The position numbers and the translations under genes are program-made. This document shows, piece after piece, positions 1-64,000 of a DNA stretch of 64,000 bases. Within the stretch, counting starts at the first letter, position 1. The number at the start of each line of letters is the position of its first letter. The notes under the pieces were generated by a model. That model was not told where the DNA came from. It was given only the letters and a program-made list of their open reading frames with translations, and made no database searches. The DNA is from Burkholderiaceae bacterium (GTDB lineage Bacteria > Pseudomonadota > Gammaproteobacteria > Burkholderiales > Burkholderiaceae_C), in assembly GCA_018780645.1 (NCBI GenBank), contig JADMJJ010000036.1:180521-244520 (forward strand), in the 5' to 3' direction.

Positions 1-237
1 GGCCGAGACGCGGCCGTCCTCGGCGGTGAAGCGGGTCTCGATCTCGCCGTCAAGCACGGCATAGAAGGCGTTGGTCTGTTGACCCTGTGCAAACAGCAGC
101 TCACCAGTTCCCAAGCCACGGCCGCTGAGCAAGGGCGCAATGGCCTGGTGCTGCGCTGGCGCCCAGTCCAGCTGCGGGAAGTTGCTGCGCAGCACCCGCG
201 TCAGGGCGGCGGCCAGCGGGGTGTCCGCGATACCAGG
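1..237 (-). CDS. Crp/Fnr-type cyclic-nucleotide-binding domain protein, N-terminal part (truncated by window edge)
   Basis: Minus-strand translation reads ...ADTPLAAALTRVLRSNFPQLDWAPAQHQAIAPLLSGRGLGTGELLFAQGQQTNAFYAVLDGEIETRFTAEDGRVSA, a typical cNMP-binding N-terminus. Exact start is uncertain. Confidence 0.6.
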
Positions 238-238
238 C

Positions 239-1015
239 TCAGTAGCGCTCGAGTGTTTTCTTCCAACTGCCATCTTGCTGCAGAGCCTTGAAGGCGCGTT
301 CCAGCTCGGGAGCCCGGGCCAGCCAGGGGGAGTTCTTGGACAACACCACATACGCGGGTTCGCCATCCAGCCGGAACGGTTGCTGGGTCAAGGGCAACGT
401 GGAGCCGGCCATCATCAACTCGCCCTGGCGGGCGGGCAAGACGACGGCATCGACGCGGCGCGCCGCGAGCATTTCCAGTGCCTTGGTGTAGTCGTTGACT
501 TCGTAGCGCGTATAGCCGTTGCCGGCGTCGAACAGCGCGCCATACCGCTTGCCGCGCTGGACGGCAATGACGCGGCCCTGCAGATCGCTGAGTTCGCGTA
601 TCGGCGCCGCATCCCGATGCGTATAGAAGACCTTGGGCTCGCTGGGCAGCACGATCTGGGTGTAGTGCAGATAGGCCTCACGCTCGGGCGTGCGCAGCGG
701 GCCCATCATCAGATCGGCCTCGCCGCGTTCCAGCATCTTGAAGGCCCGCGCGGAGGGCAACTCGCTGAACTCGGCCTGGGTGCTGATGCGGGCCAGCGCC
801 AGCTTCAGCAGGTCGTAGTACATGCCCGAACCATCACTGCCGCGGAACATGCGGTAAGGTGGGTCCGAGCTGCCGACAACGCGCAGCAACGAGGCGGTGG
901 ACTGGGCCTGCGTCGTCCAGCCGGGTAGAAGACCCGCCAGCACGATCAGCAGGTGCCGCCGTGCCGGGCCAGGCGGGCCGGGCGTGGCTGTCTCGAATAG
1001 GGTGCTCAAGCGCAT
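239..1015 (-). CDS. Transporter substrate-binding domain-containing protein (SBP_bac_3-like), secreted
   Basis: Minus ORF with internal ATG at 1015 (MRLSTLFETATPG...), signal peptide, and SBP-family pattern (DPPYRMFRGSDGSGMYYDLLKLAL...GEADLMMGP...). Confidence 0.75.
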   Translation of the reverse strand: MRLSTLFETATPGPPGPARRHLLIVLAGLLPGWTTQAQSTASLLRVVGSSDPPYRMFRGSDGSGMYYDLLKLALARISTQAEFSELPSARAFKMLERGEADLMMGPLRTPEREAYLHYTQIVLPSEPKVFYTHRDAAPIRELSDLQGRVIAVQRGKRYGALFDAGNGYTRYEVNDYTKALEMLAARRVDAVVLPARQGELMMAGSTLPLTQQPFRLDGEPAYVVLSKNSPWLARAPELERAFKALQQDGSWKKTLERY

Positions 1016-1107
1016 GGCTGAAGCATACGCCGGCCCTACCCCAAGGCGGCGCGCGAATGTCGGGATGCCGACAGTTTTGACCGACTTGTCGCGGTAGGCT
1101 GCTCGGC

Positions 1108-2196
1108 ATGACCAGCGAAACCCCTGCCTTTCTGGCCACTCAGGCCGCCAGTTTTCGTCACTTCGCCCTGCACGAGTGCGCCGAGGACCCGCTGTACAGG
1201 GCGATCTGCCTGGCCGTGGCCGAAGCGCCCGAGCTGCTGGGCCTGATGCGCCATGCACCGGGCCGGCAACGTCGACCGAACCTGCTGCTTGCGGCGCTTC
1301 ATGAACGCATCCTGTCCGGTGCGGCCCATGAGCTCGCGGCCTACTACCCCAGTGTCGGGGGCACCCGCCTGCCCGATGCCGGCCTGCCTGAGCTGCTGCT
1401 GGATTTTGCCGATCGGCAACAGGCTCGCCTGCTGCACCAACTGCGGACCCGGAGCACGCAGACCAATGAGATCGGGCGCTGCGCGGTACTGTGGCCGGCG
1501 CTGCAGCAGATCGCCCACCTGACTGAACGGGAGGCGCTGGCCTTGCTGGATTTTGGCAGCAGCGGCGGGCTGAATCTGGGTGTCGATCGCTATCGCTACG
1601 ACTACGGCCAGTTTCAGCTCGGCGCCCCGGCAGCGCCAGGGCGGCCAAGCATCCGCTGCGACTGGTTGGGCGATGCGCCGCCGCTGGCGGCCGACTCCGC
1701 TTGGCACATCACGCAGCGCCTGGGCCTGGATCTGTCGCCGGTCGATGTGCATGATGATGAAGCAGTGCGCTGGCTGGCCGCCTGCCTGTGGCCGCATGAC
1801 CGTGAGCGGGCGCTCCGCCTCGATCAGGCCGTGGCCCTGGCGCGCGCCGCCGGCCACGCTGTGCGGCAGGCCGACGATTGCATTGCCGCCATCGAACCCT
1901 GGCTGGACACGCTGCCGGCCGGCGTGCAGCCGGTGCTGTTCAATAGCTGGGTGCTGGCCTACTTCCCGCCGGAAGAGCTGGCCCGCTACCAGGCCGAGGT
2001 GGCGCGCCTGGTGCGCAGCAGAGGCCTGGCCTGGCTCAGCGCCGAGTCGCCATCTCTGCGGCCGACGGCCCTGGCCCTGCCGCCCACCGCGCCGGGTGCC
2101 TCGCCGCACAGCCTGTGGTCACTGGTCTGGCGCGACAGGACCGAGGCACTGGCCTGGTCGCACCCGCACGGCCGCTGGGTGCAGTGGCTGGGTTGA
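1108..2196 (+). CDS. DUF2332 family protein
   Basis: 362-aa ORF MTSETPAFLATQAASFRHFALHECAEDPLYRAICLAVAEAPELL...; resembles the DUF2332 family. Confidence 0.75.
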   Translation: MTSETPAFLATQAASFRHFALHECAEDPLYRAICLAVAEAPELLGLMRHAPGRQRRPNLLLAALHERILSGAAHELAAYYPSVGGTRLPDAGLPELLLDFADRQQARLLHQLRTRSTQTNEIGRCAVLWPALQQIAHLTEREALALLDFGSSGGLNLGVDRYRYDYGQFQLGAPAAPGRPSIRCDWLGDAPPLAADSAWHITQRLGLDLSPVDVHDDEAVRWLAACLWPHDRERALRLDQAVALARAAGHAVRQADDCIAAIEPWLDTLPAGVQPVLFNSWVLAYFPPEELARYQAEVARLVRSRGLAWLSAESPSLRPTALALPPTAPGASPHSLWSLVWRDRTEALAWSHPHGRWVQWLG

Positions 2197-2217
2197 AATG
2201 GAAACGCTGGACAGGTT

Positions 2218-2243
2218 ATCCAAAATGTTGGATGATTTTGTCC
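2218..2243. promoter_or_regulatory. Candidate operator: nested inverted repeats ATCCAA-aatg-TTGGAT and CAAAAT-n8-ATTTTG, upstream of XRE regulator
   Basis: Perfect 6-bp inverted repeat 2218-2223/2228-2233 and a second one 2221-2226/2235-2240, ending a few bp before the ATG at 2247. Confidence 0.45.
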
Positions 2244-2246
2244 ATC

Positions 2247-2825
2247 ATGCAGGAAGAAGACACGATCAATCTACGCATCGCCCAGCGGGTTCGCGAGCTG
2301 CGCGGTGCGCGGGGGCTGTCGCTGGAGGGGCTGGCCGCTGAATGCGGCGTCAGCCGCTCGATGATTTCGGTCATCGAGCGCGGCGAGAGCAGCCCGACCG
2401 CCGTGCTGCTGGAGAAGCTGGCCACCGGCCTGGGGGTGACCCTGGCCTCGCTGTTCGACGCGCCCGAAACCAGGCCCGAGCCGGTGGCGCGCCGCGCCGA
2501 CCAGCCGCAGTGGCGCGACCCCGCCTCGGGCTATCTGCGCCGCAATGTCTCGCCGCCCGGCGTGGCGGCACCCTTCCAGATCGTCGAGGTCAGCCTGCCC
2601 GCGGGCGCCCACGTGGCCTATGAGACCGGGGCGCGCGAACCGCGCGTGCATCAGCAGGTCTGGGTGCTGGAGGGCCGGGTGCAGGTCACGGTCGGCGACG
2701 CGCAGCACCGGCTTGACGCCGGTGACTGCCTGGCCATGGTGCTGGATCGCCCGACCGGCTTCCACAATCCCACCAGCGAGCCGGCCCGCTATGCCGTCGT
2801 GCTGACAACACCCACCACCCGATAG
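2247..2825 (+). CDS. XRE-family transcriptional regulator with C-terminal cupin sensor domain
   Basis: MQEEDTINLRIAQRVRELRGARGLSLEGLAAECGVSRSMISVIERGESSPT (HTH_3) followed by a cupin-like half (HQQVWVLEGRVQVTVGDAQHRLDAGDCLAM). Confidence 0.88.
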   Translation: MQEEDTINLRIAQRVRELRGARGLSLEGLAAECGVSRSMISVIERGESSPTAVLLEKLATGLGVTLASLFDAPETRPEPVARRADQPQWRDPASGYLRRNVSPPGVAAPFQIVEVSLPAGAHVAYETGAREPRVHQQVWVLEGRVQVTVGDAQHRLDAGDCLAMVLDRPTGFHNPTSEPARYAVVLTTPTTR

Positions 2826-2829
2826 AGCC

Positions 2830-3354
2830 ATGAGTCACGAACACACCGCGCGCCGCCTGCTGACCGTCAGCGACACCCAGCTGCAGCAGCTGGCCGAGCT
2901 GCTGATCGATTGCGTCGAGGGCGATGCCTCGGTCGGCTTCATGCACCCGCTGTCGCTGGAGCAGGCGCTGGCCTTCTGGCGGCGCGTTGCCGATGGTGCG
3001 GCCCGCGGCGAGCGGGTGTTGCTGATGGTCGAAGACGGGCAGGGCATTGTCGGCACCGTGCAGGTGGTGCTGGCCCAGCCCGACAACCAGCCGCACCGCG
3101 GTGATGTGTCCAAGATGCTGGTGCACCGCCGCGGACGGCGCCAGGGGCTCGGTGCGGTGCTGATGCGCGCCGCCGAGGCTGCCGCCATCGCCGCAGGCAA
3201 GACGCTGCTGGTGCTGGACACGGCCAGCGATGATGCCCGCCGGCTCTACACGCGTCTGGGCTGGCAGCGCTGCGGTGAGGTGCCGGGCTTCGCCTTGTGG
3301 CCCCGTGGCGGGCTGTGTTCGACGAGTTTCTTCTACCGCGAGCTGCCGACCTAG
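2830..3354 (+). CDS. GNAT family N-acetyltransferase
   Basis: 174-aa ORF with HRRGRRQGLGAVLMRAAEAAAIAAGKTLLVLDTASDDARRLYTRLGW, the acetyl-CoA-binding motif A pattern. Starts 5 bp after the XRE gene. Confidence 0.88.
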   Translation: MSHEHTARRLLTVSDTQLQQLAELLIDCVEGDASVGFMHPLSLEQALAFWRRVADGAARGERVLLMVEDGQGIVGTVQVVLAQPDNQPHRGDVSKMLVHRRGRRQGLGAVLMRAAEAAAIAAGKTLLVLDTASDDARRLYTRLGWQRCGEVPGFALWPRGGLCSTSFFYRELPT

Positions 3355-3451
3355 CTTCGTCGGCCCTGCCAAGTTCTAAATGCCAAGTACAGGTCCGCAG
3401 CTGATTGACTCACGATGTGAGCCACTGAGATCCGTTTCCGATCAAGTCACC

Positions 3452-4453
3452 CTACTCGGTCAACTTCTTGTCTATGTCCTCAAGTTGACGAGGGTTCCGC
3501 GTGGATTCCTTGAGTGCCAGTAGCGCCATCCTGTAAGCCACATTGCGTGCCTCTGCACTCGTCGCTTTTACGTGGGGCTGAACGCCGACATGCTCCCAGT
3601 TTGCCTTCGTGATGGGGTTGATGGCTTGCCCGATGGGAATAGCAGCGCGATATCCATGGCCCAGTTCGAAGAACCGCCAAGGGTTCGCGCCACCTTTGGT
3701 GGTTTCGCCGACAATTGTCGCCCGACGCAGCTGTTTCAGGTTGTACGCAAATTCTTCGGCAGCCGAAAACGTTTCGGCGCTCGTCAGGATATACAGCGGA
3801 ACATCGGTACGCCTCTTGCCGTCGATGTCTTCCAGTGTCCAGAATTCGGTGGTGGTGTTCGACGGCTTCCAATAGAAACTGTTCAAGTGAACCTTGCCGG
3901 CGAGCAGATAGCTGCTTATCAGGCGCACCATGTCCCCACTGCCGCCACCATTCTTCCTGAGGTCGAAAATGATGGCGTCGGTATCGGCGACCATTGCCAT
4001 GACCGTTTTAACCCGGGTTCTCGAACTGTCATTGACGTTGTCGAACCCCCAAAAATCGACATAGCCGATATTGCCGTCCAGTATCTCGACTTTCTCAAAG
4101 CCTGAGTTCATTCGTCCCAGCTTGGTGAACCAGTCCTCGCCGCCCGCTCGCGCGCCCGCTTGCCTCTGGTCTCTCCACTGGACGCCAAAATGCTTGTCGA
4201 ACCGGCGCAACGATTCAGTCAACAGCGCGGTCATTTCCTGATGGGTTGATACCTTGTTTATCGAACCCGAACGTATCACTTCATCCAGCGTCTTGTTGAT
4301 GGCACCGACATGCTCGGTGAGTACATAGTTGTCTCCAATCTCCTGCCTGAGCTTGCCTACGACCAGGTCTTTTTCCTGTTGCGTGACTTTGGCTCCAGAA
4401 GCGAGCGACGAAATCGCCAGCAAGAAAGCTGCAGCAATGGCCTTGGTTATCAA
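3452..4453 (-). CDS. S41 family peptidase (C-terminal processing / tail-specific protease-like), secreted
   Basis: 333-aa ORF with signal peptide; NIGYVDFWGFDNVN...AIIFDLRKNGGGSGDMVRLISSYLL...LYILTSAETFSAAEEFAYNLKQL (S41 catalytic region). Confidence 0.85.
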   Translation of the reverse strand: MITKAIAAAFLLAISSLASGAKVTQQEKDLVVGKLRQEIGDNYVLTEHVGAINKTLDEVIRSGSINKVSTHQEMTALLTESLRRFDKHFGVQWRDQRQAGARAGGEDWFTKLGRMNSGFEKVEILDGNIGYVDFWGFDNVNDSSRTRVKTVMAMVADTDAIIFDLRKNGGGSGDMVRLISSYLLAGKVHLNSFYWKPSNTTTEFWTLEDIDGKRRTDVPLYILTSAETFSAAEEFAYNLKQLRRATIVGETTKGGANPWRFFELGHGYRAAIPIGQAINPITKANWEHVGVQPHVKATSAEARNVAYRMALLALKESTRNPRQLEDIDKKLTE

Positions 4454-4497
4454 GTTGCGACTCCATCGTTAAGGGTGTGCATGACTCTTCGGGCCGA

Positions 4498-5661
4498 CTA
4501 AGTCAGCTCGATCTCGACGCGGTCCCGGCCCAGGGCCTTGGCGCGGTACAGCGCCCGGTCGGCGCGGCTGAGCAGGGCGTCGGCCGTGTCGCCGGGCTGC
4601 CAGACGGTGGCGCCAAAGCTGGCGCTGATGGCCTGCAGGGTGCCGCTGGCGGCTTGCGCCACGGCCAGGCGAAGCCGCTCGGCCAAAACGGCGACACCGG
4701 CAGCGTCGGTGTCGGGCAGCAGCACACAGAACTCCTCGCCGCCATAGCGGAAGGGCAGATCCTGGGCGCGCAGGGCCGCCCGCAGGCGCTGGGCAAAGGC
4801 GGCCAGCGCTTCGTCGCCGGCACGGTGGCCCTGTTGGTCGTTGATGCTCTTGAAGTGGTCCACATCGGCCATCAGCACGGCGTAGGGCTGGTGGCTGCGC
4901 TGGGCCATGGCCAGCGCATGGGCCATCGCGTCGTTCAGCGCGCGGCGGTTGGACAGACCGGTCAGGCCATCGGTCATCGCCTGCTGGCGCACCTCGGCCT
5001 CGGCGCGCATCTTGCACAGCTGCAAAAAGCCGAGGTTGGTGACGATGACGAACAGGAAACCGAAGATGTAGATCGGCTCCTGCCAGGCCAGCGGCATGTT
5101 CAGGTAGTCGATATGGGTGCCGGCCAGCAGCAGGCCGGCGGCGCGCAGCGGCAGCACCAGGCCCATCAGCACATAGCAGGCGGCGACGACGCGCTGCACC
5201 CGCTGCAACTCCGCCTGCGGTCGCTGCCATAGCGCCAGGCCGTTGAGCAGTTGCAACAGGCCATAGACAAAGCCGTTGAAGATGGTGGCCACCGCGTACT
5301 GGCTGCCCGTCACGGCCCCCACCGCCGTGACGACCGCGATCATCGCCAGCAGCCAGGGCGTGCCATAGCGGCGGCCCAGAAACTGCCGGATGGCGACAAA
5401 GTAGAGGGCCACGCCCACGGCGCCCAGCGCATTGCCCAGCCCGGCCGAGGCCCAGGTGGGCAGCCGGCCGGCATTGGCCAGCAACAAAAAGGCCAGGCTC
5501 TGGGCGGTGACGCCCAGCGTCCAGGTGCGCAGTCCGTTGCCGCGATCGGCACCGGTGCGCGCCACCCAGAACATGGTCGCCATCGCGGCCAGCGCGCAGG
5601 TCTGAGCCAGAAACAACGTGCGAAGGTCCACGAGAGGCTCAAAGAAAATCCAGACCCGCAT
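4498..5661 (-). CDS. Membrane GGDEF diguanylate cyclase
   Basis: N-terminal hydrophobic helices, then DGLTGLSNRRALNDAM...YGGEEFCVLLP (GGEEF). Confidence 0.92.
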   Translation of the reverse strand: MRVWIFFEPLVDLRTLFLAQTCALAAMATMFWVARTGADRGNGLRTWTLGVTAQSLAFLLLANAGRLPTWASAGLGNALGAVGVALYFVAIRQFLGRRYGTPWLLAMIAVVTAVGAVTGSQYAVATIFNGFVYGLLQLLNGLALWQRPQAELQRVQRVVAACYVLMGLVLPLRAAGLLLAGTHIDYLNMPLAWQEPIYIFGFLFVIVTNLGFLQLCKMRAEAEVRQQAMTDGLTGLSNRRALNDAMAHALAMAQRSHQPYAVLMADVDHFKSINDQQGHRAGDEALAAFAQRLRAALRAQDLPFRYGGEEFCVLLPDTDAAGVAVLAERLRLAVAQAASGTLQAISASFGATVWQPGDTADALLSRADRALYRAKALGRDRVEIELT

Positions 5662-5702
5662 CGTAACGCGGGAGGGGGCGGGGCCTGTGCGAAGGGCGTG
5701 CG

Positions 5703-6686
5703 CTAGGGCCGCTTCTTGAGCCTTTTCAGCAGTGCCTGCGCCGCCTGGGTGGATTGCGTGGCGGCAGCACTCGCGCCACGGGAGGCGAGTTCCTGTGCCG
5801 CTGCGGCACCGATCTTCAGCCGGTCCAGCGCGCCCGACTTGACGAAGACGTCAGCACCTGCCCGGGCTGCTGTGCCCAGTGCCGAGGCGCCGGACGCAAC
5901 GGCCGCCGAACCCTTATCCAGGGTCGTGCTGAGCGTCGCGCCCACCGTCGTCAGCGAGTCCTTGAGCAGGCTGGGCCGGGCCTCGTCGAAGACGGCGGCA
6001 ACCTTCTCCAATGCCAGCTCCTCGCGCTCATCGAGCGGGCCGTCGGCCTCGGCCACCGCGCGCAGAAAGTCCAGCAGCTCGCGGGTCATGGTCTGCGGGT
6101 TGCAGTCCGGATTGGTCTGGAGGAACTCGGCCAGCTGTTTGGCGAGCTCGCGCATCGTCACGGTTTCCAGTCCCTGCTCGATGTGCTTGCAGCCTATCTT
6201 GACGAACTGCCGGTCATAGCCCCAGTCATCGATGAAATGGTCCTGGATGCAGCGGCGCTCATCAGCCTTGATGCGGCCATCGATGGCCGCCAGCTTCAGG
6301 GCCAGTGGCAGCATCAGATCAAACAGGCTGATGGCCAGCAGGTCGATAGGCGTGTTGATGAACTTCGGAATGACGGTGACCCGGTCACCCGACGCGCCAT
6401 TGAGCAGGTGCATCACGCCGTACCAGGCGCCGCCGGAAACCACGGCCGCAGCCACCACCCAGCCGACCGGCGTGCTGGCCGCACCTAGTGCGGCCGCCAC
6501 CAGCCCCGACTTGGCCACCGCCGCGCCGCCGCCCACCGCGCCAATCAGGTCCCAGTACCTGCGCACGGCATTGGCGTGGCGCAGCGAGGCATAGGCGTTC
6601 TCGCCGATGGCCAGCTTGCCCTTGAACTTCAGGGCGTCGCCGACCACCTGCTTGACGCCGTCGAACGGGGTCGCTTGCTCGGTCAT
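5703..6686 (-). CDS. TerB-like / tellurite-resistance TerB-domain protein
   Basis: ALKLAAIDGRIKADERRCIQDHFIDDWGYD...LRAVAEADGPLDEREELALEKVAAVF: acidic TerB-type repeats, with a glycine-rich membrane-like N-terminus. Confidence 0.65.
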   Translation of the reverse strand: MTEQATPFDGVKQVVGDALKFKGKLAIGENAYASLRHANAVRRYWDLIGAVGGGAAVAKSGLVAAALGAASTPVGWVVAAAVVSGGAWYGVMHLLNGASGDRVTVIPKFINTPIDLLAISLFDLMLPLALKLAAIDGRIKADERRCIQDHFIDDWGYDRQFVKIGCKHIEQGLETVTMRELAKQLAEFLQTNPDCNPQTMTRELLDFLRAVAEADGPLDEREELALEKVAAVFDEARPSLLKDSLTTVGATLSTTLDKGSAAVASGASALGTAARAGADVFVKSGALDRLKIGAAAAQELASRGASAAATQSTQAAQALLKRLKKRP

Positions 6687-6708
6687 GCCCGCAGGTTACC
6701 CGATCGCG

Positions 6709-9700
6709 CTACTTGCCCAGCTGGGGGAACGGCGCCTCGAAGGGCATGGCCTGCAGCGCGTACCAGGAGCCGCCCCAGCCACGGAGGGTCAGTTGACTGC
6801 CTGCCGAGCTCAGGTCCATGGCCTGACAGGTGGACTGCTGGCGTTTCGGGTTGGGGCCGCGGGCCGATTCGCAGGCCGCCAGCTCGGCGTGGCAGTGCAT
6901 GCCGTAGCGCTTGCTGCCTGCCGTGCCCGTGTCTTCCTGATAGCAGAAGGCGCTGGCCGGCGGCGCGGCATTGGCCGTCGCGAGCGGCGGTATCCAGACC
7001 TCGATCACGCCCGGCGTGCCGTTGAGGCGCTGCGACAGCTCGGTGACCGACCAGGCCGTCTTCGCCTTCGGCGGTTGCAGCGCCTCGGCGCAATCCTTGG
7101 ACGCCGCGTCGTGATGGAGCACGGTGATGCGCTTGGGCGTCTGCGGCGGCGTGCGGCCAGCGCGGCGGGCACTGTCCCAGACGTCTTCGACGGGCGGCAC
7201 ATTGGCGCCCAGCTCGCGCCAGCGGTCACGCAGCGAACGCACGCTGTCGCGCAGCTCGGGGCCGAAGATCTGGATATAGACCGTCTTGCCGGCGCAGACG
7301 AGTGGCGCCGCGGCGGCGGGCGCGGGGGCAGGGGCCGGCGCCGGAGCGGGGGCAGGGATCGGCTTGGCGGAAGATCCAGCGACCACTTTCGACGGCGTTT
7401 CCACCGGCTCGATCGGCGGCGGCGGTGGTGGTGCAGGCGGCTCGGCCGCGGACACCACGACCGGCTTGGGCGGCGCCGGTGGCTGGCAGTTCAGCCGGGT
7501 GCGGTCGGGCGCGCCGTAGTCGCGCACCCAGTAGCGGGGCACACAGCTGAGGCGGGTCTCTTCGCGCAGGCAGGAGACGATCTCGTCATCATCGAGCAGC
7601 ACCTCGCAGGCCGGGTGCTTGGGCGAGGTCTCGGCGCAGCTCTTCTTGGTGTTGTTCAGGATCATCTGCATCAGTGCCGACTGCTTGAAGGCCTGGGTGT
7701 TGTCACCGGTGCAGGCGGCGTCGCTGATGCGCAGCAGGGCCGTGGCCATCTCGCCCAGGCGGGTGTCTTTTTGCGTGGCCTCGACGCCGGAGGCCGCCGC
7801 GGCGCTGGGGGCCAGCTTGCCGTAGAGGTCGGTCAGCTCCTTGAGCACGCCCGGGTCCACCTTCTTGGCCTTCTCGATCGCCTGCAGCTGCGTGTCCACC
7901 GTCTGCCAGGCGGTGGCGCCCAGCGTAGCCAGCGCGCCTAGGCTGACCGAGGCGGTGACAGCGCCGGTGGCGGCAATGCGCGAGGGCAGTCGCTTGGGCG
8001 CGGCCACGCTCTTGGCCTTGCCCTCGGCGTCCTGCGTCACGACGCTGCCATCGTCGATCTCGAACAACATCTCGGCATGGCGCTGCACCTGGTCCAGAAA
8101 GCCGGCATCGAGCTGGCGGCCCAGGGTGTGGCCGAGCTGGAAATAGCTCTCCCACTGCGCCTCGCTGAAGAACTGGTCGGTGGTCGGCTCTTGCGGGAAC
8201 AGCGGGTTGTCGGCCTTGAAGTTGACCAAGTCCACCGGCACCGCCTGGCACATATTTGGCTTGACGATCACCAGATGGCCTACCCCGCCGCTGCGCCCGT
8301 AGCTGATGCGGGCCAGGGCCAGGCAGGCAGGGCTCTCCGGCGAGACCAGATCGTTCAGCGAGCCGAACACGCAGGGCGCCATCGCCGGGTCGCTGGCCGC
8401 GATGAGCCTGGGCTTCAGGAAGGTGATCTCGGTTTGCAGGTCGATGCGGGCCTTGCGCACCAGGTTCTCCAGGTCGCCGAAGGCATAGCGGGGGTCGGCG
8501 CCGCAGTCGGCGACGACGATCAGCTTGCATTCCTCGCGCAGCAGCGCGTAGGCGCCGGTGTTCTCGAAATGGCCCCCGTCGCTGAGGAACCAGTCGCGGC
8601 GCTGGTTGCCGTCGAAGCGGCCGCGCAGCTCATTGAGCAGCTGGCCGTATTTGCCGACGATGGGCGGCAGTACCTCGCCGGCGCGGCGCGCCAGCGCCGT
8701 GCTGTCCCACCAGTAGCCCAGGCGTATGCCGGCCATGGTGAGCAGCGCGGCCATGCCCGAGCGCGTGCTGCCGCCCAGGCCCGGCGCCACCGCGGCGCCC
8801 GAGATCGCCACCCAGGAGCCGAGGCTCAGGCTGCCGCTGGCATCGACCGCGCGCCAGTCGTCCTGGCCGACGCGCACGCTGCCTTTCGGCCCCACCGTCA
8901 TCAGCAGGCCCTTGCGGTCCTGGTTGAACAGGCCGCCGCGCGGGTCGCGGGTCTGATTCACGCAGGCATTCAGCAGATGGATGGGGCCGCCGGCCAGATG
9001 GGGCTGGTAGTCGGCCATCGCTTCGTCGTCATCGGGATGTACGTCCTGCACCGAGACCTGGGGCCCTTCGGCGGCCAGGTGTTGCGGATAGGGCGCCGTG
9101 GCGTCCGTCGTGCCGGGTTGGAAGCGCCTGGCATTGGCCGCCCCGAGATAGCTGCGCACCAGGCGGGCGCGGTAGAAGGAGAACAGCGACGAGCGGTTCA
9201 GGAACTCGCGGTTGTGCAGCGACACCAGCACCATCACCAGCGGGGGCAGCACCAGCACGACCATCCAGGTCCAGCTCAGCGCGTACTGCAGCTCGCGGCG
9301 CTGCTCGTCGAACAGCGACACGGTGACATTGCGGTGCAGCAGGCTGATCCAGAACACCATCAAGAGGGCCATCACCGCCAGGCCGGCGAAGTTGATCAGG
9401 CCCATCAGATTCATCCGCGTGCCCGGCGTCAGGCTGCGCGGGAGATCAGCGATCTTGGGCAGCACGGTGCGCAGCACCACCACGGTGACGGCGATCACCA
9501 CGCCGGCCGTGCCATGGTGGGCCGCCGAGGCATTGGCCAGCAGCCAGGCGAAGCCGTCGATCAGCCCCAGGGCCGCGATGCTCAGGCCCAAATTGAGTGT
9601 GCGCGCCAACCCACCGGTCAGTTGGTTGCGCGAGAGGTCGGGCGCGCGGCCCTTGCGGGTCATCCACCAGGCGATCAAGGTGCCGGCCACCCAGGCCAGC

Positions 9701-10560
9701 AACACGCCACCGGCGAACAGCATCAGCAGCGAGGGCAGTTGCAGGCCCTGGGCGGCGGTAGCCGAGGGGGCGGTGTCGCGGGCTTCGCTCCAGTAGTCGG
9801 CCAGCCACCAGGCGCCGATTGCGCTCAGCACCGCAATGATCCAGCGCTGCGCCGACAAGCCCTCGCCGGCCTTGGCCGGCAGCGCCCAGTAGGCGGTGGC
9901 CTGCACCGCGCCCCACCAGATCGCCGGCGGCAGCAAGAGCCATAGCGTCGGCCAGTTCGACAGCGCGGCCAGCGTGTCGACATTGACCCAGCCCGGCCGC
10001 CAGCACGTGCCGCCGCTGAAGATGCAATCGGCCCAGGCCCACAGCAGCAGATCGAAGCCGACCAGCAGTCCGCCCAGCAGCAGGCACAGCAGCGCCAGCT
10101 CGATATGCACGCCCACCAGGTTGCGGCCGAAGTTGGCCGCGGCAAACATCATGTCGCGGCCGCCCCGCGGGATCAGGTAGCGGCCGTTGGCGCGCAGCCA
10201 GAAGGCGAACCAGCGGCGGTCGGCCTCGCCCAGTGCCGCCTCCACTTCGATCGGGTTCTGGCCGCTGTCGCGGGCGTTCTGAAACAGCTTGCCGACGGTA
10301 GAGCCGATATAGCCGCCGCCCGACACGGTGGAGAGCAGGTCGAAGCGGTGGAAGACCTTGTTCTGGCCCAGGGCCTTGAGCAGCCCGAAGCAGAAGGTGG
10401 CACTGCGTATGCCGCCGCCCGACAGCGCCAGGCCCCACAGGCCCTGCTCGGGCGCGGGCCGGTCGGTGGGGGGCAACTGGGCGCGGCGTGCCGCGGCCAT
10501 GGCCGCGATGCTGTCCAGTGCTGCTGCGTGATCGGCTTGAGCGGCTTGATCATCTGACAT
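6709..10560 (-). CDS. Large multi-pass membrane patatin-like phospholipase domain protein (1283 aa) with C-terminal soluble domain
   Basis: LALSGGGIRSATFCFGLLKAL and STVSGGGYIGS (patatin oxyanion hole and nucleophile), SDGGHFENTGAYALL (catalytic DGG), several hydrophobic segments between them; Pro/Ala linker, then a C-terminal VYIQIFGPELRDS...GVIEVWIPP domain. Confidence 0.85.
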   Translation of the reverse strand: MSDDQAAQADHAAALDSIAAMAAARRAQLPPTDRPAPEQGLWGLALSGGGIRSATFCFGLLKALGQNKVFHRFDLLSTVSGGGYIGSTVGKLFQNARDSGQNPIEVEAALGEADRRWFAFWLRANGRYLIPRGGRDMMFAAANFGRNLVGVHIELALLCLLLGGLLVGFDLLLWAWADCIFSGGTCWRPGWVNVDTLAALSNWPTLWLLLPPAIWWGAVQATAYWALPAKAGEGLSAQRWIIAVLSAIGAWWLADYWSEARDTAPSATAAQGLQLPSLLMLFAGGVLLAWVAGTLIAWWMTRKGRAPDLSRNQLTGGLARTLNLGLSIAALGLIDGFAWLLANASAAHHGTAGVVIAVTVVVLRTVLPKIADLPRSLTPGTRMNLMGLINFAGLAVMALLMVFWISLLHRNVTVSLFDEQRRELQYALSWTWMVVLVLPPLVMVLVSLHNREFLNRSSLFSFYRARLVRSYLGAANARRFQPGTTDATAPYPQHLAAEGPQVSVQDVHPDDDEAMADYQPHLAGGPIHLLNACVNQTRDPRGGLFNQDRKGLLMTVGPKGSVRVGQDDWRAVDASGSLSLGSWVAISGAAVAPGLGGSTRSGMAALLTMAGIRLGYWWDSTALARRAGEVLPPIVGKYGQLLNELRGRFDGNQRRDWFLSDGGHFENTGAYALLREECKLIVVADCGADPRYAFGDLENLVRKARIDLQTEITFLKPRLIAASDPAMAPCVFGSLNDLVSPESPACLALARISYGRSGGVGHLVIVKPNMCQAVPVDLVNFKADNPLFPQEPTTDQFFSEAQWESYFQLGHTLGRQLDAGFLDQVQRHAEMLFEIDDGSVVTQDAEGKAKSVAAPKRLPSRIAATGAVTASVSLGALATLGATAWQTVDTQLQAIEKAKKVDPGVLKELTDLYGKLAPSAAAASGVEATQKDTRLGEMATALLRISDAACTGDNTQAFKQSALMQMILNNTKKSCAETSPKHPACEVLLDDDEIVSCLREETRLSCVPRYWVRDYGAPDRTRLNCQPPAPPKPVVVSAAEPPAPPPPPPIEPVETPSKVVAGSSAKPIPAPAPAPAPAPAPAAAAPLVCAGKTVYIQIFGPELRDSVRSLRDRWRELGANVPPVEDVWDSARRAGRTPPQTPKRITVLHHDAASKDCAEALQPPKAKTAWSVTELSQRLNGTPGVIEVWIPPLATANAAPPASAFCYQEDTGTAGSKRYGMHCHAELAACESARGPNPKRQQSTCQAMDLSSAGSQLTLRGWGGSWYALQAMPFEAPFPQLGK
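7300..7362. repeat. Low-complexity G/C-rich tract encoding an Ala-Pro linker (PAPAPAPAPAPAPAAAA)
   Basis: Direct reading of the patatin ORF around GSSAKPIPAPAPAPAPAPAPAAAAP. Confidence 0.8.
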
Positions 10561-10635
10561 GCCGGGTCTCCCTGCGCTGCGATAGGTGGCGCGCGGCAGA
10601 CCTTGCTACAAAGCGGGCGCGGGTGCAAGCCCTAG

Positions 10636-10679
10636 GTAGCCCGGATGGAATCCGGGGCCCCGGATTCCATCCGGGCTAC
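10636..10679. repeat. REP-like perfect 44-nt palindrome GTAGCCCGGATGGAATCCGGGG|CCCCGGATTCCATCCGGGCTAC
   Basis: Perfect inverted repeat with 22-nt arms and no loop. Second related copy at 35871-35935. Confidence 0.92.
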
Positions 10680-10680
10680 A

Positions 10681-11499
10681 TCAGTCAATCAGTTTGCCGG
10701 TCGGTTCAAAAAACGGATACGGGCCGGCATAGTCGCCCACCGCGACCACATGGCTGACCAATTGATCGCCATGCCAGCGGTGCAGCATATAGCCCGGAGG
10801 CTCCATGCGGAAGGCGCTGGGTGCCTCGGGGCGCAGATCGAGGGCCACCTGGTGCGCGGTGCTGGGGCAGGTCAGCACCGGCCGGCCGCCGACCGTGGTC
10901 TGGATGCTGCGGTGCAGATGGCCGCAGAGGATCAGCTGGATCTGCGGGTGGCCGCGCACGATCTCGGCAAAGGCCTCGCGGCCGGTCAGGCCCAGCGCGT
11001 CCATGTGCGCGATGCCGGTCAGGAAGGGCGGGTGGTGCATCAGCACCAGGGTCGGCTGGGTCGGGGCGGCGGCCAGGGTCTGGGCCAGCCAGTCCAGCCG
11101 GTCGGCGCACAGCTCGCCGCGGCCTTCCATGGGCACCAGCGTGTCCAGACCAATGATGCGCAGCGGCCAGCGGCCGCCGGTGTCGTAGTGCATGAAGCCG
11201 CTGGCCGGGAAGCAGGCCTGGTCGGCAAAGGCCTCGCGCAGCGCCTGGCGCTCGTCGTGGTTGCCGGCGATCACGAGCATCGGCGTCTGCAGCGGTGCCA
11301 GCAGCGACCTCAGATACTCGTACTCGGCCGGCCGGCCCAGGTCCACCAGGTCGCCGGTGATCAGCAGCAGGTCGGGCTGGGGCTGCATCGCCGCCAGATG
11401 GGCGACGCTGGCCTGCAGCATCGTTGCTGTGTCCACGCGGCCATAGGCCAGCTTGCCGGGAATCTTGATGTGGGTGTCGGAGAACTGGGCGATCAGCAT
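10681..11499 (-). CDS. GpdQ/CpdA-like metallophosphodiesterase (calcineurin-like)
   Basis: MLIAQFSDTHIKIPG...LLITGDLVDLGRPAEYEYL...VIAGNHDER...LVLMHHPPF...LILCGHLHRS...VGDYAGPYPFFEP: metallophosphoesterase motifs. The C-terminal DYAGP resembles GpdQ as I recall it. Confidence 0.85.
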   Translation of the reverse strand: MLIAQFSDTHIKIPGKLAYGRVDTATMLQASVAHLAAMQPQPDLLLITGDLVDLGRPAEYEYLRSLLAPLQTPMLVIAGNHDERQALREAFADQACFPASGFMHYDTGGRWPLRIIGLDTLVPMEGRGELCADRLDWLAQTLAAAPTQPTLVLMHHPPFLTGIAHMDALGLTGREAFAEIVRGHPQIQLILCGHLHRSIQTTVGGRPVLTCPSTAHQVALDLRPEAPSAFRMEPPGYMLHRWHGDQLVSHVVAVGDYAGPYPFFEPTGKLID

Positions 11500-11512
11500 G
11501 ATGTCGTTCCTA

Positions 11513-12562
11513 TCAGGCGGCCAAGGCGAGCAGACCCTGCGGGTCAACCTGCAGGCGCACGCTCTGGCCGACAGCGGGGGCGCTACGTGCCAGGCAGTCC
11601 ATCGTCAGCGGCTGGGCCTGGCCCAGTTCAATGATCAGTCTTGTGCGGTCGCCCAGGTACAGCGAGGCGGTGACGGTGCCCACCAGATCGGCCGGCTCGC
11701 CATCGCCGACGATGGTTACGTCCTCGGGCCGGAACAACAGCTCGGCCGCCCCCTGAGCCGATGCGCCCGGCCAACGCAGCCGCCCGGCGGGGCAAGTGAA
11801 GACGCCGCCGTCCCGGTACTCGCCCTGTACCCGGTTCATCGTGCCGATGAAGCCGGCCACATAGCGGTTGGCGGGCTGGTGGTAGATCTCCTGCGGCGTG
11901 CCCATCTGGGCCACGCGGCCGTGGGACATGACAATGATGCGGTCACCCAGCGCCATCGCCTCGGCCTGGTCGTGGGTGACGTAGATGGTGGTGATCGCCA
12001 GCCGGCGCAACAGCTGGTTGATCTCGACGCGCAGGGTGTCGCGCAGCTGGGCATCGAGCGCGGTCAGCGGTTCGTCCAGCAGCAGCGCGCGGGGGCGCAC
12101 CGCCAGTGCGCGGGCCAGGGCGACGCGCTGGCGCTGGCCGCCGGACAGCTGGTCGATCGAGCGATCGGCCAGCGGCGCGATGCGCATCATCTCCAGCATC
12201 TCGGCCACCCGCTCGCGCTGGGCCGCGGCTGGCAGCTTGCGTATGCGCAGGCCGTAGCCGATGTTCTCGGCCACGCTCATATTCGGGAACAGCGCGTAGG
12301 ACTGGAACACCATGCCGACATTGCGCGCTTCGATGCTTTGCTGGGTCACATCGACGCCATCGAACAGCACCTTGCCGCCGGCATCGGGTTGCTCCAGCCC
12401 GGCGATCAGGCGCAGGGTTGTGGTCTTGCCGCAACCCGAGGGGCCGAGCAGCACCAGGGTCTCGCCGGCCTTGATTTCTACGTCGAGCGGCTCCAGCACG
12501 CGGGTGCCGTCGGCAAAGGTCTTGGCGCAGGCCTGCAGATGAATGGACAGGGGGGCGGTCAT
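11513..12562 (-). CDS. ABC transporter ATP-binding protein (iron/spermidine/phosphonate-type)
   Basis: Walker A LLGPSGCGKTTTLRLIAG, LSGGQRQRVALARALAVRPRALLLDEP, C-terminal TOBE-like region. Confidence 0.95.
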   Translation of the reverse strand: MTAPLSIHLQACAKTFADGTRVLEPLDVEIKAGETLVLLGPSGCGKTTTLRLIAGLEQPDAGGKVLFDGVDVTQQSIEARNVGMVFQSYALFPNMSVAENIGYGLRIRKLPAAAQRERVAEMLEMMRIAPLADRSIDQLSGGQRQRVALARALAVRPRALLLDEPLTALDAQLRDTLRVEINQLLRRLAITTIYVTHDQAEAMALGDRIIVMSHGRVAQMGTPQEIYHQPANRYVAGFIGTMNRVQGEYRDGGVFTCPAGRLRWPGASAQGAAELLFRPEDVTIVGDGEPADLVGTVTASLYLGDRTRLIIELGQAQPLTMDCLARSAPAVGQSVRLQVDPQGLLALAA

Positions 12563-13383
12563 GGTTTGGCGTCCGGGGTGGCGTCGTCAGCGATGAATTT
12601 GCTCGTGCGCGGGCGGGCCAGCGTCTGCATGGCCAGCAGCAGCGGCACGATCATCATGAAGAAGATCAGGGTGTAGGCGCTGCCCACCTCGAGGCGCAGC
12701 GAGGCATAGGCATCGGCCAGGCCCACCGGCAGGGTCTTGGTCAGCGGTGTGTGCAGCAGCCAGGTCATATTGAATTCGCCCATCGACAGCGTGACGACCA
12801 TCAGCGAGCCGGCCAGGATGCCCTGGCGGCAATTGGGCAGCACGATGTCGAAGAAGCGCCGGGCAAAACCTGCCCCCAGCGAGGCCGCGCCTTCCTCCAG
12901 CGTCTTCAGATCGATGGACTGCAGCACGGCCAGCACCGATCGCACCATGAAGGGCAGGGTGAACAGCACATGGCCGACCAGGATGAAGCCAAAGGAGGTC
13001 CGAAAGCCGCGCAGCGCGCCATAGCTGGCGATCAGCGCCAGGGCGGTGGCCAGGCCGGGCATCGCGATCGGCAGCACCAGCAGCTCCTCGATCCAGCGGC
13101 CCACGCGGTTGCGCGTGCGCGCCAGCACATAGGCGGTGGGCACGCCCAACAGCAGCGTCACGACCAGGCAGGCCAGCGCGATGCCGACTGAGCGGAAGAT
13201 GGTGTCGCGGTAGCCGTCCCAGACCTCGAAGATCCAGCGCAGGGTCAGGCCGCTGCTCAGGCCGGCGATGTAGTTGACTGTCAGCCCGGCCAGCATCGAC
13301 AGGATGACCGGCACGATCAGGAAGGCGCAGACTGCCAAGGTGAAGGCGAGCTGCAGTGCAAAGAGTTTGCGCGGGCGGTTCAT
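12559..13383 (-). CDS. ABC transporter permease
   Basis: MNRPRKLFALQLAFTLAVCAFLIVPVIL...; hydrophobic with BPD_transp motif (EEGAASLGAGFARRFFDIVLPNCRQGI). The upstream ORF extension is repeat DNA. Confidence 0.92.
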   Translation of the reverse strand: MNRPRKLFALQLAFTLAVCAFLIVPVILSMLAGLTVNYIAGLSSGLTLRWIFEVWDGYRDTIFRSVGIALACLVVTLLLGVPTAYVLARTRNRVGRWIEELLVLPIAMPGLATALALIASYGALRGFRTSFGFILVGHVLFTLPFMVRSVLAVLQSIDLKTLEEGAASLGAGFARRFFDIVLPNCRQGILAGSLMVVTLSMGEFNMTWLLHTPLTKTLPVGLADAYASLRLEVGSAYTLIFFMMIVPLLLAMQTLARPRTSKFIADDATPDAKP

Positions 13384-13436
13384 GTCAGTTGCTCCACCGC
13401 GCTTGGTGCGACACCCGACGCATAAAGGTTGAGGCG

Positions 13437-13546
13437 GCAGGGACGAGGGCGCGCCGGTCGCTGCGGGCTGAAGCATTGTCCGGTCCTGAACGGACCGAAC
13501 TTCGGCTTCTTTATGCCCGCTGCGACCGGCACACCCTCGTCCCTGC
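13437..13546. repeat. Long imperfect hairpin element A (GCAGGGACGAGGG...CCGGTCGC...GCGACCGG...CCCTCGTCCCTGC)
   Basis: Arms at 13437-13469 and 13514-13546 pair almost fully; inner core CGGGCTGAAGC...GCTTCTTTATGCCCG. Confidence 0.85.
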
Positions 13547-13619
13547 TGCAGCGGGTGTGCAGGCTCGCAAGGCCGCAAGACTCGCGTAGGTCTCGGAGTT
13601 GGCAGCCACCAGCGCATCC

Positions 13620-13728
13620 GCAGAGGAGGTGGGGGGCCGGCCACGGCGGGCATAAAGAAGCTGGTGGTCGGGCCGAAGGGACCGGCCCAAGCTTCAGCCC
13701 GTGGTGGCCGGCCCCCCGCCTCCTCTGC
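13620..13728. repeat. Long imperfect hairpin element B, inverted relative of element A (GCAGAGGAGG...GGGGGGCCGGCCAC...GTGGCCGGCCCCCC...CCTCCTCTGC)
   Basis: Arms pair over ~30 nt. Inner core CGGGCATAAAGAAGC...GCTTCAGCCCG is the reverse complement of the element A core ends. Confidence 0.85.
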
Positions 13729-13797
13729 CGCCTCATCGCAGAGAGGTGCAGCAGTTCAACGCGATCCGATTGCCGTGCGCTCAATTTCATCTCAGCC

Positions 13798-14595
13798 TCA
13801 TCCGGCAGCAGCCACCGACGAGCCAGCCGCCGTGCGCGCCAGCGCCAGAACCAGCCAGGTCAGGGCTCCCAGCGTGAAGCTCAAGGCGGCGGCCATGGCG
13901 ATATTGGCCGACATCGTGAACTCGGTGTAGATCACCATCGGCAGCACATTGATGCGCGTGGCCAGGGTGAAGGCGGTGCCGAAGGCGCCCACGGCGGTGG
14001 CAAAGCAGATTGCGCCGGCCGAGATCAACGCCGGCTTCAGGGCCGGCACGATCACGTCGACGACCACGCGCCAGGGCGAGGCGCCCAGTGAACGCGCCGC
14101 TTCTTCCAGCCGCGGGTCCAACTTCTCGGTGGCCGCCATCACCGTCAGTATCGTGCGCGGGATCGAGAAATACACATAGCCCATGAACAGGCCCAGCATC
14201 GAATAGGCGAACACCACGCGCTCGCCGGTGGCCCATTCCGTGACCTGGCCGATCAGCCCTTGGCGGCCGGCCAACATGATGACCATGAAGCCGATCACCA
14301 CGCCAGGAAAGGCCAGCGGCAAGGTCAGCATCGCCACCAGCGCCGCATTGCCGGGGAACTTGTGGCGCTGCAGGAACACGCCGGTGATGCCGCTGATCAG
14401 CAGCGTCAGCGCGGTCGTGGCCGAGGCGATGCCGAGCGTTGCCAGCAGCGCGTTGAAGTAGTTCGTGTCGGTCAGGATGGCAGTATAGGCCGCCCAGCCG
14501 GTGGCCCCGCTGCCGCCCACCAGGAACAGCCGGGCCATCGGCAGCACAAAGAAGGCGCCGAAGAACAGGGCGGTGGGCAGTATCAGCAGGACCAT
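13798..14595 (-). CDS. ABC transporter permease
   Basis: MVLLILPTALFFGAFFVLPMARLFLVGG...EEAARSLGASPWRVVVDVIVPALKPALISAG (BPD_transp EAA motif). Confidence 0.92.
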   Translation of the reverse strand: MVLLILPTALFFGAFFVLPMARLFLVGGSGATGWAAYTAILTDTNYFNALLATLGIASATTALTLLISGITGVFLQRHKFPGNAALVAMLTLPLAFPGVVIGFMVIMLAGRQGLIGQVTEWATGERVVFAYSMLGLFMGYVYFSIPRTILTVMAATEKLDPRLEEAARSLGASPWRVVVDVIVPALKPALISAGAICFATAVGAFGTAFTLATRINVLPMVIYTEFTMSANIAMAAALSFTLGALTWLVLALARTAAGSSVAAAG

Positions 14596-14606
14596 GGCCG
14601 AGTGAC

Positions 14607-15629
14607 TTACTGGACTTCGTTCTTGTAGCGCTCGATGATCTTGGGCTGGGCCGTGGCCAGACGCTTCAGATCGACCGGCTTGGCGCGGGCGTAGTCGGCG
14701 TCGGGCAGGAAGCGGGCCTTGGCCTCGGCCGACAGGTGCTCGGCGAACACCGGGCGCAGATAGGCATTGCCCCACAGGGCCTGGCTCTCGTCGGACAGCA
14801 CATAGTCAAGCACCTTGCGGCCGTTGTCTGCGTTGGGTCCGCCCTTCACCAGCCCCATCACATAGGGGAACACCACCGTGCCCTCCTTGGGGATGACGAA
14901 GCGCACGGCGGCCTTGTCGGTGTACTGGCCGCGGTAGGCATTGAAGTCATAGTCCAGCAGGATGGGAATTTCGCCCGAGATCACGCGGGCATAGGAAGTC
15001 TGCTTGGGCACGATGGGCTGGTTCTTGGCCAGCGCCTTGAAGAACTTGATGCCCGGCTCGAGGTTGTCATACGTGCCGCCCAACGCCAGATTGACCGCCA
15101 TCACGCCCAGCTGGCCCACGGCCGCCGAGGTCGGGTCCAGATAGCCCACCATGCCCTTGTACTCGGGCTTGAGCAGATCGCCCCAGCTCTGCGGCACCGG
15201 CTTGCCGCCCAGCGCGGCGGTATTGACGAACAGGCCCAAGGTGCCGGAGTGGATGGCGAACCAGTTGCCCTCCGGGTCCTTGAGGCCGGCCGGGATCTTG
15301 TCCCAGGCCTTGGGCTTGTAGGGCGTCAGCACGCCGGCGTCGCGGGCCGGGTCGGCGGCGATGCCGCCCAGATAGACGACGTCGGCCACCGGGCTGGCCT
15401 TCTCGGCGATCAGCGCGGCGATCGCCTGGCCGGAGTTCTTGTTGTCCGACGGCACCTGTATGCCCAGGCGCGCGTTGATGGTCTTGAGCTGCGAGCCCCA
15501 GTCGGCCCATTCGGGCGGGCAGTTGTAGCAAATCGCGCGTTGCTGGGCCTGGGCGGGCGCGGCGCCGACCAGGGCGGTGAGGGCCAGCGCGGCGGCCAGC
15601 GCATAACGGTGGAACTTGGACTGAGTCAT
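14607..15629 (-). CDS. ABC transporter extracellular substrate-binding protein (family 1 type)
   Basis: MTQSKFHRYALAAALALTALVGAAPAQAQQRAICYNCPPEW...: signal peptide and SBP fold pattern, in operon with permeases and ATPase. Confidence 0.92.
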   Translation of the reverse strand: MTQSKFHRYALAAALALTALVGAAPAQAQQRAICYNCPPEWADWGSQLKTINARLGIQVPSDNKNSGQAIAALIAEKASPVADVVYLGGIAADPARDAGVLTPYKPKAWDKIPAGLKDPEGNWFAIHSGTLGLFVNTAALGGKPVPQSWGDLLKPEYKGMVGYLDPTSAAVGQLGVMAVNLALGGTYDNLEPGIKFFKALAKNQPIVPKQTSYARVISGEIPILLDYDFNAYRGQYTDKAAVRFVIPKEGTVVFPYVMGLVKGGPNADNGRKVLDYVLSDESQALWGNAYLRPVFAEHLSAEAKARFLPDADYARAKPVDLKRLATAQPKIIERYKNEVQ

Positions 15630-15630
15630 G

Positions 15631-16479
15631 TCAATGTTCTCCTTCGGTGAGAGCAAGCGGGGGATACGTCAGTGAAGAGGCCACGACCAGCTGCACGCCG
15701 GCGTCAAGCAGCATGGCGGCGATGGGCGCGGGCACCGGTCGGTCGGTGAACACGCGGTGGGCCTCGGTGATATGCCCGCCGCGCACGGTGGCGCTGCGGC
15801 CGAACTTGGAGTGGTCCAGCACCAGATAGCGCTGGCGGCAGTGCTTGGCCAACTCGCTGCGCATGCGCACCTCGTCCTGGCTGAAGTCGAGCAGGCTGCC
15901 GTCCTCGGCCACGCCGCCGACGCCGTAGATGCCGATGTCGGCCGCGTAGCGCGAGAAGAACTCATGCGCCTCGCCGGCCACCACATCGTTGTCGGTATTG
16001 CGCAGCCGCCCACCGGCCATCACCAGCTCGCAGCCGGGGTTGCGGCGCAGTGCCGCGACCACGTTCAGGTTGTTGGTCATCACCCGCAACTGCTGCCGCT
16101 GCTGCAGCGCCGCCGCGCATTCCTCGGGCGTGGTGCCAATGCCGAAGAACAGCGAGGCGCCCTCGGGCACGGCCTGGGCCACGCAGCGTGCGATCGCCTG
16201 CTTGGCCTCGCGGTGCAGGATGCGCCGCGCGGTGTAGGCCACGTTCTGTGCGCCTTCGGGCAGCACATCGACGCCGCCGTGCCGGCGCCGGCACAGGCCG
16301 CGCTCGCACAGCGTGTTGACGTCGCGCCTGATCGTCTGGGTGCTGACGCCGAAGCGTTCGGCCAGCGCGTCAATCGATTGGAAACCCTGGGCGCCGACCA
16401 GGCCGAGGATGGCGTTCAAACGATCCTCCGCCGCGGTCAGCGCGGCTGGGGTCGTGTCGGAGCGCTTTGCGGCATTCAT
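15631..16479 (-). CDS. DeoR/GlpR-family transcriptional regulator
   Basis: RLNAILGLVGAQGFQSIDALAERFGVSTQTIRRDVNTLCERGLCRRRHGG (DeoR HTH) plus sugar-sensor domain FFGIGTTPEECAAALQ.... Confidence 0.93.
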   Translation of the reverse strand: MNAAKRSDTTPAALTAAEDRLNAILGLVGAQGFQSIDALAERFGVSTQTIRRDVNTLCERGLCRRRHGGVDVLPEGAQNVAYTARRILHREAKQAIARCVAQAVPEGASLFFGIGTTPEECAAALQQRQQLRVMTNNLNVVAALRRNPGCELVMAGGRLRNTDNDVVAGEAHEFFSRYAADIGIYGVGGVAEDGSLLDFSQDEVRMRSELAKHCRQRYLVLDHSKFGRSATVRGGHITEAHRVFTDRPVPAPIAAMLLDAGVQLVVASSLTYPPLALTEGEH

Positions 16480-16529
16480 ATGAGCATGTTGCCCGTTCAA
16501 AATGACCATCTCGTGACGTTCATATGAAC
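16475..16529. promoter_or_regulatory. Candidate DeoR operator pair: TTCATATGA (16475) and perfect palindrome GTTCATATGAAC (16518-16529)
   Basis: Two TTCATATGA boxes 44 bp apart at and upstream of the DeoR start codon; the second is a perfect 12-bp palindrome. Confidence 0.5.
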
Positions 16530-16630
16530 ACAGCAAGGCCGCTCACGCAAGCCGGGTCACTACTGCCCCGCCGGGCGTTCGAAGCCGCAGCCCCGATAAT
16601 GCGGGTTGCCCGATTCAGGAGTTCACCACC

Positions 16631-17827
16631 ATGTTCCAGCACGTTGACGCCTACGCAGGCGACCCGATTCTTTCGCTCAACGAGGCCTTCCAGAAGGACC
16701 CGCGCGCCAACAAGATCAATCTGTCGATCGGCATCTACTTCGATGACGAGGGCCGCATCCCGATGCTGGACTCGGTGCGCAAGGCCGAGCTGGCCGTGGT
16801 CGCCGATGCCGGCGCCCGCCCCTATCTGCCGATGGAGGGCGCGGCCAATTTTCGTACCGCAGTGCAGCATCTGCTGTTCGGGCCTGAGCACCCGGCGCTG
16901 AAAGCCGGCCGCATCGTGACCATCCAGGCGGTGGGTTCCAGCGGCGGCCTGAAGGTCGGCGCCGACTTCATCAAGCGCTATTTCCCCGACAGCGCCGTTT
17001 ATGTCAGCGAGCCGACCTGGGACAACCACCGCGCCGTGTTCGAAGGCTCGGGCATCGAAGTCAAGAACTACCCCTATTACGACCCCGCCACCGGTGGCCT
17101 GCGCTTCGACGCCATGCTGGCCGCGCTGCGCGAGATCCCGAAGAAGAGCGTCGTGCTGCTGCACGCCTGCTGCCACAACCCGACCGGTGTCGACCTGACC
17201 CCGGCGCAATGGCAGCAGCTGGTGCCGGTGCTGCGCGAACGCGAGCTGCTGCCCTTCCTGGACCTGGCCTACCAGGGCTATGGCGAGGGCATCGAAGAAG
17301 ACGCCTATGCCGTGCGCCTGCTGGCCGACGAGGGCCTGAGCTTTTTCATCGCCAACTCGTTCTCCAAGAGCATGAGCCTGTACGGCGAGCGCTGCGGCGC
17401 CCTGAGCGTGGTCTGCCCCGATGCGGCCCAGGGCGCGCTGGTGATGGGCCAGCTGAAGGCGGCCATCCGCCGCAACTACTCGAACCCGCCGATGCACGGT
17501 GGCCAACTGGTCGCCCGAGTGCTCAGCACGCCCGAGTTGCGCGCCGCCTGGGAGGCCGAGGTCAAGGGCATGCGCGAACGCATCAAGGCGATGCGCAAGA
17601 GCCTGCACAGCGTCCTGAGCGCCAAGCTGCCCGGCCGCGACTTCGGCTACTTCCTGAGCCAGCACGGCATGTTCAGCTATACCGGCCTGACCCCCGACCA
17701 GGTCGAACGCCTGAAGGCCGAGTTCGGCGTCTACGTGCTGCGCTCGGGCCGCATGTGCGTGGCCGGCCTGAACACGCGCAATGTCGAGGCCGTGGCGGTG
17801 GCGATGGCGGCGGTGCTGGCGGACTGA
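16631..17827 (+). CDS. tyrB: Aromatic amino acid / aspartate aminotransferase
   Basis: MFQHVDAYAGDPILSLNEAFQKDPRANKINLSIGIYFDDEGRIP...HACCHNPTGVDLTP...NSFSKSMSLYGERCGAL. Confidence 0.92.
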   Translation: MFQHVDAYAGDPILSLNEAFQKDPRANKINLSIGIYFDDEGRIPMLDSVRKAELAVVADAGARPYLPMEGAANFRTAVQHLLFGPEHPALKAGRIVTIQAVGSSGGLKVGADFIKRYFPDSAVYVSEPTWDNHRAVFEGSGIEVKNYPYYDPATGGLRFDAMLAALREIPKKSVVLLHACCHNPTGVDLTPAQWQQLVPVLRERELLPFLDLAYQGYGEGIEEDAYAVRLLADEGLSFFIANSFSKSMSLYGERCGALSVVCPDAAQGALVMGQLKAAIRRNYSNPPMHGGQLVARVLSTPELRAAWEAEVKGMRERIKAMRKSLHSVLSAKLPGRDFGYFLSQHGMFSYTGLTPDQVERLKAEFGVYVLRSGRMCVAGLNTRNVEAVAVAMAAVLAD

Positions 17828-17888
17828 GAGGGCGAGATTTTCTACTGCGCGGCCGCCATGCGTCGTTGGCCGGATGCTCGGGATCCTC

Positions 17889-17905
17889 ACGTACAGGAAG
17901 TACGT
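17889..17905. repeat. Small hairpin ACGTAC-aggaa-GTACGT in a repeat-like convergent intergenic region
   Basis: Perfect 6-bp inverted repeat between convergent tyrB and Lrp-family genes. Confidence 0.4.
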
Positions 17906-17982
17906 TCCGGTCCCTGCGCTCCGTCCGCCTAGCCTGACAGCCGCTCGCTACGAAAACTCTCACCCTCTGAGCCGCTGGTCGC

Positions 17983-18465
17983 TTACTTCCGGACTTGAGG
18001 AAGCCTACGGCCGCTCGGCGGCTGCAGAGCCCGTGCCGGTATCGGCGTGGACATCACGATAGACGTGCGCGTCTCGCCGAACCTGTTCATGCCCTCCAAC
18101 AGTGCCTCCAGCGCCTTCATGTCGGGCGCCACCACCGTCATCAGATAGGAGTCGGCGCCGGTGACGTGATGGCATTCCAGCACCTCGGGCTGCCTGCGCA
18201 GATGCTCCAGCAGCGGGCGCTTGCCCGGCTGCAGGGCGGTGATGCCGATGATGGCGCGCACGCCGTAGCCCACTGCCGCAGCATCTAGCTGGGCATGGAT
18301 GCCGCTGATCACGCCGGCCTCCTGCAGGCGCTTGAGTCGCTCGGCGGTGGCCGGCAGCGACAGGCCGGCCTCCAGCGCCAGCTGCTTCAGCGGGGCGCGG
18401 CCGTCGAGCTGCAGCGCTTGAAGGATGCGCCAGGCCTTGTCGTCGAGTTGCAGGCTGTTCGTCAT
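17983..18465 (-). CDS. Lrp/AsnC family transcriptional regulator
   Basis: MTNSLQLDDKAWRILQALQLDGRAPLKQLALEAGLSLPATAERLKRLQEAGVISGIHAQLD..., AsnC-type C-terminal domain. Confidence 0.93.
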   Translation of the reverse strand: MTNSLQLDDKAWRILQALQLDGRAPLKQLALEAGLSLPATAERLKRLQEAGVISGIHAQLDAAAVGYGVRAIIGITALQPGKRPLLEHLRRQPEVLECHHVTGADSYLMTVVAPDMKALEALLEGMNRFGETRTSIVMSTPIPARALQPPSGRRLPQVRK

Positions 18466-18559
18466 GGACTCGGTTCACCAGAAATTCAGCAAGTCGGTGC
18501 CCATCATCGCCTGAAAATCGCCATTCACCCGTTGGGGCTCGCTGGCTACAGTGAGGGCC

Positions 18560-19183
18560 ATGGACACCTTCTACGTTTTCGCGAAGTCGCTGCTGATCGG
18601 CCTGTCGATCGCCGCGCCGGTCGGGCCCATCGGCCTGCTGACCATCCAGCGCAGCCTGCAGCTGGGCCCGCGCGCCGGTCTGGCCACGGGCCTGGGCGCT
18701 GCGGCGGCCGATGCGGCCTATGGCGCGGTCGGTGCGTTCGGCGTGGCCTGGCTGATCAGCGCGTTGTCGGCGGCGCGTCTGCCGCTGGCGCTGTTCGGTG
18801 GCGCCTTCCTGTTGTGGATGGCCTGGCAGTTGCTGCGCGCGCCGGTGGCGCAGACCGTGGCCAAGCCGGTCGGTGCGCCGGCCCCCCTGTGGCGGCACTT
18901 CGCCAGCACCTTTGTGCTGACCCTGTCGAACCCGGCGACGATCTTCTCCTTCATCGCCATCTTCGGCGCGATGGCCGGGGCCGGCCAGGTGGCGGCGCCC
19001 TGGACCATGGTCTCGGGTGTGTTCATCGGCTCGGCGCTGTGGTGGCTGGCGCTGAGCAGCGGGGTGGGGCGCTTGCGCGGCCGCTTCGATGCGCGCTGGC
19101 AGCGCCACGTCAACCTGTTCAGCGCCGCGGTGCTGGCCGGCTTTGCGTTGTGGCAATTGCTGCAGATTCAAGAATTTTTCTGA
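18560..19183 (+). CDS. LysE family amino-acid translocator
   Basis: MDTFYVFAKSLLIGLSIAAPVGPIGLLTIQRSLQLGPRAGLATGLGAAAADAAYG...; divergent from the Lrp gene. Confidence 0.9.
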   Translation: MDTFYVFAKSLLIGLSIAAPVGPIGLLTIQRSLQLGPRAGLATGLGAAAADAAYGAVGAFGVAWLISALSAARLPLALFGGAFLLWMAWQLLRAPVAQTVAKPVGAPAPLWRHFASTFVLTLSNPATIFSFIAIFGAMAGAGQVAAPWTMVSGVFIGSALWWLALSSGVGRLRGRFDARWQRHVNLFSAAVLAGFALWQLLQIQEFF

Positions 19184-19400
19184 AGGGCGTAAGGAAGCGG
19201 GCAGGAGACACGACTCACGTTGGCAAGCAAGCGCAATCCGGGTGCATCCAGCGAACAGGAGCTCGCGTAGATGCATCAGGCCACTGCAGGTTTGCAAGAG
19301 TGCCTACCACCGTTCTGTTCAGTCAGTTGGTGCCCGAGCTTGCGGTGTACCGCAAGGTCCGGCACACAAGTCCCTAACCTACCTTTTCAGGAGAACCACC

Positions 19401-19661
19401 ATGTCGAACTTCAAATCCGGCCTCGCCGTTGCCGCCGCCGCCGCTGCCCTGCTGTCCATGGGCACCTTGAGCACCGCCGTGCAGGCCGCCGAGGATGGCG
19501 GCGTCAAGTGCGCCGGCACCAATAGCTGCAAGGGCACCTCCGAGTGCAAGACCGCCAAGAGCGAATGCAAGGGCCACAACAGCTGCAAGGGCCAGGGCTG
19601 GGTCAAGGCCAAGTCCAAGGACGAGTGCACCAAGGCCGGCGGCAAGGTCGTGATGTCCTGA
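19401..19661 (+). CDS. Bufferin-like (BufA2-type) Cys-rich periplasmic metallophore precursor peptide, 86 aa
   Basis: MSNFKSGLAVAAAAAALLSMGTLSTAVQAAEDGGVKCAGTNSCKGTSECKTAKSECKGHNSCKGQGWVKAKSKDECTKAGGKVVMS: Sec signal peptide plus six Cys in C-x-G-x-NSCKG / SECK repeats; RBS-like AGGAG upstream. Confidence 0.78.
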   Translation: MSNFKSGLAVAAAAAALLSMGTLSTAVQAAEDGGVKCAGTNSCKGTSECKTAKSECKGHNSCKGQGWVKAKSKDECTKAGGKVVMS

Positions 19662-19673
19662 CCGGCGCGAGTC

Positions 19674-19713
19674 GCCTCCCGGCCCTGACGCATGCGCCAG
19701 GGTTATGGGAGGC
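19674..19713 (+). terminator. Stem-loop downstream of bufferin-like gene: GCCTCCC-gg-CCCTG..CAGGG-ttat-GGGAGGC
   Basis: Nested inverted repeats directly after the stop codon; no strong U-tract. Confidence 0.6.
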
Positions 19714-19786
19714 CCCCGGCCTTTCATTGGCTCAACGGCAGCGTTCTACTTACCCTGAGCGCCAGTCATAGGCTCCGTGGGTCGGG

Positions 19787-21046
19787 ATGAAGCACATCGT
19801 AGTGATAGGCGGCGGCGTCGTCGGTCTGACGACCGCCTGGTCGCTGCTGGAAGCCGGCCACCAGGTGACGCTGGTCGAGCGTGAGGGCGAGGTGGCCAGC
19901 GGTGCCAGCCATGCCAATGGGGGCCAGCTCAGCTACCGCTATGTCTCGCCACTGGCCGACGAGGGTGTGCCGTTCAAGGCCCTGAAGTGGTTGTTTGATC
20001 CCGACGGCCCGCTGCGCTTCCGTCCCGAGGCGAGCTGGCAGCAGTGGTCCTGGCTGCTGTCGTTTCTGCGCGCCTGCCGCGGCCCGGTGAATCGCCGCAC
20101 GACGGCCCGGTTGCTGGCCCTGGGCGCCTACAGCCAGTCGGTGTTCGCCGAGCTGGTGAGCAACACCCGCCTGCAGGCCTTCGAGTTGCGCACCCCGGGC
20201 AAGCTGGTCGTCTACCGCCGGCCCGAGGAGTTCGCCAGGGCCGCCGAGCGCCTGCGTCTGCAGGGCAGCGGCGCCGAGCAGGCTCTGTCGCTGAGCGAGT
20301 GCATGCGGCTGGAGCCGGCGCTGGAGCCCGCCCTGACCCATGGCGGAGCGGTGCTGGCCGGTGGCATCTTCACCCCCGCCGAGGCGGTGGCCGACTGCAA
20401 CAAATTCTGTCAGCAGCTGGCAGCGCGCCTGCGCGAGCATGGCCTGTTCCGCGGCTTTGTGCAGGCCACCGCGCGGAGCTTCGAGCGGCGCCAGGGCCGG
20501 GCGGTGGCGCTGCACACCGATGGCGAAAGCCTGAGCGCCGACGACTTCGTCATTGCCGCCGGCCTGCAGAGCCGGGCGCTGGCGGCCACGGTGGGTCTGT
20601 CGCTGCCCATCTACCCGCTCAAGGGCTACAGCCTGACCGCACCGATAGGCCCGCAGCACCGTCCGCCGGTGGTCAGCGTGACCGACTTCGAGAAGAAGAT
20701 TCTCTATGCCGGCATCGGCGACCGGCTGCGCGTGGCGGCCATGGTCGATCTGGTCGGCGACGACACGCGCATCGATCCCGGCCGCATCGCCTCGCTGCAG
20801 CGCTCGGTGCGCGCCACCTTTCCGCTCGCCGCCGACTACGACCAGGCCAGCGCCTGGGCCGGCCTGCGCCCGGCCACGCCCAGCGGTGCGCCCATCCTCG
20901 GCGCCAGCCCGGTGCCCGGACTGTGGCTGAACGTGGGTCATGGCGCCTTGGGGTTCACATTCGCCTTCGGCTCGGCCAGCATCCTGGCCTCCCTGATCTC
21001 CGGCCGGGCCAGCCCGATTCCGCTCGACGGCCTGCAACTGCCATGA
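19787..21046 (+). CDS. D-amino acid dehydrogenase-like FAD-dependent oxidoreductase (DadA family)
   Basis: MKHIVVIGGGVVGLTTAWSLLEAGHQVTLVEREGEVASGASHANGGQLSYRYVSPLAD...NVGHGALGFTFAFGSASILASLISG. Confidence 0.92.
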   Translation: MKHIVVIGGGVVGLTTAWSLLEAGHQVTLVEREGEVASGASHANGGQLSYRYVSPLADEGVPFKALKWLFDPDGPLRFRPEASWQQWSWLLSFLRACRGPVNRRTTARLLALGAYSQSVFAELVSNTRLQAFELRTPGKLVVYRRPEEFARAAERLRLQGSGAEQALSLSECMRLEPALEPALTHGGAVLAGGIFTPAEAVADCNKFCQQLAARLREHGLFRGFVQATARSFERRQGRAVALHTDGESLSADDFVIAAGLQSRALAATVGLSLPIYPLKGYSLTAPIGPQHRPPVVSVTDFEKKILYAGIGDRLRVAAMVDLVGDDTRIDPGRIASLQRSVRATFPLAADYDQASAWAGLRPATPSGAPILGASPVPGLWLNVGHGALGFTFAFGSASILASLISGRASPIPLDGLQLP

Positions 21047-22272
21047 ATGCTGGCGACCTGGCCGAGGCGCTGCGCGCTGCGGTGCGCGAGCAGCGCTTCG
21101 ACGAGACGGCCGACGGGATGCTCGGCGGCGCGGCCCTCACGCACCCGCCCAGCATCGACCTGGCCGTGGCCGCCTTCATGCCCGGCCGTGCGCCGGTGTG
21201 GGCCAATGTGCTGTTCTCGCGCGAGCATCCGCAGGGCCTGGTCGCCGACATCCCGGCCGACGCCGGCCCGGTACGCAATGTGCACTTCCTGGCCGATCAG
21301 ACCGACGCCCAGCTGAACTCGATCGCCTGGCGGCCGCACAGCGACTGGTCGCGCCTGAGCTGGCGCAGCCTCAGCGGCGCGGGTGCGCCGCAGCGCTTCG
21401 TCGCGCCCTATCCGGCCTCGCTGCTGAAGCTGATGGTGGCCGTTGGCGTGGCGCGGCTGGTCGATGCCGGCGCCGTGGTCTGGGACGAGGCACTGAGCTA
21501 CCAGGGCGAGGTGCGCGAGGTCCGCGACTGGGGCCTGGACATGATCGCGCAGAGCAGCAACCAGGCCACCTCGGCCCTGGTGAGCCTGCTCCATGCCTGG
21601 GGTGCGATACGCCGTGGCGCCGGGGCCGAGGTGCACAACGAGCTGCACCAGCTGTTCGAGGCCCAGGGTCTGCCCACGCTGCGCCTGGCCAATACCCGCG
21701 CCGACGGTGGCTGGGGCAATAGCGCCGGCTCGGGCGTGGGCCAGATCCAGATGACGGCCTGGGACACGCTGCGCCTGCTCTGGCTGCTGGACGAGCAGGC
21801 ACCGCCCGCGCCCTGGCTGCCGCCCGGCGCGCCAGCGCTGCTCAGCGCCGCCAGCCGGGCACGGCTGCGCGGCTGGCTGGACGCCCAGGGCCTGCACACC
21901 CTGCTGTCCAGCGGCCTGCTGGCCGGCCTGCCGGGCTGGGTGCCGGGTCTTGATGCCCGCTTGCCGGCGTGCTGGCTGCAGGCCGACGGCACGGCCCGGG
22001 TGGCGGGCGGGACCTATCCCGGTGACCTGCGCGCGCTGGCCGCCAGGGCCACGCTGCGCTTTGCCCACAAGACCGGAACGACCGAGAACTACGCCTCCGA
22101 TGCGGGTATCGTGCAGGGCATTGCGCCGGCCAGGCGCCACTACCTGATCGCCCTGCTCAGCAACCTCGGCAGCCGCTATGCGCCGCATCCGCTGTGCGCC
22201 AGCACCTGGCGCCTGCCGGCTCTCGGGGCGGCGATCGATCGTTATCTGAGCGCCCGCATGGAATCTGCATGA
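21043..22272 (+). CDS. Serine hydrolase, class A beta-lactamase-like / penicillin-recognising enzyme
   Basis: ATGA overlap with the upstream gene; PASLLKLM (SxxK), SSNQATSALV (SxN-like), FAHKTGTTENY (KTG). Confidence 0.8.
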   Translation: MNAGDLAEALRAAVREQRFDETADGMLGGAALTHPPSIDLAVAAFMPGRAPVWANVLFSREHPQGLVADIPADAGPVRNVHFLADQTDAQLNSIAWRPHSDWSRLSWRSLSGAGAPQRFVAPYPASLLKLMVAVGVARLVDAGAVVWDEALSYQGEVREVRDWGLDMIAQSSNQATSALVSLLHAWGAIRRGAGAEVHNELHQLFEAQGLPTLRLANTRADGGWGNSAGSGVGQIQMTAWDTLRLLWLLDEQAPPAPWLPPGAPALLSAASRARLRGWLDAQGLHTLLSSGLLAGLPGWVPGLDARLPACWLQADGTARVAGGTYPGDLRALAARATLRFAHKTGTTENYASDAGIVQGIAPARRHYLIALLSNLGSRYAPHPLCASTWRLPALGAAIDRYLSARMESA

Positions 22273-23195
22273 GCTTTTCGCCCTATTCCGTTCTGCGCCC
22301 CGGCGCGACCCTGGGCGTGATCGCACCCGCCGGCCCTGCCGACGCGGAGCGTGTCGCGCAAGTCCCGGCGCTGCTGCAGCGCCATGGCTTTCGCGCCAAG
22401 ATCTTCCCCGGCTGCCACGCGCAGCACCCAACGCTCTCCTATCTGGCAGGCGACGATACGCAGCGTCTGCAGGATCTGCACGCCGCCTTCGCCGCCCCCG
22501 AGGTCGATGCTGTGCTGTGCCTGCGCGGCGGCTATGGCTGCCTGCGGCTGCTGGACCGCATCGACACCGGTCTGCTGCGCCGCCACGCCAAGCTGCTGAT
22601 CGGCTACAGCGACATCACCGCCCTGCACCTGCTGCTCAACGGCATGGGTCTGCCCAGCCTGCAGGCACCGATGCCGGCCTCCGACCTGTTACATGAGGAC
22701 GCCGGCCCCGACGCCGAGGCGCTGTTCGCTGCCCTGCGCTCCGGCATGGCCGCCGGTCTGTGCCTGGCGCCGTCGCTGGGCGCTGGGCTGCGCCAGGGCG
22801 GGCAGGCGGTGGGCGAGCTGACGGGCGGCAATCTGGCCGTGCTCTGCTCGCTGCTGGGCACACCGTTTGCGCCCCGGCTGCAGGGGCGCATCCTGTTCCT
22901 GGAGGACGTCAGTGAGGCGCCCTACCGGGTCGACCGCATGCTGGCCCAGCTGCGCCTGGCCGGCCAGCTCGATGCCGCCGCCGGCTTCCTGCTGGGCGGC
23001 TTCACCGAGGCCGATTCGCCGCAGGCGGTGCTGGCCGACTACCTGCTGCCGTTGGGCAAGCCGGTGCTCGGCGGCTGGCCCTCGGGCCACTGCAGGCCGC
23101 ACCAGGTCTTGCCCTTCGGCCGACGCGTGGCCCTCGATGCCGGGCAGGGCAGCGTGACGCTGTTGGAGGATTTGCTGCAATTGACGCCGGGATAG
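22269..23195 (+). CDS. LD-carboxypeptidase (peptidase S66, LdcA-type)
   Basis: MSFSPYSVLRPGATLGVIAPAGPADAERV...LCLRGGYGCLRLLDRID...LIGYSDITALHLLL; ATGA overlap with the upstream gene. Confidence 0.92.
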   Translation: MSFSPYSVLRPGATLGVIAPAGPADAERVAQVPALLQRHGFRAKIFPGCHAQHPTLSYLAGDDTQRLQDLHAAFAAPEVDAVLCLRGGYGCLRLLDRIDTGLLRRHAKLLIGYSDITALHLLLNGMGLPSLQAPMPASDLLHEDAGPDAEALFAALRSGMAAGLCLAPSLGAGLRQGGQAVGELTGGNLAVLCSLLGTPFAPRLQGRILFLEDVSEAPYRVDRMLAQLRLAGQLDAAAGFLLGGFTEADSPQAVLADYLLPLGKPVLGGWPSGHCRPHQVLPFGRRVALDAGQGSVTLLEDLLQLTPG

Positions 23196-23251
23196 GGCCA
23201 AACCGCGCCGCGGCCTGCTAATCTGCACTCATCCAAACGGTTGACCAACAG

Positions 23252-25393
23252 ATGGGTGCGCTCTGGTTTCGCGGTCCCTGGCTTGCGGGTGGGCTGGCGC
23301 TTGCGCTCGGCGCGGGCGTCAGCGTGCAGGTGGCCCGGCTGGACCTGGAGCAACAGGCCCAGGCCCAGCGGGCCCAGGTGTTTGGCCAATTGGTGGCCCT
23401 GCAGGCGCAGCTGGTGGGTGTGCTCAAGAGCACCTTCAGCGCCACCAGCGGCCTGGTCTATCTGACCAGCCATCAAGAGCGGCTGCCCGCCGATCAGTTC
23501 AACGGCATCGCCCGGCGCACGCTGGCCCGGCTGCCGCAGATACGCAATATTGCCGTGGCGCCCGACGATCAGGTGCAGCTGGTCTATCCGCTGATCGGCA
23601 ACGAGGCGGTGCTGGGCTTTCGCTACCAGACCCGACCGGAGCAGTGGGCCACCGTGCTGCGCGCGCGCCAGCAGCGTCGCGCCCTGCTGGCCGGCCCGGT
23701 CAAGCTGGTGCAGGGCGGGGAAGCTCTGATCGTGCGCGAGCCGGTGTTCCTCGACGCGCTGACGCCCGACGCCGGGCCGCGCTACTGGGGGGTCATCTCC
23801 ATCGTCGTGTCGGTCGCGCCGCTGCTCAAGGCCGGCGGCCTGGTCGAGAGCCATCCGCTGGCCCTGCACCTGGTGGGCAGCGATGCGCAAGGTGACAGCG
23901 GTGCGCCGATCTGGGGCGATGCCCGCGTGGCGCAGCAGCAGCCTGTGCGCGTGCCGGTCGAAGTGCCCGGCGGTGAATGGACCTTGATGGCCACGCCGCA
24001 GGGTGGCTGGCAGGCGCCACCGTTCTGGATGTCCAGCTACTTCCAGATCGGCCTGCTCAACAGCCTGCTGCTGGCGGCCTTCGTGGTGGCGCTGCTGTCG
24101 CGCCAGCTCAGGCTGCGCGAGAGCCAGCAGCGCTTCACCGAGATGGCCGGCAGCATCGACCAGGTCTTCTATGTCGCCGCGCCGGACCTGAGCCGCTTCG
24201 ACTACGTCAGCCCCGCCTATGAGCAGATGTTCGGCCTGCCGGCCGGAACCCTGCTGCACAACCCGCGTGCCTGGTGGGATGCGGTGCATCCCGACGATGT
24301 GGACCTGCTGCGCAGCCGCCTGCGTGGAGGCAGCTGGCTGGGCAAGGTGCAGACGCTGTGGCGCGCCCGGCGCGCCGATGGCGAGCTGCGCCAGCTGTGC
24401 ACCAGCGCCTTCGCCGTCAAGGGCGCCGATGGCCGGGTGCAGCGCATTGTCGGTGTGGTCGAGGACGTGACCGAACGGCTGCAGGCCGAGCAGGCGCTGC
24501 TGGACCTGAACAACACCCTGGACCAGCGCGTGCGCGAGCGCACCGCGGAGCTCAGCGACACCCTGCTGCATCTGCGCCAGACCCAGCACGAACTGGTGCG
24601 CTCGGAAAAGCTGGCGGCCCTGGGCGCGATGGTCGCCGGCGTGGCCCACCAGCTGAACACGCCGCTGGGCAGCAGCCTCACCCTGGCCACCGCCCTGCAG
24701 CACCAGCTCGACGAATTCGAGGCCGGCACCCGCGAGGGCGTGCGCCGCTCGACCTTGACGGGCTTCGTCGGCTGGACGCGCGAGGCGCTGGTCTCGCTGG
24801 TGCGCAATCTGCTGCATGCCACGCGTCTGGTGGAGGGCTTCAAGCAGGCCGCCGCGGACCAGGCGGGCAGCCCGCGCCGCAGCTTCCTGCTCGACGAGCT
24901 GGTGCAGGAGGTGCTGGTCACGCTGCAGCCGCTGCTGCAGGGCCAGACGGTGGCGGTGGCGGTGCAGCAAGATCTGGCCCCGGATCTGCGACTGGAGAGC
25001 TATCCCGGTGCGCTGAGCCAGGTCCTGACCCATCTGATCGAGAATGCCCTGCTGCATGGCCTGCAGGGCTGCGAGGCGCCGCAGCTGCGCATCGTCGCGC
25101 GCAGGCTGGACGATTGCCTGGTCAGCCTCAGCGTCATCGACAACGGTCGCGGCATTGCCGCCGAGCACCTGCCGCGCATCTTCGACCCCTTCTTCACCAC
25201 CCGCCTGGGCCAGGGCGGCTCGGGTCTGGGCCTGCACGAGGTGCACAAGCTGGTGACCGGCGTGCTGGGGGGGCGTGTCGAGGTCGAGTCCACGGTGGGC
25301 CAGGGATGCTGCTTCAAGCTGACCCTGCCGTTCGAGGCGCCCCCGATGGCGCCGACCGAGGTGCAAGAAGTCAGCGCCGAGGCCGCGGCCTAG
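23252..25393 (+). CDS. CHASE-PAS sensor histidine kinase
   Basis: CHASE-like N-terminus between two hydrophobic segments, PAS (FTEMAGSIDQVFYVAAPDLSRFDYVSPAYEQMFGLP), H-box VAGVAHQLNTPLGSSLT, HATPase (IDNGRGIAAEHLPRIFDPFFTTRLGQGGSGLGLHEVHKL). Confidence 0.93.
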   Translation: MGALWFRGPWLAGGLALALGAGVSVQVARLDLEQQAQAQRAQVFGQLVALQAQLVGVLKSTFSATSGLVYLTSHQERLPADQFNGIARRTLARLPQIRNIAVAPDDQVQLVYPLIGNEAVLGFRYQTRPEQWATVLRARQQRRALLAGPVKLVQGGEALIVREPVFLDALTPDAGPRYWGVISIVVSVAPLLKAGGLVESHPLALHLVGSDAQGDSGAPIWGDARVAQQQPVRVPVEVPGGEWTLMATPQGGWQAPPFWMSSYFQIGLLNSLLLAAFVVALLSRQLRLRESQQRFTEMAGSIDQVFYVAAPDLSRFDYVSPAYEQMFGLPAGTLLHNPRAWWDAVHPDDVDLLRSRLRGGSWLGKVQTLWRARRADGELRQLCTSAFAVKGADGRVQRIVGVVEDVTERLQAEQALLDLNNTLDQRVRERTAELSDTLLHLRQTQHELVRSEKLAALGAMVAGVAHQLNTPLGSSLTLATALQHQLDEFEAGTREGVRRSTLTGFVGWTREALVSLVRNLLHATRLVEGFKQAAADQAGSPRRSFLLDELVQEVLVTLQPLLQGQTVAVAVQQDLAPDLRLESYPGALSQVLTHLIENALLHGLQGCEAPQLRIVARRLDDCLVSLSVIDNGRGIAAEHLPRIFDPFFTTRLGQGGSGLGLHEVHKLVTGVLGGRVEVESTVGQGCCFKLTLPFEAPPMAPTEVQEVSAEAAA

Positions 25394-25426
25394 AATGGTC
25401 CGTTCTTCCCGATACGAATGCTCCCG

Positions 25427-25876
25427 ATGAAACTCCGTACTCCGCTGCTCGCCACGCTGCTTGGCGCCGCCCTGATGGCCACCGCCTCGGCCCAGGTCAC
25501 CGTCAAGGATCCCTGGGTGCGCGCCACGGTCGCCCAGCAAAAAGCCACCGGCGCCTTCATGCAGCTGACCGCCGCCAAGGACACACGCCTGGTCTCGGTC
25601 AGCACCTCGCTGACGGCCATGGCCGAGGTGCACGAGATGGCGATGGACAACAACGTCATGAAGATGCGCCAGATACCGGCGCTGGACCTGCCCGCGGGCA
25701 AGGCCGTCGAGCTCAAGCCCGGCGGCTACCACCTGATGTTGATGGACCTGAAGCAGCAGGTGAAGGCCGGCGACACCGTGCCGCTGACGCTGGTGTTCGA
25801 GGACAAGGCTGGCAAGCGCGAGAGCGTCGAGGTCAAGGCCGAGGTGCGGGCGCTGGGGGCTCCGGCCAAGCATTGA
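25427..25876 (+). CDS. Copper chaperone PCu(A)C
   Basis: Signal peptide plus HEMAMDNNVMKMR...GGYHLMLMDLKQ, the HxM..M..HxM Cu-binding pattern. Confidence 0.9.
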   Translation: MKLRTPLLATLLGAALMATASAQVTVKDPWVRATVAQQKATGAFMQLTAAKDTRLVSVSTSLTAMAEVHEMAMDNNVMKMRQIPALDLPAGKAVELKPGGYHLMLMDLKQQVKAGDTVPLTLVFEDKAGKRESVEVKAEVRALGAPAKH

Positions 25877-25988
25877 GCACAGTTCGGCCTCGCAGGCCGG
25901 CCCCGATGGATGCAGAATGGGTCATGACGTACGCCGCCGCCGCGGCGACGTGTGTTTCGCGCTGAGGGCAAGCGCAAAGGGAACCAAT

Positions 25989-26456
25989 ATGGCCAAGCTT
26001 TCCACGCTCGCGTTGATCGGAGCCTCGCTGTTGTTGCTGGGCGGCTGTGCCGTGGAGTGGCAGAACCGCCAGGCGGCCAAGGAGCTTGCGGAGCAGGCCC
26101 GGCCGCCCGGCTCGGCCTATGCGGGTTGGCGCGTGTTTCAGCAGCGCTGCGCCTCCTGCCACGGGCCGGCGGCCAGTGGCACCGCCCTTGCACCCGATTT
26201 GCTGCCCAGGGTTCGCGAGATGGGCTCGCACCGTTTCATTGGCCTGGTGCTCAAGCGCTACGACTGGAACCTGCCTGCCGCGCAGGCCGGCAGCAGCACC
26301 CTGGTCGATGAGGTCGTGCAGCGCAAGCAGGGCGCGCTGAGCATGCCGGCCTGGCAGGGCGAGCCGGTGGTCAGCGCCCATATCATCGATCTCTATGCCT
26401 ATCTCTCGGCCCGCGCCCAGGGCTCGGTGGGCACAGGGCGCCCGGTCCAGCAGTAG
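25989..26456 (+). CDS. c-type cytochrome, lipoprotein-like
   Basis: Lipobox LLLLGGCAVEW; haem motif CASCH; downstream Met (SMPAWQG). Confidence 0.88.
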   Translation: MAKLSTLALIGASLLLLGGCAVEWQNRQAAKELAEQARPPGSAYAGWRVFQQRCASCHGPAASGTALAPDLLPRVREMGSHRFIGLVLKRYDWNLPAAQAGSSTLVDEVVQRKQGALSMPAWQGEPVVSAHIIDLYAYLSARAQGSVGTGRPVQQ

Positions 26457-26469
26457 CCCGCGGACGGGC

Positions 26470-28170
26470 ATGAGGATGAAGCAGGCCGCAAGGCTCACCA
26501 CCGCGGGCGCCAGCATCGCGGTGCTGGCCGCATGCGCCCTGCTGCCCTTCAGCCCCGATCGCCGAGCGACGGCACCGGTGCTTGACGGCTTTGGCGCCAG
26601 CAGCCTGGTGCCTTCGCAGGCCAATGAGGCGGCGCGGCGGCTGTTCGCCCAGGGCATGGCCCAGGCCTATGGCTTCAACGAGATCGAGGCGGTGCGCGCC
26701 TTCAAGGCCGCGCTGGCCCAGGACCCGGATTGCGCGTTGTGCGCCTGGGGTGTGGCCTATGCGCTGGGGCCGAATATCAACAACACCGATCGCGGCGATC
26801 TCAAGGAGGCGCTGCAGCATGTGGACCACGCCTTGAAGCGCAGCGCCGGCGCTTCGGCCCGCGACCGCGCCCTGATCGAATCGCTGGCGCTGCGCTATGG
26901 CCATGGCAGCGAGGCCCGCAATCTCGCGCCGCTGCAGGGCGAGGTCTGCGGTGCCGGCGGCACCGAGGAGAAGGCCGACCCGCTGGACATCGCCTACGCC
27001 GAGCGCATGCGCATGCTGGCCGATCGCTTTGCCGATGACGCCGATGTGCTGGCCATCTACGCCGAGGCAGAGCTGGTCGCCACTCACGGCGACTGGTGGG
27101 ACCGTGACACCGGCAAGCCGGCCGGCCGCATCGGCGAGGTGGCCGACCGGCTCGAAGCGGGCCTGGCCAAGCACCCGAATCACACCGGGCTCAACCACTA
27201 CCTGATACACACCGTCGATGCGGTGCAGGTGGCCGGCCGGGCGGTGGCCGCCGCCGACCGCCTGGGCGCGCTGGCGCCCAAGTCGCCGCACCTGTTGCAT
27301 ATGCCGGCCCACACCTATGCGCTGGTCGGCCGCTATGCCGATGCGACGCGCGTCAACCAGCAGGCCAACGCGGCCGATCTGGCGATGATGGCCGAGCTGA
27401 AGGCGCAGAAGTTCAGCGTCAGCAAGGACTGGCGAGGCCACAACACGCATTTCCAGTGGTATGGAGCGCTGATGGAGGGCCGCGGCGACCTGGCACTGGA
27501 GACCGCGCGCGCCAGCGCAGCCCTGTCCACGGGCAACCACGAATATGCCGAGTACCGGCGCAGCCTGCCGATGCTGACCCTGCTGCGCCTGCAGCGCTGG
27601 GACGCCTTGCTGCAGGAGCCGCTGCCCAGCGGCGGCAAGGGCCTGGCCTCGGTGCTGGGCGAGATGGCGCGCGGCACGGCGCTGGCACGTACCGGTCAGC
27701 TGGCGGGGGCCACGGAGGCGCTGGCGCGGCTGGAGCCGGCCGCTGCCAGGCTGATCAACCAGCACGCCGGCAGCACCTTCATCCCCAAGATCGTGCGCAG
27801 CCTCGTCAATACCGCACAGGCACAGCTGCGCGCCGAACTCGCACTGGCCGAAGGCCGCATCGACGACGCCCTGGTACGCCAGTCCGAGGCGGTGACGGCG
27901 TCCAGCTACGCCGACCAGACGGAGCCGCCTATGCTGGCCGGCGGCGCCCGCCTGACGCTGGGCGAGATGCAGCTGCGGGTGCAGCGCCACGCCCAGGCCG
28001 AGCAAAGCTTTCGCATCGCCCTGGCCGAGCAGCCGCTCAGCGGCTGGGCGCTGGACGGCCTGGCCCGGACCCTGCTGGCTCAGGACAGGCGCGGCGAGGC
28101 GCAGGCCTTGAGGGCCGAGCTCGACCGCAGCTGGCTGCTGGCCGACGCAGCCCTGCGCGCGCCGCGCTGA
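26470..28170 (+). CDS. TPR-repeat lipoprotein
   Basis: Lipobox-like AVLAACALLP, TPR units (FAQGMAQAYGFNEIEAVRAFKAALAQDPDCALCAWGVAYALG...). Confidence 0.8.
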   Translation: MRMKQAARLTTAGASIAVLAACALLPFSPDRRATAPVLDGFGASSLVPSQANEAARRLFAQGMAQAYGFNEIEAVRAFKAALAQDPDCALCAWGVAYALGPNINNTDRGDLKEALQHVDHALKRSAGASARDRALIESLALRYGHGSEARNLAPLQGEVCGAGGTEEKADPLDIAYAERMRMLADRFADDADVLAIYAEAELVATHGDWWDRDTGKPAGRIGEVADRLEAGLAKHPNHTGLNHYLIHTVDAVQVAGRAVAAADRLGALAPKSPHLLHMPAHTYALVGRYADATRVNQQANAADLAMMAELKAQKFSVSKDWRGHNTHFQWYGALMEGRGDLALETARASAALSTGNHEYAEYRRSLPMLTLLRLQRWDALLQEPLPSGGKGLASVLGEMARGTALARTGQLAGATEALARLEPAAARLINQHAGSTFIPKIVRSLVNTAQAQLRAELALAEGRIDDALVRQSEAVTASSYADQTEPPMLAGGARLTLGEMQLRVQRHAQAEQSFRIALAEQPLSGWALDGLARTLLAQDRRGEAQALRAELDRSWLLADAALRAPR

Positions 28171-28173
28171 GCC

Positions 28174-28220
28174 GGCCCATGAAAAAACCCGCCAGCTTGC
28201 ACCGGCGGGTTTGATGGGCC
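28174..28220. terminator. Bidirectional intrinsic terminator GGCCCAT..AAACCCGCC-n10-GGCGGGTTT..ATGGGCC
   Basis: Strong stem with A-tract/T-tract flanks between the convergent TPR gene and TonB-dependent receptor gene. Confidence 0.85.
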
Positions 28221-28236
28221 TGGGCCGAGGCCGCGA

Positions 28237-31080
28237 TCAGAAGAACTTGTAGTTCGCCATCAAGGTGAACGAGCGGCCACGCGGGTCGGCCACTCGCGGC
28301 TCCCAGGAGCTGCCCGAACCGAGGTTGGAGTCGTAGGCGACCGAGAACGGAGGATCCTTGTCGAACAGGTTCTTGATGCCGGCCGTCAGGGTCAGGTTCT
28401 TGAAGCCGGTGTAGCTGGCGCTGGCGTTGTAGGTGGTGTAGCTGGCCACGTTGGGGTTCCATGCCGGCGGCACGACCAGACCCGAGGCCACGCCCGGCAG
28501 CACATAGTCCTTGTAGCCGTCACGGTAGGTCTGCGAGACGGTGCCGATCCAGGGGCCCTTGGCATAGCTCAGGCTGATGGTGTGCTTCCAGCGCAGGCCG
28601 AGGTCGCCGGCGCGGCTGAACACGCCCACCTCGCTGGCGCCGAACGGTGCGTTGACGATCAGGCGGGACTTCTTCTCGATCAGATAGGCACCGTCCAGAT
28701 TGGCCGCCCACTTGCCGCCGGCCAGTTGGCCGTTGATCTTGGCGCCCACCTCGACGCCCTTGGTGACGCTCTCGCCGGCATTGATCCAGCGCCGGTCGAT
28801 GCCGACCAGATTGCCGCTGCCGTCGCGGAAGAAGGCCTCGGGGAAGAGACCGAAGTTGCTGACCATTTCGGTCAGTGAAAGGGTCTGGATCGTGCCTTCC
28901 TTCTTGATGTACCACCAGTCCACATTGGCACTGAACTGGGCATTGGGCGCCCAGACGATGCCGAAGGTGGCCTGCTTGGACTCCTCGGGGCCCAGCGTGG
29001 TCTTGCCGCCGGTCAGGATGTCGGGTGTGATCGATTCACAGCCGGGCTTGCTGGTGTCCACCTTGCCGGTGGCGCACTTGGCCGGGTCGACCAGGTCCTT
29101 GCCCGAGTAGGGGGAGATGGTCACGCCGTTGAACAGCTGGTTGAAGGTCGGCACGCGGAAGCCCGTGCTGTAGGAGCCGCGCATCAGCAGTTCGTCGAAG
29201 GGCGTGAAGCGCAGCGTCACCTTGGGGTTGGTGGTGTCGCCGAAGCCGGTGTAGTCATCGCGGCGCACGGCCAGCGTGGCCTCGAGCTTCTTGGTGATGG
29301 GCACCAGCAGCTCGCCATAGACGGCCTTGATATTGCGGCTCACGCCGCCCAGCGCATTGATGTCGTCAAAGGGCGCATTCAGGATCGCCCGGCGGGCGGC
29401 CACGTCGCGCTCGTCGCCATTGAAGCGGTACTCTTCTCGGCGCACGTCCACGCCGACGGCGGCCATCAGGTCACCGGCCGGCAGCTTCATGATGGTGCCC
29501 GAGGCCGAGGCATCGACCTCGGTCATGGTGAACTTGCCGCCATACAAGGTCACGCCGGCGGCCGAGGTGGCGGCCAGGGCGTCCATCGCGGCCTGGCTCT
29601 GGGTTTCGCCCGGGCCGAGGAACACATTCATGATGCCGCTCTTGAGCATGTTGACGAAGGGCACGGTGTAGTAATAGCCGGTGCCCAGCACCGAGCTGGA
29701 CTTGCTGAAGGCCTGCGACAGCCCGACCTTGTAATCCCAGTTGCCCAGGCCCATCGGCCCTTCGGCGCCGATCAGGAAGCGACCGGTGTCGGACTCGGTG
29801 GCAATCTCGCGGTTGCCGCACTCCATGCAGCGCCAGCGATAGGCGATGCCCTTGCCGTAGTTGGGCTGGATGGTCGGGAAGACCTTGGCGATCTCGTTGA
29901 ACACCGTGTTGTAGGCCGCGCCGGTGCTCGGATAGGTCAGATTGAACAGCGCGCTGCTGGCGGTGCCGCTGCTCGACACCTGGTTGGGCGAGAAGGACTT
30001 GGCCGATTCCGACTTGCCGGCCACGACCTCGCCGAACATCAGGTGCTCGCCCAGCTTCAAGGTGCCGCGCAGCACCAGATTGGTGTTGGTGACCGGCTGC
30101 TGCAGCACGGCGGCGCGGCCGGTGTCCCAGGCGCAGGCCCACTTCGAGGCGGCCACGTCCCACAGCTTCTCGTCATAGGGCGCCTGGCCGTCGATCGCGT
30201 TGCAGCCCTTCTGGCCGGGCAGATCCAGCACATTGATGGCCGACATCTGCTGCGTCGTGCCGGGCTGGATCGGGCCGGTGCTGCTCTTGTTGCTGAGGAT
30301 GGAGTCGATGCCGCTGACGGCAAAGGCGGTGGCATAGGGCGTGCCGCGCGTGTCCACCGACAGGCCGCGCTCGGGCTGGAAGGTGTTGACGAAGTCGCGC
30401 TGGTTGCCGCGCAGCAGCTTGCTGTCGCTGCGGGTCAGCGAGGCCAGCACATTGAAGCCGTCCTTGTCGATGTCGCCGAAGCCGCCGGTCAGCGAGGCGC
30501 GGAAGACATTGCCGCCGCCGGCCTCGGTGGCGTCCATGAAGGCATTCGCCTCCAGGCCGCGGTAGTCCTTGCGCAGGATGAAGTTGATCACGCCGCCGAT
30601 GGCATCGGTGCCGTAGATGGCCGAGGCGCCGTCCTTGAGGATTTCGATGCGCTCGACCGCCGCGAACGGGATCGAGTTCAGATCCACCGCCGCGCCGTTC
30701 AGGCCGTGGGCAGCGACGCGACGACCGTTGAGCAGCACCAGGGTGCTGGAGGCGCCCTGGCCGCGCAGATTGGCCGAGGTGGCCCCGTTGTTGCCGCGCT
30801 GGGCGCCATCGACGACGTCGGCGTTGCTGGCCAGATTGTCCAGGCCGTTGCCGTTGATGTTCAGCGTCGAGATCAGCTGCTCGGCGGTGGCGATGCCGGC
30901 GCGGTCGATCTCGCCGCGGGTGATGACCTGCAGCGGCAGCGCGCCCTCGGCGGCAATGCGCTTGATGCTGCTGCCGGTGATCTCCACCCGCTGCAGCTTG
31001 CTGACGTCCTGCGCCATCGCGGCGAGGTGGGCACTGAGCCCCAAGAGGGCCAGGCATTGCGCCAGCTTGTTCAACTTCAT
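28237..31080 (-). CDS. TonB-dependent outer-membrane receptor
   Basis: MKLNKLAQCLALLGLSAHLAAMAQDVSKLQRVEITGSSIKRIAAEGALPLQVITRGEIDRAG... plug domain; C-terminal beta-barrel ending GRSFTLMANYKFF. The ORF-track start at 31380 is probably too long. Confidence 0.95.
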   Translation of the reverse strand: MKLNKLAQCLALLGLSAHLAAMAQDVSKLQRVEITGSSIKRIAAEGALPLQVITRGEIDRAGIATAEQLISTLNINGNGLDNLASNADVVDGAQRGNNGATSANLRGQGASSTLVLLNGRRVAAHGLNGAAVDLNSIPFAAVERIEILKDGASAIYGTDAIGGVINFILRKDYRGLEANAFMDATEAGGGNVFRASLTGGFGDIDKDGFNVLASLTRSDSKLLRGNQRDFVNTFQPERGLSVDTRGTPYATAFAVSGIDSILSNKSSTGPIQPGTTQQMSAINVLDLPGQKGCNAIDGQAPYDEKLWDVAASKWACAWDTGRAAVLQQPVTNTNLVLRGTLKLGEHLMFGEVVAGKSESAKSFSPNQVSSSGTASSALFNLTYPSTGAAYNTVFNEIAKVFPTIQPNYGKGIAYRWRCMECGNREIATESDTGRFLIGAEGPMGLGNWDYKVGLSQAFSKSSSVLGTGYYYTVPFVNMLKSGIMNVFLGPGETQSQAAMDALAATSAAGVTLYGGKFTMTEVDASASGTIMKLPAGDLMAAVGVDVRREEYRFNGDERDVAARRAILNAPFDDINALGGVSRNIKAVYGELLVPITKKLEATLAVRRDDYTGFGDTTNPKVTLRFTPFDELLMRGSYSTGFRVPTFNQLFNGVTISPYSGKDLVDPAKCATGKVDTSKPGCESITPDILTGGKTTLGPEESKQATFGIVWAPNAQFSANVDWWYIKKEGTIQTLSLTEMVSNFGLFPEAFFRDGSGNLVGIDRRWINAGESVTKGVEVGAKINGQLAGGKWAANLDGAYLIEKKSRLIVNAPFGASEVGVFSRAGDLGLRWKHTISLSYAKGPWIGTVSQTYRDGYKDYVLPGVASGLVVPPAWNPNVASYTTYNASASYTGFKNLTLTAGIKNLFDKDPPFSVAYDSNLGSGSSWEPRVADPRGRSFTLMANYKFF

Positions 31081-31394
31081 GATGACTTCTCCTTGATTGC
31101 GGATTCGGTGGACGCCTGCGGTCCGGGACCCCATGCGTGCGGCAGCCGGCGAAGCGGCAGATCTGGAGTCATGATCAACAACGTTGCGGAGGCGCGCCAT
31201 AGAGATCGACTCTGAATTGCTACAAATGCGCGATGAATGCTTGTCGTGCTTGCATAACCCCAGGGAATACGCGCGGCCATCCGCCGCGGGCAGGCACCGC
31301 CGCAGTGCGTGCCTGCCACCACGGTGCTCCGCCTGTTCGGGACGCGCTGGCGCCGATACAGTGCAGGCCAATGTCAACAAACGGGGCGGGGTGC

Positions 31395-32867
31395 ATGGGG
31401 TTCAAGCTGAAGCGGCGTCTGGTGGGTGGGGTCTTGCTGGGCGCCTGCGTCTGGTTGGCCGGTTGCGCGGCCACCAGCGGTGGCGGTGCACTGCCGGCCC
31501 CCGTGCAACAGGCGCTGGCCCAGGCCGGCCTGTCGGCGGACAGCCTGGGCCTGGTCGCATATTCACTGGATGAGCCCCGCTCGGCCCTGCTGCACAACGA
31601 GCGGCGGGCCATGCAGCCGGCCTCGACGATGAAGCTGCTGACCACCGTCGTGGCGCTGGACCAGCTGGGTCCGAACGCCCGCGGCCACACCGACCTGCTC
31701 GCCGACGCTGCACCCCAGGGCGACACGATCAGTGGCCCGCTTTATCTGCGCGGCGGCGCCGACGCCGACCTCGACTTTGCCGCGCTTTGGCAGCTGCTCA
31801 GCGAGTTGCGCGAGCGCGGCGTGCGCCGCATCGAGGGCGGCCTGGTGCTGGATCGCAGCCTGTTTCATCCGGCGCGCATGGACCAGGGGCTGCCGCCCTT
31901 CGACGAGGCGCCCGAGTTCCAGTACAACGTGATACCTGACGCCCTGCAGCTGAATGGCAATCTGCTGGGCTTTGCTCTCAGCGCGGACGGGCAGGCGGTG
32001 AACGCCCAGGTGCGGCCCGCCTGGGCGCCGGTGGACCTGCGCAGCGCCCTCAGTCTGAACGACAAGCCCTGCGCAGAGTGGGAAGACGGATGGCTCACCC
32101 CCGAGGCCGCGCTGCAGCCGGACGCCGGCCAGGGCGCGCGCATGCGCATCGAGCTGCGTGGCAGCTTCCCGCGCAATTGCAGCAAGCTGGTGGCGCTGAA
32201 CCTGGTGGACCGCAGCCTGCTGGCTGACGCGGCGGTGCGCTCGTTATGGGCGCAGCTGGGGGGCGAACTGGTGGGTGCCACACGCGAAGCGGCAACACCC
32301 GGCACTGCCAGCCTGCTGGCAACGCACCGCGGCCGCGCCCTGGCCGAGCTTGCCTGGGGCATGAACAAGCGCTCGGACAATCCGCTCACCCGTATGGTCT
32401 ATCTGCGCCTCGGTGTCGATGCAGGCAAGCCCGCAGGCACCGAGCGCACCGCCGATGCCGCCGAGCGTGCGGTTCGGGAATGGTTCCAGCGCCAGCGCAT
32501 CGACGCGACGGGCCTGGTGCTGGATAACGGCTCGGGCCTGTCGCGCAGCGAGCGCATCAGCCCCATGCAGCTGGCCGCGCTGCTGCAGACCGCTCACCGC
32601 GGCCTGCACGCGCCCGAGCTGCTGGCCAGCCTGCCCATCGTCGGTGTCGACAGCCCCTGGACCCGCCGCCTCAAGGGCAGCCCGGCCGCCGGCCGCGCCC
32701 GCATCAAGACCGGCTCGCTGCGCAATGTGGCGGCGGTGGCCGGCTATGTGCTCGATGCCCGCGATCGCACCTGGGTGCTGGTGGCCTTCATCAACGACGA
32801 ACGGGCCAGCGCCGGCCGGCCGGCGCTGGATGCGCTGATCGATTGGGTCGCGCGAACGGGGAACTAG
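31395..32867 (+). CDS. dacB: D-alanyl-D-alanine carboxypeptidase/endopeptidase (S13, DacB/PBP4-type), lipoprotein
   Basis: MGFKLKRRLVGGVLLGACVWLAGCAATSGG; PASTMKLLTTVVALDQLG (SxxK), LDNGSGLSRSERISP (SxN region), IKTGSLRNVAAVAGYV (KTG). Confidence 0.92.
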   Translation: MGFKLKRRLVGGVLLGACVWLAGCAATSGGGALPAPVQQALAQAGLSADSLGLVAYSLDEPRSALLHNERRAMQPASTMKLLTTVVALDQLGPNARGHTDLLADAAPQGDTISGPLYLRGGADADLDFAALWQLLSELRERGVRRIEGGLVLDRSLFHPARMDQGLPPFDEAPEFQYNVIPDALQLNGNLLGFALSADGQAVNAQVRPAWAPVDLRSALSLNDKPCAEWEDGWLTPEAALQPDAGQGARMRIELRGSFPRNCSKLVALNLVDRSLLADAAVRSLWAQLGGELVGATREAATPGTASLLATHRGRALAELAWGMNKRSDNPLTRMVYLRLGVDAGKPAGTERTADAAERAVREWFQRQRIDATGLVLDNGSGLSRSERISPMQLAALLQTAHRGLHAPELLASLPIVGVDSPWTRRLKGSPAAGRARIKTGSLRNVAAVAGYVLDARDRTWVLVAFINDERASAGRPALDALIDWVARTGN

Positions 32868-32872
32868 GGCTT

Positions 32873-34765
32873 TTACTGAACCTCGAGGGGCCACTCCAGC
32901 TCGAAGCGGCAGCCCGCACCAGGCTCGCTGTGAGCGCGTATGCGACCCTGCAGACGCTGACTCACCGCGGCCTGGGCGACGAACAGGCCCAGGCCGCTGC
33001 GGCCGCGGCCGAACTGGGTCGAGACATAGGGGTCGAAGATGCGCGGCAGCAGCTCGGGCGCGATGCCGCAACCCTCGTCGCTGAGGCTCAGCAGCACCCG
33101 CCCGGTGTCCACCCGCGCCTGCACTCGCACCACCCCGGCCACGCCCGGCGCGTAGGCGTGACGCTCGGCATTCTGGAACAGCTGGGCCAGCACCTCGGAC
33201 AGCGCGCGGGCGCGCAGGCGCAGCAGCAGCCGCGTATCCACCTCCAGCCGCAGCGGGCTGCCGGGGCTGATGGTGCGGTCCCAGGTCGCGCGGATCAGCA
33301 GCTGCAGCTGCAATTCCTGCGGCGTCTCCGGGTCATCGGTGCTGTCCAGATGCTTGTAGCTGGCCACCAGGGCCAGCGCTCGCGCGACACTGCTGCTCGA
33401 CAGCTCGGCCGCCTGCTTGCAAGCGCGCAGCTCGGCGATCAAGCGGCTGCGTGACACCGCGCCCTCACCGATGGCCGTCTCAAGGCCCCGGCTCAGGTCG
33501 GCGACGGTCGAGCTGGCGGTCAGCGCCGAACCCAGCGGCGTATTCAGCTCATGGGCCAGGCCGGCCAGCAGGGTGCCCAGCGTGGCGAACTTGCTGGCCT
33601 CGATCAGCTCGCCCTGCAGCTCGCGCTGCAGCTGCAGGGCCTGCGCCAGCGCCACGTTCTTGACCGCCAGTTCACGGCCATGGGCTTCGCTGCGTGCCTG
33701 CTCGGCACGGGCGTGCTCCAGTTCGAGGCGTTGCAGCTGTGCGGCGGTGTCCTGACGGCCGGCCTCACGCACCTCCTGCAGCTCCAGATCATGAGCCTGC
33801 TGCAGCGCCGCCATGGCCTCGTCGACACGGCCGAGCTGTTGCAGCCAGGGACTCAGCTGCCTCAGTCGGCGCACCACCTGGCGGCGAACCGACCAGTCCA
33901 TACTTTGCGCCACCACCTTCTGCATCAGGGCCACGGCGCCGGCAAAGTCCTGCCGCGCGGCCAGGCTGGCGGCCTCGGCGGCCCACAGCTCCTTCTCGAT
34001 ACGCTCACCGCCGCGCCCAGCCCGCAGCAGGTAGTCGCGGCCCTCGGCCAGCGCGGCCTCGGCCAGGGCCGGCTGGCCGCTGGCGATATGCAGCTCGGCC
34101 ACGCCCGACAATGCATTGCAGGCGGCAATCCAGCGCAGCTGCGAGGCGGCCTCCCTGACGCCCTCCTGCAAGGCCCTCAGCTGGGCCTCGGGATCACCGA
34201 GCGCCCGGTGGGCAAACGACAGCGACACATAGAGATCGACCCAGCGGCTGCGGTCGCCGCCCTGCTTGTACAGCCGCAGGGCTTCGCTCATGCAGTCGAT
34301 GGCGCGGCGGTACTCCTGCTGAGCCGCCAGCGCCTGGCCCAGCACCCTGGCGCGATGCGCCTGATCGACGACGCGCGGGCTGATCCGGCACAGCCTCGTC
34401 AGGTCTTCCAGCAGGGCCAGCGCCGCCGGCAGACGGCCGAAGCGCAGATGCATGCGGCAGCGCAGTGCCGTCATGGCCGGCCGAACCGCAGCGCCAAAGC
34501 CGCGCTCCGTCCAGGGAAGCACCTGGTCGAGCACCGCCTCGATGCCCTCCGAACGCCAGGCCTCGCCCAGCAGCTCCGCCAGGTGCAGGCCGAGCTCGAC
34601 GGCAAAGTCGCTCGGACCCTCGGTCAGCGCCTGCTCGAATATCCGCTGCGTCGGCGCCAGCAAATCGACCGCCAGGCAGGGCGCGTCCAGATAGCGGGCG
34701 CGCTCGGCCAGCAACCAGGCTTGACGCTCTTCCGCCCGGGGCGGATCGCCATAGCTCTCGGACAT
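32873..34765 (-). CDS. TPR-containing sensor histidine kinase
   Basis: N-terminal TPR-like region, H-box LAGLAHELNTPLGSALTASST, HATPase (LSLSDEGCGIAPELLPRIFDPYVSTQFGRGRSGLGLFVAQAAV). Confidence 0.9.
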   Translation of the reverse strand: MSESYGDPPRAEERQAWLLAERARYLDAPCLAVDLLAPTQRIFEQALTEGPSDFAVELGLHLAELLGEAWRSEGIEAVLDQVLPWTERGFGAAVRPAMTALRCRMHLRFGRLPAALALLEDLTRLCRISPRVVDQAHRARVLGQALAAQQEYRRAIDCMSEALRLYKQGGDRSRWVDLYVSLSFAHRALGDPEAQLRALQEGVREAASQLRWIAACNALSGVAELHIASGQPALAEAALAEGRDYLLRAGRGGERIEKELWAAEAASLAARQDFAGAVALMQKVVAQSMDWSVRRQVVRRLRQLSPWLQQLGRVDEAMAALQQAHDLELQEVREAGRQDTAAQLQRLELEHARAEQARSEAHGRELAVKNVALAQALQLQRELQGELIEASKFATLGTLLAGLAHELNTPLGSALTASSTVADLSRGLETAIGEGAVSRSRLIAELRACKQAAELSSSSVARALALVASYKHLDSTDDPETPQELQLQLLIRATWDRTISPGSPLRLEVDTRLLLRLRARALSEVLAQLFQNAERHAYAPGVAGVVRVQARVDTGRVLLSLSDEGCGIAPELLPRIFDPYVSTQFGRGRSGLGLFVAQAAVSQRLQGRIRAHSEPGAGCRFELEWPLEVQ

Positions 34766-34823
34766 CGCCCCTCCCAGTTGATGAGGGCTATCGTGCCGGC
34801 TCGAATGGAGGCCGGCGCCGCGC

Positions 34824-35864
34824 TCAGCCCACGGCCGGGCGCAACAGCTGCAGGGTACCCGCGTCGGCGTCGATCTCCGCGTCCAGGCCCACCGGCACGG
34901 TGAACTTGCGCTTGATATGGCCGATCATCGCACCGCGGTACACCGGCACCTGCAGTGGCAGGAAATAGTCGTCGAAGACTTCGTCCAGCGTCAAGGTGCC
35001 ATAGCCGTCGCCCGGCTCACATTTGGTGAACTTGCCCAGCACCACGCCGGCCAGCCCACCCAGCGCGCCGGCCAGGCGCAGGGTCGAGAGCATGCGGTCG
35101 ACACGGTAGATGTACTCGTTGATCTCTTCCAGAAACAGGATGGCGCCTCTGCAGTCGGGGAAGTAGGCCGAGCCGGCCAGCGAGCTCAGCACCGCCAGAT
35201 TGCCGCCCAGCAGGCGCCCGCGCGCGCGACCACTGCGCAACGTGGTGGTGCGGTCCTGGGTCTGCACCAGGTGCTCGCCGCGCTCGCCCTGCGGGTTGCG
35301 CAGCAGCATGGCCTGGCCCTCCATCACCAGGGCCTTGAAGTGGGCCACGCTGAAGGGATTCCATTCCGAGGCGGCCACCGGGCCGTGGAAGGTCACCAGG
35401 CCGGTCTGCTGCTGGATGGCGTTGAGCAGGCAGGTGAGGTCGGAGAAGCCGCCGAAGAACTTGGGCCTGCGCCGTATCAGCGCGTAATCCAGCTTGTCGA
35501 CGATGCGGTTGCAGCCCGAGCCCCCGGTCAGGGCCATGATGCCGGCCACCTCGTCGTCGGCAAACATCGCGTTGATGTCAGCCGCGCGCTGCGCGTCGGT
35601 GCCAGCGAACTGGCCGTAGCGGGCGCGTAGATGGGCCCCGGGCTTGACCTTGAAGCCCAGCGCCTGCAGGGCCTCGATGGCGATCTGCACCGGCTCGCGC
35701 TCGTAGGTCGCGTTGGCCGGGCTGACCAGGCCTATCGTGTCACCGGGCTGCAGGCGCTTGGCATAGAGCGCTGCGGGCCTTGCGGCCTGGGCCGAAGGCA
35801 GGGCTGCTGCGGCCGTGCCGGCGGCCAGGGCTTGAACGAAGTGGCGTCGCGGGTGGGGCATCAT
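34824..35864 (-). CDS. LD-carboxypeptidase (peptidase S66), secreted/Tat-like signal
   Basis: MMPHPRRHFVQALAAGTAAAALPSAQA; GDTIGLVSPANATYEREPV...MALTGGSGCNRIVDKLDYALIRRRPKFFGGFSDLTCLLNAI. Confidence 0.92.
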   Translation of the reverse strand: MMPHPRRHFVQALAAGTAAAALPSAQAARPAALYAKRLQPGDTIGLVSPANATYEREPVQIAIEALQALGFKVKPGAHLRARYGQFAGTDAQRAADINAMFADDEVAGIMALTGGSGCNRIVDKLDYALIRRRPKFFGGFSDLTCLLNAIQQQTGLVTFHGPVAASEWNPFSVAHFKALVMEGQAMLLRNPQGERGEHLVQTQDRTTTLRSGRARGRLLGGNLAVLSSLAGSAYFPDCRGAILFLEEINEYIYRVDRMLSTLRLAGALGGLAGVVLGKFTKCEPGDGYGTLTLDEVFDDYFLPLQVPVYRGAMIGHIKRKFTVPVGLDAEIDADAGTLQLLRPAVG

Positions 35865-35870
35865 TTTCCT

Positions 35871-35935
35871 TGTAGCCCGGATGCAATCCGGGTCCGTTGT
35901 CGACGCGTCAGGCCCCGGATTGCATCCGGGCTACA
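35871..35935. repeat. REP-like imperfect palindrome copy 2 (TGTAGCCCGGATGCAATCCGGG ... CCCGGATTGCATCCGGGCTACA)
   Basis: 22-nt perfect arms at 35871-35892 and 35914-35935 with 21-nt spacer; related to 10636-10679. Confidence 0.92.
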
Positions 35936-36545
35936 ACACGCGGGGCAGGTCGCGCCGCACGGCCGCGCGATCACCGAAATCGAAATGCCACCACTCGGTG
36001 GTGATGGCGTGAAAGCCGGCCTGCAGCATGGCCGCGCGCAACCAGCCGCGGTGGCTCAGCTGCTCGGCGCTCAGAAAACCCTGGGCCAGGTGCTGCGCCT
36101 CGAACTCGGGGTGCGACAGGGCGCTCATGTCATCGAAGGGCGTGCCCATATCGCATTCGCGGCCCTGCGGGTCGAGCAGGGTCGCGTCCACCGCCATGCC
36201 GAAGGAGTGGATCGAGCCCCGTTCCGGATGCGCCAGGTACAGCTCCAGCGGCGTGCCGGCCAGCTCGGCGAACAGGGTCTCCTGCACGCTTTGCGGGCGC
36301 AGCGCGTCCAGCACCAGCAGCTGGTAGCCGGGGCGCTTGTGGGCCAGCCAGGCGACGGCCGCCTCCAGCCCGGTGGCGGCCTCGCGGCGCAGGAAGTTGC
36401 AGTCCAGCCCGCCATACAGCGGCCGGCCGACGAAGTTGTCCGGCGTGGCATAGCGTAGGTCGATGGCGATGCCCGCAATGCTCAGCAGCGAGCGGAAGTC
36501 GGGGTGGGCGGGCAGGGCCTCGCATTCGATCCAGGCGGGCTTCAC
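35931..36545 (-). CDS. M15 family D-alanyl-D-alanine dipeptidase
   Basis: GIAIDLRYATPDNFVGRPLYGG...LVLDALRPQSVQ...GSIHSFGMAVDATLLDPQGRECDMGTPFDDM...TEWWHFDFGD (VanX/DdpX-type). GTG start overlaps the LysR stop. Confidence 0.9.
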   Translation of the reverse strand: MKPAWIECEALPAHPDFRSLLSIAGIAIDLRYATPDNFVGRPLYGGLDCNFLRREAATGLEAAVAWLAHKRPGYQLLVLDALRPQSVQETLFAELAGTPLELYLAHPERGSIHSFGMAVDATLLDPQGRECDMGTPFDDMSALSHPEFEAQHLAQGFLSAEQLSHRGWLRAAMLQAGFHAITTEWWHFDFGDRAAVRRDLPRVL

Positions 36546-37453
36546 TTCGGTGTTTCCTTGATGCTTTCCAGGCATTCCTTGGCGGCCTCGCCGAGGTACT
36601 TGACCAGGCGCCTGGCCGACTGGGCCAGCGGTGCGCTGGCGGCAGTGAGCAGGTAGAGCTGCACCGGAATGGCCGGCGCCAGCGGACGTATGCGCAGCTT
36701 GGACCGATCGCTGGACGCGGCGGTGAAGGGGTCCACCACCGTCATGCCCACGCCGGCCTCGACCAGGGAGCGGGCCAGCTGGTAGGTCTGCACGGTGATG
36801 CGCGACTGCGGGTGCACGCCCTGGGCCTCGCAGGCATTCATCACCACGCTGCCCAGCGCGTCGTCGGCGGCCAGGCCGATCAGCTCGGTGTCGAATTCGG
36901 CCACCGCCAGCGGTCCGCCGAGGCCGGCCTCGACGCTGCCGTTGGGGCACAGGGCGACCATGGTGCCCGTGGCGATGCACTCGGTCTTGATGCCCGGGTG
37001 CCGGGGGTCCTGCAGCGACAGGGCCAAATCGGCCTCGCCCAGCAGCAGCGCATTGACGATCTCGCGCGTGTGGTTGGTCGACAGCTCGCAGCGGCCCTTG
37101 GGGTAGGCCTTGCACCAGCGCGTCATCGCCGGCGGTATGACCGAGGCGCCCAGCGTCGGCGTGGCGACCACGCGCACCAGCTCGGTCTCGCCGACGCGCA
37201 GATTGGCCGCCAGCCGGCGGATCGCGACCAGGTCGCGGTTGAGCTTGTCGATCTCGACGAACAGGCGCTCTGCCTCGGGCGTCGGGTAGAGCTTGCCGCG
37301 CACCCGGTCGAACAGGGCCATGCCCAGCTGCAGCTCGCAATGCTGCAGCACCTTGGTCACGGCCGGCTGCGAGATGTGCAGCAGCTGCGCCGCGCCGCTG
37401 ATCGTGCCGGCCTGCATGACTGCGTGGAAGACTTCTATGTGGCGTAGGCGCAT
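36542..37453 (-). CDS. LysR family transcriptional regulator
   Basis: MRLRHIEVFHAVMQAGTISGAAQLLHISQPAVTKVLQHCELQLGMALFDR. Confidence 0.95.
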   Translation of the reverse strand: MRLRHIEVFHAVMQAGTISGAAQLLHISQPAVTKVLQHCELQLGMALFDRVRGKLYPTPEAERLFVEIDKLNRDLVAIRRLAANLRVGETELVRVVATPTLGASVIPPAMTRWCKAYPKGRCELSTNHTREIVNALLLGEADLALSLQDPRHPGIKTECIATGTMVALCPNGSVEAGLGGPLAVAEFDTELIGLAADDALGSVVMNACEAQGVHPQSRITVQTYQLARSLVEAGVGMTVVDPFTAASSDRSKLRIRPLAPAIPVQLYLLTAASAPLAQSARRLVKYLGEAAKECLESIKETPK

Positions 37454-37457
37454 GGGC

Positions 37458-39038
37458 TCATTTCCGGAACACGTTCTCGAACTCCACGCTGCCATTGGGC
37501 GCCATGACAAAACCTGTCACCTCGCTGCGCAGCGGGATGTAGACGGACGAGTGCGCCATGGTGATCCAGGGCCGCTCGCGCTTGAAGATCTCCTGCGCCT
37601 GCTCGTACAGCGCGACGCGCTTCTTCGCGTCGGTGCTGGCGCGGGCCTCGTTGACCAGCCGATCGAACTCGGCGTTGCAGAACTTGATGCCGCTGGGGTT
37701 GGCGGCGCAGGTCAGGTTGGGGCTCAGGAAGTCGTCGGCGTCGCCGGTGTCGCCGGACCAGCCGCTCATATAGACATTGTGCTCGCCGTTGTTGGCGCGC
37801 TTCAGGTACTCGCCCCACTCATAGCTCTTGATCGTCGCCTTGACGCCGATCTTGGCCCAGTCCTGCTGGATCATCTGCGCCATCAGCGCGCCATTGGGAT
37901 TGGTGGGCCGCGCCACCGGCAGCGACCACAGGTCCAGCTCCAGGCCCTTGGCATGGCCGGCCTTGGCCAGCAGCTGGCGGGCACGCTCGGGGTTGAATTC
38001 GTTCTTCAGCTTCCTGTTGTAGCCGGGGATGGACGGCGGAAAGGCGCTGACCGCCTGCATCGCGTCGCCGCGCGGGAACAGGGCCTTGAACAGCGCATCG
38101 CGGTCGACGGCGATGTCCAGCGCCTCGCGCACCTCGCGCTGGTCGGTGGGCGCCTTCTTCAGATTGAAGGACAGGTAGGAAATATTCAGTGCCTGCGTCT
38201 TCAGCACGGTGACGCCGGGCTTGCCATCCAGCGCGCTGACATCGACATCGCGAAGCGGTGCCGTGACATGGCATTCGCCGGCCAGCAGCTTTTGCACGCG
38301 CACGCCGGGCTCGCGGCTCATCGTGTAGATCAGCGCCTCGGTCTGCTGCGGCCTGCCCCAGTAGTCGCTGTTGGCCTCCATGCGCAGCACATCGTCCTTC
38401 TTGTAGGACTTGAAGCGGAACGGGCCGGTGCCTATGGGCAGGTTGTTGATGTCGGGGGCCTTGCCTGCCTTCAGCAACTGGGCCGCGTACTCGGCCGACT
38501 GGATGCCGCCGAAGGACATCGCGAAATAGGACAGGAAGGTGACGTTGGGCACCTTCAGCCGGAAGCGCACCGTCATGTCGTCGACGCGGTCCATGCCCGC
38601 CAGCATCTGCGCCAGGCCGAGGTTGTGCGGATAGACGAAGGTGGCCGGAAAGGCGAGGTTGAACGGATGCTTGGCGTCGGTGAAACGGCCGAAGGTGAAC
38701 AGCACGTCGTCGGCGTTGAGGGTGCGCGACGGCGTGAAATAGGCCGTCTTGTGGAACTTCACGCCCGGGCGCAGGCTGAAGGTGAAGGTCCTGGCATCGG
38801 GCGAGACTTCCCAGCGGGTGGCCAGGGCCGGCTCCAGCTCGGTCGTGCCCCGCTTGAAGCCGACCAGGCCCTGGAACATCTGGTTGTTGACGTTGCTAGT
38901 GCTGCTGGTGTCCCACAGCCCGGGGTCGAAGCCTTCGGGGCTGGCGTCGGCGCAGTAGACCAGCGGCTTGGCCTGGGCGCTCAGGGCCAGCAGCAGGGCC
39001 GCGGCGGCAAGGACGATGGGACGGCAGATGGGCTTCAT
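37458..39038 (-). CDS. ABC transporter substrate-binding protein, family 5 (dipeptide/oligopeptide type)
   Basis: MKPICRPIVLAAAALLLALSAQAKPLVYCADASPEGFDPGLWDTSSTSNVNNQMFQGLVGFKRGTTELEPALATRW (SBP_bac_5). Confidence 0.95.
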   Translation of the reverse strand: MKPICRPIVLAAAALLLALSAQAKPLVYCADASPEGFDPGLWDTSSTSNVNNQMFQGLVGFKRGTTELEPALATRWEVSPDARTFTFSLRPGVKFHKTAYFTPSRTLNADDVLFTFGRFTDAKHPFNLAFPATFVYPHNLGLAQMLAGMDRVDDMTVRFRLKVPNVTFLSYFAMSFGGIQSAEYAAQLLKAGKAPDINNLPIGTGPFRFKSYKKDDVLRMEANSDYWGRPQQTEALIYTMSREPGVRVQKLLAGECHVTAPLRDVDVSALDGKPGVTVLKTQALNISYLSFNLKKAPTDQREVREALDIAVDRDALFKALFPRGDAMQAVSAFPPSIPGYNRKLKNEFNPERARQLLAKAGHAKGLELDLWSLPVARPTNPNGALMAQMIQQDWAKIGVKATIKSYEWGEYLKRANNGEHNVYMSGWSGDTGDADDFLSPNLTCAANPSGIKFCNAEFDRLVNEARASTDAKKRVALYEQAQEIFKRERPWITMAHSSVYIPLRSEVTGFVMAPNGSVEFENVFRK

Positions 39039-39158
39039 GGCGGGGCAGGGCAGCAAGGAGGGCCCATTGTTGAAAGGGCAACGCCCGATCAACAAGTGAA
39101 ATGGCCGGTTCAATCGATAACTATAGGTTATGGAGATTCGCAGGAAAGCTACCCCAGC

Positions 39159-40082
39159 CTATGCCCTCGCCGCTATGCGCCCGCACAGATAGGTCCAGAC
39201 GAACTGGGCGGCGGCATAGCTGGTCAGCTCGGCATGGTCGTAGGGCGGGGCGACCTCGACACAGTCCATGCCGACGCAGTTCAGGTCCGCCAACTCCTCC
39301 AGCAGGCTGAAGACCTGGTTGGTGCTCATGCCGCCGGGCTCGGGCGTGCCGGTGCCGGGGGCGAAGGCCGGGTCCAGGCAGTCGATGTCCAAGCTCAGAT
39401 AGACGGGCGGGTGACCCAGCGCGGCCATCCGTTCGCGCACCGCCTGCAGCACCGGCGCCAGCTGGGCCGGGCTCTCCAGCCCGCGCAGGCTGCGCGCGTC
39501 GAAGATCTGGCCGCCCTGGTCGCGTACATAGTCGCGCGCTTCGCGCAGGCCCGCCGAACGGATGCCGAACTGGACGAAGCCCTCCTTGATCACCAGGCCC
39601 TCCTGGATGGCCTCATAGACCCAGGTGCCATGGCCGCTGGGCTCGCCGAAATGGTCTTCCCAGGTGTCGCAGTGGGCGTCGAAATGGATCACCGCCAACG
39701 GTCGGCCGAGGTGCGCCTTGTAGGCACGCAGCAGGGGCAGGGTGATCGAATGGTCGCCGCCCAGCCAGGCCATGTGGTGGCCGGCCAGCAGGGTAGGCAG
39801 CAGCGGCATCATTGCCGCGCGCATGCCCTCGAGGCTGGTGTTGGGCAGGGCCAGGTCGCCGACATCGGTGAGCAGCCCCTCGGGGCTGCAATCGAAATGC
39901 GGGTGCGTGCCGTCGCAAAGCATGTGGCTGGCCTCGCGAATCGCGCGCGGGCCGAAGCGGGCGCCGGGGCGGTTGGTGACGCAGCCGTCCCAGGCGATGC
40001 CGGCGATGGCATAGGGCATGGTCTTGTCGCCAGCGGCGACCTTCATGAAACTGCTGTTGCTGTGGAAGGCGAAGGTGGACAT
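39159..40082 (-). CDS. speB: Agmatinase / ureohydrolase
   Basis: WLGGDHSITLPLL...VIHFDAHCDTW...LSLDIDCLDPAFAPGTGTPEPGGMS (arginase-family Mn ligands). Confidence 0.93.
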   Translation of the reverse strand: MSTFAFHSNSSFMKVAAGDKTMPYAIAGIAWDGCVTNRPGARFGPRAIREASHMLCDGTHPHFDCSPEGLLTDVGDLALPNTSLEGMRAAMMPLLPTLLAGHHMAWLGGDHSITLPLLRAYKAHLGRPLAVIHFDAHCDTWEDHFGEPSGHGTWVYEAIQEGLVIKEGFVQFGIRSAGLREARDYVRDQGGQIFDARSLRGLESPAQLAPVLQAVRERMAALGHPPVYLSLDIDCLDPAFAPGTGTPEPGGMSTNQVFSLLEELADLNCVGMDCVEVAPPYDHAELTSYAAAQFVWTYLCGRIAARA

Positions 40083-40216
40083 GGACGGCCTGATGCGGTG
40101 GGTGGCCGGCCCACTGTACCAAGCCGCCTTGCCATTTGTCATGGTCGGGTCAGCTGTAGCGGCATAGACTGGCTTGAGCACCCGACCCTGACCACAGGGC
40201 GCGAACGGAGACAGCC

Positions 40217-41143
40217 ATGCTTGCCGCCTACATCACCCATGCCGACTGCGCACGCCACGAGATGGGCGCCCACCACCCCGAGTGCCCGGAACGGCTGGGT
40301 GCCATCAACGACCACCTGCTGGTCAAGGGCCTGCTCGACTACATGCTGCCCTATGACGCCCCGCTGGCCACGCTGGATCAACTCTCGCATGCCCACTCCT
40401 CGCTCTATGTGCGCGAGCTGATGGAGGCCTCGCCCGCCGAAGGCCATCACCAGGTGGACCCGGACACCAGCATGAACCCCTTCACGCTGCGGGCCGCGCT
40501 GCGCGCCGCCGGCGCCGCCGTGCTGGCCACCGATCTGGTGCTCAAGGGCGAGGCACCCTCGGCCTTCTGCTGCGTGCGCCCGCCGGGCCACCATGCCGAG
40601 CGCGGGGCGGCGATGGGCTTCTGCTTCTTCAACAACGTCGCCGTCGGCATACGCCATGCGCTGGACGTGCACGGCATCGAACGTGTGGCCCTGATCGACT
40701 TCGACGTGCACCACGGCAATGGCAGCGAGGACATCCTGCGCGGCGACGAGCGGGTGCTGATGTGCTCGATCTTCGAGCGTGGTCTCTACCCCTTCTCGGG
40801 CGAGGAAGACCAGGCCCGGAACATGGTCAACGTGCCGCTGCCGACGCGCTCGGGCAGCGAGGCCTTTCGTGCCGCCGTGACCGAGCGTTGGCTACCGGCG
40901 CTGGAGGCCTTCCGGCCGCAGCTGATCTATGTCTCGGCCGGCTTCGATGGCCACCGCGAGGACGATATGGGCAATCTGGGCCTGGTCGAGGCCGACTATG
41001 AATGGGTCACCCGGCAGCTGATGGACGTGGCACGCCGCCACGCCCAGGGCCGCGTGATCTCCTGTCTCGAGGGCGGCTATGTGCTGAGCCCGCTGGCCCG
41101 CAGCGTGGCCGCCCATGTGAAAGTGCTGATCGGAGCCGACTAG
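40217..41143 (+). CDS. Histone deacetylase family protein (acetylpolyamine/AcuC-like)
   Basis: CVRPPGHHAERGAAMGFCFFNNVAVGIRHAL...VALIDFDVHHGNGSEDI...YVSAGFDGHREDDMGNL. Confidence 0.94.
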   Translation: MLAAYITHADCARHEMGAHHPECPERLGAINDHLLVKGLLDYMLPYDAPLATLDQLSHAHSSLYVRELMEASPAEGHHQVDPDTSMNPFTLRAALRAAGAAVLATDLVLKGEAPSAFCCVRPPGHHAERGAAMGFCFFNNVAVGIRHALDVHGIERVALIDFDVHHGNGSEDILRGDERVLMCSIFERGLYPFSGEEDQARNMVNVPLPTRSGSEAFRAAVTERWLPALEAFRPQLIYVSAGFDGHREDDMGNLGLVEADYEWVTRQLMDVARRHAQGRVISCLEGGYVLSPLARSVAAHVKVLIGAD

Positions 41144-41149
41144 AAGTCT

Positions 41150-43840
41150 ATGGACAAGCATTACCTGACCCCGCTGTTCCAGCCCGAGGCCATCGTCGTG
41201 TTCGCCGGCCGGGCCGATGATCCGGCCTCGCTGACCCCCCATGCTCAGGCCCTGCACGCGGCCCTGCGCGCCCAGCGCTACACCGGCACCCTGCAGTTCT
41301 TGGACATACACACCACCGGCACCCTGGCCGATCTGGCTCAGGCGCGGGCCGACTTGGCCATCATCGCGCTGCCGCCCGAGGACGTGGCCGCCGCGCTCGA
41401 AATCGCGGGCCGGGTGAGTTGCCGAGCGGCGCTGGTCATCTCCAGCGGCATCGGCGCGGAGCAGGCGGCCGAGCTGAAAAAGATCGCCCGCCGCGAGGGC
41501 GTGTTCCTGCTGGGCCCCAACTGCCTGGGCCTGCAGCGCCCGCAGCTGCAGCTCAATGCCAGCGCGGCCGGGCCGCTGGCCCGGGCGGGCTCGCTGGCCC
41601 TGGTGTCGCAGTCGGGGGCGCTGACCGCCTCGATGCTGGACTGGGCCAGCAACAATGCGGTGGGCTTCTCGTCGGTGGTGTCGCTGGGGCCCAATACCTC
41701 GGTCGATATCGCCCAGGTGCTGGACTTCCTGGCCAATGACGCGCAGACGCACAGCATCATCGTCTACCTCGAAGGCATCTCCAACGCGCGCCGTTTCATG
41801 AGTGCGCTGCGCATGGCCGCCAATGCCAAGCCGGTGGTGGTGCTGAAGGCCGGCCGCCGGCCTGCCGGCAATGAGGCGGCGCAGACGCACAGCGGCACCA
41901 TCGTGGGCAGCGACGACGTCTTCGATGCGGCGCTGCGCCGCGCCGGTGCGGTGCGGGTGCGCTCCTTCGTCGAGCTGTTCTCGGCCGCCAAATGCCTGGC
42001 CTCGCGCTACCGGCCGGTGGGCAAGCGCCTGGCCATCGTCACCAATGGCGGCGGGCCCGGTGTGCTGGCCGCCGACTGGATCAACGAGATCGCGCTGCAG
42101 CTGGGCAAGCTGTCGACCGACAGCGCCGCGGCGCTGAAACCGCTCTTGAATGGCCATGCCTCGCTGTCGGACCTGATAGACCTGTCCGAGGAGGCCACGC
42201 CCGAGCACTACAAGGCGGCCATCGAGGCGGCCTGCCGCGACCGCGCCATCGACGGCGTGCTGGCGATCTATTCGCCCAAGGTGGGCGGTGACGCTTCGGC
42301 TGTGGCGCGGGCGCTGGGCGAGATCAAGCGCAGCATAGGCAAGCCGCTGCTGTGCTGCTGGATGGGCGACGCCACCGTGCAGGCGGCGCGCGCCATCCTC
42401 AACGAGGCCGCCATACCGAGCTTTCGCACGCCCGAGGCGGCGGTGGGGGCCTTCGGCAATATCGCCTCCTTCTATCAGAACCAGCTGCTGCTGCAGCAGA
42501 CGCCGCCGCCGTTGTCCACCCTGGCCAAGCCCGATATCGAGGCCGCGCGCCTGGTCATCGAGAGCGTGCTGGCCGAGCGCCGCAAGGTGCTGACCGAGAT
42601 GGAGTCCAAGACCCTGCTGTCTGCCTTCCACATCCCGGTCACCAACACCATACTGGCGCGCAATGCCAACGAGGCGATGATGATCGCCACCCAGCTGGGC
42701 TATCCGGTGGCCTTGAAGATCGCCTCGCCCGACATCAGCCACAAGTCCGATGTGCAGGGCGTGGTGCTGAACCTGGCCAGCGGCACGGCGGTGCGCGATG
42801 CTTACAACGATATGATCGAGCGCGTCGGCCGCCTGCTGCCGCAGGCGCGCATCAACGGCATCACCGTGCAGAAGATGGCGCGGGCCCGGCGCGGCCGCGA
42901 GATCTATATCGGCCTGGTCAGCGACGAGCCCTTCGGCCCGGTGATCGTGTTCGGTGCCGGCGGCACGATGATAGAGCTGATCAATGACCGCGCGATGGAG
43001 CTGCCGCCGCTGAACCAGTTCCTGGCGCGGCGGCTGATCGAACGCTCGCGCGTGGCCGAGACGCTGGGCGAATGGCGGGGCGCCAGCGCCGTCGACATGG
43101 ACGCGCTGGAGCAGCTGCTGCTGCGCGTGTCCGAGATGGTGTGCGAGCTGCCCCAGCTGCGCGAGATGGACATCAACCCCATCATCGTGGACGAGTCGGG
43201 TGCGGTGGCCGTCGATGCACGCATCGTCATCGACAACGCGCCGCAGGCGGTCAGCGGCCGCTCCAGCAACTACGGCCATCTGTCGATACTGCCCTATCCG
43301 GCGCGCTACGAGCAGATCTGGCCCCTGCCCGGCGGCGGCGAGTACGCCGTGCGGCCCATCCACCCGGACGACGCGCAGATGCTGCAGGACCTGGTGCAGC
43401 AGCTGTCGCCCGAGAGCCGCTATTTCCGCTTCGTCTCGTCCATGGTCGAGCTGCCGCCGTCGATGCTGGCCCGCTTCACCCTGATCGACTATGACCGCGA
43501 GATGGCCCTGGTGGCCGTGGCCAAGGAGCGTGTCGCCGGCGCGGACGGCGAGATCCGCGAGACCGAGCGCATCGTCGGCGTGTCCCGCTACATCACCAAC
43601 CCGGACCAGTCGAGCTGCGAGTTCTCCCTCTTGGTTGCCGACGAGTTCAAGGGCCGCGGCCTGGGCTCAAGGCTGATGGAAAGCATCATGGATGTGGCCC
43701 GCGAGAAGGGCCTGGCCGAGATCGAGGGCCTGGTGCTGGCCAACAATCCGGGCATGCTCAAGCTGATGCGCAGCCTGGGCTTCAGCGTCAAACCGTTCGA
43801 GGAAGACCGCGACTTCAAGCTCGTCACGCATGCGTTGTAA
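41150..43840 (+). CDS. Bifunctional acyl-CoA synthetase (NDP-forming)-like / GNAT protein acetyltransferase (Pat/Pka type)
   Basis: CoA-binding and ATP-grasp regions (LGPNCLGLQRPQLQLNASAAGPLARAGSLALVSQSGALTASMLDWA; GATGTMIE-like FGAGGTMIELINDRAMELPPLN), C-terminal GNAT (VADEFKGRGLGSRLMESIMDVAREKGLAEIEGLVLANNPGMLKLMRSLGF). Confidence 0.93.
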   Translation: MDKHYLTPLFQPEAIVVFAGRADDPASLTPHAQALHAALRAQRYTGTLQFLDIHTTGTLADLAQARADLAIIALPPEDVAAALEIAGRVSCRAALVISSGIGAEQAAELKKIARREGVFLLGPNCLGLQRPQLQLNASAAGPLARAGSLALVSQSGALTASMLDWASNNAVGFSSVVSLGPNTSVDIAQVLDFLANDAQTHSIIVYLEGISNARRFMSALRMAANAKPVVVLKAGRRPAGNEAAQTHSGTIVGSDDVFDAALRRAGAVRVRSFVELFSAAKCLASRYRPVGKRLAIVTNGGGPGVLAADWINEIALQLGKLSTDSAAALKPLLNGHASLSDLIDLSEEATPEHYKAAIEAACRDRAIDGVLAIYSPKVGGDASAVARALGEIKRSIGKPLLCCWMGDATVQAARAILNEAAIPSFRTPEAAVGAFGNIASFYQNQLLLQQTPPPLSTLAKPDIEAARLVIESVLAERRKVLTEMESKTLLSAFHIPVTNTILARNANEAMMIATQLGYPVALKIASPDISHKSDVQGVVLNLASGTAVRDAYNDMIERVGRLLPQARINGITVQKMARARRGREIYIGLVSDEPFGPVIVFGAGGTMIELINDRAMELPPLNQFLARRLIERSRVAETLGEWRGASAVDMDALEQLLLRVSEMVCELPQLREMDINPIIVDESGAVAVDARIVIDNAPQAVSGRSSNYGHLSILPYPARYEQIWPLPGGGEYAVRPIHPDDAQMLQDLVQQLSPESRYFRFVSSMVELPPSMLARFTLIDYDREMALVAVAKERVAGADGEIRETERIVGVSRYITNPDQSSCEFSLLVADEFKGRGLGSRLMESIMDVAREKGLAEIEGLVLANNPGMLKLMRSLGFSVKPFEEDRDFKLVTHAL

Positions 43841-43842
43841 CC

Positions 43843-44703
43843 TCACCAGCGCGAGGTCCAGGCCTTGGCGCCCGGATCCGAGGGGCTGGGCTTGAGCATC
43901 AGCATGCCGCCCGGCGAGGTCGCCGCGTAGAGCAGGGCGGCCGTCTCGGCGTCGGGCTGGCCCGAGATATTCCCCGGCCGGTACTTCATCTGGAAGGTCG
44001 AGATCACATTGCGGGTCGAGACATCGAGCTCGCCATGCAGCGGCACGGCGAAGCCGTGGTCGGCCAGCCGGCGCTGGAACCATGCCACATCGGGCAGCTG
44101 CAGCTCGAACTCCGGCCGCTTGGCGTTGACGACGATGTTGTCGGGCCAGGGGATCAGGCCCTCTTCCGCCAGGCGCTTCCAGGGGAAATTCGGCCCGGGG
44201 TCCTGCTTGTACTGCGGCGACACATCGTTGTGGCCGAGGATGCGCTCGGGCCGCACCTCGTGGCGCATGGCCACTTCCTTGACCAGGGCGATCACCTCGT
44301 CGATCTGGCGGGGCGAGAACGGCGCATAGACGCGGCCCGCGGGGGTGTCGGTGTAGCCGGGATTGACGATCTCGATGCCGATCGAGCTGGCGTTCAGGTT
44401 GCCATGGCTTTTCCAGTGGCTGGGGCCGGCATGCCAGGCGCGGCGGCTCTCGTCCACCAGACCGTAGATGCGCACCGGCTCGTCGCTGACCAGGTAGTGG
44501 CTGGAGACCTGACCCTGGGTCAGGGTCTTCAGCGCGCTGGGGAAGTTGCCCACCGTGTAGTGCAGGACGATGAACAGCACCCGGCTGTCCTGGCCGATCG
44601 AGTTGTAGCTGCGGTCCACCAGCACGCCCCTGGGCGCGCTGGCGCAGGCGCTGAGCACCAGCGCGGTGGCGAGGCAGGCAAGGTGGGTGATCGAAAGTCT
44701 CAT
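43843..44703 (-). CDS. N-acetylmuramoyl-L-alanine amidase (AmpD/Amidase_2), lipoprotein
   Basis: Lipobox LVLSACASAP; VLHYTVGNF...SSHYLVSDE...AWHAGPSHWKSHGNLNASSIGIEIVNPG, C-terminal peptidoglycan-binding-like segment. Confidence 0.92.
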   Translation of the reverse strand: MRLSITHLACLATALVLSACASAPRGVLVDRSYNSIGQDSRVLFIVLHYTVGNFPSALKTLTQGQVSSHYLVSDEPVRIYGLVDESRRAWHAGPSHWKSHGNLNASSIGIEIVNPGYTDTPAGRVYAPFSPRQIDEVIALVKEVAMRHEVRPERILGHNDVSPQYKQDPGPNFPWKRLAEEGLIPWPDNIVVNAKRPEFELQLPDVAWFQRRLADHGFAVPLHGELDVSTRNVISTFQMKYRPGNISGQPDAETAALLYAATSPGGMLMLKPSPSDPGAKAWTSRW

Positions 44704-45542
44704 GGCTTGAAGGGTGTGCCGTCCTGCATCAACAGGCCGCCGGGCGTGGTGATCACGTCAAGCAGCGCGGCGGTTTCGGCGTCGGGCTGGCCATCGTAGC
44801 GGCTGTTGCGGTACTTCATCTGGAAGGCGGCGATGACGCGCAGCGTCGCGGCATCGAGCTCGCCGGTCTGCGGCACGGCGAAGCCATGGCTGGCGAGCCG
44901 CTGTTGGAACCATTTCACGGCCGGCAGTTGCTGCTCGTAGGCCGGGCGCTGGCGCGCCACGGCGGCGCCATCGGGCCAGGGTATCAACCCGGCATCTGCC
45001 AGCTGCTTCCAAGGGAATCGCGGGCCCGGGTCCACCTTGCGCTGCGGCGCGATATCGCTGTGCGCGACGATGCGGTCGACTCTCACCCCATGGCGCCTGG
45101 CGATGGACCTCACCAGCGCGATCACCGCATCGATCTGCGCCTGGGGGTAGGGCGTGCCCCAGACGAGGCCTGCGGCCGTCTTGCTGGGGGCCGGATTGAC
45201 CACCTCGATGCCCACCGAGGCCGCGTTCAGACCGCCGTACTGGCCCCAGCTGCTGACCCCCGCATGCCAGGCGCGCTGATCCTCGTCCACCAGGCGGTAG
45301 ACGGTGGGCGGCGTGGCGTCCACCAGGTAGTGGCTGCTGACCGGACCCTCGGTCAGTATGCGCAGCGAGTCCTCGAAGCCCTCCTCGGTGGCATGGATGA
45401 CGATGAACTGCACCCGGCTGTCCTGGCTCGCGGCGCTGAAGCGGGTGTCCAGCGGCGGCATGTCGGCCGGCGGCGTGGCGCAGGCGCCCAGTGCGAGGCA
45501 GGCAATGGCCAGGGTTCGGTGCAGCCAGGGGCGTGGGTTCAT
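44700..45542 (-). CDS. N-acetylmuramoyl-L-alanine amidase (AmpD/Amidase_2), lipoprotein; tandem paralogue
   Basis: Same architecture as 43843-44703 (VIHATEEGF...SSHYLVDA...AWHAGVSSWGQYGGLNAASVGIEVVNP), with ATGA overlap. Confidence 0.92.
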   Translation of the reverse strand: MNPRPWLHRTLAIACLALGACATPPADMPPLDTRFSAASQDSRVQFIVIHATEEGFEDSLRILTEGPVSSHYLVDATPPTVYRLVDEDQRAWHAGVSSWGQYGGLNAASVGIEVVNPAPSKTAAGLVWGTPYPQAQIDAVIALVRSIARRHGVRVDRIVAHSDIAPQRKVDPGPRFPWKQLADAGLIPWPDGAAVARQRPAYEQQLPAVKWFQQRLASHGFAVPQTGELDAATLRVIAAFQMKYRNSRYDGQPDAETAALLDVITTPGGLLMQDGTPFKP

Positions 45543-45703
45543 GCCAGGATTATGGTCAGGCGGCCCATACGGGTCATAGCAATGAGCGGGTCAGGCATAA
45601 CCTCGGCGCATGCTGCCCAGCGGCCCGGCCGAGCCGGCCGCCTTGGCGCTGCCATCGCAGGCCGGCGGCGGACAGGCCCGAGGCCGGAAGCCCCCGCCCT
45701 TGC

Positions 45704-48352
45704 TCAGCCACGACGCGGCAAGAAGACGCGGAAGGTGCTTCCCTCCCCGGGGCGGCTCTCCAGATCAATGCGGCCGCCATGCTTGTCAACGATGCCCTTG
45801 GCAATGCCCAGGCCCAGGCCGCTGCCCTCACCCATGGGTTTGGTGGTGAAGAAGGGCTCGAAGATACGCGATTGCAGCTCCGGCGCGATGCCCGGGCCAG
45901 TGTCGCCGATGCTGACTTCGGCGCCGCCGTCGACCGCGCGCAGGCCCAGTGTCAGTTGCCCTTCGTAGTTCATCGCCTGGATGGCGTTGTGGAGCAGGTT
46001 GGTCCAGACCTGGCCCAGCTCGTCAGGTTGGCAGAGCAGCGGCGGCAAATCCGCATAGTGACGCACCAGATTGATGCCGAGACGCAGCTGGTTCTGGTAT
46101 AGCGTCAGCACCAACTCGAGGTTGTCGCGAAGATCGGTGGGCACGAATTCGCTGTCGGTGGAGGCGCGCGAGAAGCTCTTCAGCGCGAACACGATCTTGC
46201 TCACCCGTTCCACCGCCTGGTTGATGTTGCCGCTGTGCGTGACCAAGCCGGCCAGCTCCTCCATCAGGCGCAGGATCTCAGCCTGCTGCCGATGGCGCAG
46301 CAGCGGCAACCAGCGGGCGGTGTCATTCTCCTGCACGCCGCAGCGCACCAGCAGCGCGGCAGCGCCACGGGCTGGACTCAAACCGGCCGCGCGCAGGCGC
46401 GCATCGAGGGCCCGCACCTGGGCTCGCTCCTGGCGTGTGCTCAGCACCGCCCCAGCGTCGCCACATTGCTGCACCAGTTGGCCCAGCAGTTGGGCATGTG
46501 CGGGCGAGAGTTGCTGAGACAGCGCCGGCAGGCCGGCCAGAGCGGCATCCAGATGCTGGGCCAGCAGCTGGCCGCTGGACTTGATCGCACCCAGGGGCGT
46601 ATTGATCTCATGCGCCACATTGGCCACCAACTGGCCCAGCGAGGCCAGCTTCTCTTGAAGAACCATCTGAGCCTGGGCTGCCCGCAGCGCCTCGACTGCG
46701 GCGACATTGGACAGCGCGATCGCACCATAGGCGCATAGCGAGCGGAAGATGAAGCGTTCGCGCTCGCCGTAGGCGTCCGCGCGGTCGGATTGCACCGCCA
46801 GCACGCCCAGCAGGCGCTCGGCGACGACCAGCGGCGCATAGAGCCCGCTGCCTGCATGGCTCGCGTCAGGGCCTTGCAGAATCTCGGTCCGCTCGCGGGC
46901 TGCACGCGCCACCGGGCCACCAGCCTTGCCCAGATCGTCAGCAGCCGACGGCAGTTGAGCCGCATCCCCTGCCGAGAAGACACGAAGCAGTTGCACCCCC
47001 TCGGCATCAAGCCGGTACAGCGCACATCTGGGAGCATCCAGCAGGCGGATCAAATGACGGTGCAGGGTTTCGTGCACCGCCGTGCCGTCAAGATTGGCCG
47101 TGATGTCTCGGCCGATCTGGCTCAGCTGCTCCAGCGTGCGTGAGTTTTCGGCCAGCGACAGCGCCAGCTGATGCTTGTGGCGGGCCTCGGCCCGGGTCTC
47201 TTCCAGGCTGTGGCTGAGGTCGTGCTCCAGGCGCTTGCGCTCGGTGATCTCCTGCGCAGCGAAGACGACGCCCTTGCTCAGGTCGTGCGGATCGATGGCC
47301 TTGGCCTGGTACTGGGTCCACAGCACCCGGCCCGATTTGTGGCGGAACTCGTGGTCGCCGTGGGCAATGCGGCCGCTGGACACGGTGTCGTAGATCAGCG
47401 GTGCGAAGGCCGCATGCTGGGCGTCATCGACGAAGTAGGCCCGCGTCGAGCGGCCCACCAGCTCGGCCTCGACAAAGCCCGTCATCGCCTCGAAGGCGCG
47501 ATTGCACTTCACGACCCTGCGGTCGCGGATGATGACGACGCCGGCCATGATGTTGTCGAACACCGCCTGCTGCTCCTGCAGCGCGTCTTGCAGGGCCTGC
47601 TCGGCGCGCTTGCGCTCGCTGATGTCCTGCCAGACCCAGATAGAGCCCTGGCTGGCGTCGCCCGGGTCGACCGGTTTGCCGTGGATGTCAACCCAGACCG
47701 GGGTGCCGTCCTTGCGCTGCAGCTGCCACTCCTGGGCTACCGTGCGGCCGGCGCTGAGTTCAGGATAGACCAGGCTGCCGAAGGCCTCGAATGAAGCGTC
47801 GTCGGGGTAGAGGATGCGCGTCGAGCGGCCCACCAGCTCGGCCACGGCATAGCCCGAGATCAGCTCGATGCCGTGGTTGCAGCGCTGGATTACGCGGTCC
47901 TTGACAAAGCCTATGCCTGCCACCGAGTTGCGGAAGATCAGTTCCTGCTCGGCCAGCGCCGCCTGTAGCGCCGCCTGCGCCTCGACCTTCTGCGTCACAT
48001 CGGTCACGAAGGCCAGTCGGGCCGGGGCGCCGGCCCACTCCAGCATCGTGCCCGAGACCTCGACCCAGATCGTGCGCCCATCGGTCGTGATCCACCGGTA
48101 GGTGATGCGCGGCGACACGGGCTCGCCGCGGCGACGGCGCTCGCTGCGCTCGGCCAGCTCGTCGGCATCGTCGGGATGGACCAGCTCCCGCGTTGCCATG
48201 CCCACCATCTGCGCATGGCTGCGCCCGGCCATGTTCAACGCGCTCGGGTTGGCATAAACGATGCGGGCGTCCTGCTCAACGCAGATCGGCTGCTCGCTGC
48301 CGTCGAAGGCCTGCAAAAAGCGCCACTCGGTGGCATCGACCTCGGGCTTCAT
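45704..48352 (-). CDS. Multi-PAS/GAF sensor histidine kinase
   Basis: Three PAS blocks, GAF-like block, H-box VANVAHEINTPLGAIKS, HATPase (SIGDTGPGIAPELQSRIFEPFFTTKPMGEGSGLGLGIAKGIVDKHGGRI). Confidence 0.93.
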   Translation of the reverse strand: MKPEVDATEWRFLQAFDGSEQPICVEQDARIVYANPSALNMAGRSHAQMVGMATRELVHPDDADELAERSERRRRGEPVSPRITYRWITTDGRTIWVEVSGTMLEWAGAPARLAFVTDVTQKVEAQAALQAALAEQELIFRNSVAGIGFVKDRVIQRCNHGIELISGYAVAELVGRSTRILYPDDASFEAFGSLVYPELSAGRTVAQEWQLQRKDGTPVWVDIHGKPVDPGDASQGSIWVWQDISERKRAEQALQDALQEQQAVFDNIMAGVVIIRDRRVVKCNRAFEAMTGFVEAELVGRSTRAYFVDDAQHAAFAPLIYDTVSSGRIAHGDHEFRHKSGRVLWTQYQAKAIDPHDLSKGVVFAAQEITERKRLEHDLSHSLEETRAEARHKHQLALSLAENSRTLEQLSQIGRDITANLDGTAVHETLHRHLIRLLDAPRCALYRLDAEGVQLLRVFSAGDAAQLPSAADDLGKAGGPVARAARERTEILQGPDASHAGSGLYAPLVVAERLLGVLAVQSDRADAYGERERFIFRSLCAYGAIALSNVAAVEALRAAQAQMVLQEKLASLGQLVANVAHEINTPLGAIKSSGQLLAQHLDAALAGLPALSQQLSPAHAQLLGQLVQQCGDAGAVLSTRQERAQVRALDARLRAAGLSPARGAAALLVRCGVQENDTARWLPLLRHRQQAEILRLMEELAGLVTHSGNINQAVERVSKIVFALKSFSRASTDSEFVPTDLRDNLELVLTLYQNQLRLGINLVRHYADLPPLLCQPDELGQVWTNLLHNAIQAMNYEGQLTLGLRAVDGGAEVSIGDTGPGIAPELQSRIFEPFFTTKPMGEGSGLGLGIAKGIVDKHGGRIDLESRPGEGSTFRVFLPRRG

Positions 48353-49347
48353 GCCTTGCCGAACTCGACCCGGTTGCGGCCCCGGGCCTTGGCGCGATAG
48401 AGAGCCGCATCGGCGCGGGCGACCAGGCTCTCGAAGTTGTCGCCCGGCTGCCAGGCGCTGACGCCGAAGCTGGCGGTGCAACGGCCGACGCCGTCTAGCT
48501 CACGGCCCTGGATAGCCAGGCGCAGCTTCTCGGCCAGCGTGGCTGCGCCATCGGCATCGGTGTTGCGGCAGATCAGCATGAACTCCTCGCCGCCCCAGCG
48601 TCCGGCCAGGTCGGTTTCGCGGGCACCGTGGGCCAGCAGGCCGGCCACCGTGGTCAGCACCACGTCGCCGGCCTGGTGGCCAAAGCTGTCGTTGACCTGC
48701 TTGAACTTGTCGATGTCGACCAGTATCAGCGCCAGCGGGCCGCCGAAGCGCTGGCAACGCGCCAGTTCACCCTCCAGCGTCTTGTCCAGCATCAACCGGT
48801 TGTTCAGCCGGGTCAGCGGATCGGTGATAGCCAGACGCTCCAGCTCGGCGTTCTTCTGCTGAAGTTCCAGTGTGCGCGCCGCCACCTTTGCCTCCAGCTC
48901 GGCGTTCATCCGCTGCAGCTCGGTGTTGATGCGCAGCAGCTCGCGGCCCTGCTCGAAGGCGCGCAGCGCACCGCCCACGGTCAGCGACAGATCGGTATTG
49001 TCGAAAGGCTTTTCGATGAATCGGTACAGGCGGGCCTCGTTGATCGAGCGCTTCACCGCTTCCAGATCGCTCTGGCCGGTGAGCATGATCTTCTGGGCGT
49101 CGGGGTGGCTGCCGTGGATTCGCACCAGCAGCTCGTCGCCGCGCATGCCGGGCATGATGTAGTCCGACACCACCACCGCCAGTTCAGGCCCCTGCGGATC
49201 GAGCTGATCGAGCAGCTCAAGCGCCTCGTCAGCGCCTTCGGCAACCTCGATCTGGTGTTGCGGATCCAGGTGACGGGCCAGCAGCGCGCGCAGCGCGACC
49301 AGCATCGTGGTGTCGTCGTCGACACAGAGAATCAGGTGTTGCGCCAT
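48349..49347 (-). CDS. Response regulator with GGDEF diguanylate cyclase domain
   Basis: HLILCVDDDTTMLVALRALLARHL...VVVSDYIMPGMRGDELL...LTGQSD; DPLTRLNNRLMLDKTL...RWGGEEFMLICRN. Confidence 0.94.
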   Translation of the reverse strand: MAQHLILCVDDDTTMLVALRALLARHLDPQHQIEVAEGADEALELLDQLDPQGPELAVVVSDYIMPGMRGDELLVRIHGSHPDAQKIMLTGQSDLEAVKRSINEARLYRFIEKPFDNTDLSLTVGGALRAFEQGRELLRINTELQRMNAELEAKVAARTLELQQKNAELERLAITDPLTRLNNRLMLDKTLEGELARCQRFGGPLALILVDIDKFKQVNDSFGHQAGDVVLTTVAGLLAHGARETDLAGRWGGEEFMLICRNTDADGAATLAEKLRLAIQGRELDGVGRCTASFGVSAWQPGDNFESLVARADAALYRAKARGRNRVEFGKA

Positions 49348-49494
49348 CCCTCGCCCTTCCCGCAGGCCCTTTTTATTGCGGAACAGTTTAGCGGCACTCG
49401 GAGTCGGCGTGACGCGAAAGCTTCTTGCGGCAGCGCCGGCTTCGCCTGCATCTGTTGAGCCACCTCGGGTGGCGCAGCAAACAGGAGACGAGCC

Positions 49495-49800
49495 ATGAGT
49501 TCAAACGTCTTGTTCTTTGGCTGGAACCGCTCCATCTCCGGGCGCGAGAAGATGAGCGTCGAGCACTTTCAGGCCTTCGGCGACTACCTGAACACACAGC
49601 AGCGCAAGGGCCTTAGCCAGGGCTTCGAGCCGATCCTTCACGATCCGCATGGCGGCGATCTGAACGGCTTCTTCCTTGATACGCGGTGACAGCCCCCAGC
49701 TCGACACCCTGATGGCCAGCGATGACTGGCGCACCCATACCATTCGCGCCGTCGTCCATCTGGACACGGATGTTCGCGGCCGCATCGCCGCACTTACAGC
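49495..49800 (+). pseudogene. Frameshifted small conserved hypothetical gene (HGGDLNGFFLIRGD family)
   Basis: ORF 49495-49689 ends ...HGGDLNGFFLDTR*. The +1 frame continues as LIRGDSPQLDTLMASDDWRTHTIRAVVHLD. Removing one T in CTT at 49675-49677 restores one continuous frame. 3' limit uncertain. Confidence 0.55.
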
Positions 49801-50277
49801 ATGCGGGAAAGCGAGCGATGGCGGCCAGATTCAGCAGTTTGTCATGGGCCGGCAGCTGTCCGGGCCACCGATGCAGAGGCCGCCGCCAGCGGTTCAGTCG
49901 CCGAGAACCTGCCTTCGGCAGGCGCTGGCCGAGTTCTTGAAGGCATTGGCGAAGTGCTGGCGCATCGACAGCGCGGAGGAGGTGCGCCGTGTCTTCTCGG
50001 TGGTGCTGCGGTCGCACTTCGCCAGCGCGCCCGAGCGCGACAACATCGCCGCGTCCAACCAGCGTGCGCGGGCCGCCCGGCGGGCAGACTTGAGCGAACA
50101 AGGCGGTGTCGGTGTGCGCTAAGTCACGGCTCGGCGGCTTGCCGCCCGCGGCTGGCCCAACGATCATGCGAAAACGATAAAATCGAAGCCATTCACAGGT
50201 CCGCCAGCGGGCCGTTTTCATGACAAGGCTCCGTCTGCTGCGCATGCGGCCGGGGCAAGGCAACAAGGAATCTCCAC

Positions 50278-50634
50278 GTGCGCGTCGCCGACGTCCGGCC
50301 TGAATTCAGTCCCCTGCAGCAATACCGGCAGACCGTACAACAGCGCTTCGCCCAGGGCAGCGCGCCTCCGGTGCAACTCGACACCACCGCCCTGGCCGGC
50401 TCGCCGATACGCGAGCGCAACGCCGCCGCCGCTCAGGACTTGCTGAATGGCGTCAGGCCGGCCGGCGCGTCGGCCGCTTCGGTCAAGCAGATGCTGACGC
50501 CCACGTACTCGCGCGCCCAGATTCCGATCGTCGATGAGCCCGGCCTGCGTATCCGCGTCGAGCTGGGTCCGATGATGTGGAACCAGGTCAGCCGGGGCGA
50601 CAGCCTGGGGCACTTCGTCGATACCTTTGCCTGA
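50278..50634 (+). CDS. Hypothetical protein (118 aa), GTG start
   Basis: AAGGAATCTCC RBS-like, then (V)RVADVRPEFSPLQQYRQTVQQRFAQG...IPIVDEPGLRIRVELGPMMWNQVSRGDSLGHFVDTFA; directly convergent with the 50635 gene. Confidence 0.5.
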   Translation: MRVADVRPEFSPLQQYRQTVQQRFAQGSAPPVQLDTTALAGSPIRERNAAAAQDLLNGVRPAGASAASVKQMLTPTYSRAQIPIVDEPGLRIRVELGPMMWNQVSRGDSLGHFVDTFA

Positions 50635-52161
50635 TCAAGGCAGCAGCGTGTAGCCGACCCGCTGCCCCTCCTTGCCGATCCGGTCCACCGCCGACACGAC
50701 GATGGCATCGAGCCCCACCGCTGGCAGCAGCCCATTCCCTTGAGCGATGGTCATGAATCGCCATTGGCCGCGCTGGCGCAGCCAGAGCGCATGGCTTTGT
50801 GTAGCCGTGCCCGACACCGCGATGTGCCACTGTCCACCGGGCGCCGAGGTCAGTGTCAGCGCCGGAGCCGCTGGCGCTGCTGCACCCAGCCACGGCGTCG
50901 CCGGCACCAGCGCCGGCTCGGCATAGGGTCCGGCCTTCAGCGCATCGGCCATGCCCCTGCGGTTCTGGCTCAGCGCCACCATGCTGAAATGGGCGTGGCC
51001 GGTGCCGGGCCGCTGCTCGCGCACCAGGGCGATCTGGTTCATCACCTCATCGGGCTGCCAGCTGTCCGGCTTGTCATTGATGCGGCTGGTGAACAGGCCC
51101 GGCCAGACATGCCGGCCCTTGGGGTTCAGGCCGTGCCAGGCCTCCAGCAGCGGCCCGAAGGCTTGGGGCCTCTGCGCGATCGGCCAGTAGAGTTGGGGCA
51201 CCAGATAGTCCAGCCAGCCCTCGGCCAGCCAGCGCTCCACATCGGCGTAGAGCTTGTGGTATTGGCTGAAGCCGCTGATGCCCGGCGGGCGAAGATCGGG
51301 CCTCGGCAGGCCGAAGGGGCTGATGCCGAAGCGCACCCAGGGCTTGGTCTGGCGGATGCCGCGGTACAGCCGTTCGATCAGGTCATCGACATTCCTGCGC
51401 CGCCAGTCGGCGCGGGTGAGCATGCCTCCGCCGTCCAGATAGCGCTGCCAGGAGGGTTGGTCGGGGAAGTCGATCTCCGCCTTGTCGGGGCTGGAATCGT
51501 TGATCGGGTAGGGATAGAAGTAGTCGTCGATGTGGATGCCGTCCACGTCGTAGCGCTGCAGCACGTCCATGAACACGGCCAGCGTGTGGGCTGCGGCGCC
51601 GGGCTCGCCGGGGTCTATCCAGAGCTGGTCGCCGTAGCGCTTGACCCAGTCCGGCTGCGTCTGGCTCAGGTGCTTGCCGGCCAGCGCCGAGGTGGCGCTG
51701 CTCTGCCGCGCACGGAAGGGGTTGAACCAGGCGTGGAGTTCGATGCCGCGCCGGTGCGCCTGCGTTACCCACAGCGCCAGCGGATCGTAGCCGGGCGACA
51801 GCCCCTGCGTGCCGGTCAGATACTCGCTCCAGGGTTCCAGCGCGGACTCGTACAGTGCGTCGGCGCTGGTGCGTATCTGCAGGATGATGGCGTTGAGCCT
51901 CAGCGCGGCCGCCTGGTCCAGCAGGGCAAGCACTTCGGCCTGCTGCTCCGCGGCACTCAGGCCCTTGCGGCTGGGCCAGTCGATATTGGCCACCGTGGCC
52001 ACCCAGGCGGCGCGGAACTCGCGCGGCGCGGGCGGGGGCAGGTTGGCCAGCTCGGGCGCTGCCACCCAGCGCGAGCCGGCAAGACCCGGCCCCGTGGCGC
52101 AGGCAACGAGGCCGGCCGATGCTGCGCCGGCCAGCAGCGCACGACGTGACATGGCGCTCAT
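50635..52161 (-). CDS. GHL10 (DUF187) family glycoside-hydrolase-like lipoprotein
   Basis: MSAMSRRALLAGAASAGLVACATGPG; PREFRAAWVATVANIDWPSRKGLSAAEQQAEVLALLDQAAALRLNAIILQIRTSADALYESALEPWSEYLTG. Confidence 0.9.
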   Translation of the reverse strand: MSAMSRRALLAGAASAGLVACATGPGLAGSRWVAAPELANLPPPAPREFRAAWVATVANIDWPSRKGLSAAEQQAEVLALLDQAAALRLNAIILQIRTSADALYESALEPWSEYLTGTQGLSPGYDPLALWVTQAHRRGIELHAWFNPFRARQSSATSALAGKHLSQTQPDWVKRYGDQLWIDPGEPGAAAHTLAVFMDVLQRYDVDGIHIDDYFYPYPINDSSPDKAEIDFPDQPSWQRYLDGGGMLTRADWRRRNVDDLIERLYRGIRQTKPWVRFGISPFGLPRPDLRPPGISGFSQYHKLYADVERWLAEGWLDYLVPQLYWPIAQRPQAFGPLLEAWHGLNPKGRHVWPGLFTSRINDKPDSWQPDEVMNQIALVREQRPGTGHAHFSMVALSQNRRGMADALKAGPYAEPALVPATPWLGAAAPAAPALTLTSAPGGQWHIAVSGTATQSHALWLRQRGQWRFMTIAQGNGLLPAVGLDAIVVSAVDRIGKEGQRVGYTLLP

Positions 52162-53432
52162 TCGGGCACCTTCTTGCCGAAGCCTTCGGGTATGCGTATC
52201 AGCGCCGCCATCGCGAACGAGGGCAGGGTGGCGATCAGCACCCAGACGAAGAAGGCCAGATAGCCCAGCTGCTGCTGCAGCCAGCCGCTCCACATGCCGG
52301 GCAGCATCATCCCGAGCGCCATGAAGCCGGTGCAGATCGCGTAATGCGCCGTCTTGTGGGTGCCATCGGCGACCAGAATCATGTACATCAGATAGGCGGT
52401 GAAGCCCAGGCCGTAGCCGAACTGCTCGACGGCCAGCGCCAGGCTGATCAGGGCCAGGCTGGTCGGGTGGGTGGCGGCCAGCAGCACGAACACCGCATTG
52501 GGCACATGCATGACCCCTATCAGCGGCCACAGCGCGCGTTTCAGGCCCACGCGCGAGATCACCCAGCCGCCCAGCAGGCCGCCCAGGGTCAGGGCGGTCA
52601 GGCCCACTGTGCCATAGGCAATGCCCACCTCGGCGGTGGACAGGCCCAGGCCGCCCCGCTCGACCGGGTCGAGCAGAAAGGGCGTGGCCAGTTTCAGCAG
52701 CTGCGCCTCGGGGAAACGGTAGAGCAGCAGAAAGCCCAAGACCACCACGATGCCCGGCTTGCGGAAGAAGGCCGCAAAGACCCGGAAGAACTCCCGCACC
52801 AGGCCGCGCGCCTCGCCCGCGCCCAGGCCGCGCCTGTCGGCCGCCGGCCGGGGCAGCAGGAAGTGGTGGTAAAGGGCCATCAGCGCGAACATACCGGCCA
52901 GTACCCAGAACACGATGCTCCAGGCCAGCTGCATATTGCCGGTGCGCTCTTGCAGCATGCCGGCCAGATAGACCAGGCCGCCCTGGCCGCCGATATTGGC
53001 CAGCCGGTAGAAGGTCGAGCGCACGCCGACGAAGGCCGCCTGGCTGTGCTGAGGCAGGGCCAGCATGTAGAAGCCGTCGGCGGCGATGTCGTGCGAGGCC
53101 GAGGCAAAGGCCATCAACCAGAACACCGCCAGGCTCATCTGGAAATAGGCCGGGCCGGGAATCGTCAACGCCACACAGGCCAGCGAGGCGCCGACAGCGA
53201 ACTGCAGCGCCACGATCCAGGCCCGCTTGGTGCCGAACAGCTCGATCAGCGGCGACCACAGCGGCTTGATCACCCAGGGCAGATAGAGCCAGCTGGTGTA
53301 TAGCGCGATGTCGGTGTTGGATACGCCGAGGTTCTTGTACAGGATCACCGACAGGGTCATCACCACCACATACGGAATGCCCTGGCCGAAGTACAGCGTC
53401 GGAATCCAGCGCCAGGGATTGGGGGTGTTCAT
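52158..53432 (-). CDS. MFS transporter, AmpG-like muropeptide permease
   Basis: MNTPNPWRWIPTLYFGQGIPYVVVMTLSVILYKNLGVSNTDIALYTSWLYLPWVIKPLWSPLIE; multiple TM segments; in operon with murQ. Confidence 0.88.
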   Translation of the reverse strand: MNTPNPWRWIPTLYFGQGIPYVVVMTLSVILYKNLGVSNTDIALYTSWLYLPWVIKPLWSPLIELFGTKRAWIVALQFAVGASLACVALTIPGPAYFQMSLAVFWLMAFASASHDIAADGFYMLALPQHSQAAFVGVRSTFYRLANIGGQGGLVYLAGMLQERTGNMQLAWSIVFWVLAGMFALMALYHHFLLPRPAADRRGLGAGEARGLVREFFRVFAAFFRKPGIVVVLGFLLLYRFPEAQLLKLATPFLLDPVERGGLGLSTAEVGIAYGTVGLTALTLGGLLGGWVISRVGLKRALWPLIGVMHVPNAVFVLLAATHPTSLALISLALAVEQFGYGLGFTAYLMYMILVADGTHKTAHYAICTGFMALGMMLPGMWSGWLQQQLGYLAFFVWVLIATLPSFAMAALIRIPEGFGKKVPE

Positions 53433-53467
53433 GTACGGTGGCGGTCGGGCAAGGGCCGGGGCTTGCC

Positions 53468-54364
53468 TCAGAGGGGTTGGTCTCCCGATGTTAGCGCCTG
53501 CCTTACGTTGCCCGAGACGGCGTCCAGCCGCTCGCGGGCGGTGTCCACGTCGATGCCCAGCCGGATCGCCACGATGGCCACCTTGACGTGGAAGTCGCAG
53601 CCCTGCAGCGTTGCCATCGCGACGGCCTCATCGCACCCGGCGGCGCGCATCGTCAGCGCCACGGCGCGCTGCAGCAGCTTGGCGTTGCTGGCCTTCAGGT
53701 CCACCATCAGATTGCCGTAGACCTTGTTCAGCCTGACCATGAGCGCGCTGGAGAAGGTGTTCAGCGCGATCTTCTGCGCCGTGCCGGCCTTCAGCCGCGT
53801 GCTGCCCGAGATGACTTCGCTGCCGGTGTCCAGGGTGATGCCGATATGGGCCTGCCGGGCCACCGGAGCGCCGGTGTTGTTGGCAAAGCCCAGGGTCAGT
53901 GCGCCGGCCCCGCGCGCCGCCTGCAGCGCGCCCAGCACATAGGGGGTGGCGCCCGAGGCGGCGAGCAGCAGCACCACGTCCCGCGGGCCGACCTTGACGG
54001 CCTGCAGGTCGCGCCCGCCCTGCGCGGCGTCGTCCTCGGCGCCCTCGACGGCGACGAACATCGCGCCCGCACCGCCGGCAATCAGGCCCACGGCGCGCTC
54101 ATGGGGCCAGGAGAAGGTCGGGTAGAGCTCCACGCTGTCCAGCACGCCCAGGCGCCCGGAGGTGCCGGCACCGGCATAGATCAGCCGCCCGCCGTCCAGC
54201 ATGCGCGGCAGTGCCGCCTCGACCGCCCGGGCCAGATCGGCTGCGGCGGCGCGCACGGCGTTCACCGCCTCGAACTGGTCGTCCACCAGGGCGCTGACCA
54301 GGTCGGCCACCGGATAGAGGTCCAGGTCCGCATGTTGGCTGCTGGGAGTCTCGGTCTTGAGCAT
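53468..54364 (-). CDS. murQ: N-acetylmuramic acid 6-phosphate etherase
   Basis: [28 protein letters not shown]...[16 protein letters not shown]...[51 protein letters not shown]. Confidence 0.95.
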
Positions 54365-54559
54365 GGAATCCTTGGCTGGCTGGCGGGCGCCCGGAGCGGT
54401 ATGGGGCCAGAATGCCTGCACTCTAGGGCCAGGCGTCCGGTCTTGCCAATGAATGCCGGGCTTGGGTCCATAACTCCAGGTGATCCACCGGGCTGTTGTA
54501 AGGAATGTCACTTCCGGCGCGACTGGCATCCAGCACACCATCCGGCACGTACCTGCACC

Positions 54560-55384
54560 ATGAGCAATTCGATCAGCGGCTTCGGCCTGGGCCTGCGCAC
54601 CGAGCACTACGCCGACTTTGTGGCCGGGCCGCAGCCGGTGGACTGGCTGGAAATCATCTCCGAGAACTATCTGGTGCCCGGCGGCAAGCCCTTGCACTTC
54701 CTCGATCGCATCCGCGCCAACTACCCGATGGTCATGCACGGCGTTTCGCTGTCGATCGGCAGCAGCGACGCGCTGGACATGGGCTATCTGCGCCAGCTCA
54801 AAGGCCTGATCGCCCGCGTGCAGCCGGCCTGGGTTTCCGACCACCTCTGCTGGACCGGCGTCGATCACCACAATCTGCATGATCTGCTGCCCATGCCCTA
54901 CACCGAGGCCGCGCTGCGCCATCTGGTCGACCGGGTGCAGCGTGTGCAGGACTTTCTGGGCCGGCGCCTGGTGCTCGAAAACGTCTCCAGCTATGTGACA
55001 TTTGCCGCGGACGAGATGAGCGAATGGCAGTTCATTGCCGAGCTGCTGCGGCGTGCCGACTGCCAGCTGCTGCTGGACGTCAACAATGTGTACGTCAGCA
55101 GCGTCAACCATTGCTTCGACGCCCAAGCCTACATCGCCGCCCTCCCGCCCGAGCGGGTGGTGCAGATCCACCTGGCCGGCCATGAGGACCATGGCGAGTA
55201 CCTGATCGACACCCACGACCACCCGGTGTGCGAGGCGGTCTGGCGGCTTTACGACTACACGGTGGCGCGGATGGGCCTGAAGCCGACCATGATCGAGCGC
55301 GATGACCATATCCCGCCTCTGCCCGAGCTTTTGGCGGAGCTGGCCGAGGCACGGCGCCGGCAAGAACTGGCGGTGCCGGCATGA
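54560..55384 (+). CDS. DUF692 / multinuclear non-haem iron oxidative (MNIO) RiPP-modifying enzyme (BufB-like)
   Basis: [100 protein letters not shown]...[10 protein letters not shown]...[19 protein letters not shown]...IHLAGH: DUF692/MbnB-like metal-ligand motifs. Confidence 0.92.
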
Positions 55385-56157
55385 ATCCGCACCTGCTTCA
55401 ACAGCAGCAGGCCTTGAGCCTTTGGGTGCGCGAGCCAGGCACGGCAGCGCCGGCCCTGCTCAAACCCCAGGGCCGGCCCGAGATCTATCAGAACGCCTAC
55501 CGGGCCCGGCTGATTGCCGCGCTGGGCGACAACTACACGGTGCTGCAGCGGGCCATGGGCGATGAGGGCTTCGAGGCCCTGGCCCTGGCCTATATCGCCG
55601 CCCAGCCATCGAGGCAGGCCTCGATACGCTGGTTCGGCGATGGCCTGGCCGGTTTCATGGCCGAGCACGAAGACCTGGTGCCGCATCCGGCCCTGGTGGA
55701 CTTCGCCCGCATGGACTGGGCCCTGCGCGGCGCCTTCGACGCGGCCGACGCTGAGGTCCTTGGCCTGCAGGATCTGAGCCGGTTGGCCCCGGACGAATGG
55801 CCGACGCTGCGCTTCAAGCTGCATCCCAGCGTGCAGCGCATCGCCCTGGCCTGGGCAATCGCACCGGCCTGGCATGTGTTGCGCGACTTCGACCCTGAGG
55901 CCGGTGAAGACGCGCCCGAGATGCCCGAGCCCGAAACCTTGGTCCACACGATGCTGGTCTGGCGCCAGGGCCTGGAGACGCGTTGGCGCTCGCTCGACCC
56001 GATCGAGGCCGAGCAGCTGCAGGCGCTGGCCGAGGGGCAGGACTTCGCCGCATTGGGTGCGAGCCTGGCCGAACAGCTGGGTGATGAGGGGCGCGCCGCT
56101 CAGGCGGTGGCCACCCTGCTCGCTCAGTGGATGGGGGATGGGCTGTTGCGTCACTGA
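55381..56157 (+). CDS. DUF2063 (putative DNA-binding domain annotation) MNIO partner protein (BufC-like)
   Basis: [81 protein letters not shown] overlap with the DUF692 gene. Confidence 0.9.
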
Positions 56158-56222
56158 CTCAGGCTACGATAGTGCGCCGCCCAGGGACTCCTGGCCCCAA
56201 GAATCCGCCGATTTCGAGCCCT

Positions 56223-57164
56223 ATGCCGTCAATCCTGCCGACGGATCAGATGCACGCCGTGCTGAGCGCGATGCCTGATCTGGTTTTCATCCTGACCCGC
56301 TCCGGGCGCTACAGCGCCGTGTATGGTGGCACCGATGTTCGCTACTACCATGATGGCAGTTCGCTGGTCGGCACGCGCATCGGCGATATGGTGGTGGCCG
56401 AGAAGGCGCAGTGGTTTCTGGCTCAGATCGAAACCACCTTGCAGCAGAGGAATCTGCAGATCGTCGAGTACAGCCTGGCGGGCAGCGACGTCAAGGGGCT
56501 GACGACCGAGGGGCCCAGTCAGCCGATCTGGTTCGAGGGGCGGGTCCAGGCGCTGCCCTTCGAGGTCGACGGCGAAGACGCGGTTTTGTGGGTGTCCAGC
56601 AATATCACCGCACGCAAGGAGCTCGAAGACAAGTTGCGCCTGCTCAGCGAGACGGATCCCCTTACCGGGCTTTACAACCGCCGCAAGCTGATGGCGACAC
56701 TGGAGGCGCAATTCCAGATCTGCGCCCGCTATGCCACGCCCACGGCCGTGCTGATCTTCGACATCGACCACTTCAAGCGTATCAATGACGAACACGGGCA
56801 CCAGGCCGGCGACAGTGTCCTTACGGCCGTCGCCAATGTCTGCCGCGCCGAGTTGCGCGTGACCGATATCGCCGCTCGTCTGGGTGGGGATGAGTTCGTG
56901 ATACTGATGCCGGAGACGACGCAGGCCAAGGCGGCGCCGTTCGCCGAGCGGCTCAGGCTGATGATCACCGAGCTGCTGAAGGTGCTGACCCGCGGCCTGG
57001 AAGCGGGCACCGTCAGCGCGGGGCTCAGCGAACTGCTGGCCAGCGACGTCGGCATCGATGACGTGATGGCCCGCGCCGACCGGGCGCTTTACCAGGCCAA
57101 GCGCAGCGGCCGCAACCGCATTGTTCTGCACGACGCCGCCTTGCCGAGCCCGCCGCCTGACTGA
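56223..57164 (+). CDS. PAS-GGDEF diguanylate cyclase
   Basis: PAS-like (ALPFEVDGEDAVLWVSSNITARKELEDKL) then DPLTGLYNRRKLMATLE...ARLGGDEFVILMPE. Confidence 0.93.
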   Translation: MPSILPTDQMHAVLSAMPDLVFILTRSGRYSAVYGGTDVRYYHDGSSLVGTRIGDMVVAEKAQWFLAQIETTLQQRNLQIVEYSLAGSDVKGLTTEGPSQPIWFEGRVQALPFEVDGEDAVLWVSSNITARKELEDKLRLLSETDPLTGLYNRRKLMATLEAQFQICARYATPTAVLIFDIDHFKRINDEHGHQAGDSVLTAVANVCRAELRVTDIAARLGGDEFVILMPETTQAKAAPFAERLRLMITELLKVLTRGLEAGTVSAGLSELLASDVGIDDVMARADRALYQAKRSGRNRIVLHDAALPSPPPD

Positions 57165-57236
57165 TCAGCGCGGGCCTGGTGGTTGACGGCCTGGCGATGC
57201 TATCGTCGATTCAACGCTGCCACGGAGGCCCGCACC

Positions 57237-58325
57237 ATGCCCAACACCCGCACCGCAAATGCCGTACGCCTGGAGTTCTCGTCCAGCGCGCTGGTTCACA
57301 CCAATCTGTCCGGCGCGGCCGTGACGGGGGATTGGCTTTGGGTGGCGGGCGACGAGGCCTGCGGTGTGGATCGCTTGCGGCGGCTCGACCCGGTGGGGGG
57401 CGAGGCCCTGCGCTTCGGCGAGGCCCGCGACTTCCCGCTGGCCGAGTTGCTCGACCTCCCCGGTGAACCCGATGAGGAGGCCGATCTGGAGGGCATGGCC
57501 GTGGTTGACGGCTGGCTCTGGGTGGTCGGCTCGCATGGACTGAAGCGCAAGAACGCCAAGCCGGGCCGCGACCACGCCGAGAACGCCAAGCGGCTGGCGA
57601 AGGTCACGCTCGACGGCAACCGGCGCCTGCTGGCCCGCCTGCCCATAGCGCCCGGTGCCGATGGTGCGCCCTGCCTGGTGCGCGAGGCCGGCGATGGCCG
57701 TCGCGCACTGCGGCTGAAGGGCGACGCCGAGGCCAACCAGCTGACCCGCTTGCTGGCCGACGATCCGCATTTCGGGCCCTTCATGGCGATACCGGGCAAG
57801 GACAACGGCTTCGACATCGAGGGCCTGGCGGTGAACGGGAATCGCCTGCTGGTCGGGCTGCGCGGCCCGGTGCTGCGCGGCTGGTCGGCCCTGCTGGAAC
57901 TGTCGGTCGAAGCCCACGGCGACTCGCTGCGCATGGTGCCGCTGGACGAGCGCGGCACGCTGCTGCGCAAGCACTTCCTGCCGCTCGACGGCCTGGGCAT
58001 CCGGGACCTGCACTTCTGCGGCGACGACCTCTATCTGCTTGCCGGTCCGACGATGGTGCTCGATGGCGAGATCCGCGTCTACAAGTGGACCGACGCCAGG
58101 TCGGTGTTTGCCGCCAACCACGAGCCGGTTCGATTCGAGGCGGCCCTGACCGAGTCGGTGGCGCTGCCCAGCGGCCGCGGCAGCGATCGTGCCGAGGCCC
58201 TGTGTGATCTGCCCCTCGAACTCACGCGCGGCAGGCCAACCTGGCTGGTGCTGTACGACGCCCCGGGCGCCGATCGCAGGCAGGGCGAATTCACCGTCTT
58301 TGGCGACCTGCTGCGCCACGAGTGA
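57237..58325 (+). CDS. DUF3616 domain-containing protein
   Basis: MPNTRTANAVRLEFSSSALVHTNLSGAAVTGDWLWVAGDEACGVDRLRRL...DIEGLAVNGNRLLVGLRGPVLRGWSALLEL. Confidence 0.8.
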   Translation: MPNTRTANAVRLEFSSSALVHTNLSGAAVTGDWLWVAGDEACGVDRLRRLDPVGGEALRFGEARDFPLAELLDLPGEPDEEADLEGMAVVDGWLWVVGSHGLKRKNAKPGRDHAENAKRLAKVTLDGNRRLLARLPIAPGADGAPCLVREAGDGRRALRLKGDAEANQLTRLLADDPHFGPFMAIPGKDNGFDIEGLAVNGNRLLVGLRGPVLRGWSALLELSVEAHGDSLRMVPLDERGTLLRKHFLPLDGLGIRDLHFCGDDLYLLAGPTMVLDGEIRVYKWTDARSVFAANHEPVRFEAALTESVALPSGRGSDRAEALCDLPLELTRGRPTWLVLYDAPGADRRQGEFTVFGDLLRHE

Positions 58326-58335
58326 TGGGGCTGTT

Positions 58336-59517
58336 TCAGAACCCCAACACCGACACATCGGCGGTGCGCTCGATGAACCAGAGACTGCCGACCATGATGG
58401 CCGCCATCGAGCCCCCACCAATCACCCAGCGCGGATAGGCGGCGCGTCGGCGCAGCAGGTAGAGCAGCGACACCACCGCCAGCACGATCACCAACTGGCC
58501 CAGCTCCAGGCCGAGGTTGAACTGCAGCAGCGCCCAGGCGAAGGTGGCGGCGGGCAGATCCAGCTCGGCCAGCACGCCGGCAAAGCCGAAGCCGTGGATC
58601 AGCCCGAACAAAAAGGTCACGGCCGCGCGGGGCAGGCGCGGGAACAGCGGGCGCAGATTGTCGATCGCGGCCAACACGATGGTGGCGGCGATCGCCGGTT
58701 CAATGAGGGACGAGGGCAGGGCCACCAGCTTCAGCGCCGCCAGGGTCAGCGTGATCGAATGGGCCAGCGTGAAGGCGGTGACGATGCCAACCACCGGCCA
58801 CACGGCCTGCCTCAGTTCATCGACCGGCCGCCAGCCTTGCGGCGTTCTGCGCATCACCGCCGGCAGCAGCAGGCACAGCAGGAAAAGCACATGGTCATAG
58901 CCGGTGATGATGTGGTGCACGCCCTCGCGCAGGAAGCTGGTGCCCAGGGTCTCAGCGGCAGGGGGGGCGGCCGATGCGCTTGCCGGCGCCTGGCTGACCT
59001 GGGCCGTTGTACTCGTCGGCGCTGTGGACGCCGGCCAGACGGCCGGGTGCAGGGGATCGAGCACCCGCAGCTCGGGGCGGCTGCCGCCCACCGTGATGCG
59101 CGCCAGGCCGCGATGGGTAGCATCCACCTCCTGCATCACCGTGTAGCGGATCATCGGCAACTCGCTCGGCTGGCAGGGCGATTGCAGGCTCAGGGCGGCA
59201 TAGACGCCATCGGCGCGCTTCTCCAGGGCGTGGCCGCCGGGCGCCAGCTCGCAGCCCTGCACCTGCAGGCGCGCGCCGACGTAGGCGTCTATGGCGGGCC
59301 AGGCGGCTCGCACCTCGCCCCAGGTCAGCCGGCCGTCGCCGTCGGCGTCCAGGTCCAGCGCGGCATCGAGATCGCGCAGCGCGATGTCGATACGCAGGTT
59401 CAGGCCCTGCTCGGTGACGGCCAGCTGCAGATAGGCGTCGCTGGCCTTGTGTGCCCAGGCACCTGCCGGCAGCAGCAGGGCACTGCACAGCAGCAGGCGC
59501 TCAACGAAGGAGTTCAT
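58336..59517 (-). CDS. HupE/UreJ family membrane protein
   Basis: FLREGVHHIITGYDHVLFLLCLLLPAVM...FTLAHSITLTLAALKLVALPSSLIEPAIAATIVLAAIDNL...FGLIHGFGFAGVLAEL. Confidence 0.9.
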   Translation of the reverse strand: MNSFVERLLLCSALLLPAGAWAHKASDAYLQLAVTEQGLNLRIDIALRDLDAALDLDADGDGRLTWGEVRAAWPAIDAYVGARLQVQGCELAPGGHALEKRADGVYAALSLQSPCQPSELPMIRYTVMQEVDATHRGLARITVGGSRPELRVLDPLHPAVWPASTAPTSTTAQVSQAPASASAAPPAAETLGTSFLREGVHHIITGYDHVLFLLCLLLPAVMRRTPQGWRPVDELRQAVWPVVGIVTAFTLAHSITLTLAALKLVALPSSLIEPAIAATIVLAAIDNLRPLFPRLPRAAVTFLFGLIHGFGFAGVLAELDLPAATFAWALLQFNLGLELGQLVIVLAVVSLLYLLRRRAAYPRWVIGGGSMAAIMVGSLWFIERTADVSVLGF

Positions 59518-60640
59518 GACGGGCGTCCTTCAATCCAACTGTCTGGCTCAACAGAGTTGCTTCCTGCTGCGCTGCTTCCTGGCCGCTGGCCTTGGCGGCC
59601 TGGGCCAACAGCAACAGGTCGATGGCCTCGCGCTGCAGCTTCACATTGGCGCGGGCCAGCTCCAGCGCGCGTGCCGGCTTGGCATCTATCCACAGTGCGA
59701 ACATCGCCTGCTCGCGGGCATGCGAGGCGGCCGCGCCAGGGCGCTGATTGGCCTGGGCGATGCGCTCGCGCAGCTCGCGCACATCGTTGCGGGCGGCCGG
59801 CGCTGCGGTGCGCTGACCGGCAATCGCCAGACGTAGCAACACCGCGTCGGAGCGCGGCTGGCCGCTGAGCAGGGCCAGCGCTTCGGCATCGCGTGAATGC
59901 AGCATCAGGAAGTCGGTGAAGGACAGCCGCGTGTAGTCATCGCGCAGGGTGCTCAAGGCCGCGCGGTAGGCCCGCTCGGCCTCGATCGGGCGGGCGGCGC
60001 GGGCTTCGAGCTCGGCCAGGCTGGTGAGCAGCCAGTTGCGGGTGGCGCCGTCCAGTCGGGTGGTCAGCAGCTGGTTGAAGCTGCTGCGGGCGCTGTCGAA
60101 CTGGCCGCGCAGGCCGTCGTTCTCGGCCTGGCAGGCCTGGGCGTAGAGCGTCGCACCCGCGGCGGTGAGCCCGGCACAGGCGCGGTCGGACTCGACATAG
60201 CGGCCCTGCACGCGGCGTATCGTGGCCAGTGTCAGCCAGGCCTGGGCCATCGCCGGCTGGCGCTGCACCAGGCCGTCCAGCAGTTGGGCGGCCGGGTCGA
60301 ACTGGTGCAGATACTGCAGCACCGTGGCCTGCATCAGCAGCACAGCGGGCGGTGCCTCCGACGTCTGCGCCCAATGTTGAAGTGCGGCCAGCGCTCGCCC
60401 GGCGAAGCGGGGATCGCCCTCGCGGTGGGCCTGCTCCAGATAGCGACGCGCCAAAGCCACCGCAACGGCGGCATCCCCGGGCTTGGCCTGGTGCTGCCGG
60501 CGCAGCGCGCGCTCTTCGGCGCGATCCCCGGCCGGGGCGGCCAGGGTTTCGATCACCTGCGCATCAGAGGTCGGCAGCAGGGGCGCGCCCTGGGCTCCGA
60601 AGGCCAGGGTCATGCACAGCAATAGCAGGGCGCGCTTCAT
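59501..60640 (-). CDS. TPR-repeat secreted protein
   Basis: Signal peptide MKRALLLLCMTLAFGAQGAP; TPR-like repeats; 3' end overlaps the HupE start. Confidence 0.8.
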   Translation of the reverse strand: MKRALLLLCMTLAFGAQGAPLLPTSDAQVIETLAAPAGDRAEERALRRQHQAKPGDAAVAVALARRYLEQAHREGDPRFAGRALAALQHWAQTSEAPPAVLLMQATVLQYLHQFDPAAQLLDGLVQRQPAMAQAWLTLATIRRVQGRYVESDRACAGLTAAGATLYAQACQAENDGLRGQFDSARSSFNQLLTTRLDGATRNWLLTSLAELEARAARPIEAERAYRAALSTLRDDYTRLSFTDFLMLHSRDAEALALLSGQPRSDAVLLRLAIAGQRTAAPAARNDVRELRERIAQANQRPGAAASHAREQAMFALWIDAKPARALELARANVKLQREAIDLLLLAQAAKASGQEAAQQEATLLSQTVGLKDARHELLR

Positions 60641-60643
60641 CGA

Positions 60644-60916
60644 TCAGCCTATCGCCATCGGCTCGGTGGTGTCGCTCAAGCTGGGGCTGAAGTTGGACAG
60701 GTCCACGGGTTCCAGCCCGTCGGCATTGGCCTTGAACAGCGCATCGAGGTAGGCGAACAGCCCGGCCTCGGTAGCGCTGGCGCTGGCCGGCACCTCGGCC
60801 GTGACCGGTGGCACGACCACCACCGGCGGTGTGCCCAGCACCTCGTCGTCACTGCCGCCGCAGGCCGTGATCGCCGCCGTGCTGACGACGATCAATGCAA
60901 GTTGGAGTTTGTTCAT
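60644..60916 (-). CDS. Small lipoprotein of unknown function
   Basis: MNKLQLALIVVSTAAITACGGSDDEVLGTPPVVVVPPVTAEVPASASATEAGLFAYLDALFKANADGLEPVDLSNFSPSLSDTTEPMAIG; lipobox ITACGG. Confidence 0.8.
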   Translation of the reverse strand: MNKLQLALIVVSTAAITACGGSDDEVLGTPPVVVVPPVTAEVPASASATEAGLFAYLDALFKANADGLEPVDLSNFSPSLSDTTEPMAIG

Positions 60917-60926
60917 CTGATGCTCC

Positions 60927-62642
60927 TTACTTGGTGCCGCCGGTGGGCGTGTACAGATACGGGAAGGTCTGGAACAGCGGCACGGTGGCCTGATCGACCG
61001 CGTCGTGCAGTGCCGCCGAGGTGGCGCCCAGCGGCACCTTGCCAACCCGGCATTCGGAGGTCAGCGTCGTCGACGTCGTGCCCGGGATCACGAAGCTGTT
61101 CAGCCCCAGCACATTGGCGTTGTCGCCAGCCTGGATGGCGCCGATCGAGGCATTGCTGTTGATCACGCACAGGCCGCCGCCCACGGCAACAAGCGCAATG
61201 TCGACCACATCGTCTTTGGGCCGGCGGCCATTCGGGAAGCCGGCCAGATCGACCGCATTGGCCAGATTGCCGGCGCCACCGACGCGCAGCACCTCGCCGG
61301 CCACACCGAGGCGGTTCTGCTGGGCGAAGGGCACGGCGGCGATCTTCGTGTTCAGGCGCAGCATTTCGGCCGGCGTGACGGTGCCGGCTGGCTTGTTGAC
61401 GCCAGCGATGCCGGTCAGGAACACGTTCAGCAGATCGGTGCGGGGCAGATTGGTCGGCGCCAGGAAGGCGGCGTCACCGGCCAGCGCGATGCCCAGCAGG
61501 GCGGGCAGGGTCGGATTCGTCACATAGTCGGCAAACTGCAGGTCATCCTTGGGCTTGGAGGCATTGAACCTGTCCTTGTCCGGCAGACCGATCACGACCT
61601 CGTTGACCAGCGGATTGCCCAGGCGCGAGACCTGCGTCCAGGCACCGCCGGGAATCGATGCGGTCTGGTGGCCCTGCTTGGGCTTGCCATTGAGCAGGCT
61701 GCCCTGGCGCAGGCTGGCCGTGGTCCAGCCACCTATCACCGGGTCATGGCTGGCGTCGGTCGCGGGCTTGGCGGTCAGGCAGTCCTTGGGAACTTCCAGC
61801 GCCAGGGTGGTGATGTTCTTGTCATCCAGATCGCCCTTGCCGGCGGCGCCGATATTGGCCGGGTTGGTGATCACCGCCGGCGAGGCATTGACCAGGTCGA
61901 AGATCGTGCCCAGATTGACGGCGAACGGGTCCTTGCGCTGGCCGACGAAGAGCTTGGCCGGCATCGCGCAGCCGGGGATTTCCACCGTGTAGATGTGCTT
62001 CGCCGCATAGCCCGCGTAGTCGGGAATGGTCTTCACGCCGATGTTGTCCACCGGCTTGTCGAACGTGGCCGAGCCGGCCGTGCCGTTGGGCGAACCGGCC
62101 GCCACCTTGATGGCGGCGCGGGTGCCGGTGCGGCGGTCACCGCGCACCACATCGACGCTGAAGCTCTCGTTGACGTTCAGCACCGCCGAGTTGGCCACCG
62201 CATTGCTGCCGGTCAGCTGGCCGGCCTGCATCAGCGGAATCGCGACCATCTTGTCGCCAATCGCCAGCGAGATGCCCTTGGTCCCGTTCTTCAGGGTGTT
62301 CTTGAAGCGGAACTGGAAGCTCAGGTCTTCGGTGGCATCGCCGTTGTTGTCGATATGGATCTCGTACAGCGCATTCGGGTCCATCGTGAAGTAGTTCGGG
62401 CCGCCGTAGGCATCCTGCAGCGGCAGGTAGTTGGCGATCAGCGTCACGTAGGCGCCGCGGCCGGTCTCGTAGCTGTTGAACATATAGAAGTCGCTGGCGT
62501 CGACCTTGGGCGTGGTCGTGATGCTTGGCGCTTCTCGATGGCTGGAGGCGTGGGCGTGGCCGTGCAGGCCGGCGGCGGTGAGGGCGAACAGGGCCGCTGC
62601 GAGTGGCAGCAGGCGATGGGGGGACAGGGGCAGAGTCTTCAT
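60927..62642 (-). CDS. DUF4331 domain-containing secreted protein
   Basis: MKTLPLSPHRLLPLAAALFALTAAGLHGHAHASSHREAPSITTTPKVDASDFYMFNSYETGRGAYVTLIANYLPLQDAYGGPNYFTMDPNALYEIHIDNNGDATEDLSFQFRF. Confidence 0.93.
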   Translation of the reverse strand: MKTLPLSPHRLLPLAAALFALTAAGLHGHAHASSHREAPSITTTPKVDASDFYMFNSYETGRGAYVTLIANYLPLQDAYGGPNYFTMDPNALYEIHIDNNGDATEDLSFQFRFKNTLKNGTKGISLAIGDKMVAIPLMQAGQLTGSNAVANSAVLNVNESFSVDVVRGDRRTGTRAAIKVAAGSPNGTAGSATFDKPVDNIGVKTIPDYAGYAAKHIYTVEIPGCAMPAKLFVGQRKDPFAVNLGTIFDLVNASPAVITNPANIGAAGKGDLDDKNITTLALEVPKDCLTAKPATDASHDPVIGGWTTASLRQGSLLNGKPKQGHQTASIPGGAWTQVSRLGNPLVNEVVIGLPDKDRFNASKPKDDLQFADYVTNPTLPALLGIALAGDAAFLAPTNLPRTDLLNVFLTGIAGVNKPAGTVTPAEMLRLNTKIAAVPFAQQNRLGVAGEVLRVGGAGNLANAVDLAGFPNGRRPKDDVVDIALVAVGGGLCVINSNASIGAIQAGDNANVLGLNSFVIPGTTSTTLTSECRVGKVPLGATSAALHDAVDQATVPLFQTFPYLYTPTGGTK

Positions 62643-62813
62643 GGCGAGGGGTCCTTGTGGTGGGGTGCCTGCTGTCCTTACGCGCCCAGATGCCGATTGG
62701 ATGCAACGCTGCATGAGCCTTTTGCCGAACGAGCGGTGCGTTAAGGACTGAGACAGACCACGGAAGACCCGTGCGCTGCTCGCGCCCCAGTCACTTTCCG
62801 GAACCTGCCCACC

Positions 62814-63836
62814 ATGAAGAACCCTGCGATCTGCCACCGTCTCGCCTGCGTGCTGCTGGCCTTGAGTGCCTTGTCGGCCCAGGCGCGCGAGGAGGCGCTG
62901 ACCCTGGACGCCGGCTTCAAGCCGGCCGACCTGGCGGGCACGCTGATGAAGTCGTCCACCGATGCGAAGGAGGTCCGTGGCCTGAAGCGGGTGGCCATCA
63001 CCGGCTTCGACGTGGAGTTCGTGACCAAGGGGGCGGCCAGCGCCAGCGCCACCGAGATCGGCCGCAGCGGCTCGGCCAGCACCTCGGTCTATGTGACCCT
63101 GGTCGGGGTCGCCGAGCCGGACTTCCAGGCCATCGTCGATCAGCTGTATGCCGAGTTTGTGCGCGATGTGCAGGCCAGCGGCATCGAGGTCGTGCCCGGG
63201 GCGCAGCTGATGGCCAGCAGCACCTACCAGAAGATGGCCGCCGGCGGCAGCCCGGCGCCGCACAAGAAGAGCGGTGGGGGCGAATGGTCCACCGTGTTCA
63301 CGCCCGAGGGCCGTGCGGTGATGGGCCTGAGCCTGCAATCCAAGGGCGTGCTGGGTGCCTTCGGCGGCCTGGCCTCGATGTCCGGCGCCATCTTCGACAA
63401 CATCGAACTGCAGAAGGAACTCGACGCCACTCTGCTGACGGTGCGCATGGTGGTCAAGTTCGTGGACCTGGCCAGCAGCAGCTCCAGCTTCTTCGGCCGC
63501 ATCTCCGGCACCGCCTCGGTGACCGGCAAGGTCAGCCCGACGATCGCGGCCGGGGCCACGCAGATGTCGCTGCAAAGCGCGCTGGGCGGGGCCCAGTTCG
63601 GCCTTCAGCGCCCACTGCAGATCGACGCGGCTGCGATTCCGGAGATCAAGGACGTCAGCTCGGTGGCGGGCAATATCGGCCTGGCCGTGCTGTCGCTGGC
63701 CATCGGCAAGGGTGGCAGCGCCACCGCGGTGGAGAAGGAGGCGGTGGCCGACCCGGTGCGCTACCGCGAGCTGGTCAGCGCCGGCCTGGGCAATGTGCGC
63801 GAGCTGATGGTGGAGCGCATCAAGGGTGTTCGTTAG
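62814..63836 (+). CDS. Secreted hypothetical protein
   Basis: MKNPAICHRLACVLLALSALSAQAREEALTLDAGFKPADLAGTLMKSSTDAKEVRGLKRVAITGFDVEFVTKG...; signal peptide, ordered sequence, no family recognised. Confidence 0.75.
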   Translation: MKNPAICHRLACVLLALSALSAQAREEALTLDAGFKPADLAGTLMKSSTDAKEVRGLKRVAITGFDVEFVTKGAASASATEIGRSGSASTSVYVTLVGVAEPDFQAIVDQLYAEFVRDVQASGIEVVPGAQLMASSTYQKMAAGGSPAPHKKSGGGEWSTVFTPEGRAVMGLSLQSKGVLGAFGGLASMSGAIFDNIELQKELDATLLTVRMVVKFVDLASSSSSFFGRISGTASVTGKVSPTIAAGATQMSLQSALGGAQFGLQRPLQIDAAAIPEIKDVSSVAGNIGLAVLSLAIGKGGSATAVEKEAVADPVRYRELVSAGLGNVRELMVERIKGVR

Positions 63837-63915
63837 CCCGGCTCAATGCCGCCGCGCCCGCCGTGGGGTATAACCCGCGCGGTTGAAACAAGTCGCGGCA
63901 GCAAGGAGCAAGAGC

Positions 63916-64000
63916 ATGGGCGCACAGTGGAAAGCAAAGCACAAGGACCTGGCGTCCAACGCCAAGGGGCGGATCTTCGGCAAGCTGGCCAAGGAAATCA
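63916..64000 (+). CDS. YebC/PmpR family transcriptional regulator, 5' end (truncated by window edge)
   Basis: [28 protein letters not shown], the characteristic YebC N-terminus. Confidence 0.88.

What the first reader, a model, noticed from the sequence alone, without database searches (positions are those of the whole stretch)
19401..19713. Standalone bufferin-like (BufA2-type) Cys-rich precursor with its own terminator-like stem-loop
Seen: an 86-aa ORF with a Sec signal peptide (cleavage plausibly after ...TAVQAA), then six Cys in a repeat-like core: KCAGTNSCKGTSECKTAKSECKGHNSCKGQGW...DEC. It is followed directly by a nested hairpin (19674-19713). Known: bufferins are periplasmic Cys-rich RiPP metallophores whose thiols are modified by a DUF692 MNIO enzyme and DUF2063 partner, normally encoded beside the precursor. 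Here neither neighbour (LysE exporter, DadA-like) is such an enzyme, so the precursor is monocistronic. Inference: it is either an orphan substrate served in trans or a short-coded diverged metallophore.
Basis: partly seen in the sequence, partly recalled or inferred. Interest (0 to 1): 0.72.

Follow-up and report, generated by a model that had tools for sequence, protein, structure and literature searches.

The report
Copper-binding peptide split from its enzymes
A small secreted cysteine-rich copper-binding peptide gene, normally the first gene of a three-gene operon, sits in this Roseateles-group genus about 35,000 bases away from the two genes for the enzymes that should modify it, and the two separated parts still share a promoter-like sequence found nowhere else in the genome.

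Summary
Window 19401-19661 encodes a canonical six-Cys BufA2 (Buf2) bufferin precursor (NCBIfam NF050166, 87.7 bits against a cut-off of 60), with no modifying enzyme beside it.

The partner enzymes are almost certainly the MNIO/DUF2063 pair at 54560-56157, which has no precursor beside it. In 42 same-family genomes outside this genus, every BufA2 is encoded directly upstream of bufB. Only in this genus (3 of 3 genomes, including Roseateles toxinivorans) are they 30-35 kb apart.

The halves behave as one unit. Both carry the ECF-type promoter sequence GTAAGGA-N15-CGACT, which occurs exactly twice in each of the three genomes: before bufA2 and before bufB. Both show purifying selection and the same phylogenetic affinity, although they sit at two sites (beside a tyrB-like gene; beside murQ) that each house the intact operon in other genera.

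Stand-alone Buf2 precursors, and the idea of modification in trans, are already published. The matched split, its conservation and the shared promoter are the new part. The 3' hairpin is real but lacks a U-tract and is absent in one relative. Modification, copper binding and sigma-factor control are inferred.

The parts
19189..19215 (+). ECF-type promoter-like element GTAAGGA-N15-CGACT, 185 nt upstream of bufA2
   Evidence: one of exactly two copies per genome in all three genus members; 0 of 100 window shuffles give two. Promoter activity is inferred.
19216..19400 (+). Presumed 5' leader of bufA2; the first ~110 nt are 90-94% identical in the genus and were not found outside it
   Evidence: Transcription is inferred.
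19401..19661 (+). bufA2, Buf2 bufferin precursor, 86 aa; Sec-type signal about residues 1-30, six Cys at residues 37-76
19674..19713 (+). Nested GC-rich hairpin after bufA2, no U-tract; kept in R. toxinivorans, absent in G001
54498..54524 (+). Second copy of the same promoter-like element GTAAGGA-N15-CGACT, 35 nt upstream of bufB
54560..55384 (+). bufB, MNIO-family bufferin maturase, 274 aa
   Evidence: NF050167 397 bits, cut-off 310; PF05114 380 bits; BufA2-associated MNIO clade; aligns to solved DUF692 structure 3bww.
55381..56157 (+). bufC, DUF2063-domain partner protein, 258 aa, start overlaps the bufB stop by 4 nt
   Evidence: PF09836 66 bits, gathering 27.
16631..17827 (+). Landmark, not part of the system: tyrB-like aminotransferase gene, which lies just upstream of the intact bufA2BC operon in Rhizobacter, Aquabacterium, Inhella and others
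53468..54364 (-). Landmark, not part of the system: murQ-like gene, divergent from bufB; in Roseateles/Paucibacter/Pelomonas relatives the intact bufA2BC operon occupies the bufB position

Best explanation
This is a bufferin-2 (Buf2) system in which the usual bufA2-bufB-bufC operon has been broken into two transcription units, bufA2 at 19.4 kb and bufBC at 54.6 kb, held together functionally by a shared ECF-type promoter sequence. Proposed working: under metal (probably copper) stress an ECF sigma factor, most likely the one beside the genome's Buf1 cluster on contig C23, switches on both units. BufC presents the BufA2 precursor to the MNIO BufB in the cytoplasm. BufB converts core cysteines to thiooxazoles. 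The Sec pathway exports the peptide, and in the periplasm it sequesters copper. Shown here: family identity, the genus-conserved split, the shared promoter sequence, purifying selection and matched phylogenetic affinity. Inferred: promoter activity and which sigma factor reads it, modification in trans, export and copper binding. The likely origin is a relocated or duplicated operon of Rhizobacter-like type followed by complementary loss (bufBC lost at the tyrB site, bufA2 lost at the murQ site). The exact events are not resolved.
For: Precursor and enzymes pass curated cut-offs or Pfam gathering scores. There is one BufA2 per genome in the genus. G001 and G002 have two MNIOs and one BufA1 that sits beside its own MNIO, leaving BufA2 and the orphan bufBC to pair by elimination. 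In 42 of 42 other family genomes with a BufA2 over cut-off it lies directly upstream of bufB (30-241 bp, or in tandem up to 1.05 kb), against 30.3-34.9 kb on the same strand in the three genus members. GTAAGGA-N15-CGACT occurs exactly twice in each of the three whole genomes, at bufA2 and bufB. A relaxed form lies upstream of 18 of 44 intact operons, against about 0.001 expected per region. The BufB tree puts the window MNIO among BufA2-associated MNIOs, away from both Buf1-type MNIOs of the same genome. BufBC (99/96; AU p = 0.021 against joining the murQ clade) and BufA2 (murQ clade 93/87 without it) both fall outside the murQ-site clade. dN/dS against G001 is 0.11-0.12 for bufB and 0.14-0.15 for bufA2.
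Against: No expression, modification or binding data. The promoter pattern was drawn from these loci before being counted, and the three genomes are close relatives. The BufA2 tree has only 85 columns and weak deep support; the AU p-value is modest and the group was named after the tree was seen. Two further MNIOs in this genome (one in G001 and G002) could in principle act on BufA2, and BufBC could act on another, unrecognised substrate.
Confidence: 0.82

Rival explanations
1. BufA2 is modified by one of the Buf1-type MNIO/DUF2063 pairs elsewhere in the genome (contig C23 or C2), and the 54.6-kb pair serves another substrate.
For: Two other MNIO loci exist in this genome, and the C23 Buf1 cluster has the same kind of promoter element. 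Tandem precursors suggest that some MNIOs take more than one substrate (PMC12452194).
Against: Both Buf1-type MNIOs have their own adjacent DUF2282 precursor and fall outside the BufA2-associated MNIO clade. The C2 locus is missing in G001 and G002. No Cys-rich small ORF lies near bufBC that could be its own substrate.
Confidence: 0.08
2. BufA2 is no longer modified in this genus; it works as an unmodified periplasmic thiol peptide, and bufBC is a leftover or has been recruited to something else.
For: The published survey notes that precursors away from MNIO genes might not be modified (PMC12452194). Separation from the enzymes would be a first step of decay.
Against: bufB and bufA2 both show purifying selection, both persist in all three genus genomes, all six Cys are kept, and both keep the same promoter element.
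Confidence: 0.06
3. The split is an assembly artefact or a chance resemblance, and a complete bufA2BC operon exists unseen.
For: The window's genome is in 128 contigs.
Against: The same split is seen in three genomes, one of them a single contig (G001), with conserved flanking genes.
Confidence: 0.01

Closest known systems
Buf2 (BufA2, Buf_6/12Cys) bufferin gene clusters, bufABC (PMC12452194; NCBIfam NF050166 and NF050167)
   Same: Six-Cys precursor with Sec-type signal, MNIO maturase and DUF2063 partner, each of the family's kind.
   Different: The operon is split into two units 30-35 kb apart, each with its own promoter-like element. The survey reports stand-alone Buf2 precursors and suggests modification from another locus, but the text I read describes no matched orphan bufBC.
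Caulobacter sigma-F / NrsF regulon of Buf1 operons CC2907-2905 and CC3254-3257 (PMC3511200)
   Same: Bufferin operons at unlinked loci under one ECF promoter; GTAACC-N16-CGAA there, GTAAGG-N16-CGAC here, same spacing.
   Different: There each operon is complete and of the Buf1 type. Here the promoter joins the two halves of one Buf2 system, and the candidate sigma factor is a TIGR02943-type ECF with a zf-HC2 anti-sigma gene, not sigma-F/NrsF.
Stand-alone second BufA2 of Rhizobacter sp. SG703 (L155)
   Same: A bufA2 with its own GTAAGG-type element and no bufB beside it.
   Different: That genome also keeps an intact bufA2BC operon (L161); the genus studied here does not.

Membership tests
BufA2/Buf2 bufferin precursor | Profile match over curated cut-off | tested here: met
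   NF050166 87.7 bits, cut-off 60.
BufA2/Buf2 bufferin precursor | Six conserved Cys in the core | tested here: met
   C37, C43, C49, C56, C62, C76, invariant in nine relatives.
BufA2/Buf2 bufferin precursor | N-terminal Sec signal peptide | tested here: inconclusive
   Basic start, hydrophobic Ala-rich stretch and AVQA-type cleavage site by eye; no signal-peptide predictor was available.
BufA2/Buf2 bufferin precursor | bufA directly upstream of MNIO and DUF2063 genes (usual, not universal) | tested here: not met
   bufBC is 34.9 kb away. The published family definition admits stand-alone precursors (PMC12452194), so this does not exclude membership.
BufA2/Buf2 bufferin precursor | Cys converted to thiooxazole; periplasmic copper binding; growth benefit under copper | not testable with these tools
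   Needs mass spectrometry and growth assays.
BufB MNIO maturase (54560-55384) | Profile match over curated cut-off and placement with BufA2-associated MNIOs | tested here: met
   NF050167 397 bits, cut-off 310; tree.
PME-type 1 / DUF2063 partner (55381-56157) | DUF2063 domain | tested here: met
   PF09836 66.2 bits, gathering 27.2; it does not reach the HvfC model cut-off (35 against 142).
ECF (sigma-F-like) promoter | GTAA-type -35 and CGA-type -10 elements at N16 spacing upstream of the start codon | tested here: met
   GTAAGG-N16-CGAC at both loci.
ECF (sigma-F-like) promoter | Transcription start and dependence on an ECF sigma factor | not testable with these tools
   Needs 5' RACE and a sigma-factor deletion.

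The most novel reading that the evidence does not exclude
A genus-conserved split RiPP pathway: the precursor and its modifying enzymes were separated by complementary loss between two operon homes, and are held together as a two-locus regulon by a promoter sequence that occurs nowhere else in the genome, probably read by the sigma factor of a different (Buf1) bufferin cluster.
Probability: 0.5. Interest if true: 0.55.

Novelty: new variant of a known kind. Interest (0 to 1): 0.45.

Why it matters
Mining of modified peptides usually looks for precursors beside their enzymes, and the bufferin survey could only suggest that stand-alone precursors are modified from elsewhere. Here there is one orphan precursor and one orphan enzyme pair per genome, with matching descent and a private shared promoter element, so trans modification becomes a simple test in a cultured species (Roseateles toxinivorans DSM 16998). 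It also points to ECF control of Buf2 systems, whose clusters were described as lacking sigma-factor genes.

Tried and rejected
Terminator role of the hairpin: no T-run, weak z-score, absent in G001. Rfam for the leader and hairpin: only two sub-threshold hits, htlv_FSE and HOTTIP_2, taken as chance. Simple reciprocal loss from an ancient native murQ-site operon: not favoured, because the genus's BufBC does not group with the murQ-site clade. A hidden precursor beside bufBC: none found. The pattern GTAAGGA-N15-CGAC without the final T gives 6 genome hits against 4 reversed-pattern controls, so it is not specific by itself; three of the six lie before bufA2, bufB and bufA1. Of the other three, one overlaps a GST-like start codon, one lies before a response-regulator-like gene and one was not assigned to a gene start; none was pursued. 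Solved-structure search of BufA2: nothing relevant; BufC: only a weak hit at E 0.67. No structure prediction was run, as it would not decide between the explanations.

Full report
Observation. The 86-aa ORF at 19401-19661 is real and has six Cys at positions 37, 43, 49, 56, 62 and 76 after a signal-peptide-like N-terminus. It passes the curated cut-off of NCBIfam NF050166, BufA2 bufferin-type metallophore (87.7 against 60 bits). Its neighbours are a LysE-type exporter and a D-amino-acid-dehydrogenase-like protein. The hairpin at 19674-19713 is present, but it has no T-run, folds only modestly better than shuffles (z -1.6), and is absent in one of two genus relatives.

Enzymes. A MNIO gene (54560-55384; NF050167 397 bits, cut-off 310) and a DUF2063 gene (55381-56157; PF09836 66 bits) lie 35 kb downstream on the same strand, divergent from a murQ-like gene. 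No Cys-rich small ORF lies within about 2 kb of them. Two other MNIO loci in the genome each have a DUF2282 (Buf1) precursor; one of them (C23) also has an ECF sigma factor and a zf-HC2 anti-sigma gene.

The split is a genus trait. Among 251 family genomes, 45 have a BufA2 over cut-off, and all 45 have a BufB. In the 42 outside the genus the precursor is 30-241 bp upstream of bufB, or in a tandem up to 1.05 kb away. In the three genus members the gap is 34.9, 34.8 and 30.3 kb on the same strand. One of these is Roseateles toxinivorans DSM 16998, identified because its 117750-bp contig and position match L154. Among 80 named relatives most are adjacent. Of those without bufB, L154 is the same genus, L155 is a second copy in Rhizobacter sp. 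SG703 with its own GTAAGG-type site, and the others are MAG contigs, some with little room to the right.

Pairing by elimination. G001 and G002 have two MNIOs, one Buf1 precursor beside its own MNIO, and one BufA2. That leaves BufA2 and the orphan bufBC as the only unmatched pieces found.

Shared promoter. Aligning the regions upstream of bufA2 and bufB in the three genomes shows the same element. GTAAGGA-N15-CGACT occurs exactly twice in the window, against 0.00 expected and none of 100 shuffles with two, and exactly twice in each of the three whole genomes, always at bufA2 and bufB (reversed-pattern control 1 per genome). A relaxed form lies upstream of 18 of 44 intact bufA2 operons, against about 0.0013 expected per region, and a match lies upstream of bufA1 beside the ECF gene in all three genus genomes and in G098. 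The layout GTAAGG-N16-CGAC parallels the Caulobacter sigma-F promoter GTAACC-N16-CGAA before Buf1 operons, where two starts were mapped by 5' RACE (PMC3511200). The pattern was drawn from these loci before it was counted and the three genomes are related, so the count is strong but not independent evidence; activity is untested.

Two homes. In Rhizobacter, Aquabacterium, Inhella and others the intact operon sits just after the tyrB-like aminotransferase. In Roseateles, Paucibacter and Pelomonas relatives it sits divergent from murQ or the neighbouring MFS gene. In this genus bufA2 is at the tyrB site and bufBC at the murQ site. By its tyrB and MFS genes the chromosome is of the murQ-type group (tyrB 79-82% against 68-74% identity; MFS mostly confined to that group). 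In several murQ-type genomes tyrB lies about 22-48 kb from the operon on the same strand (coordinates); in others it is more than 100 kb away.

Trees. BufB of the genus lies within the BufA2-associated MNIOs and away from the Buf1-type MNIOs of the same genome. BufB+BufC places it outside the murQ-site clade (99/96), and forcing it in costs 14.3 log units (AU p = 0.021; the group was named after seeing the tree). BufA2 is too short for a firm tree, but the murQ-site clade (93/87) again excludes the genus. So both halves have the same affinity although they sit at different sites. A relocated or duplicated operon of Rhizobacter-like type with complementary loss would explain this; other routes (gene conversion, two-step movement) are not excluded.

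Selection. dN/dS against G001 is 0.14-0.15 for bufA2 (0.12 for the mature part) and 0.11-0.12 for bufB, and 0.17 for bufB between G000 and G002. The bufA2 comparison rests on few changes (14.5 synonymous and 8.5 non-synonymous between G000 and G001).

Mechanism. From established knowledge of the family (PMC12452194, PMC13097082), BufB with BufC oxidises Cys of the precursor to thiooxazoles before Sec export, and the product holds copper in the periplasm. Here the same steps would run with the substrate made from a separate transcript. Co-expression would be secured by the shared ECF-type promoter rather than by co-transcription. All steps after transcription are inference.

Known and new. PMC12452194 already reports sizeable proportions of stand-alone Buf2 precursors and suggests modification from another locus, and states that sigma-factor genes are found in Buf1 but not Buf2 clusters. 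What is added here is a matched split with a private shared promoter element and congruent descent. I read parts of the main text of that survey, not its supplement, so a similar case could be listed there.

Noticed in passing
window 19330-19365: A 36-nt palindrome (GTGCCCGAGCTTGCGGTGTACCGCAAGGTCCGGCAC) lies in the bufA2 leader of this genome but not of its two genus relatives; pieces of it recur elsewhere in the three genus genomes, like a REP-type repeat.
   Followed up: partly
window 19216-19320: The first ~110 nt of the bufA2 leader are 90-94% identical in the genus and contain a TGCATC/GATGCA stem, with no match in 248 other family genomes searched. Function unknown.
   Followed up: partly
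L155 6117-6473: Rhizobacter sp. SG703 has a second, stand-alone BufA2 with a GTAAGG-type site, just after the 3' end of what looks like an RND efflux pump gene (by eye), besides an intact operon (L161).
   Followed up: partly
L110 (G000 contig C2): The window's genome has an extra Buf1 cluster (DUF2282, MNIO, partner and a DoxX-like gene by eye) that was not found in G001 and G002.
   Followed up: no
L213, L220, L223, L230: Alphaproteobacterial relatives carry three or four tandem bufA2 genes before a single bufB.
   Followed up: no
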